Positions 1 through 64,000 of a stretch of DNA of 64,000 nucleotides are shown here, in pieces. The first letter of the stretch is position 1. Each line of letters opens with the position of its first letter. The stretch is from NCBI RefSeq assembly GCF_040529185.1, contig NZ_CP159510.1, forward strand, positions 682,001 to 746,000, given 5' to 3'. Position numbers and translations under genes: made by a program. The stretch comes from Sporolactobacillus sp. Y61 (lineage in GTDB: Bacteria; Bacillota; Bacilli; Bacillales; Sporolactobacillaceae). The notes under the pieces are model-generated. The model did not search any database. It had not been told where the DNA came from and saw only the letters and a program-made list of their open reading frames with translations.

Positions 1-994
<994 letters not shown>

Positions 995-1112
995 TTATTC
1001 AACCTCCAGTCGATTCTCGTGTCATGTCATGATTTCTGATGCGGATTAGAAAATGACTTCCCGCCGGATCCATTACCCGCAGATTCGTCCCGTCGCGTCA
1101 TATTCCCGATTC

Positions 1113-1145
1113 ATAAAGAAAACTGCCAGCGAACACCGGCAGTCT
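1113..1145 (-). terminator. Intrinsic terminator after the former dusB end
   Basis: On the minus strand a CTGCC/GGCAG stem with a loop of about 10 bases is followed by a T-rich run. It lies downstream of the original dusB stop (1184-1186) and would separate the yazB-dusB transcript from lysS. Confidence 0.65.
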
Positions 1146-1203
1146 GTTATCTATCCGAATTATAGAGAATTTAAGAAATACTGTCAACTTTGTCCGACAA
1201 GTG

Positions 1204-2825
1204 CCAGCTCTGAGGAGTAAATTTTTGTGAGGCCCTCCGTGTCATGCGAATAGTTGATCTGATTTTACATATATTTCCATTTCTGCTTTTCCGCTTTTTT
1301 TGAAAAAGAGACAAGCCAAATTTTGATGGCCTTTTTTAATTTTTTTTGACTGTAGCTTTGCCTTGCATTCCCCCTTTCTGATATACTGTTCTTACCCGGT
1401 GAACCGGACTTGCATCGGTTTCACCAGGCTAGCCATATCCTCCTCTGTTAATCTGCGTGTCCGAATCGCTTCTAACAGGGCTGAGGATATTTCTTTTGCC
1501 GTCTTTTTTTGCGTACGGAGCAGCTTTGACCCCTTTTCATATAACTGCATCAAAATATCCGCAATCTGTGTAAGAAGATAGTGATTCTTCATCGCCTGAT
1601 GATTCTGGCTGTTCACGTGTTGAATGGCGTACTGTACGTGCTTTTGTCGATTAAACCCCTGATTTTCAATCTTCCAGCGCCTTCGCCCAACCGCTACCAA
1701 CACCTCTGCCTTCTTCTCCGTGATAGGCAGATTGGTCAGAAACAGAAAGATGTGCGTTTTTTCTTTTTCCTGAACCGTAGCTTCCAGGGCATTTAGTTTT
1801 CTTTCCTGGTAGGCGATGTCATTCACCCAGTAGGTCGTTGCAGATTGTCCCCGATACTTCAGCGCTTTCAGCGCCTCGAATTCCTGCGCCACACTCGGAA
1901 TACTGCCTGCTTTGAAGCGAAACATGTATTTCCAGCGGTTAGCCTCACATCGCTGAAAGACGGATTCACACGCATATAGGCTATCCGCCAGGATACAGAT
2001 GGGCAGACGCTTGAAGGTCGCTTTCAATCGGGTGCTCAGGCGCTCGAAGGCGCGACGTTCACAGTCCTGTTTGGTCACGTCCTCGTGCTCGTTCTCTATA
2101 AATTCCGAGTCGATACTCAGCACCATGTCCCCAACGACCAGTTTGGCTTCCAGAACGTGATGCTGGTAATCCGTCCAGGTTTCTCCGGTCTTTTTGTGGG
2201 TATGTTCGCGTTTCAGGCAATGTGCACAATGCTTCTTGTTAAAGTGGAAAAGCCCGGTCCCATCAATGATAATCCCCCAATACTTCCCCTCGATCCGTTC
2301 GGCCTCAAAACACCGCTTTTTGAGGAGCTCCCGGATTAAACCGATGCGAATGTTTTCCAGCTCCTTCGGATCAAGCCGCGACAAGAAATCGTTGATCGTG
2401 TCATAGTGGGGCAGTTCATGAAGCTCTTGAGTAGCGAGCATCTTTTGCAGGTTATCGATACATTCTTCACGATTAAGTCCGTTGCTCAGGCTGCGCATGC
2501 TGGTGAACTGACAGACATTTTTCAGGATCATCATCCAGAGCATCAAGTCTGAATCATAGGTGACATAACTCTGATGTCTCGGATCTTTGACCTTTCTGAG
2601 CCTGTTGGTGAATCCTTTAAAGAAATGATGGCATATTTTCTGAAACTCGAGAAAATAATTGACGTTCTTCTCCTGCTCTCGTTTCTCTTTCCGTGTAATC
2701 ATAAGAACCTCCTAAAAAAATAGCACTATTATGGGATTTATTACTGTTAAATTATCTCATATATAGCATTATTTAGGGGGCTGTTGTTGATTTTATCGCG
2801 AAGAATTTTTACTCCTCAGAGCTGG
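1204..2825 (-). mobile_element. Complete IS element, 1622 bp, inserted in the dusB tail
   Basis: The ends are terminal inverted repeats that begin with the same 18 bases (CCAGCTCTGAGGAGTAAA) at 1204 and, inverted, at 2825; the match then becomes imperfect. The direct repeat ACAAGTG (7 bp) flanks the element at 1197-1203 and 2826-2832 and is the target-site duplication. One DDE transposase fills the inside. Intact ends, an open transposase and an exact duplication suggest recent insertion. The family looks IS4-like; a 7-8 bp duplication is what I recall for the ISPepr1 group, but that assignment is only a suggestion. Confidence 0.93.
1392..2702 (-). CDS. DDE transposase of the IS element (IS4 superfamily-like)
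   Basis: A 436-residue transposase that would cut and join the ends of the surrounding element. The likely catalytic triad is D147 (IIIDGTG), D240 (ILADSLYA) and E346 in RRRWKIENQGFN, which resembles the IS4-type motif around the glutamate. A Cys/His cluster (HCAHCLKREH, about 158-167) follows the first Asp. The ATG at 2702 has a good AGGAGG box 5 bases upstream. The frame is open over its full length, so the element could be active. The gene is on the same strand as the surrounding operon. Confidence 0.9.
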   Translation of the reverse strand: MITRKEKREQEKNVNYFLEFQKICHHFFKGFTNRLRKVKDPRHQSYVTYDSDLMLWMMILKNVCQFTSMRSLSNGLNREECIDNLQKMLATQELHELPHYDTINDFLSRLDPKELENIRIGLIRELLKKRCFEAERIEGKYWGIIIDGTGLFHFNKKHCAHCLKREHTHKKTGETWTDYQHHVLEAKLVVGDMVLSIDSEFIENEHEDVTKQDCERRAFERLSTRLKATFKRLPICILADSLYACESVFQRCEANRWKYMFRFKAGSIPSVAQEFEALKALKYRGQSATTYWVNDIAYQERKLNALEATVQEKEKTHIFLFLTNLPITEKKAEVLVAVGRRRWKIENQGFNRQKHVQYAIQHVNSQNHQAMKNHYLLTQIADILMQLYEKGSKLLRTQKKTAKEISSALLEAIRTRRLTEEDMASLVKPMQVRFTG

Positions 2826-3175
2826 ACAAGTGCAGATTCCCGGACGTATGTTTCCAGCAGTTCGCGGAATTCCCCGGCAGTATTGCAGACATTGATCTTT
2901 TTCCCGACTTCGTTACCGCTCCGTAATCCCTTAACATGCCAGGCCGCATGTTTACGCATTTCGAGAACAGCCGGATGCTCTCCCTCAGTTGGTGAACAAA
3001 GAGCCTGTTCATCGTCCTTTTATTATAATGGATCATGCCGTGGCCGGCTACCCTTTCTGCACAGACCAGGCCGATACCAAAACGCCCGGCAATCAGGCGG
3101 AAAAAGCGTTGCGTGCTCCTGCCATCGGAGAGAGAACTACCCTGTTTTTCAATTCAACTCGTCCAATTTAAACAT
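2816..3175 (-). pseudogene. dusB: Decayed tRNA-dihydrouridine synthase B remnant
   Basis: An intact DusB is a flavin enzyme of about 330 residues that makes dihydrouridine in tRNA. Here only two ends remain. The start at 3175 (good AGAGGTGG box) reads like DusB (MFK.., then VELKNRVVLSPMAGARNAF) only if one base is restored near codon 4 and another after ARNAF. The reading then continues RLIAGRFGIGLVCAE to about NRLFVHQ. The rest jumps, in another frame, to the C-terminal piece EHPAVLEMRKHAAWHVKG to RESALV. About 200 central residues, including the catalytic-cysteine region, are gone. The IS sits in the last codons and supplies the stop (2816-2818). The position beside lysS matches B. subtilis. 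Confidence 0.88.
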
Positions 3176-3186
3176 CCGTCCACCTC

Positions 3187-3393
3187 TTATAACTCTTTCA
3201 TTTCAGAAACCGTTACGCCAAGTTTATCACATATTCGCTGAATCAGTTCAGCCTCAGGCACTCTGTTTTCCCTTTCAATTTCTCCCAGCAGCGTCAGAGA
3301 AATACCAAGTTCTTTTGCCAGCGCTGTCTGAGTGTATCCCTTCAGTTTACGGAATGCCCGTATTCTCCTTCCCCATTGCCCGTCCTTAATCAT
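3187..3393 (-). CDS. yazB: Small Xre-family helix-turn-helix regulator, YazB-like
   Basis: A 68-residue protein that is almost only a helix-turn-helix domain of the Cro/CI type (RRIRAFRKLKGYTQTALAKELG, then SLTLLGEIERENRVPE). Targets are unknown. I start it at the ATG at 3393, which has an AAGGAG box; the upstream in-frame extension to 3474 lacks one and gives an atypical N-terminus. B. subtilis YazB has nearly the same length and also lies between the folate genes and dusB-lysS. Here the folate genes before it are absent and dusB after it is broken, so it is a leftover of that operon. Confidence 0.85.
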   Translation of the reverse strand: MIKDGQWGRRIRAFRKLKGYTQTALAKELGISLTLLGEIERENRVPEAELIQRICDKLGVTVSEMKEL

Positions 3394-3545
3394 CAAATCG
3401 AACTCCTTCTTATTTCTTCGTCCACAAATCCGGAGTGTAAACGCGCAACTTGCCATCCCGACAGAGCCTCTCATGCACGGCCCTGATCCGATAAAAACAG
3501 TATAGCACAGACTTCTCTCTCATACGTTATCCGGCACCGGACAGA

Positions 3546-3595
3546 GAAAACGGGGGAGACAGATGATCGTTTCTGTCCTCCCCCGTATTTTTTCG
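3546..3595 (-). terminator. Strong hairpin terminator after cysK
   Basis: Arms at 3550-3563 and 3572-3586 pair over about 14 bp and are very GC-rich. T-runs on both sides make it potentially bidirectional. It ends cysK and isolates yazB. Confidence 0.8.
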
Positions 3596-3614
3596 CTTTT
3601 TCAGCAAATGTCAG

Positions 3615-4535
3615 TTAATCCTCAGTCTGATAAAGCGGTGTACTCAGATATCTTTCTCCATTATCCGGTACGATAACTACAACTTTTTTACCCTTACCGA
3701 GTTTCTTTGCTACCTGAATGCCGGCATAGATTGCAGCGCCTCCTGAGATACCTGCCAGAACGCCTTCTTTTCTTCCGGCCTGACGGGCGTACTCGAACGC
3801 CTGTTCATTGGAGACATCAATGACTTCATCATAGACCTTCGTATCCAGAGTATCCGGAACAAATCCTGTACCAATACCCTGAATTTTATGCGGTCCGCCC
3901 TTGCCGCCATTCAAAATAGCCGAATCTTTCGGCTCAACAGCATAGACCTTAATGTCTTTAAACCGCTCTTTCAGCGCTTTACCTGCACCGCTTAATGTTC
4001 CTCCGGTACCTACACCGGCAACGAAAGCATCCAGTGAATCAAAGGCCTCAGCCAGCTCCTTGCCTGTTGTCCGGTAATGCACTTCAGGATTTGCCGGATT
4101 CTTGAATTGCTGCGGCAGAAAATAGCCTTTTTCCTGAGCCAGTTCCTGAGCCCTGGCAATAGATCCCTTGATCGCCTGGGCACCCGGTGTAAGGATCACT
4201 TCTGCTCCATAAGCCTTAAACAGCTTACGCCGTTCGATACTCATCGTCTCAGGCATCACGAGGATAGCCCGGTACCCTTTGACTGCAGCTACAAGTGCCA
4301 GACCAATTCCGGTATTCCCGCTTGTTGGTTCGATAATGGTATCATTCGGCTTCAGTTTGCCATCCCTTTCGGCAGCTTCAATCATCGACAGAGCAATACG
4401 ATCTTTCACACTGCTTCCGGGATTGAAGTATTCGAGTTTGGCATATAATTCAGCGTCATTTTCCCCGGTCAGGTGGTTTAAACGTACGACAGGCGTATTT
4501 CCAATCAGTTCTGTTACTGAGTTAGCTACAGTCAT
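3615..4535 (-). CDS. cysK: Cysteine synthase A (O-acetylserine sulfhydrylase)
   Basis: PLP enzyme that makes cysteine from O-acetylserine and sulfide. It has 306 residues, the usual length. The PLP lysine is K44 in [12 protein letters not shown], and the substrate loop TSGNTG and the phosphate-binding [10 protein letters not shown] glycine loop are present. I start at the ATG at 4535, preceded by a GGGAGAG box; the upstream extension is not family-like. A sigma-A promoter lies just upstream, so it is expressed on its own and ends at a strong terminator. It lies next to hslO, as in B. subtilis (yacD, normally between them, is absent). Confidence 0.96.
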
Positions 4536-4590
4536 CTTTATCTCTCTCCCTTGTCCTAAATTCGTAGTAATCATGTATGATTTATATACT

Positions 4591-4619
4591 ATATTATCAA
4601 CCCTGCACCGTGAGGTCAA
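4591..4619 (-). promoter_or_regulatory. Predicted sigma-A promoter of cysK
   Basis: On the minus strand TTGACC (4614-4619) and TAATAT (4591-4596) are separated by exactly 17 bases, about 55 bases upstream of the cysK start. No CymR-type operator was recognised with confidence. Confidence 0.6.
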
Positions 4620-4654
4620 CTAATTAGATATAAGTTGAATAAGAAATCATTTTT

Positions 4655-5536
4655 TCATCCCTGGCTGGGGTGAAGCATGGCTTTTAATTCTGCTTCGGTG
4701 TAGTGATAACTGTTCTGGCAGAACCGGCATGTCGCATCCGCCCCATGATCCTCTTCAATCATTTGCCTGATCTCCGCTTCACCCAGGTGGGCTATGGAGG
4801 TACCGAACTTTTCTTTAGAACAGTCACAATGGAATCTGACCGGCATCTTTTCAAGAATTTTGTAGTCTTTTTCAGGGAAAAGATCCTGCAGAAGATCTTC
4901 CGGCGTTCGGCCACTGTCAATCCGTTTCGATATGGGGGGAATTACCTTCAGCCGATCCTCAACCTGAGTGATCACATGATCCTCTGCCCCGGGGAGAACC
5001 TGGATCAGGAAGCCGCCGGATGCCCGGACGGTATGATCCGGATTGACAAGGACACCTGCTCCGACTGCGGAAGGTATCTGTTCTGAACGGGCGAAATAGT
5101 ATGTAAAATCCTCACTGATTTCACCGGACACCATCGGAACACGTCCTGTAAAATTATCTTTAAGACCCAGATCCCTGACGACGCTCAGAAATCCATTTTT
5201 ACCAACTGCCCGGGCCACATCCAGTTTGCCGTGCGGATTCAGTTCGAAGTGGACCCTGGGATTGGTCACATACCCCCGGACGTTACCGGCGGTGTCTGCA
5301 TCGGCGACAATGACACCGATCGGACCGCCCCCCTGAATAGTGACTGTCAGTTTTTCATCACCTTTCATCTGGGCCCCCATCATCAGGGTTGCCGTTATCG
5401 TTCTTCCGAGCGCTGCCGATGCGGTCGGCCATGTGCCGTGACGATGTTGCGCCTCCCGGACGGTATCTGTCGTCACTGTGGTCATGACCCGTAATGTACC
5501 CTTACAGGCCAGCGCTTTAATCAAATAATCGCTCAT
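4655..5536 (-). CDS. hslO: Hsp33 redox-regulated chaperone
   Basis: A 293-residue cytoplasmic holdase chaperone activated by oxidation and unfolding. The four zinc-binding cysteines of the redox switch are present: C237 and C239 (CDC) and C270 and C273 (CRFC). The N-terminal Hsp33 fold is complete. The ATG follows the coaX stop by one base and its ribosome site lies inside the coaX end, so the two are translationally coupled. No terminator separates it from coaX. Confidence 0.96.
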
Positions 5537-5537
5537 C

Positions 5538-6320
5538 TTATGAACCCCTTTCCATCTGACGATTGCGCTGATAAATAAAATTAAGGCCCCTGAGAGTCAG
5601 CAGCTTGTCTACATGATCAATCACCTTCGTCTCACCGGAGATCAGGGTGCACAATCCACCTGTAGCAATAACGACAGGCTTCTTTTTCGCCTGCATTTTC
5701 ATCCGTGAAACAATACCTTCAACCTGCCCGACATAACCGAACAGGACGCCGGATTGCATCGCATGAACGGTATTTCGCCCGACAATATGCGGCGGCTTGG
5801 CAATTTCTATTCTTGGCAGTTTTGATGCCTTTTGATACAGAGCTTCTGTCGAAATATTAATCCCGGGTGCAATAGCACCACCGATATAATTGGCATGTTC
5901 ATCAATATAGGAGTAGGTGGTCGCTGTGCCAAAATCAATGACAATCATAGGGGCCTGATAATCATGAACAGCGGCAACTGCATTGACAATCAGATCGGCA
6001 CCAATCTCCCTTGGATTCTCATATTTCAGATTCAATCCTGTTTTTATCCCCGGCCCGACGATCAAAGGGGTGAGGTGAAAATACTTTTCACACAGGCGTT
6101 CCAGAGCAAACAACACCGATGGAACGACCGTTGATACGGCCACGCCGTCAAAATCCTGAAAAGAAAGTCCGCTGTATTGAAGCATATTGTTTATGAGCAT
6201 GGCAAACTCATCTTCCGTTTTCTCCGTATGTGTTGAAATTCTCCAGTGATTGATCAGTTCACCCTCATTAAAAGCGCCCATAACGATATTTGTATTACCC
6301 ACATCACATACAAAAAGCAT
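5538..6320 (-). CDS. coaX: Type III pantothenate kinase
   Basis: First step of coenzyme A synthesis: ATP-dependent phosphorylation of pantothenate. The ASKHA-type phosphate motif DVGNTN is at the N-terminus and a second motif, IDFGTATT, lies near residue 125. I prefer the ATG at 6320 ([11 protein letters not shown]), which fits family N-termini and has GGGGTGGAG just upstream; a GTG three codons earlier (6329) is also possible. Length is 260 residues. It follows ftsH after a terminator-like hairpin and is coupled to hslO. Confidence 0.95.
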
Positions 6321-6356
6321 TTTCTCCACCCCGCATCCGTATCATTCTTCGCTTTC

Positions 6357-6396
6357 TAAAAAAAAGAAGGCACCTCCTGTTTGGAAATGCCCTCTT
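6357..6396 (-). terminator. Terminator between ftsH and coaX
   Basis: Arms 6365-6372 and 6388-6395 pair over 8 bp (one G-U) and are followed on the minus strand by seven T residues. It would end or attenuate ftsH transcription before coaX. Confidence 0.7.
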
Positions 6397-6420
6397 TATC
6401 TTATTTTCCATTATCCCCGA

Positions 6421-8436
6421 TCAAATCTTCTTATCATCCGGAGTATCCGGAGCGTCTGTCTTTTTCGGTTTGTTCTTGTCCGGCGTCTCCTGATCACGGG
6501 AATGAATATTCACTTTCATATCCCCATCCCCAGGGTCTGTGGATTCAGAGCTTTTATCGGGCTTTGTCTTTTCCTGGTCTTCATCCTGAGAAGCATAACG
6601 GTTCTTGCTCGGCTCGATGTATTTACCTGTTTCATACAGCGATTTAATCTGACCTTCATCCAGCGTCTCATATTTAAGCAGATTCTGGGCAATACTTTCG
6701 AGTTGATCACGATGCTCAGTAAGCAGCCGTTTGCAGCGCTCATGCTGTTCCTTGATGATTTGCTGCACTTCAGAGTCAATCTCAAAAGCAATGGTGTCGC
6801 TGTAATTCTGGTCGTTCTGCAGGTCACGTCCGAGGAAGATCTGACCGTTGTTATTATTTCCGAACTGCATCGGACCAAGTTTCTCACTCATGCCAAATTC
6901 GGTCACCATACGGCGGGCCAGATTGGACACACGCTGCAGGTCATTACTTGCCCCTGTCGATACTTCACCGAAAGTGACCTCTTCAGCCACACGGCCGCCG
7001 AGCAGACCGCATATTTTTTCCAGAAGTTCCGGTTTCGTGAGCATGCCCCGGTCTTCTTTCGGCAGGGATACGGTATATCCGCCTGCCTGACCACGCGGAA
7101 TAACCGTGACTTTATGCACTTCATCCGCGCCGTTCAGGGCAAGACCGATAATGGTATGGCCGGATTCATGATAGGCCACAATCCTCTGTTCCTTTTTGGA
7201 AATGACGCGGGATTTTTTAGCCACACCGGCGATGACGCGTTCAACCGCTTCATCGATATCTTCCATATTGATGACTTTCTTATTTGCCCTTGCGGCAACA
7301 AGGGCTGCCTCATTAAGCAGGTTTTCCAGATCGGCACCGGAAAATCCAGGGGTCATTCTGGCCACTGTTTTTAAATCAATATCTTTTGCCAGTGGTTTAT
7401 TCCGTGCATGTACATGCAGCACGGCTTCCCGGCCTCTTAAATCCGGACGCCCGACCGGTATCTGACGGTCGAAACGGCCCGGACGCAGAAGTGCAGGGTC
7501 AAGAATATCCGGACGGTTAGTTGCTGCAATAATAATAATGCCCTCATTAGCACCAAATCCATCCATTTCAACAAGCAGCTGGTTCAGTGTCTGTTCGCGT
7601 TCATCATGCCCGCCGCCAAGCCCGGCACCTCTTTGACGGCCCACGGCATCAATTTCATCGATGAAAATGATACAGGGCGAATTCTTCTTCGCCTGTTCAA
7701 AAAGGTCACGGACACGGGAAGCACCGACCCCGACGAACATTTCCACAAAATCCGAACCGCTGATTGAGAAGAACGGCACGCCGGATTCACCGGCAACGGC
7801 TCTTGCAAGTAATGTTTTACCAGTCCCCGGAGGTCCCTCAAGCAAGACCCCTTTGGGAATTCGTGCGCCCAGGGCAACAAATTTTCTCGGATCCTTCAGA
7901 AAATCAACGATCTCCACCAGTTCCTGTTTTTCTTCATCTGCACCCGCAACATCTTTAAAAGTGACTTTCTTCTTATCCTGTGAATAAAGTTTTGCTTTAC
8001 TTTTTCCAAAATTCATGACACGGCCGCCGCCGCCCTGCGCCTGATTCAGCATGAAAAAGATCAGGAAAAAGATAATGATCAGAGGAAGCAGCGAGGTGGC
8101 CAGAGTAATCCACCCGTTCGTCCGTTCCTCCGGTTTTACATCGAGATTGGTTTTCACCATATCAGTAATCTGGTTAACCGCTTTTTCGCTTGCCGGAATA
8201 TAAGCCTTAAAAGTTGTATTTTCATCATAACTTTTCAGGCGGCCGGTTACTGAATAAACACTGCCTTCAGGCTGCAGTGTTGCACGTTCCACATTGCCGT
8301 CCGCAAGATTCTGCTGGAGGGCGGTGAAAGTCATCGGCTTTACGCTTTTGTTGGACCCTGTCAGCCAGCTGACAATGCCAATGATCACGACGAAAATAAA
8401 TAAGTATATCAGGATATTCTTAAAAAGTCGATTCAT
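6421..8436 (-). CDS. ftsH: ATP-dependent membrane zinc protease FtsH
   Basis: AAA+ membrane protease for quality control, important for sporulation in Bacillus. It has 671 residues. Two membrane segments (about 6-24 and 111-131) flank an external part. The AAA module has Walker A GPPGTGKT at 201-208, Walker B IIFIDEID near 256-263 and the second region of homology [15 protein letters not shown]. The zinc motif HESGH is at 423-427. The last 60 residues are a charged, low-complexity tail (many D, K, P). The ATG at 8436 follows GGGAGGAGG. A separate promoter lies upstream. Confidence 0.97.
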
Positions 8437-8472
8437 GCCTTACCTCCTCCCGCTCTAACCAAACCATAGATA

Positions 8473-8502
8473 ATAGTACCACAGACCGATAATTTCCCTC
8501 AA
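8473..8502 (-). promoter_or_regulatory. Predicted sigma-A promoter of ftsH
   Basis: TTGAGG (8497-8502) and TACTAT (8473-8478) on the minus strand with an 18-base spacer, about 40 bases before the ftsH start. Confidence 0.5.
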
Positions 8503-8595
8503 CAAATTAAACTTTTTCGAAAATGTCCCGCGGCCCTCCCGAAATGAACCGGCAATCTGGAAGGGTCAGTCAACTTTCTCGTGGCGGAACATCTG

Positions 8596-9144
8596 TCACT
8601 CATTCACGGATTTATAAATTTCCGGTTTCAAAATACCAATAAAAGGAAGATTGCGGTACTTTTCCGCATAGTCGAGCCCGTAGCCGACCAAAAAGGCATC
8701 GGGGACGGTAAATCCGGATAAATCGGGCCTGATATTATTTTTTCTGCCTGATGGCTTGTCCAGGAGCGTCACTATTTTTATGCTTTTCGCCTTTCTTGTT
8801 TTAAACAGTTTCACCAGATAGCTCAGCGTCAGGCCGCTGTCTATTATATCCTCTACGATGAGAATGTCACGATTCTCCACCGATGTATCAAGGTCCTTAA
8901 GAATCTTGACTTCACCTGAAGAGACCGTGGAATTACCATAGCTGGATACATCCATAAAATCAATCTCAATCTGTATGGGCATGTGCTTCATCAGATCTGC
9001 CATAAAAGGAAGAGCACCTTTAAGTACACCGACGACAAGCGGAAAACGTCCCTCATATTCTTTTGAGAGCATCTCGCCGAACTCATGCACTTTTTTCTGG
9101 ATTTCCTCTTCTGTAATTAATATTTCCCTGACATCTTCCTTCAT
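8596..9144 (-). CDS. hpt: Hypoxanthine phosphoribosyltransferase
   Basis: Purine salvage enzyme that joins hypoxanthine (and often guanine) with PRPP. It has 182 residues, the family length. The PRPP-binding signature [14 protein letters not shown] is at 94-107. Its ATG overlaps the tilS stop by four bases (ATGA), so the pair is translationally coupled. The tilS-hpt-ftsH order is the conserved Bacillus order. Confidence 0.96.
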
Positions 9145-10577
9145 CCATCTGTCCTCCCAAAATCTTCAGCCGGTACAAAAGTCAGCTTCAGATATCTTTT
9201 CCTGTTTCCGGGAGTTCCAGGCTCCAGATCCCTTGCCCGTTTCAGTAAGGGCATCCAGATTATGGAACCCTTCCCGTCAACGACCAGCGGCCAAATCGAA
9301 CGCTGCCTTCGATCAATCTTTTCATTAATAAAGATCCGCCGGACTTTCTGAGCATGCTCCATCCCATTGGGAATCATACGATCTCCCTGGCGCGGGGACC
9401 GGGCGGTCAGTGGAGCATCGCTCTCTGACCAGTTCAGAATCATATCTGCAGGTCCCGGCACACTTTTCCTGTACTGCTCCTGATTGAGAAATTGTGCACG
9501 GATCGTTCCCGCCGGAATTTCTGTTCGTCCGGGAATATTCAGAACAGTCTTATAACTATCCTCCTTGACAGGAGGGATAAGACCGACCAAACAGGTCGTG
9601 TAAGATTTTCTCGCAGTAAGCTGATGAGGAAAATAAGTGCTGCCCGAAGGCTGACTGGAACGCAGCAGCTGAAGTAAATGCTCAATATGTATAGATTGAT
9701 GCAATGGCTTACTATGCTGGTTCATGTAAAGGTAATTTAATATTAGATGAATTAGCCTCCTTTGTAAAGGAGATGGCAACGACAGTAAAACAGGAATGGA
9801 CAGTTTTATGGAGTCATCCGACTTCTGAAGAATGACTTGCTGAAGATGCGCTGCAGCCTGTTGGTTCAGATAGGTTTCATCCTCTGATATACATTCGCTC
9901 TCATATTGAAATTTCAGGTGTACCAGTGGATTTTCCCTTTTCAGAAAGGGAAGCACATGCTTCCTGAACCGGTTTCTTGTATGATGTTCCGACTCATTGG
10001 TCGTATCGTACCGCGGGTGAATGCCCTTTTCTCTGCAGTAAGCTTCCAGCCCTGCCTTCGTCTGCGTCAGAAAAGGACGGATAATTTCTGCTCCGGCAAA
10101 TGGCCGGCGGACGGGTATGCCGGCCCGTGCTCTTCCCGCACTCCCCCTGACGGCACGCATCAGCATGGTCTCCACCTGATCGTCTCCATGATGGGCAAGG
10201 ACAAGCGCGTCTGCGTGAAATTCGCGGATCACTTCAGCAAAGGCCCGGTATCTGAGTGTCCGTGCCGCGGCTTCCGTGCTTAATCTTTCCCTCAGGCTGT
10301 ATGAACGGACATCGACTGTTTTCCCACGGAAAATAATACCGTTTTCCCGGCAAAAAGCAGCCACATATTCAAGATCCGCCCGGCTCGCTGCACCTCTGAG
10401 ACCATGGTCGACAGAACAGACGGTCAGCCGGAGCGACCAGGCTTTTCTTCTGCTCAAAAGATAACAGAGCAAAGCCATGGAATCCGCACCGCCACTGACT
10501 CCGGCGACCAGACTTTCGCCGGGTGCGATCAGATGATGGGCACGTATAAATTGTGTCACACTTTCCTGTACATCCAT
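9141..10577 (-). CDS. tilS: tRNA(Ile)-lysidine synthase
   Basis: Converts the wobble C of tRNA-Ile2 to lysidine so it reads AUA; normally essential. The N-type ATP pyrophosphatase PP-loop SGGADS is at 28-33. The long C-terminal substrate-binding half matches the 478-residue length of Bacillus TilS. It lies between the kinase yabT and hpt and overlaps hpt by four bases. Confidence 0.95.
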
Positions 10578-10626
10578 GATGCCGTGTACTCCTCATTCCG
10601 CCGTTTTCTCATGTTTTGCTGATCAC

Positions 10627-11559
10627 TTATAATACGTACAGAATGACACAAATCACATAAATTGTCACCATTAAAGCGGCAGAAAATCCCGCTCTGATCC
10701 ATTCACCTGCCGGACTCCCCTTCTTTTTTCTCTGCAGCTTCCGCGGCTGCCCGGCACGGCTTATCTCCATTATTTGCTGCATCAGCTCACTTCGCATTCG
10801 GCCGGCTGAATCATACCGGCTGTTCAACGCGGAATAAAGAACTTTTTTAAACGGAAACAGCTTCGGGTTACTTTCTATAACCCTGAAAAGCTGTTGATCC
10901 GGCTGCCCATTTCTGTTTATTCGCCGGCCGAGGGCAGCGTAAATCATGATCATGGCGCAGGCAAATAAGTCGTAACCGGGATCCGCCTTGCGGGTGCCGA
11001 GGCCCCAATAGCCGCGATCATAAAACTCAGTATATTCCCTGACTGACCGCCCCAGACGTGTGGCTCCTCCGAAATCGAGACAGCGGAGCGAGTAACCGGG
11101 ATCAATCAATATCAGATTTTCCGGCTTGAGATCTCCGAATATATAACCGCGGCTGTGCAAGTTCTGAAGCTGACCAAGCAGTTGAATAAGAAAAACCGTC
11201 ACCCATTCAAAGGGTTTCCTTTTTAATGCCCTGTCCAGAGGTTCACCCGATAAATATTCCATGACGCAGAAAGCGATCGTCTCTCTCCCCTGTATCACCC
11301 AGTCATCGCTGTCATACAGTTCCGGTCCCGGTGGCGTTCCCGGAAAACTCTGAAACGTTTTCAGTACATTGATCTCAGAGATCAGGGAAGCTCGATCCCT
11401 GGCCAGTTTCACAGCAACCTTCTTCTGCTTCCCGGAAACAGCCAGATAAACCGTGCCCTGTGCTCCACTGCCCAGTTTTCGTAGCAGATGATAAGTCTTC
11501 CCGTGCCATTTTCCGATCATGCGGGTACCCGCTGTAAAATTCAGGTCAGCGCGGTCCAT
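10627..11559 (-). CDS. yabT: YabT-like membrane serine/threonine kinase
   Basis: Hanks-type kinase related to B. subtilis YabT, a forespore kinase. The glycine loop (LGSGAQGTVYLA), lysine (VAVKLA), catalytic loop FGDLKPENL and LDFGG segment are present. As I recall for B. subtilis YabT, the loop reads FGD rather than HRD. One hydrophobic segment at the extreme C-terminus anchors it in the membrane, with no extracellular sensor. The start is uncertain (ATG at 11559, 11565 or 11577); all overlap the yabS end, which suggests coupling with yabS. Confidence 0.86.
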   Translation of the reverse strand: MDRADLNFTAGTRMIGKWHGKTYHLLRKLGSGAQGTVYLAVSGKQKKVAVKLARDRASLISEINVLKTFQSFPGTPPGPELYDSDDWVIQGRETIAFCVMEYLSGEPLDRALKRKPFEWVTVFLIQLLGQLQNLHSRGYIFGDLKPENLILIDPGYSLRCLDFGGATRLGRSVREYTEFYDRGYWGLGTRKADPGYDLFACAMIMIYAALGRRINRNGQPDQQLFRVIESNPKLFPFKKVLYSALNSRYDSAGRMRSELMQQIMEISRAGQPRKLQRKKKGSPAGEWIRAGFSAALMVTIYVICVILYVL

Positions 11560-12280
11560 CGTCATACAGTTCGTCACGGAATAATTGATTCTTCTTCGAC
11601 AGGACGTTGAAACTTTTCATCGCCTCTTTAATAGCCGGTCCCGTCGGCGTGATACCGTGAGTGGTGATTTTGTCGAAAACTTTTTCGATATGATCCAGCT
11701 GGGGCGTCCAGGAAATGACCTTATTGACCACTTTTCTTTTCCCGGGAAATAAATAAAGACAGAATTGATTTGCTCCCATACGTGCTGAAAGGCTCAGTGA
11801 CAGGTCGGTCAGGGCTTCCCGCACCGTCGGCAGTTTCATCTTCATACTCGCACTTGTATCTACAAGCAGGCACACCTCAAGACTGACCGTTTCACCCAGT
11901 TCTTCCACAACTTCCATGACTTTTCCTCTTTTTTCGGGAGGCAGATCCTCCATCGTCCCTGAATCCCCGAGGATTTCCTGCAGCTCTTGATTGACAACAC
12001 CCTGAATCGTCTGTGTCATGGCCTGTTTCGTGACCATCTGGACAGTCTGAACAAGCTGCCGGGTCTGTACAATACGGCTGATCCCTCCCCCGGCACGCGC
12101 AATGCCCTCAATTTCCTGAGATCCTCTGCTGTCCTCGCTGTCAAAACGGTCCAGAACACCAATGACGTTGACAACAAGTCCATGTTCCCTTGCAAGAGCG
12201 GCCATTGCAATCGGATCTTCGCCCTGATTGGAGCAGCCGTCCGTGATTAATAGAACTTGTCTGATTGTCGCTTTTTTCAT
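11546..12280 (-). CDS. yabS: YabS-like von Willebrand factor A domain protein
   Basis: A 244-residue protein of the YabS family, a sporulation-phase protein of unknown role. A DTSAS metal-site motif lies at mid-length (VDTSASMKMK), with a TDG strand near the N-terminus (LLITDGCSNQGEDP) and the conserved GITPTGPAI turn near the end. I start at the ATG at 12280 with GGAAGGAG upstream; the open frame to 12424 overlaps spoIIE and is not family-like. The spoIIE-yabS-yabT order matches B. subtilis. Confidence 0.88.
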   Translation of the reverse strand: MKKATIRQVLLITDGCSNQGEDPIAMAALAREHGLVVNVIGVLDRFDSEDSRGSQEIEGIARAGGGISRIVQTRQLVQTVQMVTKQAMTQTIQGVVNQELQEILGDSGTMEDLPPEKRGKVMEVVEELGETVSLEVCLLVDTSASMKMKLPTVREALTDLSLSLSARMGANQFCLYLFPGKRKVVNKVISWTPQLDHIEKVFDKITTHGITPTGPAIKEAMKSFNVLSKKNQLFRDELYDDGPR

Positions 12281-12369
12281 TTGCTCTGCTCCTTCCCTGA
12301 ATCTAGCATTATCATAGACAGGAAAGAGAGTTTCTATACCGCCCGCCGTAAAAGAATGGAGCTTCCCGA

Positions 12370-14847
12370 TTACTCTGCACGGCTGAGCCTTTGTTTGTTT
12401 CCACCCGCCGGAATGGAACTCCATTTTGGCAGATAGTGACGGATCCTGGCCACGATGACGGTCATATCATCATCGATCCGCCCGCCCGTCAGCCGGATCA
12501 CTTCTTCAAGAATCAGATCGGCGACTTCCTGGGGATGATCGGTCTGTAATTCCCTTATCTTTCTTTTCAGCCAGAGTTCTTTGTTTTCAATGTGCTTGGG
12601 TGCATCAAAAATGCCATCACTCATCATAATCAGCAGATCTCCGGACTTCAGCTGCTCTGTTTTAACATCGACATCAAAGTCTTCAATCATGCCGATTGGC
12701 AGGTTGCCGCTGTCCTGAATCCAGATCTTGTTTCCCCGTTTAATAAAACTCGGATTTGAGCCGATCTTCAGGAACTTCGATTTGGCATTCTGCAAATCAA
12801 TCAGTGCAAGGTCAAGGGTCGCATAAATCTCTTCTGTCGAGCGCAGAGACAGGATAGAATTAATAGATTTGATCGCCAGTGTTTCGTGGATTCCCGATTT
12901 CAGAACCTTGGCCAGAAGCTGCAAGGTATCTTTACTCTCCACACCCGCCCGCTCGCCGCTGCCCATTCCGTCGCTGATTGCAAGGGCATATTTTCCCGCA
13001 CCCGCTTCGAACAGTGCATAATTGTCTCCCGAGACCAGCCCGCCGCCCCGTGCCGCGGTTGCCACTCCGGTTTCTATCTCAAAAGCCCGGGCAGATGTGA
13101 ACACGGCACTAAACGGGGCACCTGTGATTTCGCCTTCCTGTTTTTTTGATACAACAATATTTTCGCCGAGAATATCTGACAGAAGCGGTGCAATAACCTT
13201 TTCACAGGCACCATAATCGTCATGCTGGAGGACCACCTCTATATCGATCGACCCGGACTCCAGATTGTAGATTTCCACACTTTCTGCGCGCAGACCGACA
13301 GCATGAAGCCTGGCGAGAATTATCTCCTCCTGCCGGTCATGGAGCCCGCGTTCACGTTTCATCTCACTTGCAAAATCCCCCATGACGCGTGAGACGCCAT
13401 GAAGCTGGTCTGCCACAAGGCGCTGGCTTTCCTTGACCTTATGCCTCATCAGTTCCTGAATCTCCGATACACGCTGTTCTCTTGCAATTGCACCAAGGGT
13501 CTGATCCGGGATAGAACAATACGCCCGCCATTTTCGTTCTGCCGACGAATGGACCCCTTTCCGGTCTGACCGGGTTTCTTCTCTCAGCTGAAGCATCATT
13601 TTATGGGTCTGATCAAAATTTTTAACCCAGCAGTATTCCTTTTTATAGCAGTTCTGGCAGGTATTCGCCGTCACCTTGCTTAAAAAGAGATCATCTTCAT
13701 GTTCCGTATCCGGATCCGGTGCATGAAAGCTGCGGGCAAGGGTCTGAAACAGGCTGGAAAACTGTTCCACTCGGCTGACCGTCACATCTCTGAGTTTCCG
13801 GACATACTGTTGCTGCTCTTTCTGATACTCCCTGGTACCGGGAATGAGAGAGGCAAGCCTGTCCATCAGCCCTTTTGGGGTCAGCATGAAGAGAGAAACG
13901 GCAATCAGCGAATCCAGCATTTCCGGAACCAGACCACTGTAACCTCCTCCATAAAGCCCGATAAGAAGCGTCGCGATGAACAGGCCTGCCGCGACGCCGG
14001 CTTTTCCTGTTTCTTTCAGGAGACCGCCAAGTACGCCCGAAAAAGCGAGGAGACTCATCTGGTACAGACTGGAGCTGCTCGACATACCGAGTACTAGACC
14101 CATGATAACACCCACCGTTGATCCAATGGCTGCTCCACCAGCCAGTGCGAACAGGAGAACGACATATCGGGCCAGAACATGCTCAATCGAAACATCCATG
14201 ATCGCCCATCCGGTTGTTCCCGCAAGAATCGAAGATAAAAGGATAACAAAACAAATAATCTCTTCATTTTTATATAACCTGCGACCCATTCTGCTGGACA
14301 GAAGTGGCACACTCTGGATGAAAATTAATGTCACCAGGATGGCAAGCGAAGCTTCAACAGCAGCGGTCATCAGGTCGGTCCAGACAAGGTTCAGTGTAAA
14401 CGCAGCCTGATAGAGGAGCCGGACAGACAAGGCGGAGATAAACACCATAACAGGCAGCCATCTGACTTCATTTTTTTTACTGATCAGTCTCGCAATATGT
14501 CTGACAAAAAGAAATACCATCAAAGCCATCAGACTGTAGAAGGCCAGTCCGACCGAAACAGTCAGTGCACCGAATATCGCCATCATGGAGGCCTGCCATC
14601 TTTTTTTCCTGTTCAGCCAGAACACTGTTGCAAAAAATGGCAGAATAAACGGGGTCAGGCTGGACAGGATCACAGCGCGTCCCAGCAGAAACCCGGCGAT
14701 CAGAAAGAATAGATCCGTCTTCAGAATGGTTTTGATTATGGCTTTCCGTATCGACCGGCCGATCTGCATCTGTTTTGAGGAAATGCCGGCTCCTTCAGCC
14801 AGCGGATCTGTACCACGTGCAGCAATACTGCCAATTCTCTGAATCAT
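12370..14847 (-). CDS. spoIIE: Stage II sporulation protein E, membrane PP2C phosphatase
   Basis: Dephosphorylates SpoIIAA to activate sigma-F in the forespore and takes part in polar septation. The 825-residue length fits the family. The N-terminal third is a multi-pass membrane region, the middle is a charged FtsZ-interacting/oligomerisation region, and the last 210 residues are PP2C-like (AISDGMGSGERAG, LLIMMSDGIFDAP, DDMTVIVARI). I choose the ATG at 14847, which has AAAGGTGG at good spacing, over a GTG at 14859. A possible Spo0A box lies upstream. Confidence 0.96.
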   Translation of the reverse strand: MIQRIGSIAARGTDPLAEGAGISSKQMQIGRSIRKAIIKTILKTDLFFLIAGFLLGRAVILSSLTPFILPFFATVFWLNRKKRWQASMMAIFGALTVSVGLAFYSLMALMVFLFVRHIARLISKKNEVRWLPVMVFISALSVRLLYQAAFTLNLVWTDLMTAAVEASLAILVTLIFIQSVPLLSSRMGRRLYKNEEIICFVILLSSILAGTTGWAIMDVSIEHVLARYVVLLFALAGGAAIGSTVGVIMGLVLGMSSSSSLYQMSLLAFSGVLGGLLKETGKAGVAAGLFIATLLIGLYGGGYSGLVPEMLDSLIAVSLFMLTPKGLMDRLASLIPGTREYQKEQQQYVRKLRDVTVSRVEQFSSLFQTLARSFHAPDPDTEHEDDLFLSKVTANTCQNCYKKEYCWVKNFDQTHKMMLQLREETRSDRKGVHSSAERKWRAYCSIPDQTLGAIAREQRVSEIQELMRHKVKESQRLVADQLHGVSRVMGDFASEMKRERGLHDRQEEIILARLHAVGLRAESVEIYNLESGSIDIEVVLQHDDYGACEKVIAPLLSDILGENIVVSKKQEGEITGAPFSAVFTSARAFEIETGVATAARGGGLVSGDNYALFEAGAGKYALAISDGMGSGERAGVESKDTLQLLAKVLKSGIHETLAIKSINSILSLRSTEEIYATLDLALIDLQNAKSKFLKIGSNPSFIKRGNKIWIQDSGNLPIGMIEDFDVDVKTEQLKSGDLLIMMSDGIFDAPKHIENKELWLKRKIRELQTDHPQEVADLILEEVIRLTGGRIDDDMTVIVARIRHYLPKWSSIPAGGNKQRLSRAE

Positions 14848-14908
14848 ACCTTTCGCCACCTTTAACCTGATAGTGTATGATTCATTAAATCACAACAGAA
14901 GCCCATAA

Positions 14909-14917
14909 TTTGTCATA
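14909..14917 (+). promoter_or_regulatory. Possible Spo0A box upstream of spoIIE
   Basis: TTTGTCATA resembles the Spo0A consensus TTTGTCGAA and lies about 60-70 bases upstream of the spoIIE start. In B. subtilis spoIIE is a Spo0A-activated sigma-A gene. One weak match; the promoter hexamers are not clear. Confidence 0.35.
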
Positions 14918-15025
14918 ATAAAGGATCGTGGTTAAAAAAAACTTCGACGGAATTCACCGGCCTCAGTCATAAGAAGTGAAGATCCGGCGACGGGTGACCC
15001 GGCGCCGCTGCCCGGTGGCTCAATA

Positions 15026-15219
15026 AATTAGACGGAAAAATTCCGCTTAATTTAGTAAAAGAGATAAAGGCGCGCTTTAATAGACGGAGGGATTTCGCCT
15101 ATTGACTCAAAAAACATGAAAAGGGGGGATTTTTCATTGCCTGATCGGAATTTCTCCGCTTATTAGATTCTGAAGCCCGTTCTATTTTGCATTTAAGCGG
15201 AAAAGCTCCGCTTATTAAG
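15026..15219. repeat. Four related short palindromes in the spoIIE-yabR spacer
   Basis: Four hairpin-forming copies lie at about 15026-15054, 15076-15105, 15141-15166 and 15191-15219. Each has the form (T/A)A(A/G)nCGGA - 4 to 6 bases - TCCGCTTA, flanked by TTA/TAA-type ends; the fourth is the most perfect (AAGCGGA/TCCGCTT). Starts are 50, 65 and 50 bases apart. The sequence between copies is unrelated. They look like a small dispersed REP-like family known in appearance from other Bacillaceae. In B. subtilis this spacer holds tRNA-Met and tRNA-Glu genes; none is seen here. Confidence 0.7.
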
Positions 15220-15308
15220 CCAGAACGACCATATTTAAAAATAATGGAAGGCATTTATCCCCTGCCTGAAGGCACAAGATTTCTGCCGAATATTTTCATT
15301 AAAACAAA

Positions 15309-15344
15309 TAAAAAAGAGCACCGGTCCTGTTCCGGATGCTCTTC
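15309..15344 (-). terminator. Terminator after yabR
   Basis: Arms 15314-15324 and 15332-15343 form an 11-bp stem (AAGAGCnnCCGG type) followed by T-rich sequence on the minus strand. Confidence 0.8.
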
Positions 15345-15373
15345 TGAACTTTATCTTATCGATGAACGGGGGA

Positions 15374-15793
15374 TCAGCCTCTTCGTGCACCTCTGCCGCC
15401 CCGTTTTGATTCTGTCTGACGTTTAAGTGTGGACAGGCGGTCTTCACTGTCTTTCAGATAGCGGGAAATTTTATCTTCAAAGCTCGGCTCCCGGGTAAAA
15501 CGTCGGTTGCCTCCTCGGTTGCCTCCTCTTGGTCCTCGGTATGAGGTCGCCTTCGGTTTATCGACAGCTTTGCGAATGGACAGCCCGATTTTTCCGTCAG
15601 GTGCCACCTGCAGTACCTTTACCGTTACTTCATCTCCAACCGACAGAACGTCGTGAATATCTTTAACATACCGATCTGCAACTTCACTAATGTGAACCAA
15701 TCCTGTTTTGCCGCCCGGCAAATCAACAAAAGCCCCGAAGTTGGTTATACCTGACACTTTACCCTTCAGCTTGCTGCCCGCTTCAATTGACAT
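15374..15793 (-). CDS. yabR: S1-domain RNA-binding protein YabR
   Basis: A 139-residue protein with one S1 RNA-binding domain in residues 1-75 (GKVSGITNFGAFVDLPGGKTGLVH and DGKIGLSIR motifs). A basic, Arg/Gly-rich tail follows (RGGNRR, RGGRGARRG). It is probably ribosome- or RNA-associated, like the general stress S1 proteins; no catalytic motif is seen. It is downstream of divIC as in B. subtilis and ends at a strong terminator. Confidence 0.92.
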   Translation of the reverse strand: MSIEAGSKLKGKVSGITNFGAFVDLPGGKTGLVHISEVADRYVKDIHDVLSVGDEVTVKVLQVAPDGKIGLSIRKAVDKPKATSYRGPRGGNRGGNRRFTREPSFEDKISRYLKDSEDRLSTLKRQTESKRGGRGARRG

Positions 15794-15860
15794 AAAAAAA
15801 GGCTTCCTCCTAGTTTAGTATCTCTCAACATCTTATTATACATAGCAAAAAAAGAGCCTG

Positions 15861-16247
15861 TCAATGTTCTTCCTGTCCAGGCCGGGAAAAAATGATTTCA
15901 TTTTTATCCTGATCAGACATCAGATAATCACGTCGCGCGATTTGACCAATGTAATCGTCATCATGAAGGAGCGTAATCTCCTTCTTCAACTGACTGATAT
16001 GTTTATCGGAAGTATCAATCTGTTTTTCCAGTGCCGCTTTATGTGCAAGGGCCTGATCCATCTGATGCCCCTGGGCAACAAGGGAGGCAGCCATCACCGT
16101 ACAGATCACAGTAAACACAACGGCAAACGCCGCCAGCCGGCGTATCAGTCCTCTGCGGCGTTTCTTCTTTCGTTTTTCGGCAATCTCCCGGGTCTGAACA
16201 TATTCTGTCCGGAGCCGCGTCACACGCTGTGATACCATTTGATCCAT
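15861..16247 (-). CDS. divIC: Cell division/septum protein DivIC (FtsB family)
   Basis: A 128-residue bitopic membrane protein of the divisome that pairs with FtsL. A basic cytoplasmic N-terminus (KRKKKRRR) is followed by one membrane segment (about 34-56) and a coiled coil (about 60-100). The family motif YIGQIARRDYLM is near the end. The ATG at 16247 has an AAGGAGG box. It follows yabQ within the yabP-yabQ-divIC-yabR operon. Confidence 0.93.
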   Translation of the reverse strand: MDQMVSQRVTRLRTEYVQTREIAEKRKKKRRRGLIRRLAAFAVVFTVICTVMAASLVAQGHQMDQALAHKAALEKQIDTSDKHISQLKKEITLLHDDDYIGQIARRDYLMSDQDKNEIIFSRPGQEEH

Positions 16248-16260
16248 AGGTTGTCCTCCT

Positions 16261-16848
16261 TTATTTGCCGACTTTCCCCTTCAGGAATGCCAGGCCTTTC
16301 ATTAAAATACGGGAAAAACGAACCCACTCTGTCCTGAAACGAATCAGCCACTTGTCCGGCAGAATAAGATAGAGGAGACCGCGGATGATCTTCAGAGGAA
16401 CATTCAGCAGTAAGAGCAGAATGCGCAAAATGGTGTTCAACGTCATTTTACACAATTTACAGACAACCTTCAATAGGAAAAAGAGCGGACGCAGCAATAA
16501 AAGACGGACAGTCTTTGCGGTAAATTGCCACAATTGGACAATTTGAGCAACCAGACGGATGAACCCGTGCATAAACGGCCCTTCCAGCAACGCTTTATAA
16601 ACTGAATACCCAAGCAGAATGCCCAGGAAAAGATAAAGACGAAGCTGTCCATCATTGACCGGGAGCAGCAGGGAAAACAGCAAAAGAGCCTGCATGATCC
16701 AGAACAGGGGGTCTGCGATCAGGAGCAGTATCCGGCGCTGTTTCCCTTCAGGTCGGATAAAAAAGTGATAAACCGAAAAGGAGGCGCCGATCCAGATCCC
16801 CATCAGAACCATCAGGCCAAGAGATTGAAACTGATCTTCCAGTGTCAT
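16261..16848 (-). CDS. yabQ: Spore cortex protein YabQ
   Basis: A multi-pass membrane protein needed for spore cortex formation in B. subtilis. The 195 residues contain four or so hydrophobic segments (for example about 12-31, 38-60, 70-86) and a basic, hydrophobic C-terminal half. The start overlaps the yabP stop by four bases, so the two are coupled. Identity rests on this arrangement and on composition rather than on a sharp motif. Confidence 0.88.
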   Translation of the reverse strand: MTLEDQFQSLGLMVLMGIWIGASFSVYHFFIRPEGKQRRILLLIADPLFWIMQALLLFSLLLPVNDGQLRLYLFLGILLGYSVYKALLEGPFMHGFIRLVAQIVQLWQFTAKTVRLLLLRPLFFLLKVVCKLCKMTLNTILRILLLLLNVPLKIIRGLLYLILPDKWLIRFRTEWVRFSRILMKGLAFLKGKVGK

Positions 16849-17153
16849 CGAAACAGTTTGCCGAAAAAGCCTTTGGACGCTGCCCCATTCTGATCGTCCA
16901 GATAACTGATTTCAAAAATCCGTCCTTCGATCACGACTACGCCCTGTTCCACATTCAGATTCTGCATCTTCAGTGAGGAACCTTTAACTGCAAGAAATCC
17001 CATAACAGTCTCCAGAAGGAACTCTTCATGATCGAAACTTTCGACATGTTTAACCCCTGTTATTTCAATCGTCTTCCGGCTTTTCAGAATAAGATCATGA
17101 TTTTGTACCGGCTTGTCCTTATTCGGAAGCTGATTTCCATAAAATTGAACCAT
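16845..17153 (-). CDS. yabP: Sporulation protein YabP
   Basis: A 102-residue sporulation protein of the YabP/YqfC family, required for cortex formation in B. subtilis. The conserved core (KTIEITGVKHVESFD, FLLETVMGFLAVKG) is clear. I start at the ATG at 17153, which has GGGAGGGAG upstream; seven in-frame codons before it look untranslated. It overlaps yabQ by four bases. Confidence 0.93.
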   Translation of the reverse strand: MVQFYGNQLPNKDKPVQNHDLILKSRKTIEITGVKHVESFDHEEFLLETVMGFLAVKGSSLKMQNLNVEQGVVVIEGRIFEISYLDDQNGAASKGFFGKLFR

Positions 17154-17231
17154 CGGACTCCCTCCCTCTTCCACTAGATTATGAGGGGGTCGTCCGGGTT
17201 AGAACCGACTTATTCCGATCTGCTGCTTCTT

Positions 17232-17489
17232 TCAGGCTGAAGGCTTTTCATCAATAATTTCGTACAATGAAGCGGCTTCTTCCTTCTTTACCGTTTCTTT
17301 CAAAAGGGTAATCCGTATAGTCAGCTTTTTCTGGCCGAAATGCAGGACCAGCACATCACCGGTCTGGACATCACTGCTCGCTTTCCCCGGCCGACCGTTG
17401 ATATCCACGCGGCCCTGATCCGCCATCTCCTTTGCAACCGTCCGTCTCTTAATCAGGCGAGAAATCTTCAGAAATTTATCCAGTCTCAT
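17232..17489 (-). CDS. rqcP: RqcP (YabO), S4-domain ribosome quality-control factor
   Basis: An 85-residue protein that is essentially one S4 RNA-binding domain (MRLDKFLKISRLIKRR, then DQGRVDINGRP). In B. subtilis RqcP works with RqcH on stalled 50S subunits to add alanine tails. The ATG overlaps the HU stop (ATGA), so it is translationally coupled to the HU gene. In B. subtilis the preceding gene is yabN (mazG); here it is HU. Confidence 0.92.
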   Translation of the reverse strand: MRLDKFLKISRLIKRRTVAKEMADQGRVDINGRPGKASSDVQTGDVLVLHFGQKKLTIRITLLKETVKKEEAASLYEIIDEKPSA

Positions 17490-17761
17490 TTTTTTACAGC
17501 ATCCTTCAATTTATTACCTGCCCGGAATCCGGGTACCTTTGTTGCCGGGATCGTGATCGACTCCCCGGTTTGCGGATTCCTGCCGGTTCTGCTTGCCCGC
17601 CTGCGCACTTCAAATGTCCCGAATCCGACAAACTGTACTTTTTCCTCATGATCCAAAGCTGAAATGATCTCATCAAGCAGACTGTTTACAATCGTTTCAG
17701 TTTCTTTTCGGGTAAAACCGGTCCGGCCGGCAACCCTCTGAATCACTTCATTTTTATTCAT
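17486..17761 (-). CDS. HU family DNA-binding protein
   Basis: A 91-residue histone-like protein with the full HU/IHF fold, including the DNA-binding beta arm (TGRNPQTGESITIPATKVPGFRAGNKLK) and the N-terminal helices (MNKNEVIQRVA). It bends and compacts DNA. B. subtilis has its main HU (hbs) elsewhere, so this copy between the flippase and rqcP is either the sole HU moved here or a second one; the window cannot decide. It is coupled to rqcP by a four-base overlap. Confidence 0.95.
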   Translation of the reverse strand: MNKNEVIQRVAGRTGFTRKETETIVNSLLDEIISALDHEEKVQFVGFGTFEVRRRASRTGRNPQTGESITIPATKVPGFRAGNKLKDAVKK

Positions 17762-17884
17762 CTTCTATTCCTCCAATTACGGCTTTCATTCCAGTTTTAC
17801 GCGTACAGGAATGCTTTTTCGTTCATTTTATCATATCCGCGGGAAGGATCACAGTATAGCCACCCTGAGAAGTGGCACAGGTCA

Positions 17885-19486
17885 TCAGCAATGTTTCCTT
17901 CTGTTCTGAAAATGTTTACCGGCCAGCGGGAGACGGATCAGATCAGTGGGACTGAAGTACCTGAAAAGAAGCAGCAGAACCAGAAACAGGAGTCCTCCTG
18001 CTATGCTGCCGCTCACAGCTACAACAGCCGCCGATCCACGCGTCTGCGGCATCAGCCCGCCGATGCCGCTTTTCCAGAGCCACACGGTCAGCACCATGAT
18101 AAAAACAGCCCCAACCAGTCTGGCCAGACGGGTGACCGGAAGGTTGTCCAGAAGCGCAAAGCGACGCAACGCCCAAATGTTCAGCCATGCCGTGAGCGCT
18201 GTAGCAAGCAGGGTCGCGACGGCTGCACCGGAAACAGAGAACAGGGGAACGAGCAGCAGATTACTGCCGCATTTTACGATCGCCCCGGTCAGCAAATGCC
18301 AGAACGGCAGCCACGGCCGGCCGGACGCCTCCAGAATTCCTGAACTCGTCAGAACAACGGACAGGGTCATCATGACAAAAGCAATCAGCATAAAGGTCGG
18401 CGTTCCTTCAGCATTTCGGAACAGCATGATATTGACTTCTTTACCTAAGGAAGCGAGTCCTGCGGCGGCTGCCAGTCCGAAAGCAAGACTGAGCCGCAGC
18501 GCAAGACCCGCCTGTCGCTGCATTTCTTTCCGGCTTTTCAGGGCAGTCAGCCGGGCGAGTCCGGGAATCATCGTTGCCGTCAGCGAAGCGGCAGCAATCA
18601 GCCCAAACTGAGTGAGCAGGTACCCCCGGTCATAAACCCCCTTCGCAACCCGTGGATCCGGGACGCCGGCTTCTCCAAGCAGCGGGATCAGCGTCAGCGC
18701 ATCAGCCAGCTGGAATGCGATGAGAGGCATCGCCAGAATAGAGAACAGGCAGCCCGTTTCAAGTATTTCTCTCAGTAGTTTCCCGTCGAATGTTTCTCGC
18801 GTGCTGCGCCGGATCACCAGGCGTGACAATGGCCGTGTACCGGCAAAACACATCAGAATGACCAGCGCCGAAACAGGTGCAATGACCGAACCGGCCGTCG
18901 CCGCCAGTCCGAATTGATAAGGCGTCCCGTGATGCAGAAACAGGTACCAGGACAGGCCGATGATCAGCAGCACACGAACCATTTGTTCGCTGATCTGTGA
19001 AACCGCTGTAGGCAGCATATTTTCATGTCTGCCCTGAAAATAGCCGCGTAAAACGGCAATCAGCGGAACAAACAGATAGACGGTTGACGTGAACCGGATC
19101 AGCGGTTCAAGACTTTTATCACCCATCGCCTTTGTCAGAGGCCCGGCAACAAAAAAAAGCAGAAAAAACAGCAAACTGCACAATATAAGAAGCGCAATGA
19201 GGGCATGATGCAGAATCTGCTGTTTTCTCCACCCGCCTGCTTCAGACTCGGCCAGATACTTTGCGATGACAATGGGAAATCCAGTCCCGCCAATAGCTAC
19301 CGCAATCGCATAGAACGGATAAATTTGCTGATAGACGTAAAAACCGACATCCCCGGCAAAATTCTGATACAGGAGCCGGTAGGCCACACTCATGACCTTG
19401 ACCAATAGAGCGGCGGCGGTCAGAGTCATCGCTCCGCGCCAGATCCGGCTCCCTTTATTCCTGACTTCACGCACAAATGCGTCCAC
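17885..19486 (-). CDS. SpoVB/YabM-like polysaccharide (lipid) flippase
   Basis: A 533-residue membrane protein of the MATE/MviN (MOP) superfamily with about 14 hydrophobic segments. It is related to SpoVB and to B. subtilis YabM, lipid-linked sugar flippases. Probably it moves a lipid-linked cell-wall or cortex precursor across the membrane. The start is a GTG at 19486 with an AAGGAT box. Its position between spoVT and the rqcP group is that of yabM, which supports yabM over spoVB; the substrate is not known. Confidence 0.85.
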   Translation of the reverse strand: MDAFVREVRNKGSRIWRGAMTLTAAALLVKVMSVAYRLLYQNFAGDVGFYVYQQIYPFYAIAVAIGGTGFPIVIAKYLAESEAGGWRKQQILHHALIALLILCSLLFFLLFFVAGPLTKAMGDKSLEPLIRFTSTVYLFVPLIAVLRGYFQGRHENMLPTAVSQISEQMVRVLLIIGLSWYLFLHHGTPYQFGLAATAGSVIAPVSALVILMCFAGTRPLSRLVIRRSTRETFDGKLLREILETGCLFSILAMPLIAFQLADALTLIPLLGEAGVPDPRVAKGVYDRGYLLTQFGLIAAASLTATMIPGLARLTALKSRKEMQRQAGLALRLSLAFGLAAAAGLASLGKEVNIMLFRNAEGTPTFMLIAFVMMTLSVVLTSSGILEASGRPWLPFWHLLTGAIVKCGSNLLLVPLFSVSGAAVATLLATALTAWLNIWALRRFALLDNLPVTRLARLVGAVFIMVLTVWLWKSGIGGLMPQTRGSAAVVAVSGSIAGGLLFLVLLLLFRYFSPTDLIRLPLAGKHFQNRRKHC

Positions 19487-19541
19487 CTTTATCGATCCTT
19501 CTTAAAGTGGATTATATCATAGTCCGCTTACTCGCTGCATG

Positions 19542-19573
19542 AATAAAAGAGGGCGACAACGTGCCTCCCTCTT
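19542..19573 (-). terminator. Terminator after spoVT
   Basis: Arms AAGAGGG (19547-19553) and CCCTCTT (19567-19573) form a 7-bp stem with a T-rich run on the minus strand. Confidence 0.6.
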
Positions 19574-19612
19574 ACGATCATATTACAGTCGCCGCACAGC
19601 ATGCAGGCGGCT

Positions 19613-20149
19613 CTAGTGTTCCATTTGCCTGCCGAGAAACCCGGCGGCTGTTTCCGCCAGTTTTATTTCCACGTCGGTAAGCGTTCCGTCATTTTTTTCG
19701 ATCAGCATCACAGTTCCAATCGGATCTCCGCCGGCAATAATCGGGGCGATGACATAGGGCCCCTTATACTCATCCTGACCATCGATCAGCTGCTCGCCCC
19801 TGTTTTTTTCATGTAGGGTCTGCCTGAGCTCCATTGCATGTTCGGGAGCCGATGCGATCCTTTTATCCATCAACGCTTTCTTCGGTCCGCCTGACACGGC
19901 GATGACTGCATCACGGTCGCTGATGACTGCCAGTTTACCCGAGTGCTCTGCCAGCGATTCCGTAAATTCTTTGGCAAAATCCCCAAGCTCACTCATCGGG
20001 GAATACTTCTTCAAGATCACTTCACCGTCATGATCGACAAAGATCTCCAATGGATCCCCTTCCCGGATGCGCAGTGTGCGGCGTATTTCCTTTGGAATGA
20101 CAACCCGCCCGAGATCATCAATACGGCGGACAATGCCAGTTGCTTTCAT
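19613..20149 (-). CDS. spoVT: Stage V sporulation transcription regulator SpoVT
   Basis: A 178-residue forespore regulator that modulates sigma-G genes. The N-terminal AbrB/SpoVT DNA-binding fold is clear (MKATGIVRRIDDLGRVVIPK, LRIREGDPLEIF, residues 1-45). A GAF-like C-terminal domain follows. The length matches B. subtilis SpoVT. It lies upstream of the flippase and downstream of mfd, the conserved order. Confidence 0.95.
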   Translation of the reverse strand: MKATGIVRRIDDLGRVVIPKEIRRTLRIREGDPLEIFVDHDGEVILKKYSPMSELGDFAKEFTESLAEHSGKLAVISDRDAVIAVSGGPKKALMDKRIASAPEHAMELRQTLHEKNRGEQLIDGQDEYKGPYVIAPIIAGGDPIGTVMLIEKNDGTLTDVEIKLAETAAGFLGRQMEH

Positions 20150-20320
20150 ACAAGGATGTCCTCACTTTCGTTATAGAGGTCGTTCAACTCCTCCCCGAAT
20201 GAATGGCAGCGGATCACTCCGCCCCAACTCGCCCGTTCCGGTCTGAACGCACAGGATAAATCATGTATTCCTTGCGTTATTATTCGCGCCGGAGTCCAAA
20301 GTATACATGCCACGCCCAAA

Positions 20321-23300
20321 TTATCCGGCTTTTTCCGGGGTCCTCTGAAGGGGCAGCATCTCCTTCAGAAATTTGAGAGCATCATCAAGAAACTGATTTT
20401 GCCTTCGTACATGCTCCCTTAACGTTAATTTCATTTTTGCCCCTTCAGAAGCAAAGCCGATATCCAGATTCATTTTACTAATCGACTTGAACAGTTCTTC
20501 TCTGTCCAGCCTTCTCCAGCCCATTTCCGAAAAAATGACCGTCAGGCCGGTATCCTTCCTGCTGACTTCTTCGATCATCAGCCTGTCGGCCATCACGCGA
20601 AGCGATGCAATCCGGAAAAGATCGGCAACTTCATGCGGGTAATCCCCAAAGCGGTCGATCATCTCATCCTTAAGGTCGTCCAGATCCTGGAGACTTTCTG
20701 CCCCTTTAAATCGCTTGTACATATCAATTTTCTGAATGGAATCCTCAATATAGGCATCAGGAATATACGCATCCGCTTCAATATCGATGGTGGCTTTTGG
20801 AGGAAGCGCCTCGCGTTTCTGACCGCTTTTCTGGCCGCTTTTCCGCTCCTCGACAGCTTCTTTAAGCATTTGCGAATACAGATCGTAACCCACAGAATCA
20901 ATAAATCCGTGCTGCTCGGCCCCAAGCAGATTCCCGGCACCGCGGATGGACAGATCCCTCATCGCAATTTTGAACCCGGATCCCAGTTCAGTGAACTCCT
21001 TAATCGCCTGAAGCCGTTTCTCTGCGGCCTCGTTCATGACCTTATCGCGCTGATAAGTAAAATAGGCATAAGCCACACGGTTAGATCGGCCGACACGGCC
21101 ACGCAGCTGGTAAAGCTGTGCCAGCCCCATCTTATCGGCATCATAAACAATCAGCGTATTCACATTCGGAATATCGACACCGGTCTCAATAATTGTTGTA
21201 CTGACAAGCACATCATCTGTTCCATCGAGAAAATCGATCATGGAAGCTTCAAGCTCCGATTCCTTCATTTGTCCATGAGCATAGGTCACGTTGGCATCCG
21301 GAACAAGCTGTGAAATGATCTCAGTCATCCGCTGTATGGTTTCAACTCGGTTGTACAGAAAATAGATTTGCCCGCCACGGGCCATCTCACGCTCAATCGC
21401 CTCGCGAATCAAGGCCTCATTGTATTCCATAACATAGGTCTGCACAGGAAATCGGTTTTCCGGCGGCGTCTCAATGATTGACAGGTCGCGTACGCCGAGC
21501 ATCGACATATGCAGTGTCCGCGGAATAGGCGTCGCTGTCAGGGTCAGGACATCAATATTTGCCTTAAGTCGCTTGATTTTCTCTTTATGCGTGACCCCAA
21601 AACGCTGCTCTTCATCGACAATCAAAAGACCCAGATCTTTAAAACGGACATCCTTCGACAGCAGACGGTGTGTACCGATCACCATATCAGTGGTCCCGTT
21701 TTTCAGCCCTTTAATCGTCTCCGTTTGTTCCTTGCGCGAACGAAAACGACTCATGACGCCAAGCGACACGGGAAAATCTTCAAATCGCTCACGTGCTGTC
21801 TCATAATGCTGCTGGGCAAGTATCGTTGTAGGGACAAGAAAGGCCACCTGTTTACCGCCTTCAATAGCCTTAAAGGCAGCTCTCAGCGCCACTTCGGTCT
21901 TTCCATAACCGACGTCACCGCACAGGAGGCGGTCCATAGGCTTCTCACTTTCCATATCTTTCTTAATTTCTTCAATCGCCTGAAGCTGATCGGCAGTTTC
22001 CTGGTAGGGAAAAGCGGCTTCAAATGCTTTCTGGGCCGCCCCGTCTTTCGGAAAGGCAAACCCCCTGCTTGCTTCGCGCTTTGCATACAGCTTAATCAGA
22101 TCATCGGCTATGTTCTGAATGGACGATTTTGCTCTGCTTTTAACCTTCTTCCATTCCCCGCCGCCCAGAGAATAGATTTTCGGTTCTTTTCCTTCCGAAC
22201 TGACATATTTCTGTACCTGGTCAATATGTTCAACAGGGACATATAACTTGTCGTTCCCTTTATAGATAATCTGAAGATAATCTTTATGCGTTCCATTGAC
22301 TTCAAGGGTTTCCGTTCCTGCGTAACGCCCGATACCGTGATCGACATGAACCACATAGTCGCCGACTTTCAGCTCATTGTAATTTTTCAAACGTTCCGCA
22401 TTGGACAGCTTACGGCCTTTATGACGTTTTTTCCCTGCTTTTCTGGTAAAAACTTCTTTTTCTGTAATCACAGCCAGTTTCTGAAGCGGCATTTCAAACC
22501 CATTATCAAAATTGCCAATCATAATCTGGTTCCGTCCGAACTCCGGCAGTGCCTTATCCGATGCCTGTTCCGCATCGATTCCATAATCCTCCAGCACTTG
22601 TTCCAGCCGCTCAGCACGTTCCCTGCCGGAAGCAAGAAACACAACGGCAAAATCACTGTTCATCCACCGGTCGACTTCCGTTTTCAGCAGATTGATCTGT
22701 CCATGAAAATTCTGCATGGACCGGCACGTTAAGTGGATGACATTCTGGGGCTGAAACGGCCCGTGATAACGCAAAAACAGGGACAGAAGCAGAATCGGCT
22801 GCTTCAGTTGTTCCTCAAGTGACGTCCAGTCACGGGTAATCAGTAAATCGGCTACAATAGCCCCTTTTTGCAGCATATCGACCTGCCACTCTGCCTCTTC
22901 ATGATCAAGCCGGGCAGCCATTTCCTGAATCCTGCTGACCTCATCAAACACGACCAGCGCATCAGACGGCAGATAATCGGTCAGTGTCTCGGCCTTGATA
23001 TAGAAAAGCCGGGTGTATTTGGCGATATCCGGAAAGGTCTCATGCTGTTTCAGTGCTTCCAGATCGGCTCCGATCCTTTCACTTAAAAGCGCTTTCACCG
23101 AAGAATCCGTGACCTTATTCAATGTTTTTGCCAGCATTTTCTCAAGAGCCGCTGCCGCACGTTCATAACTTTCATCATACAGAAGAAGCTCCCGGGCCGG
23201 GCCGATCACCGGGCTTTTTTGCACGGTCTCAAGGGAACGCTGCGTCTCACTGTCAAAGTAGCGAATGGAGTCGACTTCATCATCAAACAACTCAATACGC

Positions 23301-23878
23301 AGAGGGTGCTCCTCGGTCAGTGGAAAAATATCGATAATGCCGCCTCTGAGGCTGAATTGACCAGGGCCAGTGACCATCGGCTCGCGCTCATATCCGATTT
23401 CCTCAAATCTCTTGAGCGTTTGATCAAGATCAACCTGCGCCCCTGCCTCAAAACGCATCATCCCTTTTTTCCAGACGTGCGGAGGAGCCAGAAGTTTTTT
23501 CAGTCCGGCTGCAGGTACCACAATCAAACACTTTTTCCCAAGGACCAGATGATTCAGTACATCAATCCTCTGTGCCAGAAGTTCCGGGCTTGCCGTGGCA
23601 AACTCCGAGGCAATCAGATCATTGGCCGGATACATGAACAATTCCTCTGAATCTATCAGTTCAGACAAATCATTAAACAGCTTCTGGCCCTGGTACAGAT
23701 TATGGGTCACAGCAACAACCGTTCCAGGTCGCTGCCGGTAAAGTGATGCTATCCAGAGCGCTTTCGCCCCTCCGGACAATCCGGATAAGAGCTGCCGCGT
23801 CATGCCCTCTGCATATCCTTCAAGTACGGTACGAATTTCACTTACTTTTTGATTATAGAGTGTGCTCAGGCCAAGCAT
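20321..23878 (-). CDS. mfd: Transcription-repair coupling factor Mfd
   Basis: A 1185-residue DNA translocase that removes stalled RNA polymerase and recruits UvrA. A UvrB-homology region is at the N-terminus. The RNA polymerase-interaction domain has YVVHVDHGIGRYAG in the middle. The helicase motor has Walker A (GDVGYGKTE), DEEQRFGV and TATPIPRTLHMSM. A C-terminal UvrB-like and TRG-type end is present (GRSNRVAYAYF). The length is normal. It lies directly downstream of pth; the small gene fin, found between the two in B. subtilis, is missing. Confidence 0.97.
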   Translation of the reverse strand: MLGLSTLYNQKVSEIRTVLEGYAEGMTRQLLSGLSGGAKALWIASLYRQRPGTVVAVTHNLYQGQKLFNDLSELIDSEELFMYPANDLIASEFATASPELLAQRIDVLNHLVLGKKCLIVVPAAGLKKLLAPPHVWKKGMMRFEAGAQVDLDQTLKRFEEIGYEREPMVTGPGQFSLRGGIIDIFPLTEEHPLRIELFDDEVDSIRYFDSETQRSLETVQKSPVIGPARELLLYDESYERAAAALEKMLAKTLNKVTDSSVKALLSERIGADLEALKQHETFPDIAKYTRLFYIKAETLTDYLPSDALVVFDEVSRIQEMAARLDHEEAEWQVDMLQKGAIVADLLITRDWTSLEEQLKQPILLLSLFLRYHGPFQPQNVIHLTCRSMQNFHGQINLLKTEVDRWMNSDFAVVFLASGRERAERLEQVLEDYGIDAEQASDKALPEFGRNQIMIGNFDNGFEMPLQKLAVITEKEVFTRKAGKKRHKGRKLSNAERLKNYNELKVGDYVVHVDHGIGRYAGTETLEVNGTHKDYLQIIYKGNDKLYVPVEHIDQVQKYVSSEGKEPKIYSLGGGEWKKVKSRAKSSIQNIADDLIKLYAKREASRGFAFPKDGAAQKAFEAAFPYQETADQLQAIEEIKKDMESEKPMDRLLCGDVGYGKTEVALRAAFKAIEGGKQVAFLVPTTILAQQHYETARERFEDFPVSLGVMSRFRSRKEQTETIKGLKNGTTDMVIGTHRLLSKDVRFKDLGLLIVDEEQRFGVTHKEKIKRLKANIDVLTLTATPIPRTLHMSMLGVRDLSIIETPPENRFPVQTYVMEYNEALIREAIEREMARGGQIYFLYNRVETIQRMTEIISQLVPDANVTYAHGQMKESELEASMIDFLDGTDDVLVSTTIIETGVDIPNVNTLIVYDADKMGLAQLYQLRGRVGRSNRVAYAYFTYQRDKVMNEAAEKRLQAIKEFTELGSGFKIAMRDLSIRGAGNLLGAEQHGFIDSVGYDLYSQMLKEAVEERKSGQKSGQKREALPPKATIDIEADAYIPDAYIEDSIQKIDMYKRFKGAESLQDLDDLKDEMIDRFGDYPHEVADLFRIASLRVMADRLMIEEVSRKDTGLTVIFSEMGWRRLDREELFKSISKMNLDIGFASEGAKMKLTLREHVRRQNQFLDDALKFLKEMLPLQRTPEKAG

Positions 23879-24019
23879 GGGCCAACCTCTCTTTCTTTAA
23901 ACCGAAAAACGCTTTGACGCCCGGCCAAAGCTCCCGCAAACATTCTCCCCTCCGCCGGTTAAGCGTTGGATCATTGTAGCTGGAAAAACCCGGAAAAATG
24001 AGGAGGAAGTCAGGATGTA

Positions 24020-24607
24020 TTATTCCCCCATCCGGGTCCCGTTATTCGCATTATACTTATTCATCAACTGCTGAAAAGGGGTGTCCACCCAGTCTGCCGC
24101 CGCGTCTGCCGCCCGTTCAATGCTTGCGGCGATCCATTCTTTTTCTTCACCTGAAAATCCGTTCAGTACATAGTTCACCACAGCCCGTCGTGATCGTTCG
24201 GGATGCCCGATGCCGACCTTTATCCGGGCAAAGTCCTCAGTATGGAGATGATGAATCAGCGATTTGATGCCATTATGTCCGCCTGCACTTCCCCTCTGCC
24301 TCAACCTGATTCTGCCGACAGGAAGGTCCATGTCATCCTGAATGACCAGCAGATTATCTGCAGTCAGTTTATAGAAACCAAGGAGCGGTCCGACTGCTTC
24401 TCCGGAAGCATTCATATAGGTCAGCGGCTTAACCAGAAGAACATCTTCACCACAGATCACTGTTTTAGCAAACAGGGCATGAAACTTTGTTTTTGTCAGT
24501 TTCGTGCTGAAGCGTGCTGCCAGTTGATCTATGACTTCAAAACCTATGTTATGTCTTGTATGCTCGTATTCAGAACCGGGATTACCCAGTCCGGCGATAA
24601 CTTTCAC
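24020..24607 (-). CDS. pth: Peptidyl-tRNA hydrolase
   Basis: A 195-residue enzyme that releases tRNA from prematurely dropped peptidyl-tRNA; known as spoVC in B. subtilis. The active-site His is H20 (GNPGSEYEHTRHNIG), with N10 and the catalytic-loop Asp in VIQDDMDLPVGR (about 93). A GTG start (24607) with AGAGAGGG upstream is used. It lies between ctc and mfd. Confidence 0.96.
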   Translation of the reverse strand: MKVIAGLGNPGSEYEHTRHNIGFEVIDQLAARFSTKLTKTKFHALFAKTVICGEDVLLVKPLTYMNASGEAVGPLLGFYKLTADNLLVIQDDMDLPVGRIRLRQRGSAGGHNGIKSLIHHLHTEDFARIKVGIGHPERSRRAVVNYVLNGFSGEEKEWIAASIERAADAAADWVDTPFQQLMNKYNANNGTRMGE

Positions 24608-24660
24608 ACTATTCCCTCTCTTTCGGGATGAACGATGCCGGTCCGTTATTTGTCCGGTAT

Positions 24661-24694
24661 GAAAAAAGACGTAACCCAGGTGTGTGTTACGTCC
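24661..24694 (-). terminator. Terminator after ctc
   Basis: A perfect 8-bp stem GACGTAAC/GTTACGTC (24668-24675, 24686-24693) is followed by seven T on the minus strand. Confidence 0.85.
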
Positions 24695-24722
24695 CCTTCC
24701 ATTTTATGCCGGAATTGTATCT

Positions 24723-25337
24723 TTATTCAGCCGGATTTTCCTCAGGAGCAGCTTCCTCAGGGGTTTCTTCTGCTTCTTCATTCGCATTCTTTCCGCTGTA
24801 GGAAACAGAAACAACAACTTTCTCGGGGCCCCCGACAATCGTATAGTTTCCTGCAGGTTTAATATCACTGATACGGATACTGTCACCAACAGAAAGGCCG
24901 GACACATCGACTTCAATCGCCCCCGGAAGATCATTCGGCAGTGCACGGACAGGCAGTTCGGTAATCTGATGGTTGACAACAACTTCTCCAACTTCAACCG
25001 CTTCGGTGCCCTTGAGGACGACAGGAACCACCGCTTCTATCGTTTCATTGACATTAATTTCCAGAAAATCAACATGCTGAATGCTACCTTTCAGATAATT
25101 AAACTGCAGTTCATGTGCCATAACCGTGCACGGTTTCTGATCTGCAATATTCAGTGTAATAATCGCATTTCTGCCTTCTTTTCTCAGCAACTTGTTTAAC
25201 GCGCTTGCATTTACGCTGATTGATTCATTGTCGATCGTCTTACCGTAGACAACCGACGGAATTTTTCCTTCTCTTCTTAATGCTTTGGTGATCGACTTTT
25301 TCGAATCGTCACGAATGGCTGCATCTAACGTCGCCAT
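24723..25337 (-). CDS. ctc: Ribosomal protein bL25, general stress protein Ctc
   Basis: A 204-residue 50S protein of the bL25/CTC type that binds 5S rRNA. The N-terminal L25 domain (residues 1-95) is joined to the TL5-like C-terminal domain. The tail is very acidic (EEAEETPEEAAPEE). I use the ATG at 25337 (MATLDAA) with an AAAGGATG box 8-9 bases away; three codons upstream are probably untranslated. It lies between prs and pth. A strong terminator follows. Confidence 0.94.
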   Translation of the reverse strand: MATLDAAIRDDSKKSITKALRREGKIPSVVYGKTIDNESISVNASALNKLLRKEGRNAIITLNIADQKPCTVMAHELQFNYLKGSIQHVDFLEINVNETIEAVVPVVLKGTEAVEVGEVVVNHQITELPVRALPNDLPGAIEVDVSGLSVGDSIRISDIKPAGNYTIVGGPEKVVVSVSYSGKNANEEAEETPEEAAPEENPAE

Positions 25338-25438
25338 GTCTTGCACATCCTTTCAAGATCTATAATTTGCATTTTTTTCGGCTGATTGATTCAATAAGCC
25401 GCCTCACCCTGTCCGTGACAGCGTGTCCATCGAAGAGG

Positions 25439-26389
25439 TCAGTTGAACAGCCGGCTGACCGAAAGCTTCTCATGAATGCGGATAATCGCTTCACCGATGA
25501 GCGGGGCAACCGATAGCTGGACAATCTTGTCTATCTGTTTTTCTGCAGGCAGGGGAATCGTATTGGTCACAACCAGCTTACTGATTGCCGATGCCTGTAT
25601 TCTTTCAATGGCAGGGCCTGATAACACAGGGTGCGTACAGCAAGCATACACCTTTTTCGCTCCACGCTCAACCAGAGCGTTTGCTGCCAGTGTAATGGTA
25701 CCCGCCGTATCAATAATATCATCAATAATAATCGCTGTCTTACCCTGAATATCCCCGATAATGTTCATCACTTCGGAAACATTCGGACGCGGACGCCGCT
25801 TGTCAATGATTGCAATTGGTGCTTTAAGCCTGTCCGCCATTTTGCGTGCCCGTGTCACGCCACCATGATCCGGGGAAACAACCACGATATCCTCAATCTT
25901 TTTACTCAGAAAATACTCGGACAAAGTTGGCACACCCAGGAGCTGATCAACAGGAATATCAAAGAATCCCTGAATCTGGGGAGCGTGAAGATCCATAGTC
26001 AGAATTCGGCTTGCCCCCGCGGTTTCCAGAAGATTGGCAACGAGCTTCGCTGTGATCGGCTCACGGGCACGGGCTTTCCGGTCCTGCCTGGCGTAGCCAT
26101 AATAAGGGATCACAACGTTGATCGTCTTGGCGGACGCCCGTTTCAGAGCATCAATCATGATCAAAAGTTCCATCAAATGCTGGTTCACAGGATCGCACGT
26201 GGATTGAATCACGTATACTTCACAGCCACGAATACTTTCTTCAATGCTGATTCGAATTTCACCATCACTGAATGAAGTGACCACACACTTCCCCAATTCA
26301 ATACCGATATGATCCGCGATCTGTTGTGAAAGGTCGGGGTTGGAGTTGAGGCTGAATACTTTAAGATTCGGATCTAAATAGCTGCCCAT
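25439..26389 (-). CDS. prs: Ribose-phosphate pyrophosphokinase
   Basis: Makes PRPP from ribose 5-phosphate and ATP for nucleotide, His and Trp synthesis. The 316 residues contain [16 protein letters not shown], the catalytic flexible-loop region and the PRPP loop [12 protein letters not shown]. The ATG at 26389 follows GGAGGG. It is closely preceded by glmU (18-base gap), so they are co-transcribed. Confidence 0.97.
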
Positions 26390-26407
26390 GCTAATGGTTC
26401 CCTCCTG

Positions 26408-27787
26408 TTAATCATTTAACCTGTAATTCAGTTTTAAGGCATATTTTTCCTTATTGGTCTGTCTTGACCGGGCGATGGCAAGTGCGTCATCATTGACAGA
26501 GTCAGTGATCGTTGAGCCCGCGGCCACAAAGGCGCCATTGCCAATAGTCACCGGAGCGACCAGGTTGGCGTTGCAGCCGATAAAAGCCCCGTCCCCGATC
26601 TGTGTCGTATATTTATTTTTTCCATCATAATTAACTGTAATCGTTCCGCAGCCCATATTCACATCTTTACCCAGAACGGCGTCTCCAAGATATGTAAGAT
26701 GAGAAGCCTTGCTCCTCTCGCCAATTTCAGACTTCTTGACTTCAACAAAATTGCCTACCTTTACCTGATCGTGAAGCTTCGACAGCGGACGGATGTGAGA
26801 AAACGGACCGATCTGTACATGATTGCCCACAAAACTGTCCTCAAGGACGGACTGATCGATACGGGTGTCTGAACCAATCCGGCAATTGTGAATCCTTGTC
26901 TGCGGCCCAATTACGCAATCTTCACCGATTTCTGTCTTGCCCGAAATCAGGGTTCCGGGATAAACAACCGTATCCCGGCCAATCGAACAGTCCGCAGACA
27001 GATAGGTCGAATCAGGGTCGATCAGGGTGACGCCGGCCATCATATGCCTGCGATTAATCCTTTTTCTCATGTACCGCTCAGCCTCCGCGAGCTGTACACG
27101 ATTATTTACGCCAACCGTCTCTTCAAAGTTCTCCGTACGGACGGCCAGCACTTTCTCCGATCGTGCGGTCATCAGTGTGATCACATCAGGGAGATAGTAT
27201 TCCTTCTGAACATTATGGTTATCAACCTTGTCCAGAAGTTCAAACAACAGACGATTATTAAAACTGTAAATGCCAGTATTGATTTCTTTAATCTGCTTCT
27301 GACGCTCTGTCGCGTCCTTATCTTCAACAATCCCGACAAATCGGCCGGTGCTGTCACGCAGAATCCGCCCATAACCTGCCGGATTCTCCAGGTTTGCTGT
27401 CAGGACAGCTGCTGCGGCATGCCCGCGTTCCTGCTCCTTAACCAGTTTTTCAATTGTACTGTGCGTAAGCAGCGGGGTATCTCCATAAAGGACGACGGTC
27501 GTCCCGTCCAGCCCTCTGAGTTTCTCCGATACCTGAAGTACAGCATGCGCCGTTCCGAGCTGCTCCTTCTGAAGCACGCATTCGGCGTCTGATCCGACAC
27601 ACTTTTCGACTTCTTCTGCCCCATGACCTACCACAACAAATATTTTCGAAAAATTGGCTGATTGCGCCTGATCAATGACATGACGAATCATCGGTTTCCC
27701 GCAGACCGGATGCAGCACTTTATCTAGTTTCGACTTCATTCTGGTCCCCTGTCCGGCAGCCAGAATCACCGTAAATCGGTTGGACAT
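26408..27787 (-). CDS. glmU: Bifunctional GlmU (UDP-GlcNAc pyrophosphorylase/acetyltransferase)
   Basis: Makes UDP-N-acetylglucosamine, precursor of peptidoglycan and teichoic acids. The uridyltransferase motif [15 protein letters not shown] is at the N-terminus, followed by a left-handed beta-helix of hexapeptide repeats in the C-terminal half. It has 459 residues, the usual size. I start at the ATG at 27787 ([12 protein letters not shown]), with GATGGAGG upstream; the longer frame is not family-like. Confidence 0.97.
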
Positions 27788-27924
27788 ATCGTGAATAGCC
27801 TCCATCTTTCTCATCTGAACCCATCTATCCTTTTTAGACTATAGCTTAAAAGTCTGCTATTTTCAAGGAGACAGGGGATTTCTTTGACTGTCCGGTCAAC
27901 CCGGCCTTTTTCTTTTCCTGACAT

Positions 27925-27950
27925 GAAAAAAGAGCCGGCTTTCGGCTCTC
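27925..27950 (-). terminator. Terminator after spoVG
   Basis: A 7-bp stem AGAGCCG/CGGCTCT (27931-27937, 27943-27949) with a T-run on the minus strand. Confidence 0.8.
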
Positions 27951-27977
27951 ACATAAAAATCATACAATTTAACGCTT

Positions 27978-28268
27978 TCATGATGCCCCGGCCTGCTGGA
28001 ACGAAGGATCTTCCGCACACGCCTGCCGATATTCATTCAAGACAGCCGTTTGAATTTTCTCCCGTGTACCTGAGGTGATCGGATGAGCAATATCCCGGAA
28101 TTCACCGTCAGGCGTCCTTTTGCTGGGCATGGCTACAAACATGCCGTTATTTCCGTCGATCACCCGGATATCATGAACAACAAATTCTCTGTCAATGGTG
28201 ATTGAGGCAATGGCCCTCATTCGGCCGTCCGTATGTGTCAGCCTCAGTCTGACATCTGTTATTTCCAT
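27978..28268 (-). CDS. spoVG: Stage V sporulation protein SpoVG
   Basis: A 96-residue regulator that acts on septation and virulence or sporulation genes; single-strand nucleic-acid binding in relatives. The sequence [12 protein letters not shown]... and the [25 protein letters not shown] block are diagnostic. An excellent sigma-H-like promoter lies upstream (see separate entry). It is isolated by a terminator downstream. In B. subtilis ridA (yabJ) lies between purR and spoVG; it is missing here. Confidence 0.96.
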
Positions 28269-28316
28269 CGAAACGACACCACCCTTTTCCCTCGAAGTTC
28301 GGAACGCTTACATAGG

Positions 28317-28344
28317 AATTTCAACAGAAAAGGGTAAAAATCCT
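28317..28344 (-). promoter_or_regulatory. Predicted sigma-H promoter of spoVG
   Basis: On the minus strand AGGATTT (28338-28344) and GAAATT (28317-28322) lie in the spacing and order of the sigma-H promoter of B. subtilis spoVG (AGGATTT ... GGAATT). The -10 side is about 50 bases before the ATG. Confidence 0.65.
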
Positions 28345-28407
28345 GCACCAGTCAGAAAATTAACACGAAAACTTCACAGAATGCGCATAAGAAGCCTGCA
28401 GTTATGT

Positions 28408-29256
28408 TTAGCTGTTCCTGACCCGGTTCTCAGATTGATCAAGTGAATCCATAATATTTCCGTCCTCAATAACCGGGCAGCTCTCCGGTTCCTTCATTGA
28501 AAGCTTCAGCAGTGAAGTATAGTGATCGACAAGCTTCGTCTGCTCATCTTTTTTCTCAACAAAGACAGCCATACCGGCAACGACCGCACCGAATTCCTTC
28601 GTCATGTTGATCATGCCTTTCATTGTCCCGCCGGCTTTCATAAAATCGTCGACAATCAGGACATGGGCGTCCTCCTTCAGACTGCGTCTGGGCAGCACCA
28701 TCGTCTGAATCCGCCGTGACGACCCGGAGATATAGTTAATACTTACCGTTGACCCTTCCGTCACCTTACTGCTGCGGCGAGCAATGACTACTGGCACATT
28801 CCGCTGGGAAGCAACGGCATAAGCAATCGGAATACCTTTTGTCTCCATTGTCATGACAACGTCAATCTGTTCATTGATAAATGCCGATGTAATCAGACGC
28901 CCGAGTGCATTCACAAGTCCGGGATCGCCAAGTATATCTGTCATATATAAATAACCGCCGGGTAAAAGCCGGTCCTTACTGGCCATTGTTTTTTTCAGGC
29001 CATTCAGAAGACGGCCTGCCTCTTCGGAACTCATACAGGGCATATAGCTGACGCCGCCTGCCGCTCCGGCAAGCGTATGAAGTCTGCCGACACCGGTGGA
29101 TTCCAGATTTTCCTTAATAATCGTCAGATCTTCACTGATTGAGGATTTGGCAGATTCATACCGCTCTGAAAAACAGGATAGCGGAACAATCTGATAAGGA
29201 TGCTGCAACAGATAACGGGTCATGTCGACCAGTCTGCTGCTTCGCCTGAGTTTCAT
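28408..29256 (-). CDS. purR: Purine operon repressor PurR
   Basis: A 282-residue repressor of purine synthesis. It has an N-terminal winged helix (MKLRRSSRLVDMTRYL, residues 1-70) and a phosphoribosyltransferase-like domain whose PRPP-binding loop (LIVDDFMKAGGTM) senses PRPP. The ATG at 29256 follows TTTGGAGGG. It lies between ispE and spoVG, as in B. subtilis. Confidence 0.96.
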   Translation of the reverse strand: MKLRRSSRLVDMTRYLLQHPYQIVPLSCFSERYESAKSSISEDLTIIKENLESTGVGRLHTLAGAAGGVSYMPCMSSEEAGRLLNGLKKTMASKDRLLPGGYLYMTDILGDPGLVNALGRLITSAFINEQIDVVMTMETKGIPIAYAVASQRNVPVVIARRSSKVTEGSTVSINYISGSSRRIQTMVLPRRSLKEDAHVLIVDDFMKAGGTMKGMINMTKEFGAVVAGMAVFVEKKDEQTKLVDHYTSLLKLSMKEPESCPVIEDGNIMDSLDQSENRVRNS

Positions 29257-29310
29257 TTTATCCCTCCAAATCCGAATATTTTATATGCTATTTTACACCA
29301 TTATTCGTAT

Positions 29311-30177
29311 TTAGACAAGAGCAAGCGGTTTACAGGGCCGGACGGCATAGACTTCGGAGCAATATCCTTTCATACTGTTCACCAGGCGCTGCATTCTCGA
29401 TTCATGCTGCGTCAGGCCGAAAACGGTCGGACCGCTCCCACTCATCAGGATCCCTTCCACGCCGATGACACGCATATTTTCTTTAATTCGCCCGATTTCA
29501 GTGACCTGTTTCATGGTGACGGCTTCCAGTGCATTGCCAAGCGCTGCACATATCGATGCAAAATCTCCCTTTTTAACGGCTGATTTCATACGCATGACAT
29601 CAATATGCTCGGTTTTCTGACTGTCCCACGCCTGATAAGTCTTTGCCGTTGATACAGAGACATCCGGCTTGACGAGAACGACCCAGCAGGGCGGCAGTGG
29701 CGGCAACGGCTCAATCTGCTCGCCGCGTCCGGTTGCCAGTGCTGTTCCGCCGCGGACACAGAAGGAGACATCCGACCCGATCATTCGGGCGACCTCCAGC
29801 ATATCTTCATAGCTCATGCCAATGTTCCACAGGCGGTTCAGCGCCCGGATCGTTGCCGCCGCATCGCTGCTTCCTCCCGCCAGACCGGCAGCTACAGGGA
29901 TCTGTTTCTGAATAAAAAGATCAACACCCTGGTGGATTGCATATTTTTCTTTCATTATCTGCGCCGCCTGAAAAGCAAAGTTCCGCTCATCCTCAGGAAC
30001 ATAGGAAGCTGAGGTTTCTAATACGATCTTGTCATCTGTCCGCTCATCGCATTCTATACGGTCTGCCAGATCGATGGCCGCCATGACCATGCATACTTCA
30101 TGGTAACCGTCTTGCCGCTGTCCGAGTACGTCAAGCGACAAATTGATTTTTGCCGGAGCTTTTTCAAGTACCTTCAC
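29311..30177 (-). CDS. ispE: 4-diphosphocytidyl-2-C-methyl-D-erythritol kinase
   Basis: GHMP kinase of the MEP isoprenoid route. It has 288 residues with the ATP loop PVAAGLAGGSSDAAATI (about 91-107) and the N-terminal KAPAKINLSLDV block. The start is a GTG at 30177 with GGGGGAG upstream. It shares the purR-ispE-sspF neighbourhood of Bacillus and implies a MEP-type isoprenoid pathway. Confidence 0.96.
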   Translation of the reverse strand: MKVLEKAPAKINLSLDVLGQRQDGYHEVCMVMAAIDLADRIECDERTDDKIVLETSASYVPEDERNFAFQAAQIMKEKYAIHQGVDLFIQKQIPVAAGLAGGSSDAAATIRALNRLWNIGMSYEDMLEVARMIGSDVSFCVRGGTALATGRGEQIEPLPPLPPCWVVLVKPDVSVSTAKTYQAWDSQKTEHIDVMRMKSAVKKGDFASICAALGNALEAVTMKQVTEIGRIKENMRVIGVEGILMSGSGPTVFGLTQHESRMQRLVNSMKGYCSEVYAVRPCKPLALV

Positions 30178-30232
30178 TGTCTCCCCCGCCTCTTTTGTTT
30201 CGTACTCTCATCATAATCGAAACGGCGTATAA

Positions 30233-30273
30233 GAAAAAGGGGTTCCGCATCAAACCTTCGGATACCCCTTTTC
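30233..30273 (-). terminator. Terminator after sspF
   Basis: AAAAGGGG/CCCCTTTT arms (about 30234-30246 and 30259-30272) with TCCG/CGGA continuing the stem. It separates sspF from ispE. Confidence 0.75.
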
Positions 30274-30277
30274 ATAC

Positions 30278-30463
30278 TCAATCATTGCTTTTACCGGCAG
30301 TCATGTTCTGTTCTGCCTTTTCAATGGCCCGCCGTACCATGTTACCCGCATCGCGGGCACGGATGCCGCCCCATCCTTCTTTCTGGACCGTATCGTAAAA
30401 ACCCAGCTCTTTAGCAAGTTCTACTTTAAACGACTCAGACATGATGCCTCTCCGTCTGGCCAT
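30278..30463 (-). CDS. sspF: Small acid-soluble spore protein SspF, alpha/beta type
   Basis: A 61-residue DNA-binding spore protein that protects spore DNA. The alpha/beta SASP pattern is present ([34 protein letters not shown]), including the GIR/GPR protease site region. I use the ATG at 30463 (MARRRG); an earlier GTG (30472) is too close to the AAAGGGG box. A sigma-G-like promoter may lie upstream. It lies between veg and ispE as in B. subtilis. Confidence 0.93.
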
Positions 30464-30501
30464 GATCGGCACAACCCCTTTCCAATGGTCGAGCAGCTAT
30501 A

Positions 30502-30529
30502 TATTGTGCAAAGGGACTTCCTTCTATGC
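30502..30529 (-). promoter_or_regulatory. Possible sigma-G promoter of sspF
   Basis: GCATA (30525-30529) and CACAATA (30502-30508) on the minus strand, 16-base spacer, about 40 bases before the start. It resembles the forespore consensus but is not exact. Confidence 0.4.
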
Positions 30530-30573
30530 GTCAAACGTGATACAATGCCCTTGAAAGGGATTGCAGGCAGCAT

Positions 30574-30608
30574 AAACGCGCCTCACCGGTCAATCCGGTG
30601 TGCGCGTA
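30574..30608 (-). terminator. Probable terminator after veg
   Basis: Inverted repeat with ACGCGC/GCGCGT outer and ACCGG/CCGGT inner pairs; the T tract is short (TTTATG). It may slow rather than end transcription. Confidence 0.45.
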
Positions 30609-30667
30609 TCCGCCAGATCATATGAAATTACGTTCTTTCATGCAGGTTGAGAAGACAGCTGCCCTCT

Positions 30668-30922
30668 TTACTGACCGCTTGCCATCTCGCCCGTAAAGGT
30701 GAGTTCTACCGAGTCCGTCAGTACATCCGTGTAGCTGTAAGAAACACGGTCATAGGCACTGGAATCTTTATCCAGACGCACGGTAAAGACAGACGGATAG
30801 GTACCTTCCAGAACACCAATGCGATGAATCGTTTTGCGCCTGCCTCCGTTTGCCTTGAGGGTCAAACGTTCGCCGACACGCTCATCTAAAGCGCCTTTGA
30901 TATCTTTAATGGTTTTTCCCAT
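30668..30922 (-). CDS. veg: Veg protein
   Basis: An 84-residue conserved protein ([42 protein letters not shown]). In B. subtilis Veg stimulates biofilm matrix genes by countering SinR, and the family is found across Firmicutes. A very strong sigma-A promoter precedes it. It lies between yabG and sspF. Confidence 0.95.
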
Positions 30923-30987
30923 CTCGACAATCCACCTCGCTTAATTATAAGTGTAACACAATGGACGTCAGAAAGCAAATAGTTTGA

Positions 30988-31017
30988 ATTATATCAGGAA
31001 ACCATCTTTATTGTCAA
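30988..31017 (-). promoter_or_regulatory. Strong sigma-A promoter of veg
   Basis: TTGACA (31012-31017) and TATAAT (30988-30993) on the minus strand, both perfect, with an 18-base spacer. The B. subtilis veg promoter is likewise a classic strong vegetative promoter. Confidence 0.85.
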
Positions 31018-31114
31018 TGATTTTGCTGATGTATTCCGCCCATTTTTTCATACATTAGCTTGCGCTTAAATTGACAGATCATTCCGGAAAAAATATTTTT
31101 TTACATGATCCGCA

Positions 31115-31975
31115 TCATTCGGAGGGATACGGCAGGCCCGTCCGCAGCATACCACGGCTTTCCACGCCGCCCAGTCCGCCGGCGCCGGTTAAGGTATTGC
31201 GCAACACTTCCCAGACATTTACGCTGTCAAGAAACGAGGTAAAACTGATTTTCGCTACCAGATAGACCGGATCAAGCGCATGAATATTCACCCGGTCCGG
31301 TGAACTGGCAAAATTGGATCCCGCTCGAATCAACTGCTCAAAGTTGGACTGGCAGGCTCCCGCAAAAATAATCATCTGATCAAGGCTGGAAAAACGGCTT
31401 CGCACTTCCTTTACCGTCCGGACAAAATGGCCGGAATGGCGATACGCTTTGATTTCTTCTGCGGTTCCTTTGTTTTTCAGAAAAGCATCGTGACCAGTCA
31501 GAACAAGGATATCCGGACGAATCCGTTCAACAAGCTGCGGGACCCGATCGGGCATCTCAGACTCCGGCATATGCTTACCGATGACCGGAACCCGAAGCTT
31601 TTCATAAACCACCAGACATTTTCTCATGTACCAGGAATCACCGTCGATGTGGAGCACGCGTCCCGGCATCTCAAAATACGAGCTTCCTGATCGATAGCCG
31701 CTTGTTGCCGTATACTCCCTCCTCATGCGCATTTGTCGGTAATCCTGACGAAACAGCTTATACGATTCTGCTTCGCGCATCTTCAGGGTTGCTTCATGCT
31801 TCTCACGGTCATCTTCGCTCACCAGAACCAAATCATCCATCGGCGCATCTGCACAAAGCCGCATATCATGGCCGGTCAGCTCCGCAACCCCGGCTTCTTC
31901 ACTGATCCGTACGACACGAAACAGTAAATCGCACTTATAGGAGATCCGCGCCACTATATCGCCAGTCTGAATCAT
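31115..31975 (-). CDS. yabG: Sporulation-specific protease YabG
   Basis: A 286-residue coat-associated protease of family U57 that processes spore-coat proteins late in sporulation. The N-terminal segment (GDIVARISYKCDLLFRVV) and the block RPDILVLTGHDAF match the family. I start at the ATG at 31975, preceded by AAGTGGGG; five GTG-led codons before it look untranslated. It lies between ksgA and veg. Two hairpin terminators upstream separate it from ksgA. Confidence 0.93.
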   Translation of the reverse strand: MIQTGDIVARISYKCDLLFRVVRISEEAGVAELTGHDMRLCADAPMDDLVLVSEDDREKHEATLKMREAESYKLFRQDYRQMRMRREYTATSGYRSGSSYFEMPGRVLHIDGDSWYMRKCLVVYEKLRVPVIGKHMPESEMPDRVPQLVERIRPDILVLTGHDAFLKNKGTAEEIKAYRHSGHFVRTVKEVRSRFSSLDQMIIFAGACQSNFEQLIRAGSNFASSPDRVNIHALDPVYLVAKISFTSFLDSVNVWEVLRNTLTGAGGLGGVESRGMLRTGLPYPSE

Positions 31976-32019
31976 TATGCTTTTCCCCACTTTCGTATCT
32001 GCATCCGCAGATCAAGCCG

Positions 32020-32058
32020 AAAAAAAGAGGGCCATCCGTACCACTCTATGCCCTTTTA
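32020..32058 (-). terminator. Second terminator between ksgA and yabG
   Basis: AAAAGAGGGCCAT pairs with ATGCCCTTTT (arms 32024-32035, 32048-32057) and a seven-T run follows on the minus strand. Confidence 0.7.
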
Positions 32059-32095
32059 CTACAGTTTATTCCTGATCACCCGGCCTCGCAGGCAG

Positions 32096-32128
32096 CAAAA
32101 AAACAGCTGACCGGTGCAGCTGTTTTTA
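32096..32128 (-). terminator. Terminator after ksgA
   Basis: AACAGCTG/CAGCTGTT stem with an 8-base loop and a run of seven T on the minus strand; the reverse side also has five T. Confidence 0.8.
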
Positions 32129-32131
32129 TAA

Positions 32132-33007
32132 TCACGTCATGTGTTTCCGCAAGGCGTCACTCAACCGGGCAAATTCCTCGATGGAGAGTGATTCGCCACG
32201 GCGCCCCGGGTCAATACCCGCATCAGCCAGGGTTTGAATCAGTTTCTCTTTTCTTTCTTTAGAAAAAAGATTGTTCACCAGATTATTGATCAGGGTCTTT
32301 CTTCGCTGAGCAAAGCTGGCACGGACCACTTTAAAAAAGAACGTTTCATCTGTAACAGCAACCTTCTTCTTCGGGCGTATATCCAGCCTGATCACCGCAG
32401 AATCTACATTAGGCTGTGGTACAAATACCGTTTTCGGAACAGTCATCACGACTTTCGGATCGGCCTTATATTGAACGGCAATTGACAAGGATCCGTAGCT
32501 TTTTGCCCCGGGATCGGCTTCCAGACGTCCGGCCACCTCTTTCTGGATCATCACGACAATCCTTTTGACCGGCAGATCGTCCGACAACAGTTTCATCAAT
32601 ATCGGGGTCGTCACATAATAAGGCAGGTTGGCAACCACCGTTACGGATGATCCCGGGGGACATACCCCGGCAAGCAGCTGCCGGAGGTCCATCTTCAGCA
32701 CGTCACCGTACCGGATGGAAACATTATTGTGGTTTTGCAGCGTTTCGCTCAAAATCGCCTCCAGCCGCCTGTCGATCTCCACGGCAATCACCTTTTTCGC
32801 TGCATCGGCCAGAAGTTGCGTCAGTGCACCGGCGCCCGGACCGATTTCAAGAACCAGATCATCTTTTGAAAGTTGGGCACAAGCCACGATTTTTCTTAAT
32901 ATATTTTCATCAACAAGAAAATTCTGCCCCAGACTTTTTTTCAGCGTCAGGTGGTGACGCCGGATGAGATCGGCCGTCCGTTTCGGTGACGAAATATATT
33001 TATCCAA
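32132..33007 (-). CDS. ksgA: 16S rRNA dimethyladenosine transferase
   Basis: Methylates the two adjacent adenines near the 3' end of 16S rRNA (also called RsmA). It has 291 residues with the SAM motifs FLVDENIL and [14 protein letters not shown] and catalytic NLPYYVTTP. The start codon is TTG (33005-33007) with GGGGAGG upstream. It directly follows rnmV with a four-base gap, so they are co-transcribed. Confidence 0.96.
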
Positions 33008-33011
33008 CGAT

Positions 33012-33566
33012 TCAGCCTCCCCGGGTTATGGCATCTATAGCCTGCTGCAGTTCATCAGGCGTAATCTGAAACATCTTCAGCCGTTTATAAAGCTGTTTGC
33101 CATTTGTATAACCCATTTTCAACTGCTCGCCCAGCCTCTCGCGCAGCCGTCTTGAGTCCGATCCGCCAAGGAGGCCGTATGCACGCAGCTGGTCCATGGA
33201 AATCTGTTCTTCCGGCTCTTCGATCACGGAATGCACTTCGGCAAGTGCTGAGCGAATCGCTTCCGGTGAGGCATGCTCGATACCCAGACTTTCGCCTTCT
33301 GCACCCTTTCCCTCTTTCCGGGTGATAAAGGCATGTTTGCAGCCGGGAACTTCCTGACTGATGATCTTACGAATACGTTCGCCCGGATAATCCGGATCCG
33401 TCATGACGATCACCCCACGCCTTTTCTGAGCGTTCCTGATCGTTTCAATCGTCCGGCGGCTGACGCGCGAACCGTTCGTTTCAATCGTATCGGCATGAAC
33501 GGCTCTGTTGATGGCCGTTGTATCACTCTTTCCTTCCACAACTATGATTTCTTTTATAAACATCAT
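33012..33566 (-). CDS. rnmV: Ribonuclease M5
   Basis: Matures 5S rRNA. A TOPRIM domain fills the N-terminal half ([31 protein letters not shown]). It has 184 residues. The start is ATG ATG after AAGGGG. The neighbour order tatD-rnmV-ksgA is as in B. subtilis, except that yabE, normally between tatD and rnmV, is absent. Confidence 0.96.
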
Positions 33567-33581
33567 TTTCCCCTTGTCTGA

Positions 33582-34361
33582 TCATTTCAATGATTGCGGG
33601 ATATGAAAACATTTTTCAGCATTCCCGGTTGTAATCTGTGCGATTTCGCTGAGGGAGAGCCCTCTGATTTCCGCCAGCTTTTCAGCAACGAGCCAGACCC
33701 GGGCCGGTTCGTTCCGCTTCCCCCGAAAGGGATGCGGGCTGAGATACGGGCAGTCCGTCTCAATCATCAGGTGGTCGAGCGGAACTCTGGCGGCCGTCTC
33801 ACGCTGCAGTGCCCCGTTCTTAAAGGTCAGTGGGCCACCAAAGCTGATATAAAAATTTAATTCAATGAATTTCTCGGCCCATTCCAGGTTATCACTGTAA
33901 CAGTGCATCACTCCGCCTGTCGTTTCGGCATGCTCTTCCTTTAAAATACGCCAGGTATCTTCTGTCGCTTCACGATTATGAATAATCAGCGGCAGTCCGG
34001 CCTCCTTTGCAACACGAATCTGCCGCCGGAACACGGTATGCTGCACCTTTTTCGGTGATTTATCCCAGTGATAATCAAGGCCGATTTCACCAAGGGCGAC
34101 TATTTTCCGATGGACCAGTTTCCCTTTGATCCAGTTAAGATCATCGTCAGTCATATCCACTGCGTCCTCCGGATTCCAGCCTATCGCTCCGTAAATCGAC
34201 GGATAAGCATCAATGATCGGAAAGACGCGTTCCATGGATGGACGGTCAACCCCGATGACCATCATCCGGCTGACGCCCGCTGCATGCGCACGCTCCAGAA
34301 CGGGATCAAGATCTTCCTTAAATGCATCGTCATTTATGTGTGTATGCGAATCAAACAGCAT
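33582..34361 (-). CDS. TatD/YabD metal-dependent nuclease
   Basis: A 259-residue amidohydrolase-fold DNase with the TatD metal ligands: DSHTHINDDAF at the start, GEIGLDYHWDKSP, and METDCPYLSPHPFRG near the end. I use the ATG at 34361, with GAGGAGG upstream. It corresponds to B. subtilis YabD, downstream of metS. Its physiological role is uncertain. Confidence 0.94.
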   Translation of the reverse strand: MLFDSHTHINDDAFKEDLDPVLERAHAAGVSRMMVIGVDRPSMERVFPIIDAYPSIYGAIGWNPEDAVDMTDDDLNWIKGKLVHRKIVALGEIGLDYHWDKSPKKVQHTVFRRQIRVAKEAGLPLIIHNREATEDTWRILKEEHAETTGGVMHCYSDNLEWAEKFIELNFYISFGGPLTFKNGALQRETAARVPLDHLMIETDCPYLSPHPFRGKRNEPARVWLVAEKLAEIRGLSLSEIAQITTGNAEKCFHIPQSLK

Positions 34362-34416
34362 GGACAGCCTCCTCATCCTGATTTATGCCCTCTCCGGGGA
34401 AAGGTCCTGCGAGAGT

Positions 34417-34458
34417 GAAAAAAAGCGGGAAGCATGCACCACCCGCGCATCTTCCCAT
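34417..34458 (-). terminator. Terminator after metS
   Basis: GGGAAG/CTTCCC arms with inner GC pairs (34424-34437 and 34445-34456) and a seven-T run on the minus strand. Confidence 0.75.
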
Positions 34459-34494
34459 CTGCTGCAGCGCCGGCCTTTCGGTCAGCTAATCTGT

Positions 34495-36495
<2,001 letters not shown>

Positions 36496-36602
36496 TCACT
36501 GCCTCCTTAAAAAGCACTCCTCCGAAAATGAAGATACTAAAAAAACTATACGGTTCACTGTGTGTAATGTCAAGAATACTGCCAAAGCCGGATCCGGACA
36601 GG

Positions 36603-37499
36603 TCATCCGCTTTTGTCGTCGATATGATGGTAAATCCGGTACACGTCCCGCTTCGGCACAGAACGGTCGACAGCCGTCTGTTTAATGGCATCCCGGACTG
36701 TCATATTTTTATCCTTTACATAATGGTCGACATGTGCAGAGACATCAAGTATCCGCCACCACAGGTCATCCGTCTGTTTCTGCGCTTCCTCCGCGCCTGC
36801 AACAATCAGGCAGACTTCACCCTTCACTTCCCCTTTTTCTTCAAGACTGCTGAGCACATCAGTGATTTTCCCTCTGAAAAAGGTTTCAAACCGCTTGGTC
36901 AGTTCTTTCGACAGTGAAATCTTCCGATCGCCAAACGCTTCATGCAAATCCTTAAGTGTATGAAGAATTCGCCGCGGCGATTCATAGAAAACCAGCGTGT
37001 ACGGGAGTCCGGTCAGAGCCTGTAGGGCCTGAGTCCGCTCTTTTTTCTGTCGGGGGAGAAAACCGTAGAACAGAAAATGATCAGTGGACAGGCCGGAAGC
37101 GATCAGACCCGTGACTGCAGCGTTTGCTCCCGGGAGCGGGACAACCGGGATCTTCTGACCAATACAGGACGCGGCAAGATCTGCTCCCGGATCAGATATA
37201 CCCGGTGTACCGGCATCGGTCACCAGTGCAACGGTTTTCCCGGACAACAGTTCTGCGATCAGCTTTTCACCGCTTGCTCTTTTATTATGTTCGTGATAAC
37301 TGACAAGAGGCGTATGGATCTCAAAGTGTGCACAGAGCTTCATAGTATTACGCGTGTCTTCGGCAGCCACAATATCAGCTGTCTTCAAAATCTCAAGCGC
37401 ACGAAACGTGATATCATCAAGATTGCCAATTGGCGTAGGCACAAGATATAGCGTCCCCTTCCCCTCATGAGCCGTCTGAAAGCTGATCTGTTCTTCCAT
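36603..37499 (-). CDS. rsmI: 16S rRNA 2'-O-ribose methyltransferase RsmI
   Basis: A 298-residue SAM enzyme that methylates C1402 of 16S rRNA. The family motifs LYLVPTPIGNLDDIT, EDTRNT and TDAGTPGISDPG are clear. It overlaps the end of yazA. It lies between yazA and metS. Confidence 0.96.
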   Translation of the reverse strand: MEEQISFQTAHEGKGTLYLVPTPIGNLDDITFRALEILKTADIVAAEDTRNTMKLCAHFEIHTPLVSYHEHNKRASGEKLIAELLSGKTVALVTDAGTPGISDPGADLAASCIGQKIPVVPLPGANAAVTGLIASGLSTDHFLFYGFLPRQKKERTQALQALTGLPYTLVFYESPRRILHTLKDLHEAFGDRKISLSKELTKRFETFFRGKITDVLSSLEEKGEVKGEVCLIVAGAEEAQKQTDDLWWRILDVSAHVDHYVKDKNMTVRDAIKQTAVDRSVPKRDVYRIYHHIDDKSG

Positions 37500-37752
37500 T
37501 TTGCACGCCCCTTCGGATTAATGCTTCTTTTTTTTGCCGCGTCAGATGCTTGATCGCCCACTCTCGGCGCATGGCAGCCGATTTATCCGGGAGGGGCTCT
37601 TCGTACACGATGCGCAGCGGTTTATGGCTGCGTGTATATTTGGCCCCTCTGCCGCTCAGATGTAGAGCAAATCTCTTTCGCACATCTGCTGCATAGCCTG
37701 TATAAAAACTTCCATCCCTGCATTCAAGGATATAGACACTGTACGTCTTCAT
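37465..37752 (-). CDS. yazA: GIY-YIG domain protein YazA
   Basis: A 95-residue protein that is only a GIY-YIG endonuclease-type domain (YSVYILECRDGSFYTGYAADVRKRF, with the conserved Glu/Lys helix). Function of the family is unclear. I start at the ATG at 37752; a GTG at 37764 would overlap trmN6 further. It overlaps both trmN6 and rsmI, suggesting a tight operon. Confidence 0.88.
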   Translation of the reverse strand: MKTYSVYILECRDGSFYTGYAADVRKRFALHLSGRGAKYTRSHKPLRIVYEEPLPDKSAAMRREWAIKHLTRQKKEALIRRGVQNGRTDQLSDGS

Positions 37753-38486
37753 TTTTCCGGCCACACATCCTCTGTATAGTGGCCATTCCTGTCGTAAACA
37801 ACGATCGGTGGCAGAACAGTAAGTCCCGGCCGGCCACCTGCCGTCCCTTCTATGAGCAGCATGTTTGCCTGCCTGCCCTTCCGCGGATGGATCATCTGCA
37901 GCTTTTTCGGTTCAATACCTGACTCCTGCATCACAGATAGAATTTCAGCCAGGCGTTCGGGCCGATGAACCATCGCCAGTCTTCCGCCCTGTTTCAGCAG
38001 AAGTGCGGCCGTACGCACCACATCTGTGAGCGTAATCAGAATCTCATGCCGCGCAACCGCCAGATGCGGATTCATTTTCGTATCCCGTGCGGCTTCTTTC
38101 GTAAAGTAAGGGGGATTGCATGTGACGACATCACAGAGGTGCCGGCCCATTTTTTCCGGAAGTTTCTTAGCATCCCCGCAGATAAAATTAACCTGATCTT
38201 CAAGGCAATTCAGTGCCGCGCCGCGAACAGCCAGATCACACACTTCAGGCTGAATTTCAACGCCTGTAATCCGGCCTCGTGTCCTCTGTGAAAGGAGGAA
38301 GGGTACGGCACCATTTCCTGTGCACAGATCAACCAGCCGGCCCTGCCGGATGGGGACATACACAAACCGGGAAAGCAGGACGGAGTCCAGTGAAAACGGA
38401 AAAAGATCATCAGATTGAATAATTTTCAGACGGGTCTGAAACAGAAAATCCACACGCTCATTCTTTTTTCCGGCTTTGCTGTGCAT
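37749..38486 (-). CDS. tRNA adenine-N6 methyltransferase-like YabB/TrmN6
   Basis: A 245-residue SAM-dependent methyltransferase with the TGNGAVPFLLS SAM loop and the NPPYF catalytic motif typical of N6-adenine enzymes. It probably methylates a tRNA adenosine (TrmN6/YabB family); the exact site is not known. I start at the ATG at 38486, with GTGAGGAT upstream. It overlaps yazA by four bases. A structured RNA or spacer lies before it. Confidence 0.88.
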   Translation of the reverse strand: MHSKAGKKNERVDFLFQTRLKIIQSDDLFPFSLDSVLLSRFVYVPIRQGRLVDLCTGNGAVPFLLSQRTRGRITGVEIQPEVCDLAVRGAALNCLEDQVNFICGDAKKLPEKMGRHLCDVVTCNPPYFTKEAARDTKMNPHLAVARHEILITLTDVVRTAALLLKQGGRLAMVHRPERLAEILSVMQESGIEPKKLQMIHPRKGRQANMLLIEGTAGGRPGLTVLPPIVVYDRNGHYTEDVWPEK

Positions 38487-38548
38487 CGGGATCCTCACTC
38501 TTTCCCATTATTTTGTTACGGGTCACAGGCTATTTAATTAAAGCCCGT

Positions 38549-38583
38549 TGGTAAAAAAAACCGCCTGAAACAAAACAGACAGG
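38549..38583 (-). terminator. Terminator of the yabA/ncRNA transcript
   Basis: GCCTG/CAGGC stem with a loop of about 12 bases and an eight-T run on the minus strand; it lies before trmN6, which would then need its own promoter. Confidence 0.8.
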
Positions 38584-38811
38584 CAAGTCGATGGGGTTTA
38601 TCGCATGAACGGGCAGTAAGACCCCCACCTCAGGGTCATGTGGGTAAACAAACAGACCCGGGCGCGGGAGAACCTGCCCACAACGGCCGAATGGAATCAA
38701 CGAACAATCAGTGAGGATGGGCGCAGGCTAAAAAACGAGGGCGTCCTGTGCACCCGAAAAACCGCCACTGATTGAAGTTTCACTCTATTTAGCCGGCCGA
38801 ACGCGGGACCC
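38549..38811 (-). ncRNA. Candidate structured non-coding RNA between yabA and trmN6
   Basis: No gene fits the gap after yabA. On the minus strand the sequence forms ordered stems. P1 is AATCAGTG/CACTGATT (38766-38773 with 38706-38713). P2 is GGGUGCACAGG/CCUGCGCCC (38745-38755 with 38719-38727, one bulge). P3 is GGGCAG/CUGCCC (38674-38679 with 38611-38616). Within P3 two mutually exclusive hairpins, CCCAC/GUGGG or GACCC/GGGUC, are possible. A small CGAU/AUCG hairpin follows, then a canonical terminator. SRP, RNase P and 6S signatures are not seen. It is a candidate only; it could also be an extended leader of trmN6 or a mobile hairpin element. Confidence 0.55.
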
Positions 38812-39159
38812 CTATTTCTTGTTCAGAAACGACAGACAGAACAGGCAGTCTCCGTCCTTACGCACACTGCCGTAATGCAGATTACAGATATGAAACCCTT
38901 CCTTATACAGTCTGGCCAGATTATCATATCCTTCACCCACATCCGGACCCTGTGACCGGGCATCTCCGGAATATTCGGCTACCTGCTGCTTTTTTTCGGA
39001 TTCTATCCGTTTCCGCAGATTACGGTTTTCAAGCGTCAGATTATTATTTTCCTCCAGAAGTGCGGTCAGTTGTGCCTTCAGGTTTCCGAAGTCCACATAA
39101 ACCTGGCCCAGCTGCTCTTCCAAATGACTGACTTGCGAGAAAATGTCCCTTTTCTCCAA
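38812..39159 (-). CDS. yabA: Replication initiation control protein YabA
   Basis: A 115-residue regulator that binds DnaA and DnaN to limit initiation. It has an N-terminal leucine-rich coiled coil (about 1-60) and a C-terminal zinc motif ([19 protein letters not shown], with one H and three C). Family alignment and a GAGGTGG box six bases away favour a TTG start at 39159 rather than the ATG two codons earlier. It follows ricT. Confidence 0.93.
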
Positions 39160-39171
39160 GTTCATCCACCT

Positions 39172-39996
39172 CTATTTAGCAGGAGATATAGCTCCTTCTT
39201 CAATCAGTTCATCTAATGTGTATTCAACAACCTTGTTCTGTTCTTTCAGTTCGATCTGAACAAGCCGCTCAAGAATATTGAGACCGACCACGCGTCCCGG
39301 TCCATAATGGATACGAATCGACTGGCCGATATCCGGTAAAGCCTGTTTCGCCGATTCATATTGATCATTTTCATATTTAAGGCAGCACATCAGGCGCCCG
39401 CAGACGCCGGATATTTTAGCCGGATTCAGCGACAGATTCTGATCCTTTGCCATTTTAATAGAAACTGGCTCAAAATCGCCCAGAAATGTCGAACAGCACA
39501 GCATCCTTCCGCACGGGCCAATACCACCGAGCATCTTCGCCTCATCACGTACGCCAATCTGACGAAGTTCTATTCTTGTCTTGAACACGGAAGCCAGATC
39601 CTTGACCAGCTCACGAAAATCTACCCTGCCATCGGCTGTAAAGTAAAAGATAATTTTATTTCGATCAAATGTATATTCAACATCCACCAGCTTCATTTCC
39701 AGATGGTGGTTGTAAATTTTCTGCAGGCAGATATCCATTGCTGCTTCTGCATCCTCTTTATTCTTCTGAACCTGAAGTCTGTCAGAATCTGTGGCCACCC
39801 GAATAACTTTTTTCAGGGGGAGTACAACATCTTCTTCATCTACTGTCTTTCTTCCAATGACTACCCTGCCGCATTCCACACCCCGGGTGGTCTCCACAAC
39901 GACCTGCGCCCCTTCCGGGATAGCCAGCTGTTCCGGGTCAAAATAATATATTTTACCGGCCTTCTTAAATCGAACGCCGACAATATCGTATTTCAT
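39172..39996 (-). CDS. ricT: RicT (YaaT) regulatory complex protein
   Basis: Part of the RicT/RicF/RicA (Y-)complex that affects RNase Y processing, sporulation and competence. The 274 residues contain the PSP1 domain and the conserved cysteine-rich core with iron-sulfur ligands (GPCGRMLCC, SGVCGRLMCCLKYE). It lies between holB and yabA as in B. subtilis and overlaps holB by four bases. Confidence 0.95.
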   Translation of the reverse strand: MKYDIVGVRFKKAGKIYYFDPEQLAIPEGAQVVVETTRGVECGRVVIGRKTVDEEDVVLPLKKVIRVATDSDRLQVQKNKEDAEAAMDICLQKIYNHHLEMKLVDVEYTFDRNKIIFYFTADGRVDFRELVKDLASVFKTRIELRQIGVRDEAKMLGGIGPCGRMLCCSTFLGDFEPVSIKMAKDQNLSLNPAKISGVCGRLMCCLKYENDQYESAKQALPDIGQSIRIHYGPGRVVGLNILERLVQIELKEQNKVVEYTLDELIEEGAISPAK

Positions 39997-41000
39997 GCTG
40001 AATAAATACCTCCTAATTTGATTACAAGCCGTTCCATGACACTGAGTCCGTTAACATGTGCATCAAGCTGTTTTCCGGCTTCAAAAATCAGGGTCATCGC
40101 CTGGATGGTCTGATCCGGAGAGATTCGGATCATCTGTGCATTCAGTGCTTCAGACTGATCCTCATAGATTACCTGCTCCGGACGCCCCGTCTGAAAGGAC
40201 AGAAGATCCTTATACCAGAAAAGCAGTAAATCCAGACCGACGGCCAGTTTTTGAGCATCATCAAATTCAGGAATAAATTTTTCATAGATAAAAGGTAAAA
40301 CCGGTTTTGCAGTATTGCCCAGTCTTTGTGTTAATTGTAGCACTTGCGAACGTGCCTTCGCAAACCATTCATCATGGCACAGTTTCTGTGCCTCGTTAAA
40401 ATCATGCGTCAGCTGCGCCGCCGGACGAGCCAGCCGGCGCGGCTGATCATCTTTTTCCAGCTGCTCTGCAACAGCCTGATCCGACAGCGGAATAAAGCTC
40501 AGAACCTGGCAGCGGGAGATGATCGTGTCCAGCAGCTGGTGAACATGATCGGTTGTCAGCAGGGCAAGTGTCCCCGGATGGGGTTCCTCTATAAATTTCA
40601 GAAGACTGTTTTCCGCCTGAACAGTCAGTTTATCTGCATCTTCAATGATAAAAATTTTTCGTGAAGACTCTGCGCCTCTGTAAGAAAACTCCTTCAGCAG
40701 TAAAGCAATCTGATTTTTCTTAATAGACTGGGCGCCCTCCCCCGCACGGATCCGGATCACATCAGGATGATTACCTGAAGCAATTCTCCGGCAGTTGCGG
40801 CAGGACAGACACGGTTCCCCTTCTACCGGGGACTCGCAGAAAAGCGTCTGGGCAACAAGCAGGGCCGTCTCGCCCTTACCGGTTCCGGCTGCCCCCTCCA
40901 GCAAATAAGCATGGGCCAGTTCGTCCCTTTTGATGGCATGCTGAAGGACACGTGCCACTGTATGCTGCTGTTTCTGTAATTTTTTCCAGTCCATTTGCAT
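39993..41000 (-). CDS. holB: DNA polymerase III delta-prime subunit
   Basis: Clamp-loader subunit with AAA+ fold. P-loop-like GAAGTGKGETALLVAQ and the zinc cluster CESPVEGEPCLSCRNC are present. The SRC motif (SRCQVL) is retained. I start at the ATG at 41000, preceded by GGGAGAG; alternatives two codons away are possible. It overlaps ricT. Confidence 0.94.
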   Translation of the reverse strand: MQMDWKKLQKQQHTVARVLQHAIKRDELAHAYLLEGAAGTGKGETALLVAQTLFCESPVEGEPCLSCRNCRRIASGNHPDVIRIRAGEGAQSIKKNQIALLLKEFSYRGAESSRKIFIIEDADKLTVQAENSLLKFIEEPHPGTLALLTTDHVHQLLDTIISRCQVLSFIPLSDQAVAEQLEKDDQPRRLARPAAQLTHDFNEAQKLCHDEWFAKARSQVLQLTQRLGNTAKPVLPFIYEKFIPEFDDAQKLAVGLDLLLFWYKDLLSFQTGRPEQVIYEDQSEALNAQMIRISPDQTIQAMTLIFEAGKQLDAHVNGLSVMERLVIKLGGIYSA

Positions 41001-41041
41001 CACCCACTCTCCCGTCTTACACAACCCGGCGCGGTCAGAAG

Positions 41042-41479
41042 TTAAATGTATAAATTTATCAGCATCCCGCGGATCTCGTCTAGACGATCCAGGAGATCAA
41101 GCTGTTTTTTGTTTTTATCCAGCAGGTCATGCGTCAGTTCCATCAGTTTTTTGTCCACTGTCCTGACAAGGGTCTGCCTCGCGCCGCCATTCTGCCAGGA
41201 ACGGAATCGTTCGGTATCGAGCCCCTGGCGTACAGCTTCCTGCATGAAGGAACGCACAAGCTTCTTATACAGCTGCAGATCATGCACCGTCCGGGACCCG
41301 GAAACACGGGCAGCCTGTTCATCTACGTGACGCATCAGTGTTTTCAACGCTTCAGCATTCAGGTGTTCTTGTCCTGCAGCGAGCGTGCGGCTGAATGAAC
41401 CGTTCAGCTTTGCTGTTATTCTCCCCCGACCGGCTGCTTTCTCTGTCACCCGGTTTTCCTGACCGATCTTAATCGACAC
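41042..41479 (-). CDS. yaaR: YaaR family (DUF327) protein
   Basis: A 145-residue protein of unknown function. The conserved C-terminal block (ELTHDLLDKNKKQLDLLDRLDEIRG) is helical. The start is a GTG at 41479 with AAGGAGG upstream; the family length agrees with this and not with the longer frame to 41545. It lies between darA and holB. Confidence 0.9.
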   Translation of the reverse strand: MSIKIGQENRVTEKAAGRGRITAKLNGSFSRTLAAGQEHLNAEALKTLMRHVDEQAARVSGSRTVHDLQLYKKLVRSFMQEAVRQGLDTERFRSWQNGGARQTLVRTVDKKLMELTHDLLDKNKKQLDLLDRLDEIRGMLINLYI

Positions 41480-41492
41480 CTTAGACGCCTCC

Positions 41493-41822
41493 TTAAAAAT
41501 GCCTGAACTGGTCGACATCCAGCACAAACACAGTGGCGCCGCCAACTTCTACTTCAACCGGTTGCATCATGTACCCGTCCGTGATGCTGTCTAATGAAGA
41601 AATTGGCGACATGATCTGCATTCTGCTTCGGCAGTGATTATGAATCAGCTCCAGAAGTCCTTCAACTTTCTCATCGTCTGTCCCAATCATAAACGTGGTA
41701 TTTCCGGCACGCAGGAACCCGCCGGTGGAAGCAAGCTTCGTGACATGAAAGTCAGCTTTAACAAGTGCTTCCTGCAAACCCGAACTGTCCTTTTTCTGAA
41801 CAACCGCCAGCACCAGTTTCAC
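41493..41822 (-). CDS. darA: DarA (YaaQ), PII-like cyclic-di-AMP receptor
   Basis: A 109-residue PII-like protein that binds c-di-AMP in Gram-positive bacteria; downstream target unknown. The family pattern KLVLAVVQKKDSSGLQEALV and TGGFLRAGNTTFMIG is intact. The start is a GTG at 41822 with AAAGGGTGG upstream; the extra N-terminal codons to 41918 overlap tmk. It lies between tmk and yaaR. Confidence 0.93.
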   Translation of the reverse strand: MKLVLAVVQKKDSSGLQEALVKADFHVTKLASTGGFLRAGNTTFMIGTDDEKVEGLLELIHNHCRSRMQIMSPISSLDSITDGYMMQPVEVEVGGATVFVLDVDQFRHF

Positions 41823-41835
41823 CAGAACCACCCTT

Positions 41836-42519
41836 TCAATCCGTTTTTTTGAATTGTGTCCATAAGGAGCGGAAATCCTCCCATATTTCATGAAAAACCT
41901 CATTTGCCGCCTGTTCACCGTTTATTCGGCAAATGCGTTGTTCATTTTCCTGAAGGATCTTCTGAAATCCTTCCCGTACACGCTGGTGATAGGCAAGTGA
42001 CCGCCTCTCGACCCGGTCCAGCTCATCAGCTCTTTGCGTCGCACCGGTCTCCGGTGCCCCGCTCCGCTGCTTCATCCGCTTTCTGCCTGCCTCCGGGGAT
42101 ACATCAATCAGATAGGTTCTGTCGGGAGTCAGACCCCCTGTTGCAAATCGATTGACCTCGCGCACCCATTTCACCGGCTGACCCAGTCCGTAAGCCTGGT
42201 AAGCGATGGAGGCATCAACAAACCGGTCACTGAGAACCACCTGACCGGATTTCAGAGCCGGAATAATTTTTTCTTCAACATGTTGACTGCGTGACGCGGC
42301 GTACAGCAGAATCTCTGTCCTGTCTGTAAGCGCCTGATGAGCCGGATCAAGGATCATGGACCGGATTTCGTCGCCGATCGCCGTTCCTCCCGGTTCACGT
42401 GTCAGAACAAACGACACCCCCTGCGTCTCAAGCATTCGGGCCAGTTTATGAATCTGTGTCGTTTTTCCGGCTCCGTCCGGTCCTTCAAAAGTAATAAAAA
42501 GTCCCTTGTCCCTGCTCAT
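41836..42519 (-). CDS. tmk: Thymidylate kinase
   Basis: Phosphorylates dTMP to dTDP for DNA synthesis. It has 227 residues: P-loop FEGPDGAGKTTQ (13-24) and the LTREPGGT motif. It overlaps the yaaO stop by four bases and is followed by darA, the conserved order. Confidence 0.97.
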   Translation of the reverse strand: MSRDKGLFITFEGPDGAGKTTQIHKLARMLETQGVSFVLTREPGGTAIGDEIRSMILDPAHQALTDRTEILLYAASRSQHVEEKIIPALKSGQVVLSDRFVDASIAYQAYGLGQPVKWVREVNRFATGGLTPDRTYLIDVSPEAGRKRMKQRSGAPETGATQRADELDRVERRSLAYHQRVREGFQKILQENEQRICRINGEQAANEVFHEIWEDFRSLWTQFKKTD

Positions 42520-43955
42520 AATACCCCTGCTTTATATATCTTTATTTTGCCTTTTGTGATGCCATCATTCTGAAAAACAGTACCTTCACGAACCAGTCGT
42601 TCGACCAGTTCCCGTTGTGCCCGGGTAATCCGTTCACCTTTTATGATCACTGGTATACCTGGAGGATAGGGAATGACATATTCCGCCGCAACCTGTCCTT
42701 CGGCAAGATTCAGAGCGGTATCCTGCTTCTCAGTCTTTGAAAGTTCACTGTATGTCCCGGCAAGCGTTGAACATAGCTGGAACCGTACGGGTTCAGGATC
42801 TTTCCTCCGATGAAAAGGATGCAGCTCCTCAAGGCTCTCACGAATGCCGGTAAGTGCGGCATCCAGGGGGATCCGATCGGTCAGACCCAGTGTCAAAAGA
42901 ACATGCTCTGAATCAGCCATCTCAGGATAAATCCCGGACTCAATCAGCCGCTTCTGCCAGTCGTACCCGTTCACACCCGGCCCTGCATCAAGCGTAATCT
43001 TAAATGGGTCAACCCGATAATAGCCCGGATCAGCCTTAAGGACATGGACCTTCCCAATCTTCTCAAGTCCGCGGACGAACCTGTTTCGGCATTCAAGAAT
43101 ATGATCAACTCTCAGTCTGTCCAGATTAGCCAGTACGTATCTGGCCAGATCAAGAGAAGCCATAATCGGATAGGAAGGGCTGGACGTCTGCAACGCTTCT
43201 CTTGCTTCCCGTACGCTCTCTGTCGATACACGCTGTGAACAGACATGCAGCCAGGCGCCCATCGTCATCGCCGGCAGCATTTTATGCGCAGAGTGAACCA
43301 CGAGATCCGCGCCCAGATCCAGTGCACTCGGTGGCAGAGGATGACCCAGGTGGAAATGTGCGCCGTGGGCTTCATCAACCAGCACGGTCATGCCATGCGC
43401 GTGGGCCTCCCGGATCAAACCCGCGATGTCCGGGGCCATACCATAATAATTCGGATAGGTCAGAATCACTGCTTTTGCCTGAGGATACTTCCGAAGGGCC
43501 TCTTTCCACGCCCGCGGATCAACACCTGCTGTAAGCCCTGATTTCCTGTCTCGAAAAGGAGCAAGAAATACAGGCCGGACACGACCCAGACGGAGCGCGT
43601 GGAAAACTGATTTATGGCTGTCCCGCTGAACCAGAACGGTATCTCCTTCGTGACAGGCCGCCTGAACCATGATCAGATTCCCGACAGTAGACCCGTTTAC
43701 AAGAAACAGACTCGCCCGGGACTGATAATATTGGGTCAGAAGCGCCTCCCCCGCCCGGATGATCCCCTCCGGATGATACAGATCGTCAAGACCGGCCACC
43801 TCTGTTGCATCTAAAGCAAGGAGCGGTCTGAAATACGGCGCCGCCTTCTCCGGGAAGATCAACCCGTCTTTGTGACCGGGAACATGAAAAGAAAACGCCT
43901 GACGGTTATGATATTGAAGTAAGCCATCAAATACAGGCGTACATGCTTGATCCAT
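42516..43955 (-). CDS. yaaO: Orn/Lys/Arg decarboxylase family protein (YaaO)
   Basis: PLP-dependent aminotransferase-class decarboxylase of 479 residues. The PLP lysine is K225 in VVHSAHKMLP, with D194 in LVDEAHGAH. The C-terminal small domain is present. The amino acid substrate is not evident; arginine, lysine or ornithine are the family options. It begins at an ATG with AAAGAGG upstream and overlaps tmk. In B. subtilis xpaC and yaaN lie upstream; here the VanZ block does. Confidence 0.9.
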   Translation of the reverse strand: MDQACTPVFDGLLQYHNRQAFSFHVPGHKDGLIFPEKAAPYFRPLLALDATEVAGLDDLYHPEGIIRAGEALLTQYYQSRASLFLVNGSTVGNLIMVQAACHEGDTVLVQRDSHKSVFHALRLGRVRPVFLAPFRDRKSGLTAGVDPRAWKEALRKYPQAKAVILTYPNYYGMAPDIAGLIREAHAHGMTVLVDEAHGAHFHLGHPLPPSALDLGADLVVHSAHKMLPAMTMGAWLHVCSQRVSTESVREAREALQTSSPSYPIMASLDLARYVLANLDRLRVDHILECRNRFVRGLEKIGKVHVLKADPGYYRVDPFKITLDAGPGVNGYDWQKRLIESGIYPEMADSEHVLLTLGLTDRIPLDAALTGIRESLEELHPFHRRKDPEPVRFQLCSTLAGTYSELSKTEKQDTALNLAEGQVAAEYVIPYPPGIPVIIKGERITRAQRELVERLVREGTVFQNDGITKGKIKIYKAGVL

Positions 43956-44082
43956 ATTTTTGCCTCTATAAAGAATATATTTTTATCCATCTGAAATGCA
44001 CTTTTTTCATACGTTTATTCTACCATAACAGACAAAAAGCCAGCCACCTGCAGGCAGGTGACCGGTGCACGAAAACAAGTAT

Positions 44083-44256
44083 TCATTTTTTACTGCCCGG
44101 ACCCGGCTGAGTCAGGAATTCGGCCCGGGCGATGACCAGGAGGCCGAAGATAAACAGGAGAAACCCCCAGGCCTGGCTGGAGCGGTCGATTGTCATCCAT
44201 AACAGTCCGCAGCTGAACAGAATCAGGCCAATAAGAAACATCAGGATTCGTTTCAA
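44083..44256 (-). CDS. 57-residue two-helix membrane protein
   Basis: Small frame after the VanZ-like gene with a TTG start (44254-44256) and GGAAGTGA box; an ATG five codons later (44241) is an alternative. It has two hydrophobic segments (MFLIGLILFSCGLLW and GFLLFIFGLLVIA) and a short tail. No family recognised. It starts six bases after the VanZ-like stop, so it is probably translated with it. Confidence 0.6.
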   Translation of the reverse strand: MKRILMFLIGLILFSCGLLWMTIDRSSQAWGFLLFIFGLLVIARAEFLTQPGPGSKK

Positions 44257-44262
44257 TGGGCG

Positions 44263-44901
44263 TCACTTCCGATCGATGAAATTTCCGGTATATGCCTTCG
44301 CTTTTCTGTCATCCTCCTGCCATGACATGATATCGGTGATATATTGCCTCATCCAGGCCTGCCGTCCAAGAATACGAAACGCGGAGGTACCGATCAGTAC
44401 ACCGCAGGCATTCAGGATGAGATCATCGACATCAAAAGGATGGACAGGAAACCGCGGGATGCCATTCAGCAGAAAAACCAGGATCTCAACACCCAGGGAG
44501 GCTGTGAAACCCGTTATCATCAGTTTAAAAAAAGTCAGACGGCCACGCGTCGCAAAGCCGGTGAAAAAGATGAACGGAATCGGAAGGACGATTTGCCAGA
44601 AAAGAAGCCAGTACCCCCCGGCGCTGTGAAGAGAAGATGAAATGGTCTGAAGGGGCCGCCATTGATACCATGTATCCGTTCCGGACGAAACCGGCTGAAC
44701 GGTAAGCAGAACAGTAAACACCAGGTAACCGGCAAGAAGTGACAGAAAGATCCCGCGGTTAAAGGTCAGATGTTTTTTCGTTAATTTTTCCCAGAGGAGG
44801 CATACACCAAGGACTGTACCGTAACCTATAAAGAAATCAAGAATATCAGGTTCAAGAAGATGTCTCAGGATTCTCCCCTGCCTCTCAAGGAAAGCTTTCA
44901 T
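44263..44901 (-). CDS. VanZ-family membrane protein
   Basis: A 212-residue membrane protein with about five hydrophobic segments. The VanZ-like pattern (PFDVDDLILNACGVLIG) places it in that family, whose founding member gives teicoplanin resistance; most members have no known role. It is the first gene beyond yaaO in the accessory block. No convincing close ribosome site precedes the ATG. Confidence 0.8.
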   Translation of the reverse strand: MKAFLERQGRILRHLLEPDILDFFIGYGTVLGVCLLWEKLTKKHLTFNRGIFLSLLAGYLVFTVLLTVQPVSSGTDTWYQWRPLQTISSSLHSAGGYWLLFWQIVLPIPFIFFTGFATRGRLTFFKLMITGFTASLGVEILVFLLNGIPRFPVHPFDVDDLILNACGVLIGTSAFRILGRQAWMRQYITDIMSWQEDDRKAKAYTGNFIDRK

Positions 44902-45218
44902 AATTATCTGCAGTCATCACTGCTCCTGTTCTCATCATAATACAGATCCGTCCGCAGCAACCCGCACACTTCGTGCGGAATAGCGCAAAAAAGATGCGGG
45001 ATCACGCATATCCCGCATCTTGCTCTTTTCTTGTGCGTCTAGGGGGTGGGGAGCAACTGCCCGCAGCAGCCCGATGGATTCAAATCATTAGAATCGATTC
45101 AGATGCATGTCCACTTTCCCCGCATTAACCTGAACGTGATTCTCTTCACTCCTTCACTATAAAACTTACCTCTTCAATACCTTGCCGGAAAGTATGTTAT
45201 ACTAAACGTAAATTCATC
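44902..45218. other. Spacer before the TPP riboswitch
   Basis: About 300 bases without a gene. It contains a CCGCACACTTCGTGCGG hairpin near 44970, the orphan terminator, and an A/T-rich stretch with a possible -10 (TATACT, 45199-45204) for the plus-strand tenA unit. The -35 is weak. Confidence 0.5.
44985..45030 (-). terminator. Strong hairpin with T-run lacking an upstream gene
   Basis: Perfect 12-bp stem AAGATGCGGGAT/ATCCCGCATCTT (44991-45002, 45010-45021), followed on the minus strand by six T. No minus-strand gene lies just before it; the tenA unit in between is on the plus strand. The plus side also has TCTTTTC, so it may stop transcription from either side. Confidence 0.6.
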
Positions 45219-45317
45219 TGTTAGTCTCGCTGGGGGAGCTTTCATAGCTGAGATCGGTATCGCCGAGACCCTTTGAACCTGAACCAGATCATACTGGCGT
45301 AGGAAAGTGGCTAAACT
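45219..45317 (+). promoter_or_regulatory. TPP (THI-box) riboswitch of tenA
   Basis: The conserved aptamer pieces are present: the CTGAGA core (45248-45253), GACCCTTTGAACCTGA and the ACTGGCGTAGGAA end. P1 may close as GTTAG with CTAAAC. It senses thiamine pyrophosphate. Downstream lies a terminator (45358-45396), and GGAAAGTGG (45302-45310) in the aptamer can pair with the CCACTTTC arm of that terminator. When the ligand is bound the terminator should form; otherwise read-through into tenA occurs. Confidence 0.93.
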
Positions 45318-45357
45318 TGCATCCTATTTTTATATCTACGTTACGATGCATATTTGT

Positions 45358-45396
45358 AAACCACTTTCTGCTTATGAAAGTGGTTTCTTTATTTTT
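45358..45396 (+). terminator. Riboswitch-controlled terminator of tenA
   Basis: Perfect 11-bp stem AAACCACTTTC/GAAAGTGGTTT (45358-45368, 45376-45386) followed by a T-rich run. This is the expression platform of the riboswitch. Confidence 0.9.
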
Positions 45397-45427
45397 ATTC
45401 ATTTATTACATGGAAGGAAGGGACCCT

Positions 45428-46120
45428 ATGTTATTTTCAAAGCGGTTAAAACAAAAGGCCAAACCCATTTTACATGAGATTTTTGATCATCCTTTTGTGA
45501 AAGGCATTGCAAGTGGAACATTGCCTAAAGAAGCGATTACGTTTTACGTTCAACAGGATTTTCAATACCTTAATGCCTTTGTGAAGCTTTATGCCTACGC
45601 CATTATCAAGTCTGAAACGCGTGATGACATGGATTTTTTTAAAGAGCAGATTGATTACACATTGCATAGTGAAAACATGGCTCATGGAAATTTATGCCAG
45701 GTCGCAAACCTCTCATATGACACATTGAAAGAAGGTAAAATCGCGCCTGTCACTCTTCTATATCAAGAGCATATGCTCGACCAGGGAGTTAACGGAAGTT
45801 TACTTGATATTTTAGCCTGCTTAATCCCTTGTCCCTGGACGTATTGGGAAATCGGGAAAAGGTTGGTGGAGCAACATCCATCTCTGGAAAACCATCCGTT
45901 CAAAGACTGGATTACGTTCTATGGCACTTATGGAAATGGTGAAATGGCCTTTGCCGAAGAACTGTTCCGACGCCTGAATGAAAAAGCCGGGAAAGCATCA
46001 ACAAAAGCATTGGATCAGGCAGAACACGTCTTCTTACGCAGTTGCGAATTAGAATGGATGTTCTGGGAAATGGCTTATTATCGGCAACACTGGACATTTA
46101 ACGATCGCATCAAAATTTAA
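45428..46120 (+). CDS. tenA: TenA-family thiaminase II (thiamine salvage)
   Basis: Hydrolyses thiamine breakdown products to release HMP for salvage. The 230 residues hold D44 (VQQDFQYL), catalytic C135 (LIPCPWTYWEIG) and E209 (EWMFWEMAYY). I start at the ATG at 45428, with GGAAGGAAGG upstream; upstream in-frame codons cross the riboswitch terminator. It is the only plus-strand gene in this stretch. It is visibly more AT-rich than its neighbours, which suggests acquisition. Confidence 0.93.
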   Translation: MLFSKRLKQKAKPILHEIFDHPFVKGIASGTLPKEAITFYVQQDFQYLNAFVKLYAYAIIKSETRDDMDFFKEQIDYTLHSENMAHGNLCQVANLSYDTLKEGKIAPVTLLYQEHMLDQGVNGSLLDILACLIPCPWTYWEIGKRLVEQHPSLENHPFKDWITFYGTYGNGEMAFAEELFRRLNEKAGKASTKALDQAEHVFLRSCELEWMFWEMAYYRQHWTFNDRIKI

Positions 46121-46143
46121 TGCACCGGGCAGGAATAAGAAAA

Positions 46144-46240
46144 GCCTTCATTTCACGATGGACACCCTTGCCTTTGGCTCGCAGTTCCTACGTTCAAGGC
46201 CTGCAGCGGACTTTCACCACCTGGCTGCCGCCCGACGCAC
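46144..46240 (-). mobile_element. Truncated 5' piece of a group II intron
   Basis: On the minus strand the sequence starts at 46240 with GTGCGTCGGGC, the group II intron 5' signature (GUGYG). It continues through GAAAGTCC, GCAGGC, GGAACTGCGAGCCA and AAGGCAAGGGTGTCCATCGTGA, a conserved domain I stretch. After about 97 bases it breaks off into the tenA 3' side. No reverse transcriptase, domain V or 3' end is seen. It begins one base after a hairpin at the end of the comA-like gene; some bacterial introns (class C) insert beside terminator stems. Inactive remnant. Confidence 0.75.
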
Positions 46241-46241
46241 C

Positions 46242-46280
46242 TTTAATCAGTGGGGGGATGAAGACACCCCACTGATTAAA
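46242..46280 (-). terminator. Hairpin after the comA-like gene
   Basis: Arms 46242-46255 and 46267-46280 form a perfect 14-bp stem (TTTAATCAGTGGGG with its complement), four bases after the stop codon. The expected T tract is missing because the intron piece starts at once. Its stem bases match those of the candidate RNA P1 at 38706-38773. Confidence 0.7.
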
Positions 46281-46283
46281 GGT

Positions 46284-46940
46284 TCACTTTATCCCGGGCT
46301 CCTTGCGGGGGGTAAGCAGAATCCCTTCCCGATTAATCTTCTCCGCGGCTTCCACCCGTGAATGTACACCCAGCTTCTGAAAAATGCCGGTCAGATACTT
46401 TTCTACCGTCCGCTGGCCGATCAGAAGAGACTTCGCAATTTCCCGGTTGGTCTGCCCGCTGATTACGGCAGACATAATATCTTTCTCCAGATGGTTGAAA
46501 TGGACTCTTGTCGCGCTTTCTATGGCCTTCTCACTGATTGCAAGTTTTCTGAAAAGCCACATCGGCATCAGCACTTCATCACGGAGCGCGGCCCGAAGCG
46601 CAGCGACGAGAGATTCAATAGAGGCCGACTTACTGATCACGCCGGACACCCCGCGGTCAACCATTTCTTCAAATAAAGGCTCAATTTCATTTTCATAACC
46701 TGTATATATCAATACTTTAGCTTCCGAATCAAGATCCAGTATCAGATCTGTTGCTTCAAGGCCGTCCATCTGCGGCATATTCAGGTCTATCAAATATAAT
46801 TTAAAATAATGTCTTTTGACTTCAGCAGCCAGATCGCCCGATGGTGGCAGTGCTTCTACGTCAAATCCCGCCGCTTTTAACACCGTTTGCGTCCCTCTTG
46901 CTACAACAGCATGATCATCCATGACTAATACCGATGTCAT
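46284..46940 (-). CDS. ComA-like response regulator (NarL/LuxR type)
   Basis: A 218-residue regulator. The receiver has D8/D9, phospho-acceptor D52 (IDLNMPQMDG), T80 (IYTGYE) and K104 (ISKSAS). A LuxR-type helix-turn-helix is at the end (QTNREIAKSLLIGQRTVEKYLTGI). IYTGYE, and LTGIFQKLGVHSR against LTSIFNKLNVGSR, resemble B. subtilis ComA. The ATG follows GAGGTG. It is the last gene of a three-gene set with two ComP-like kinases. It probably activates target genes on phosphorylation; targets are not in view. Confidence 0.8.
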   Translation of the reverse strand: MTSVLVMDDHAVVARGTQTVLKAAGFDVEALPPSGDLAAEVKRHYFKLYLIDLNMPQMDGLEATDLILDLDSEAKVLIYTGYENEIEPLFEEMVDRGVSGVISKSASIESLVAALRAALRDEVLMPMWLFRKLAISEKAIESATRVHFNHLEKDIMSAVISGQTNREIAKSLLIGQRTVEKYLTGIFQKLGVHSRVEAAEKINREGILLTPRKEPGIK

Positions 46941-46953
46941 CTTTCACACCTCG

Positions 46954-49284
46954 TTATTTATTGTCATTACCCGCCGGCAGATCAATCCGGACAGCCAGTC
47001 CGCCCGGCGCCGGCTTTTCCTGAGCCTGCGTCAGCCTGATGGATCCGCCCAGCCCTTCTACTCGGCTGATCAGACCCGGAAGGCCCATCGTACTGAAGGA
47101 AGGATCAATCTGACTGTCATCGATACCGGCTCCATCGTCCCGGTAAATCAGAAGGACGTGCGCTCCATCAAACCGGACAGCCAGGAAAACATGCCGGGCA
47201 CCAGTATGAGCTGCCACATGATCTAATAACTCCTGCGCCGCGCGATAAAGGCAGAGGGCCCCTTCTCTCTTCAAACCTTTCGGGATCGGGTCGATATGGG
47301 TCTCCAGAAAGAAGCCTGCCGACAGGCTGACCTGTTCAATAAGTTCGTTAAGAGCCGGACCAGGTCCTTTTTTTAATGCGGGTTCAGGATACCAGGCGCG
47401 GATGATTTTTCGCAGATCTCCGGCAATGTCCAGCACCCGCTCCCGGGCATAGGTGAGCATGCCCTTTATTTTCGCATCCTCCGTCTTTCTTATTTTCATA
47501 TCAATTTCACGGGCAATAGCCAGCTGATCCTGGACGGCGGTATCATGTAAATCTCTTGCCAGCTGCTTTCGTTCATACTCCGATAATGAAAACAGAAACC
47601 GGTTCATTTCAGGCGGAATACGTGATCGGTCCGTTTCCATCCTGCGGAGCGCATGCAGCAGCCGGTCCGTCTGATCCAGATTTTCAATCACAACTTTCGC
47701 ATAGTTCAGCAGGGTCTCCAGCCACATGCGCTCCTCCAGGTTGAGCATTTTCACCGGCTTTCGCCAGATACAGACAAGCAGCAGATTTTCATCCTTTCGC
47801 TGCTTCAGTAAAACAGCCATACCGGAAGGGCTTTTCCACATGCCACTGACTGGCTCTGTATGATCCTGCAGACGGCTGGTCCACTCCGTTATCCGGTTTT
47901 TATTCCCGTTTAGCGTCCGGACTTCCTTGTCACTGCCGATTCTGACCACCTCCGCATGCAGCGCGGGAAGATGGGAGGTCACTATTTCCCTGAGCATAAG
48001 GGCCACATGATCCAGCGTGTATTCTGTTTTCGACCATTGCAGAAAACGGTTCAGGCTCTCCTGCCTCGCTCTTTTTTCGGCACCTTCATGCTTTCTCAGC
48101 CAGTGATCCAGATACTCCCTGACATAAAGAGCCAGAATCCCGGTACTGAAAACAAGGATCCCGAGACTCATAATCTCTCCCGGATTGCCTGCAAGCTGCT
48201 CCCTTATGAATATGAGAAAAACACTCAGAGTCACAAGCGTCATGCAGAAGCTGAGCAGGCTGTAATAGCCGAGCCGGCTAATCTCAAACGACATATCAAT
48301 AAACACACCGGAGAGAACCGGAATGCATAAGGTCAGAGGAAGAAGCAGTGCAAAAGGTGTGGTCCATTCAACAGGAAGCGGCGACGTGCCGGTAAGCATG
48401 TTCGGCAAAGCATAGAAAGCAACAAAGGGAAAAAGGGTGAGAAAAAATCCTGCCATCAGCAGCTGAATCATCCGTCTGTATTCCGATCCTTCGATCCGCC
48501 TGTACAGCCTTGCCAAAAGGACGCACAGCAAAAGAAAAACAAAAACCGAAAAAATCAGTTCCTGAGGATAATAGGCACTGACCGACCTGTCCTCGATAAA
48601 AATACTGTGAAGAACAATTAATCCGCCACACAGATACAGACAGCCCAGCAGCCATCGAGACAACAGGAAAAAGCCAAAAGATCCGAAATAAACACGCATA
48701 AAATGAACCAGGAGAATCAATGTAAAAACCAGGGAAAAGCTGGTGACTTTCAGACTCCAGCTGTCATGTCGCGCATTAGCCGACATCTCAAGCAAAAGCG
48801 GTGAGACAACGATCAGAAGGGCGATCAGTACGGGTACCGCCGGATTTATCTCCTTTTTCATATGCAGAAAACAGGCGAACGAAAAACAGATAAGGAAAAA
48901 AGCGGCGGGAATGACCAGAAAGAAAAACATTGCCGATTTCGAAACCGACTGATCAACAGACAGGCGAATCACCTCATTCTCCCGCAGAAGATCGATATGT
49001 CCCGCCTGTCCGATCATCTCGTATGCGGTCATACTTTTTACTTTTGAAGGTAACTTTCCGTCAACGGACAGTATCCGGTCACCCGGCCGGATATGGGCGG
49101 AACTGCCCCAGCTGAAAGGAGCGACGCTTTGAACTGTATACCCCTGATCAGTGTGTTCTGTATAGACACCTATATAAGGCTTGTCAATAATACTGATCGT
49201 AAAATGCAGAACAAGTACGATGACTGTGATCATACTGATAAAAAACAAGTGCTTTTGCAGCTGACGGCTGATCTCGTTTTGCAT
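46954..49284 (-). CDS. ComP-like PDZ histidine kinase, N-box degenerate
   Basis: A 776-residue membrane kinase of the ComP type. There is an N-terminal membrane segment, a PDZ-like domain (about 36-110, RPGDRILSVDG), a multi-pass region (about 117-390), a HisKA_3-type phospho-His H580 (ARDLHDTAVQDQ) and an HATPase. The G box YRDDGAG (714-720) is kept, but the N box reads ELLDHVAAH (685-693) where active relatives have NxxKH, so ATP binding may be weak. It lies between the other kinase and the regulator, with short gaps on both sides. Confidence 0.8.
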   Translation of the reverse strand: MQNEISRQLQKHLFFISMITVIVLVLHFTISIIDKPYIGVYTEHTDQGYTVQSVAPFSWGSSAHIRPGDRILSVDGKLPSKVKSMTAYEMIGQAGHIDLLRENEVIRLSVDQSVSKSAMFFFLVIPAAFFLICFSFACFLHMKKEINPAVPVLIALLIVVSPLLLEMSANARHDSWSLKVTSFSLVFTLILLVHFMRVYFGSFGFFLLSRWLLGCLYLCGGLIVLHSIFIEDRSVSAYYPQELIFSVFVFLLLCVLLARLYRRIEGSEYRRMIQLLMAGFFLTLFPFVAFYALPNMLTGTSPLPVEWTTPFALLLPLTLCIPVLSGVFIDMSFEISRLGYYSLLSFCMTLVTLSVFLIFIREQLAGNPGEIMSLGILVFSTGILALYVREYLDHWLRKHEGAEKRARQESLNRFLQWSKTEYTLDHVALMLREIVTSHLPALHAEVVRIGSDKEVRTLNGNKNRITEWTSRLQDHTEPVSGMWKSPSGMAVLLKQRKDENLLLVCIWRKPVKMLNLEERMWLETLLNYAKVVIENLDQTDRLLHALRRMETDRSRIPPEMNRFLFSLSEYERKQLARDLHDTAVQDQLAIAREIDMKIRKTEDAKIKGMLTYARERVLDIAGDLRKIIRAWYPEPALKKGPGPALNELIEQVSLSAGFFLETHIDPIPKGLKREGALCLYRAAQELLDHVAAHTGARHVFLAVRFDGAHVLLIYRDDGAGIDDSQIDPSFSTMGLPGLISRVEGLGGSIRLTQAQEKPAPGGLAVRIDLPAGNDNK

Positions 49285-49302
49285 GCTCCCGCCTCCCTCG
49301 TA

Positions 49303-51579
49303 TCAATCTGCCGGCCAGCGTATTTTTACTGAAAGCCCTTTGCCCTTCTGAGACCGGATCACGATCCGGCCGCCTATACCCTCCACTCTGCCGATCATCC
49401 CGGGGAAACCCATTGTACCAAAGGACTGACCGACTTTTGATACATCCATGCCCACGCCGTCATCTTCATAATACAAGCCAAATTCGTTTCCTTCTTTACT
49501 CAGGCGCAGGGTCACCCGTTTCGCCCCGGCATGTTTCATGGCATTATTTAACAGTTCCTGAACCACCCGGTACACAGTCATTTCAAATTCTTTCGGCAGC
49601 ATCGCCGTCCGATCATCGATAAACGTTTCCAGAACAAAATCCCCGCGTAAATTTACTTTTTCAAACAGTTCATCAAGTGATTTCTTCAAACCTGCCCGAT
49701 AGATAAATTCAGGGTGGATTTCATAAATGACCTGGCGGAGGATGTAAACACTGTCCAGGACCTGTTCCCGGATGTAGCCGAGAAAGTGCCCGAGCTTCCT
49801 GTCCTGAGTCCACTCCCTCCAGCTGTCCATATCACGGGCGAAAGCGAGCTGATCCTGCAGATTATGGTCATGGAGATCTTTGGCAAGCTCCTTTCGCTCC
49901 TGTTCAGAAATGCGCACCATCATTTTCTTCACCGTGATCGGCAGGGCCCTGCCTTCCCGGACCGGCTGTCTGAGTTCAGCAAGCAGCTCTTTCGTATTTT
50001 TCAGGTTTTCAGTTGCAATCTGAGCATAACTGATCAGTGTCGCCAGCCATGAGCGCTCGTCGGGATTCAGCCGGGTTCTCGGTCCGCTCCAGCTTCCTGC
50101 AAGTGTGATGTCTTCCGAATGTCCGGCTGAAAGCAGAGCCGAGAATCCTTTTTTACTGAATGCGATTTTTCTGTCCGGTTCGGTGAACAGGGAGACCCTG
50201 TTTCCATCGATGACCGGCGATTTTTCGCCAGTTAGGCCCTCTCGAATCAGCCTGACGTTCTCAAAGGGAAGACATGCCTCAATTTCTTTTTTCAGGATTT
50301 TCCCAAGTCCGCTGGTGTCCGGATCCATCTTCATCCACTGCAGGAAGCGGTTCAGGCTGGTCTGGTAATCCTGCCGTTTAGGATACAGTCTTTTTCTCAG
50401 TGAATAATCCAGGAATTCTTTCAAATAAAGCGTCATCGTAACAATCGTCCAGACAGCAAACGCCAGTCTGATCCAGTCCATGGAGCCATATGCACTGCCG
50501 TTCTGCGCCATCATGGAAAAAACACCCGACACAAGCACTGCTGCACCCGCACCAATCGTCCCGCAATAAACCAGCCTGCCCGTTACAAAGGAAACATCTA
50601 TAAATCGGTCAGACACAGAAAGATAGAACCACGTCAGAGGAATCAGGGAAAGAAAGGGCATCGTCCACTGCCATGTGATCACTTCCTGCTTCAACAGCAG
50701 CGCTGGCAGCCCATAAAATATCACGAACGGCAGCAGCGCAGCGGTCACCCCGGCAGCCGGCACCTGAAGCAGTATCCGGGATGCTTTAGTTTCAGCCGTG
50801 AAGAGCTGATAAAACAAGGGAACAAGCAGGAAAAGAAATAAGGCAGCACCCGCTGTGAGCACAACAGACAGCGGATGACCCGCTGGCATCAGGACGGCAG
50901 CCACTATAAAAGCTGCTGCGGAAAGCACATACTGGATCAATAAATAACGGTCAGAAAACAAATGAAGATGCCGGGACTGGCCGTACTGATTCAGATAGTG
51001 CAGCATCAGCGTCGGACTGATCAGGAAGGAAAAAAGAATAAAGAGATGCACGGGCCCGTTCTCCCTGAGTCCGGAAGCCGCACTGATCGCCGTAAATACC
51101 GGCCCGATGAGCGAAAGAAAAATGATCAGGACAGATACACCTGCCCCCTGCCCGCGGGCGAGCATAAAGGCAGCCAGGACCAGACATAAGGCAAAGAACA
51201 GGACGGGGAAAAGAAAGTGGATGATCAATCCTTCAGGGGAGCCGGCCGGGCTGAAGGAAAGCGTCTGCCTCTCCCCGTTATGCAGCCATTCCAGATGCTG
51301 TGCATGACGGATTTCACCGTTTCCGGATTCCTGCCCTCTGTCTGCTGCTGCCTGTCCGTCCACAGAGAGCAGACGATCCCCCTCCTGAAGCCGGCTGCCT
51401 GTCCATCCAAGATGATCACTGCTTTCTACCAGCACGCGTCCGTCCGACGACTTCACATGAATGCCGGCATAGGGGAACTGAAACATCAGGAAAATAAAAT
51501 ACAGAAACGCCGCAAACGAGAGGATCAGACAGATGAGGCGCCTATGAATGACAAATACATGATGAAATGAACGGGACAT
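49303..51579 (-). CDS. ComP-like PDZ histidine kinase, intact ATPase
   Basis: Sister of the adjacent kinase with the same layout: N-terminal membrane segment, PDZ-like part (about 40-110, EGDRLLSVDG), many membrane segments, HisKA_3 histidine near residue 570 (AKDLHDHNLQDQ) and an HATPase with a proper N box (ELLNNAMKH) and YEDDGVGMD. I start at the ATG at 51579; a GTG at 51588 is in frame. It heads the set kinase-kinase-regulator. No ComX or ComQ gene is visible, so the signal it senses is open. Confidence 0.82.
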   Translation of the reverse strand: MSRSFHHVFVIHRRLICLILSFAAFLYFIFLMFQFPYAGIHVKSSDGRVLVESSDHLGWTGSRLQEGDRLLSVDGQAAADRGQESGNGEIRHAQHLEWLHNGERQTLSFSPAGSPEGLIIHFLFPVLFFALCLVLAAFMLARGQGAGVSVLIIFLSLIGPVFTAISAASGLRENGPVHLFILFSFLISPTLMLHYLNQYGQSRHLHLFSDRYLLIQYVLSAAAFIVAAVLMPAGHPLSVVLTAGAALFLFLLVPLFYQLFTAETKASRILLQVPAAGVTAALLPFVIFYGLPALLLKQEVITWQWTMPFLSLIPLTWFYLSVSDRFIDVSFVTGRLVYCGTIGAGAAVLVSGVFSMMAQNGSAYGSMDWIRLAFAVWTIVTMTLYLKEFLDYSLRKRLYPKRQDYQTSLNRFLQWMKMDPDTSGLGKILKKEIEACLPFENVRLIREGLTGEKSPVIDGNRVSLFTEPDRKIAFSKKGFSALLSAGHSEDITLAGSWSGPRTRLNPDERSWLATLISYAQIATENLKNTKELLAELRQPVREGRALPITVKKMMVRISEQERKELAKDLHDHNLQDQLAFARDMDSWREWTQDRKLGHFLGYIREQVLDSVYILRQVIYEIHPEFIYRAGLKKSLDELFEKVNLRGDFVLETFIDDRTAMLPKEFEMTVYRVVQELLNNAMKHAGAKRVTLRLSKEGNEFGLYYEDDGVGMDVSKVGQSFGTMGFPGMIGRVEGIGGRIVIRSQKGKGLSVKIRWPAD

Positions 51580-51758
51580 CAGCAACACCTGCCTTTAGCA
51601 CCGCCCGGAAGGAAACCGGCCCATCCGGTAATCTTTGGAATCTTATTTTAAGTTTATCAAAAAATACACACTTTCGGACATATCTGACAAGATTCCCTCC
51701 TCTTTTCCTTCTGATAAAGAAACCCTTCGCCCGGTTCTTCTGATCCTTTTTTCAAAGT

Positions 51759-51796
51759 AAAAAAGAGAAGCCTTTTGTTGCGGGGATGCTTCTCTG
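51759..51796 (-). terminator. Terminator after csfB
   Basis: Perfect 8-bp AGAGAAGC/GCTTCTCT stem (51764-51771, 51788-51795) followed by six T on the minus strand. Confidence 0.8.
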
Positions 51797-51804
51797 TTAC
51801 CGGA

Positions 51805-52017
51805 TCATTTTGTTGTTTCCTTTGTCTGATCAATCAGGTTCAGCTGAGACAGTTTTTTAATCAGAAAACCGTATTTCCAGTCCGTTACATCCGTCTTCAC
51901 AATCGTTCTCCGGCAGGAATCACAGATTAATTGATTTCCGATATGCAGACCTTCCGACTTCAGTTGATTACAGATCATACATGTTTCATGAATCGGGGCG
52001 TGTGCCTCTTCTGCCAT
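51805..52017 (-). CDS. csfB: Anti-sigma factor CsfB (Gin), sigma-G inhibitor
   Basis: A 70-residue zinc-finger protein that blocks sigma-G too early in sporulation (and sigma-E in the forespore). Two CxxC pairs are present: C13/C16 and C32/C35. I use the ATG at 52017, with GGAGGTGG upstream. In B. subtilis csfB follows the rRNA operon and precedes xpaC-yaaN-yaaO; here the right-hand neighbours are murG and the ABC pair instead of the rRNA operon, so genes have been inserted on both sides. Confidence 0.9.
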   Translation of the reverse strand: MAEEAHAPIHETCMICNQLKSEGLHIGNQLICDSCRRTIVKTDVTDWKYGFLIKKLSQLNLIDQTKETTK

Positions 52018-52155
52018 AGTTGATGCCACCTCCTGTCACAGGATAACCTGATTTCTCGTAATCTATTCATCCTGATCCTTACTTGCATTCTATGGTGCAT
52101 TTTCAGTCAGGTGCCTGCCCGGAAAAAACACATCAGTCTCAGCGGTACAAATTGA

Positions 52156-52187
52156 AGAAAAGCGGTCGGAAGTTCCGACCGCTTTTT
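52156..52187 (-). terminator. Terminator after murG
   Basis: 13-bp perfect stem AAAGCGGTCGGAA/TTCCGACCGCTTT with a one-base centre and T-rich flanks on both sides; works in both directions. Its tip is probably open to form a small loop. Confidence 0.7.
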
Positions 52188-52191
52188 CTGA

Positions 52192-53250
52192 TTATATCCG
52201 ATTGATTTGCCCCAGAATATTTTCAATACCATTCGTTGCATTTGCTGCCCGCATCATCCGATCTCTGTATGCGTAGCGGTTTTTGTATACGTCAGTGAGG
52301 GTCCGCTGCAGCTTCTCAGGAGTGAGCGTATCATTATCAAGCACTTTGCAAAATCCTCTTTTTCTGAATGATTCAGCATTCAGAATCTGGTCGCCACGAC
52401 TCGCCCTCAGGGGCAGCGGTACAAGGATCATCGGTTTTTTTAAAGCGAGAAATTCAAAAATCGCATTCGAACCGGCCCGGGATAAAATAATCGTTGAGGC
52501 GGCCATCACGTCGGGCAGCTCTTTATCAATAAAAGCAAACTGTCTGTACCCCGTCATGTTCAAAGAATCATCGACATTCCCTTTCCCGCAAAGATGGACA
52601 ATCTGATAATCTTTCAGCAGGTCAGGAAGAGAGGTGCGTACGGCGTCATTGATCGCCCTTGCTCCAAGGCTGCCGCCCATGACAAGTAACACCGGTTTAT
52701 TCGACTGAAACCCGAGAAAACGGAAACCTGCTTCCCTGCGCCCCTTTTTCAGACTGTCGCGGATGGGTGCACCGGAGTAGACCACTTTACTTGCCGGAAA
52801 ATGTTTGCCTGCTTCCTCAAATGTCACAAACAGTTTGGTTGCGAACCGCATCGCTATACGATTAGCCAGCCCGGGCGTTATATCCGATTCATGAATGTAA
52901 ACAGGAACCCGGTTCATCCAGCCGCCGATCACAACCGGGACAGAAACAAACCCGCCCTTTGAAAAAATGATATCCGGCCTGATTTTCCTTATGATAAAAT
53001 AGGCCTGCATGACACCGGCAAAAACCTTGAACGGATCCTTGAAATTTTTCATATCAAAATAACGGCGCAATTTTCCGCTTGAAATGCCCCGGTAATCAAT
53101 GCCATGCGCTTCAACCAGTTTTTTTTCAATACCGTTTTTTGATCCCATATAGGTAATCGACCATTGATCCTTCATCCGGTCAATCAGCGCCAGATTCGGT
53201 GTAACGTGACCTGCTGATCCGCCACCTGTAAAAATGATTTTCTTCACCAT
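52192..53250 (-). CDS. MurG-like UDP-GlcNAc:lipid I transferase
   Basis: A 352-residue GT28 glycosyltransferase. The family motifs [14 protein letters not shown] (9-22), [14 protein letters not shown] and [10 protein letters not shown], and the [10 protein letters not shown] acceptor-site block are all present. MurG adds GlcNAc to lipid I at the inner membrane face to make lipid II. It is outside the cell-wall (dcw) cluster, and Bacillus cereus-group genomes are known to carry a second, separate murG. Whether this is the only or an extra copy is not decidable here. Confidence 0.88.
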
Positions 53251-53377
53251 TTTATTGTCTCATTCCAATCAGCCTTTTTTCACCCGTTAAAAAGTGTAAT
53301 ACAACTGATGTCATTGTAAACCACTATTTTAAAAAAAGCAGCGGGATTTTTCAGCCTGGAAACTCTCTCTTCATTTA

Positions 53378-55246
53378 TTATCCGGTAATCTGCTTTTGAT
53401 CATTGTTTTCAAACTGGCTGTTGTACAGATCAGCATAAAACCCGCCTTTTTCAAGTAAAGTGGTGTGCGTACCCTGTTCAACAACATGTCCATGGTTCAT
53501 GACCAGAATCAGATCGGATTCTCTGATCGTCGACAGGCGATGTGCGATGACAAAGCTTGTACGGTTTTTCATGAGAGTCTGCATGGCTTTCTGTATATGG
53601 ACCTCCGTCCGGGTATCAACACTGCTCGTGGCTTCATCAAGAATCAGGATCACAGGATCCGCAAGAAGTGCCCGGGCAATCGTCAGCAGCTGTTTCTGCC
53701 CCTGCGACAGATTTGAGCCTTCCTCATTAATGATTGTGTCATAACCATCAGGCAGTGTCCGGATGAAATGGTCGGCATGCGCGGCAGCGGCCGCACGGAC
53801 AATCTCCTCTTCTGTAGCTTTCTCGCGTCCGTAGGCAATGTTCTCACGGATTGTTCCGCTGAACAGCCAGGTATCCTGAAGGACTATCCCGAACAGGTGG
53901 TGCAGCGCATCCCGTTTCAATGTCTTAATATCCACACCGTCAATGGTGATTCGCCCCGCATCGCAGTCATAGAAACGCATCAGCAGATTAATCAGCGTCG
54001 TCTTTCCGGCACCTGTAGGACCGACAATGGCAATGGATGAACCGGCAGCTGCATCGATGTTCATTTGTTCGATCAGCGGCTGATCGGCTTTGTACCGGAA
54101 AGAAACCTGTTCAAATCGGACGTGTCCTCTCGGTTCCGGCAAAACTGCCGGTTCCGGCAAATCGGGGGTATCCTCCTCTTCATCCAGGATTTCAAAAATC
54201 CGTTCCGCTGAAGCAATCGTCGACTGGATAATGTTCGAGATATTCGCAATCTGATTCAGCGGCTGGCCGAACTGCCGGGCATATTGAATAAATGCCTGGA
54301 TGTCGCCAATCTGAATCGTACGGTTAATCACGAGCATACCGCCGACCACAGAGATCAGCACATAACCGATGTTTCCAATAAACATCATCATCGGCATGAT
54401 GATTCCTGAGAGGAACTGGGCTTTCCATGCTGAGTGGTACAGGCTGCCGTTGATCTCTTTGAACGTGTTAATCGCCTGCGGTTCGCGGTTGAATGCTTTG
54501 ACCACCTGGTGACCGGTAAACATCTCTTCGACATGCCCGTTCAGTTTGCCGATTCGTTCCTGTTGCTGTTTGAAATAGAGCTGCGACCGGCCGGCGATCC
54601 CTTTTATACCTACAAGGCTGAGCGGGATCGTCACAAGCAGAACAACCGTCAGCAGCGGACTGATTGTCAGCATCATCACAAGCACACCGAGCAGGGTGAC
54701 AATTGAAGTAATCGAGGTGGTCAGGCTTTGCGAAAGTGTATTGCTGATGTTCTCCGAATCATTGACCGCCCGGCTGAGCACATCCCCATACGGATGCGTG
54801 TCAAAATAGCGAACCGGCAGTCTGGCCAGTTTTTCATTGACCTGCCTGCGCAGGGTGTAGACCATTTTCTGTGAAACGCCACTCATCAGATATTGCATCA
54901 CATACATGAACAGAGAACTGAGTACGTACAGAACAATCAGGGTGACGACAATATTCCAGATATAATCGAAGTCCATCTGCGCGCCCGGTACGCCCCGGAT
55001 TTTGTTCATCATCCCTTCAAAAAGCCGGGTGGTGGCATCACCCATCAGCTTCGGTGCAAGGATCGAAAATAGCGTGCTCAGGACAGCGGCGGCAAAAACA
55101 GTGATCAGAACCCCCACATGCGGCCTCAGGTAACCCAGCAGTCTGTTGAACGTTTTTTTGAAATGCTTTGGTTTCTGAAGCGGCAGGTGCATGGTCCCAT
55201 GGCCACCTCCGTGGCGACGGCCGCCTGGAGACTGATTTTTACTCAT
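53378..55246 (-). CDS. ABC exporter subunit, consensus ATP site half
   Basis: A 622-residue fusion of membrane domain (about 6 segments, residues 25-330) and ATPase. Walker A GPTGAGKTTL and Walker B LILDEATSSVD (with the catalytic Glu) are normal; the signature is LSQGQ. The N-terminus is Gly/His-rich. It pairs with the next gene as a heterodimeric multidrug or lipid exporter of the BmrCD/YfiBC kind. It overlaps that gene by four bases. The substrate is unknown. Confidence 0.87.
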   Translation of the reverse strand: MSKNQSPGGRRHGGGHGTMHLPLQKPKHFKKTFNRLLGYLRPHVGVLITVFAAAVLSTLFSILAPKLMGDATTRLFEGMMNKIRGVPGAQMDFDYIWNIVVTLIVLYVLSSLFMYVMQYLMSGVSQKMVYTLRRQVNEKLARLPVRYFDTHPYGDVLSRAVNDSENISNTLSQSLTTSITSIVTLLGVLVMMLTISPLLTVVLLVTIPLSLVGIKGIAGRSQLYFKQQQERIGKLNGHVEEMFTGHQVVKAFNREPQAINTFKEINGSLYHSAWKAQFLSGIIMPMMMFIGNIGYVLISVVGGMLVINRTIQIGDIQAFIQYARQFGQPLNQIANISNIIQSTIASAERIFEILDEEEDTPDLPEPAVLPEPRGHVRFEQVSFRYKADQPLIEQMNIDAAAGSSIAIVGPTGAGKTTLINLLMRFYDCDAGRITIDGVDIKTLKRDALHHLFGIVLQDTWLFSGTIRENIAYGREKATEEEIVRAAAAAHADHFIRTLPDGYDTIINEEGSNLSQGQKQLLTIARALLADPVILILDEATSSVDTRTEVHIQKAMQTLMKNRTSFVIAHRLSTIRESDLILVMNHGHVVEQGTHTTLLEKGGFYADLYNSQFENNDQKQITG

Positions 55247-56991
55247 GCCAGCTCCTCCTTATTCCCCTGCGATGATACAATTTCCCGGTAAACCGGGCAG
55301 GTTTCCATTAATTCCTGATGCGTTCCAATTCCGGTCACCGAACCCTCATCCAGAACGATGATTCGGTCGGCATGGAGCACTGTACTGATACGCTGTGCGA
55401 CAATAATCAGGACAGCCGACTCCGTCATATGTCTCAGCTCTTTCTGCAGTTTTGCACCCGTCCGGTAATCGAGTGCCGAGAAACTGTCGTCCAGTAAATA
55501 GATATCGGTTTTTCTGATCAGGGCACGGGCGATTGCGAGCCGCTGCTTCTGGCCACCGGAAATATTTTTACCGTCCTGAGCAATGACCGAATCATATCCG
55601 TCAGGCATTTGACTGATAAATTCATCTGCCTGCGCTGCACGTGCCGCCTCCCTGACCGACACATCTGCCGCCGAACCGTCCCCATAACGGATGTTTTCTG
55701 CTACCGTTCCGCTGAACAGGACCGCTTTCTGCGGGACATAGCTGATCAAACTTCGCAGGTCCTCAAGCCGCATCTCGCGGACATCCGTCCCGTTTACTTT
55801 TACGCTGCCTTCCGACACGTCGAAAAACCGGGGGATCAGATTCAGCAATGTCGACTTTCCGGCACCTGTCCCGCCAATAATTGCCGTCATCTCTCCAGGC
55901 TGAGCGGTGAAAGAAATATCGGAAAGGGCCGGTTTTTCTGCTCCAGGGTAACGGCAGGTTACATCTTTGAATGTTACACCACGGTCACCGGCCGGCGCCG
56001 GATAGTCTTTCGTCCTGCCGGCATCACGGATGTCCGGCTGAATGTCCAGCACTTCATTGACACGCACAGCCGACACCTGCGCCCGCGGAACCATAATCAA
56101 CATCATGGCCCCCATCAGGACAGAAAACATGATCATCATCGCGTACTGAATAAAGGCCATAAGATCTCCGACCTGCATCGCACCCTGGTCAATTCTCAGC
56201 CCGCCGAACCAGACGATCGCAACCGACGACAGGTTCATAATCAGCATCATCACCGGCAGCGCCGCGGCCATAATCTGATTAATCCGGATCGATGTTTGCA
56301 TCATATCCCGGTTAGCCGTATCAAACCGCTTTGTTTCATGCTTTATCCGATTGAACGACCGGATGACGCGGATCCCCGTCAATTCCTCACGCAGCACCAG
56401 ATTCATTCGGTCCATTTTTTTCTGAATCTGTTTAAAAAGCGGAATAGCCCATTTCGCCAGAACAACGACCCCGGCGATCAACAGCGGCAGGGCGACAATA
56501 AAAACAAGAGATAATTGAGCATCCTTGTATACCGCCATAATAATCCCGCCAATACACATCAGCGGTGCCATGGTCATCAGCTTAAGCATCATCATAAAGA
56601 CCTGTTCGATCTGGGCGATGTCATTGGTCGTCCGGGTGATCAGTGAACTTGTCCCGACCTGATCAAACTCTTTCAGGGAGAACGTCTCGACATGTGAAAA
56701 CATTTCATTTCGCAAATCACGTCCGAAGCCGTTTGCCGCTTTTGAAGCCAGATAATTTGAGACGACCGTGAACCCCCCGGCCACAAGCGTCACGAGCAGC
56801 ATGAGGACGCCCATCTTATAAATGTAAGGCATGTCCCCCTTAACGATACCGGTATCGACAATATCCGACATCAAAGTCGGCAGATACAGGTTAGCAAGGG
56901 ATTGCAGAAAAACAAAAACCACGGAAAGGACCGCCGCCCGTAAATAAGGCCGGAAGTATTTTGATAAACGGATCAAATCCTGCATCTCCAA
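55243..56991 (-). CDS. ABC exporter subunit, degenerate ATP site half
   Basis: A 582-residue half transporter: membrane domain (about residues 20-310), then ATPase with Walker A GGTGAGKSTL and signature ISGGQ. After Walker B it reads LLDDSFSALD, with Asp in place of the catalytic Glu. That fits the non-hydrolysing site of heterodimeric exporters, and the good signature pairs with the partner's good Walker B. It is transcribed first, with the 622-residue partner following. Confidence 0.87.
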   Translation of the reverse strand: MEMQDLIRLSKYFRPYLRAAVLSVVFVFLQSLANLYLPTLMSDIVDTGIVKGDMPYIYKMGVLMLLVTLVAGGFTVVSNYLASKAANGFGRDLRNEMFSHVETFSLKEFDQVGTSSLITRTTNDIAQIEQVFMMMLKLMTMAPLMCIGGIIMAVYKDAQLSLVFIVALPLLIAGVVVLAKWAIPLFKQIQKKMDRMNLVLREELTGIRVIRSFNRIKHETKRFDTANRDMMQTSIRINQIMAAALPVMMLIMNLSSVAIVWFGGLRIDQGAMQVGDLMAFIQYAMMIMFSVLMGAMMLIMVPRAQVSAVRVNEVLDIQPDIRDAGRTKDYPAPAGDRGVTFKDVTCRYPGAEKPALSDISFTAQPGEMTAIIGGTGAGKSTLLNLIPRFFDVSEGSVKVNGTDVREMRLEDLRSLISYVPQKAVLFSGTVAENIRYGDGSAADVSVREAARAAQADEFISQMPDGYDSVIAQDGKNISGGQKQRLAIARALIRKTDIYLLDDSFSALDYRTGAKLQKELRHMTESAVLIIVAQRISTVLHADRIIVLDEGSVTGIGTHQELMETCPVYREIVSSQGNKEELA

Positions 56992-57141
56992 TCTCTCAAA
57001 AAGCGGTAAATAATTTTATTGAATAAATCATATCTTAACAACTCTGTGTGAACAACAAATGAATGATCTGATACCTTCTGTACCTGCGACTTTTCCCGGC
57101 AGATGATACAATAAACGTATCTTACCATCTGGAGGCTATTT

Positions 57142-57960
57142 GTGGTTAAACGAATGGAACTTGTCATTTTTTTCCTGTTATTACTCTCTTTCCTTCTCAA
57201 AATCTATCATGATACCCAATTTTTCAAAATGAATCGGGTCACTGTTCAGAGTGATAAAATACACTCAGAATCCGAGATCAGGATTGTTCAGATCAGCGAC
57301 CTGCATGATAAAGTCTTTGGAAAAAACAATAAGCGCTTCATAACTGCAGTGGAAAAAACGCATGCTGACGCCATTGTCCTTACAGGTGACCTGATTAATA
57401 CAAATACCCGTTCATTCATCCCTGTTTTTTCATTAATTGAACGGATCAGCACTAAAAATAAACAGATATACTTCGTCTCAGGAAATCATGACTGGACAAA
57501 CCCGAAATACAACCTCCTGCTGAAAGGACTTCAGGAGCGTGGAGTCAGGTTGCTGAACAATAAACAGACGCAGATTGTGGCAAACGGCGTACCGGTAAAC
57601 CTGGTCGGGGTCGACGATCCCTCAACAGATCATGAGGATCTGAACAAAGCCTTCAGGAATGTGGACAAAAGTCAATATACGATTCTGCTTGCCCATGATC
57701 CGGCCGTGACAGAAGAATACCCGAATATTCCTGCCGAACTGATTCTGAGCGGACATACACACGGTGGACAAATCAGGCTTCCATTGATCGGTGCTCTTAT
57801 TGCCCCGGGCCAGGGCTTCTTTCCCAGACTGGATAAAGGACTATTCAAACTTCATCCGAATCAGTTTCTTTATGTAGACAGCGGGCTGGGTACCAGCGTT
57901 TTGCCTGTACGACTGTTTAATCAAAGTCAGTTCAGTCTGATTACCATTAGAGAAAAATAA
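57142..57960 (+). CDS. Membrane-anchored metallophosphoesterase
   Basis: A 272-residue calcineurin-like phosphoesterase with an N-terminal membrane anchor (about 5-20). Metal motifs are intact: DLHDKVFG (position of D-x-H), GDLIN, GNHDW, HDP and GHTHGGQ. It is similar to YkuE/YaeI-type proteins; the substrate could be a lipid or cell-wall phosphate. The start is a GTG at 57142 with a GGAGG box. It is on the plus strand, divergent from the ABC pair, with a compact intergenic region. Confidence 0.9.
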   Translation: MVKRMELVIFFLLLLSFLLKIYHDTQFFKMNRVTVQSDKIHSESEIRIVQISDLHDKVFGKNNKRFITAVEKTHADAIVLTGDLINTNTRSFIPVFSLIERISTKNKQIYFVSGNHDWTNPKYNLLLKGLQERGVRLLNNKQTQIVANGVPVNLVGVDDPSTDHEDLNKAFRNVDKSQYTILLAHDPAVTEEYPNIPAELILSGHTHGGQIRLPLIGALIAPGQGFFPRLDKGLFKLHPNQFLYVDSGLGTSVLPVRLFNQSQFSLITIREK

Positions 57961-58165
57961 TAGCTTTCTAAAAACACTTACGAAGGAAACACGGATCATC
58001 CATCGTTACTCTTACTTATCATACAGTCATCCATAGCATTTCATACTTTCTATCCTGAAGCGCATTCATGACCTGAAAAAAGCAACTCAAAGGGATTCTG
58101 CACCTTTTATCATCCCCTATTTGGTGTTGCGAGGCAACATTGAGGTAACTGGGCCGTTTCATCGC
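57961..58165. other. Spacer between phosphoesterase and rRNA operon
   Basis: About 200 bases without a gene. The sequence is A/T-rich; a TGTTGCGAGGCAACA inverted repeat lies near 58123-58137. Nothing else is supported. Confidence 0.5.
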
Positions 58166-58209
58166 AAAAAAAAATACGTACTTTTCATTAAAGAAAAGTA
58201 CGTATTTTC
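58166..58209 (-). terminator. rRNA operon terminator
   Basis: Perfect 14-bp stem AAAATACGTACTTTTC/GAAAAGTACGTATTTT type with a short loop, and nine T on the minus strand, just after the 5S gene. Confidence 0.92.
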
Positions 58210-58213
58210 ATTT

Positions 58214-58330
58214 GCCTGGCAGTGACCTACTCTCACAGGGGGACAGCCCCCCACTACCATCGGCACAGAAGAGCTTAACGACCGTGTTCGGGATGGGAAC
58301 GGGTGTGACCTCTTCGCTATGACCGCCAGA
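58214..58330 (-). rRNA. rrf: 5S rRNA
   Basis: Reads TCTGGCGGTCATAGCGAAGAGG at the 5' end (58330), with the CCGAACACGG loop and a CTGCCAGGC 3' end. About 117 nt. It follows the 23S gene and ends just before the operon terminator. Confidence 0.97.
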
Positions 58331-58415
58331 CTTGAAAATCACCCGGGGCCAGACGACCCCTCAAAACCGGTAACGAAAGATACAGCACGTCTTTTTTCCT
58401 TCTGTCCGCTGACTT

Positions 58416-61346
<2,931 letters not shown>

Positions 61347-61521
61347 ACCGACACAATCATTGATCATGTCCTGGACAAAATGGAATTCTTGACGTGTTTT
61401 CTGTATCTTTCGTTATCCAGTTTTCAAGGATCGTCCCGCGTGCCCTGCGGCACGCCGGGTATTGAAGGAATGACTCCTTCAAAACCAAACAAAAGCCCAA
61501 ACGTTTCGCTATCGATCGTTT

Positions 61522-63078
<1,557 letters not shown>

Positions 63079-63244
63079 AGTGTTGCTTCTTCCGGATCCC
63101 TTTCGGCATCCGGGTCAAACTTTTTCGTTCATAAGATCCATAGCAAATTGAATTGATCAGGGGATAAACCCCTTAAATCACGCTTGGCTTTTGTTCGGTT
63201 TTCAAGGAACATTCCGTGTTGCCTTTCTCGACTGCAACTTTTAA

Positions 63245-63273
63245 AGTATATCATGTCGCTTCAAGAAAGTCAA
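63245..63273 (-). promoter_or_regulatory. rRNA operon promoter P2
   Basis: TTGACT (63268-63273) and TATACT (63245-63250) on the minus strand, 17-base spacer. It is the promoter nearer to 16S. Confidence 0.85.
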
Positions 63274-63306
63274 TAACTTTTTTCACCTTTTTCAACGACA
63301 AAAACT

Positions 63307-63335
63307 ATTATATTATCACACCGACATTCTGTCAA
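63307..63335 (-). promoter_or_regulatory. rRNA operon promoter P1
   Basis: TTGACA (63330-63335) and TATAAT (63307-63312), both perfect, 17-base spacer. The tandem P1-P2 arrangement matches Bacillus rRNA operons. The A/T-rich stretch at 63336-63365 may act as an UP element. Confidence 0.92.
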
Positions 63336-63496
63336 GAACTTTTTTGCAGCTTTTGAAGAAAAAGCCTTCAGAAAAACGATGTCTTCTCGGGTAGCGCCTG
63401 GCTTACCAGTCAGCAGGTTTTTCTTTATCCTGAAAAAACGCGGCAATGAGTATATTAACATCCCGCACTCTATCCGTCAACACCTGAACCTTCATT

Positions 63497-63760
63497 TCAG
63501 CCGGATAATTTAATGAAGACCAGTGCGGCTACGCCAGGCAGTCCAAGAATCCCGCTTATCGACGCTGTAGCAAGATTAATAGGTATATGCAGATTAAAGG
63601 ATTCTCCGATCACGTTGAGAAGAAAAAGCATAAATACCCCTACTGTCAGTCTGACAGCCAGTTTTCCCAGCCATCTTAACGGACGTAAGGATCCCGACAG
63701 GACAAGCATCAGCAAAAAAAGAACAACAGCACAACCGGCAATAAGTAAAAACTGTTGCAT
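63497..63760 (-). CDS. bofA: BofA, inhibitor of pro-sigma-K processing
   Basis: An 87-residue membrane protein that, with SpoIVFA, holds back the SpoIVFB protease until engulfment checkpoints are met. Two or three hydrophobic segments are followed by the family motif FNLHIPINLATASISGILGLPG. The ATG has an AGGAGG box. The gene lies between the rRNA operon and yaaL, as in B. subtilis. The spacer before the 16S promoters (63361-63496) shows no other gene. Confidence 0.95.
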   Translation of the reverse strand: MQQFLLIAGCAVVLFLLMLVLSGSLRPLRWLGKLAVRLTVGVFMLFLLNVIGESFNLHIPINLATASISGILGLPGVAALVFIKLSG

Positions 63761-63823
63761 CAGAACAGACCTCCTCTCTTACCTGTTATAAAAGTATATG
63801 GAGACCTGTCCATTTAAGAACCT

Positions 63824-64000
63824 TTACCGGTTGTTTATCCGCACATGCTGTTCACGTACTTCTTTTAACAGAAACAGGTATCTGACTTCTGACAGTTTAA
63901 GCTGATACAGTACTTCATCAGAAGGATCTATACTGGATTCAATCACCCGCTTCTTATTCATCCAGTCATCTTTGCATCGATACAGGGCATCAATCAGGGC
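63824..64000 (-). CDS. yaaL: YaaL (DUF2508) protein, N-terminus beyond window
   Basis: The last 58 codons of a short helical protein are readable (ALIDALYRCKDDW to REQHVRINNR, then TAA at 63824-63826). The position before bofA and the sequence fit YaaL of B. subtilis, a family of unknown function between recR and bofA. The start is off the right edge. Confidence 0.85.
   Translation of the reverse strand, partial: ALIDALYRCKDDWMNKKRVIESSIDPSDEVLYQLKLSEVRYLFLLKEVREQHVRINNR

Follow-up and report, generated by a model that had tools for sequence, protein, structure and literature searches.

The yabA-trmN6 intergenic region

The window, by which we mean the whole 64,000-nt stretch of Sporolactobacillus sp. 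Y61 DNA that was analysed, carries on its minus strand two neighbouring genes that we take, following the labels of a sequence-only reading, to be yabA and trmN6. The yabA-like gene (38812-39165, gene list) is upstream and the trmN6-like gene (37749-38498, gene list and locus comparison) is downstream, an order kept in 20 of the 20 loci compared. Between them lies an intergenic stretch (38549-38811), considered here on the coding strand (minus) of both genes, for which that reading had proposed a probable structured RNA of about 260 bases. The structure was confirmed: the minus strand folded at -95.4 kcal/mol, compared with -82.5 +/- 4.8 in 200 shuffles (z -2.68; a single shuffle did as well). 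It contains nested stems together with a site resembling a terminator (38582-38561), and the plus strand of 38500-38830 scored similarly (z -2.72). The proposed unit did not hold, since its coordinates mix a repeat copy (38597-38789, minus strand) with flanking DNA and a terminator; the stretch is a composite and not a single RNA gene.

The terminator-like hairpin with its T run (38561-38582, minus strand) is outside the repeat. Similar hairpins were seen by eye at the same place in several genomes of the same genus, and this hairpin is probably the native yabA terminator. In 13 other species of the genus the yabA-trmN6 gap ranged from approximately 24 to 266 nt and was 100 nt or less in 11 of them. 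Judging from the gap sequences, and for these 13 species from a DNA search, only the window's genome (G000) and a second genome of the same species (G212) carry the element among the 20 loci. The gap of approximately 266 nt, in locus L119 of genome G010, holds a different hairpin-rich insert, perhaps belonging to another repeat family.

A dispersed two-hairpin repeat bounded by ATAAA

Searching the window's own genome with 38549-38811 returned 72 matched pieces. The copies in this genome were 69-92% identical to the query, a divergence that does not point to recent activity there. With a model built from 31 copies and 150 candidates scored per genome, matches at E 0.001 or better numbered 83 in G000, 78 in G212, 107 in a genome of the same family (G237) and 107 in a genome of another family (G093). 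At 78-107 matches in each of these four genomes, the repeat makes up a sizeable part of the intergenic DNA. Alignment A1 contained 31 of 47 sequences, truncated copies and copies without recognisable ends being left out. Alignment A3 contained 43 of 48 matches (leaving out L048, L055, L060, the L101 copy at 335 and the L105 copy at 551) together with five copies of G000, and one further comparison of copies used 46.

The repeat is approximately 145-220 nt long, with the consensus ATAAA-GTGAAACTTCAATCAGTGGGGG-loop-CCCCCACTGATTGTTAGTTGAACCAATCGGGCTTTTACGGGCAGTT...CCCCCACC...GGTGGGGG...ACTGCCCGTTAATGCGGG-ATAAA. Because the unit, GTGAAAC...GGGATAAA, sits directly 3' of an ATAAA, this motif stands on both sides of it. 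Among named copies, ATAAA was nearly invariant at 76 five-prime and 72 three-prime ends, and the bases outside it were AT-rich with no clear conservation. No inverse repeat relates the ends ATAAAGTGAAAC and GCGGGATAAA, and the element has no terminal inverted repeats. In some copies, including that of the window, the first loop is enlarged by an extra domain of approximately 35-70 nt. This domain contains a recurring GCACAGGAYGTGC-like motif, which is common to long-form copies of several families (window, approximately 38720-38758; L056, L068 and L048).

The window's long-form copy (38597-38789, minus strand) scored 134.7 bits with model R1 and 90.1 bits with R2, and was also matched in the own-genome search. 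Compared with the family consensus, its 5' boundary motif is degenerate, reading ATAGA in place of ATAAA (38784-38788), and its 3' ATAAA (38597-38601) is preceded by GCG where the family has GCGGG. From the R2 alignment and pair counts, hairpin 1 occupies approximately 38694-38783, including the optional loop domain (approximately 38720-38758, from the alignments), which short-form copies lack, and hairpin 2 occupies approximately 38600-38692, all on the minus strand.

The absence of a known RNA class, which had been judged by eye, was borne out by an Rfam search with the window region and a second copy of the repeat; only weak matches far under the cut-offs were returned, and no model reached its gathering score, among them CsfG, HEARO and group II models to the extent that these are part of Rfam 15. 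A phage collection contained no match to the repeat at E 1e-5. In the open-licence literature we found no description of an ATAAA two-hairpin repeat family, and none is named in the available part of a paper on triplex repeats (PMC4666352).

Covariation of the fold

The predicted fold consists of two adjacent long hairpins that extend almost to both ATAAA motifs. In 48 diverse copies, 43 pairs were formed in 93.0% of cells, a figure biased upward because the structure was derived from the same alignment; structures slid along the alignment paired only 35-47% of cells. Changes on both sides were found in 30 of the 43 pairs, compared with 12.9 in shuffles, and none of 500 shuffles was as high on any of five covariation measures, related copies not being independent in these counts. 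The alignment folded at -91.3 and its column-shuffled versions at -22.4 +/- 3.8 (30 shuffles). A larger set (237 hits, of which 213 were full-length and 208 distinct) showed double Watson-Crick changes in 35 of the 43 pairs. In copies from another order, GAGAAAC...GATC replaces GTGAAAC...GAAC, which by eye is a double change in the outermost helix. Stems of the family covary strongly, and because of this the element can pass for a small RNA under conservation, which is what happened here.

The sequence-only reading had offered a trans-acting RNA, whose C-rich loops would pair with Shine-Dalgarno sequences, or a mobile hairpin element. The first of these is not supported. The long C-runs are strands of stems and have covarying G-rich partners; of the two supposed loops, AAACCCC overlaps the end of the 3' ATAAA and continues into flanking DNA that is not conserved among copies, and GCCCUC sits in the optional loop domain missing from short-form copies. 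The neighbouring genes also vary between copies, and the terminator is outside the repeat. The second fits the dispersed copies, the ATAAA boundaries and the covarying stems, as well as the empty and filled sites and tandem arrays described below.

Stem mispairs on the ATAAA strand favoured G.T (328) over A.C (224), while the matching changes in loops numbered 225 and 308 (208 distinct copies, not independent). This excess is a hint that the ATAAA strand may fold as RNA or as single-stranded DNA. Of 120 copies, 106 had the plus strand as the more stable one; the same held for 101 of 120 shuffles (p 0.04). This is near the composition effect, so that folding energies show little strand preference beyond composition. 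One explanation drawing on these data is that the element moved via RNA and reverse transcription, in the manner of a group II intron or a retron. A fold conserved on one strand and the modest G.T excess would agree with this, but Rfam gave no intron or retron match and the energies add little, and we consider such a route improbable.

The same mispairs and covarying structure might also be expected if the yabA-trmN6 operon had a conserved regulatory RNA, either small or cis-acting, as might the location of the copy on the strand of both genes and upstream of the terminator. This explanation nevertheless appears very improbable, as the element is restricted to one species among the 20 loci, the terminator is not part of the unit, and the approximately 80 copies per genome are next to unrelated genes with no conserved gene context.

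Empty sites, filled sites and arrays

Evidence for insertion was obtained at one site in genus g71, which was read in four of 36 genomes: G116 has one copy, G266 has two, and G221 and G314 have none. The empty site reads TATAAAAA and contains a single ATAAA, while at the filled site the unit, with its own final ATAAA, stands between TATAAA and AA. Two copies also occupy this same site in a named strain (L252). Head-to-tail units share one ATAAA, as seen in arrays at seven loci. Within the species of the window, 10 stretches of G212 were compared, of which nine matched one of the G000 stretches in the comparison; copy number in the array differed in three of the nine, and the differences in these stretches were in array length only, with no empty site. 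By eye, two single-copy alleles resemble chimeras of both units of an array, which points to array collapse by recombination, and not to new insertion, as their probable origin.

Two further arrangements were noted. In Cytobacillus firmus (L270, 2831-3260) an array is interrupted within its third unit, after which comes an apparent inverted piece of the element. In L067, a different dispersed repeat of approximately 230-250 bp (approximately 1263-1506) adjoins the element, and occurs with near 90% identity at many places in G116 and G266.

Distribution among the Bacilli

Within the order, the element was found in 80 of 299 genomes (47 of 116 genera), and in the class-wide sample in 47 of 398 genomes (27 of 145 genera), 33 of these 47 being outside the order. 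Genera named among the matches listed include Neobacillus, Cytobacillus, Peribacillus, Lysinibacillus, Psychrobacillus, Sporosarcina, Niallia, Domibacillus and Terrilactibacillus. The spread is patchy: a DNA search, which was not exhaustive and missed a genome (G017) found later, detected no copy in 13 other species of the window's genus, five of which were also negative with the model, and the same search returned copies in three genomes of other families. Copies in L048, L068 and L103, from genomes of three families, share flanks of approximately 600-950 bp at 86-92% identity, which may reflect either an old common insertion or transfer of a larger piece. An internally deleted copy retaining both ends was present in a 34% GC stretch of a plasmid record filed as Klebsiella grimontii (pNY3A, CP079755.1; L355, 1501-1592), through either contamination or transfer.

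Gene context of the copies

In a sample of 41 copies or arrays, from the 83 model matches in G000, the element lay either between open frames of at least 70 codons or at their ends, two being flagged with a longer overlapping frame. The upstream frame was co-directional in 24 of the 41, and the neighbouring genes were unrelated from copy to copy. The TAA of the target served as the stop of an open frame of at least 100 codons in 19 of 157 copies, compared with 111 of 6428 other ATAAA sites; since these background sites include ones inside genes, selection against gene damage accounts for at least part of the excess. The 5' end of the element, ATAAAGTGA, has stop codons in two frames, so that a gene would be spared when the insertion falls at its stop. 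Among 144 copies with ATAAAGTGA, 18 end a frame of at least 100 codons at the TAA and five do so at the next TGA.

Search for a mobilising enzyme

The search for an enzyme was confined to Y1, TnpB, IS200/IS605 ends, RAYT genes and genes neighbouring the copies, and it yielded no mobiliser. Near 149 copies, 13 protein clusters occurred in at least three loci, and none was recognised by eye as a recombinase. A narrower version of the explanation preferred here would derive the element, as a non-autonomous form, from an IS200/IS605-type (HUH Y1) transposon, or class it as a RAYT-dependent repeat: single-stranded DNA with hairpins near its ends that enters 3' of a fixed short target and has no terminal inverted repeats. 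The hairpins beside both ends, the fixed target kept 5' and the lack of terminal inverted repeats all agree with this, and of the element-bearing genomes searched, all 20 examined for Y1 contained such genes, at least as fragments, while TnpB was present in 13 of 15 (G260 and G080 had no TnpB match).

The remaining comparisons speak against it, and leave it unlikely. Genome G116 contains many copies, yet just two short Y1 fragments. RAYT-like genes were equally frequent in genomes with the element (49 of 80) and without it (126 of 219; p 0.60), showing no association. The ends of repeated IS200/IS605 copies, compared in part of the genomes sampled, were unlike those of the element, and no parent transposon with the same ends was present among the Y1 and TnpB loci examined. 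Of 20 Y1 loci, 15 were inspected, and none of these had a convincing adjacent copy; a copy was within 1.5 kb at two of 30 TnpB loci and one of three further Y1 loci, and one more Y1 locus (L160) shows a 3' end of the element. By a rough hand estimate, this is about the chance level given the copy number. Nor was there a replication-strand bias among 54 listed copies in G000 (26 versus 28) when the origin was taken to lie near 757 kb; the 20 kb beyond the window contain no DnaA motif and the skew suggests an origin further on, so that a few copies could switch sides.

Proposed mode of movement

Taking the copies, boundaries and sites together, 38597-38789 very probably represents a non-autonomous mobile element that has inserted at ATAAA, and on our best reading the element is mobilised in trans in an ATAAA-specific manner. 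An enzyme encoded elsewhere would recognise the folded hairpins, either in cruciform DNA or in a single strand. Through site-specific strand exchange it would join to ATAAA a form consisting of one unit, which may be a circle or a single strand. A resident copy could then offer its 3' ATAAA as a new target, giving arrays, which homologous recombination would collapse. The window's copy would have inserted downstream of the yabA stop codon and ahead of the yabA terminator, and may ride in the yabA 3' UTR with no job of its own. As to the enzyme, we would tentatively name first a site-specific recombinase acting on a circle; an HUH/Y1-type single-strand transposase is possible but would come after it, an enzyme of another kind is less probable again, and RNA-mediated movement is the least probable of the four. 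A site with zero, one or two copies, together with the ATAAA boundaries, makes the mobilising enzyme directly searchable.

Comparison with known elements

Like a classical MITE, the element is short, non-coding, dispersed and mobile, but it has a fixed target and no parent transposon was found among the Y1/TnpB loci; lacking terminal inverted repeats, it does not qualify as a strict MITE. Integron attC sites are folded recombination sites in head-to-tail arrays that grow and shrink. The element is also folded and forms head-to-tail arrays; unlike attC sites, it has no cassette gene and an ATAAA boundary motif, and no linked integrase was noticed. IS200/IS605 derivatives and REP/RAYT repeats share with it the hairpins beside the ends, the lack of inverted terminal repeats and the target kept 5', whereas the element is a larger two-hairpin unit with ATAAA at both ends, and none of our tests linked or associated a Y1 gene with it. 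In the available part of PMC3733652, REP/RAYT repeats are defined by a GTAG or CGTC tag at one end.

A close parallel is bcr1. As described in the available parts of four papers (PMC6542083, PMC2267715, PMC3446304, PMC8725734), bcr1 repeats are structured, intergenic, present in tens of copies per genome, specific to the Bacillus cereus group and linked with the motif TTTAT, and a mobility resembling site-specific recombination has been proposed for them; their length is given as 147-167 bp in the table of PMC2267715. Likened by these descriptions and not by sequence, the two are alike in size, copy number, structure and mobility, and the ATAAA at both ends of the element is the reverse complement of TTTAT. 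Our best reading is that the element would work like the bcr1 repeats. In contrast to bcr1 as described, it spans many other genera (Neobacillus, Cytobacillus, Lysinibacillus and others), and plasmid searches returned no B. cereus-group record among their matches, a weak hint against membership in bcr1. It is conceivable, if rather doubtful, that both belong to a class-wide set of gene-free elements of approximately 150 nt that move by strand exchange of folded two-hairpin DNA at ATAAA, through an undescribed trans-acting enzyme of the Bacilli, with bcr1 as one branch. A stem-loop-bearing intergenic repeat is also listed for a relative, Bacillus halodurans (Bhal-1, 74 bp, 36 copies; PMC2267715), and is like the element in these respects.

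Other features of the window

The window contains a second, degenerate copy of the repeat (46173-46293, minus strand; R2 45.2 bits, E 1.5e-8; also matched by R1). It starts where a response-regulator-like gene (46284-46940, minus strand) ends, and the TGA stop of this gene (46286-46284) falls within the first bases of the element, ATAAAGTGA. A weak match to R1 alone (45027-45120, minus strand; E 1.2e-4), absent with R2 at E 1, may be a remnant of the repeat. An ordinary TPP riboswitch (Rfam, 78.2 bits) is located at 45222-45322 on the plus strand.
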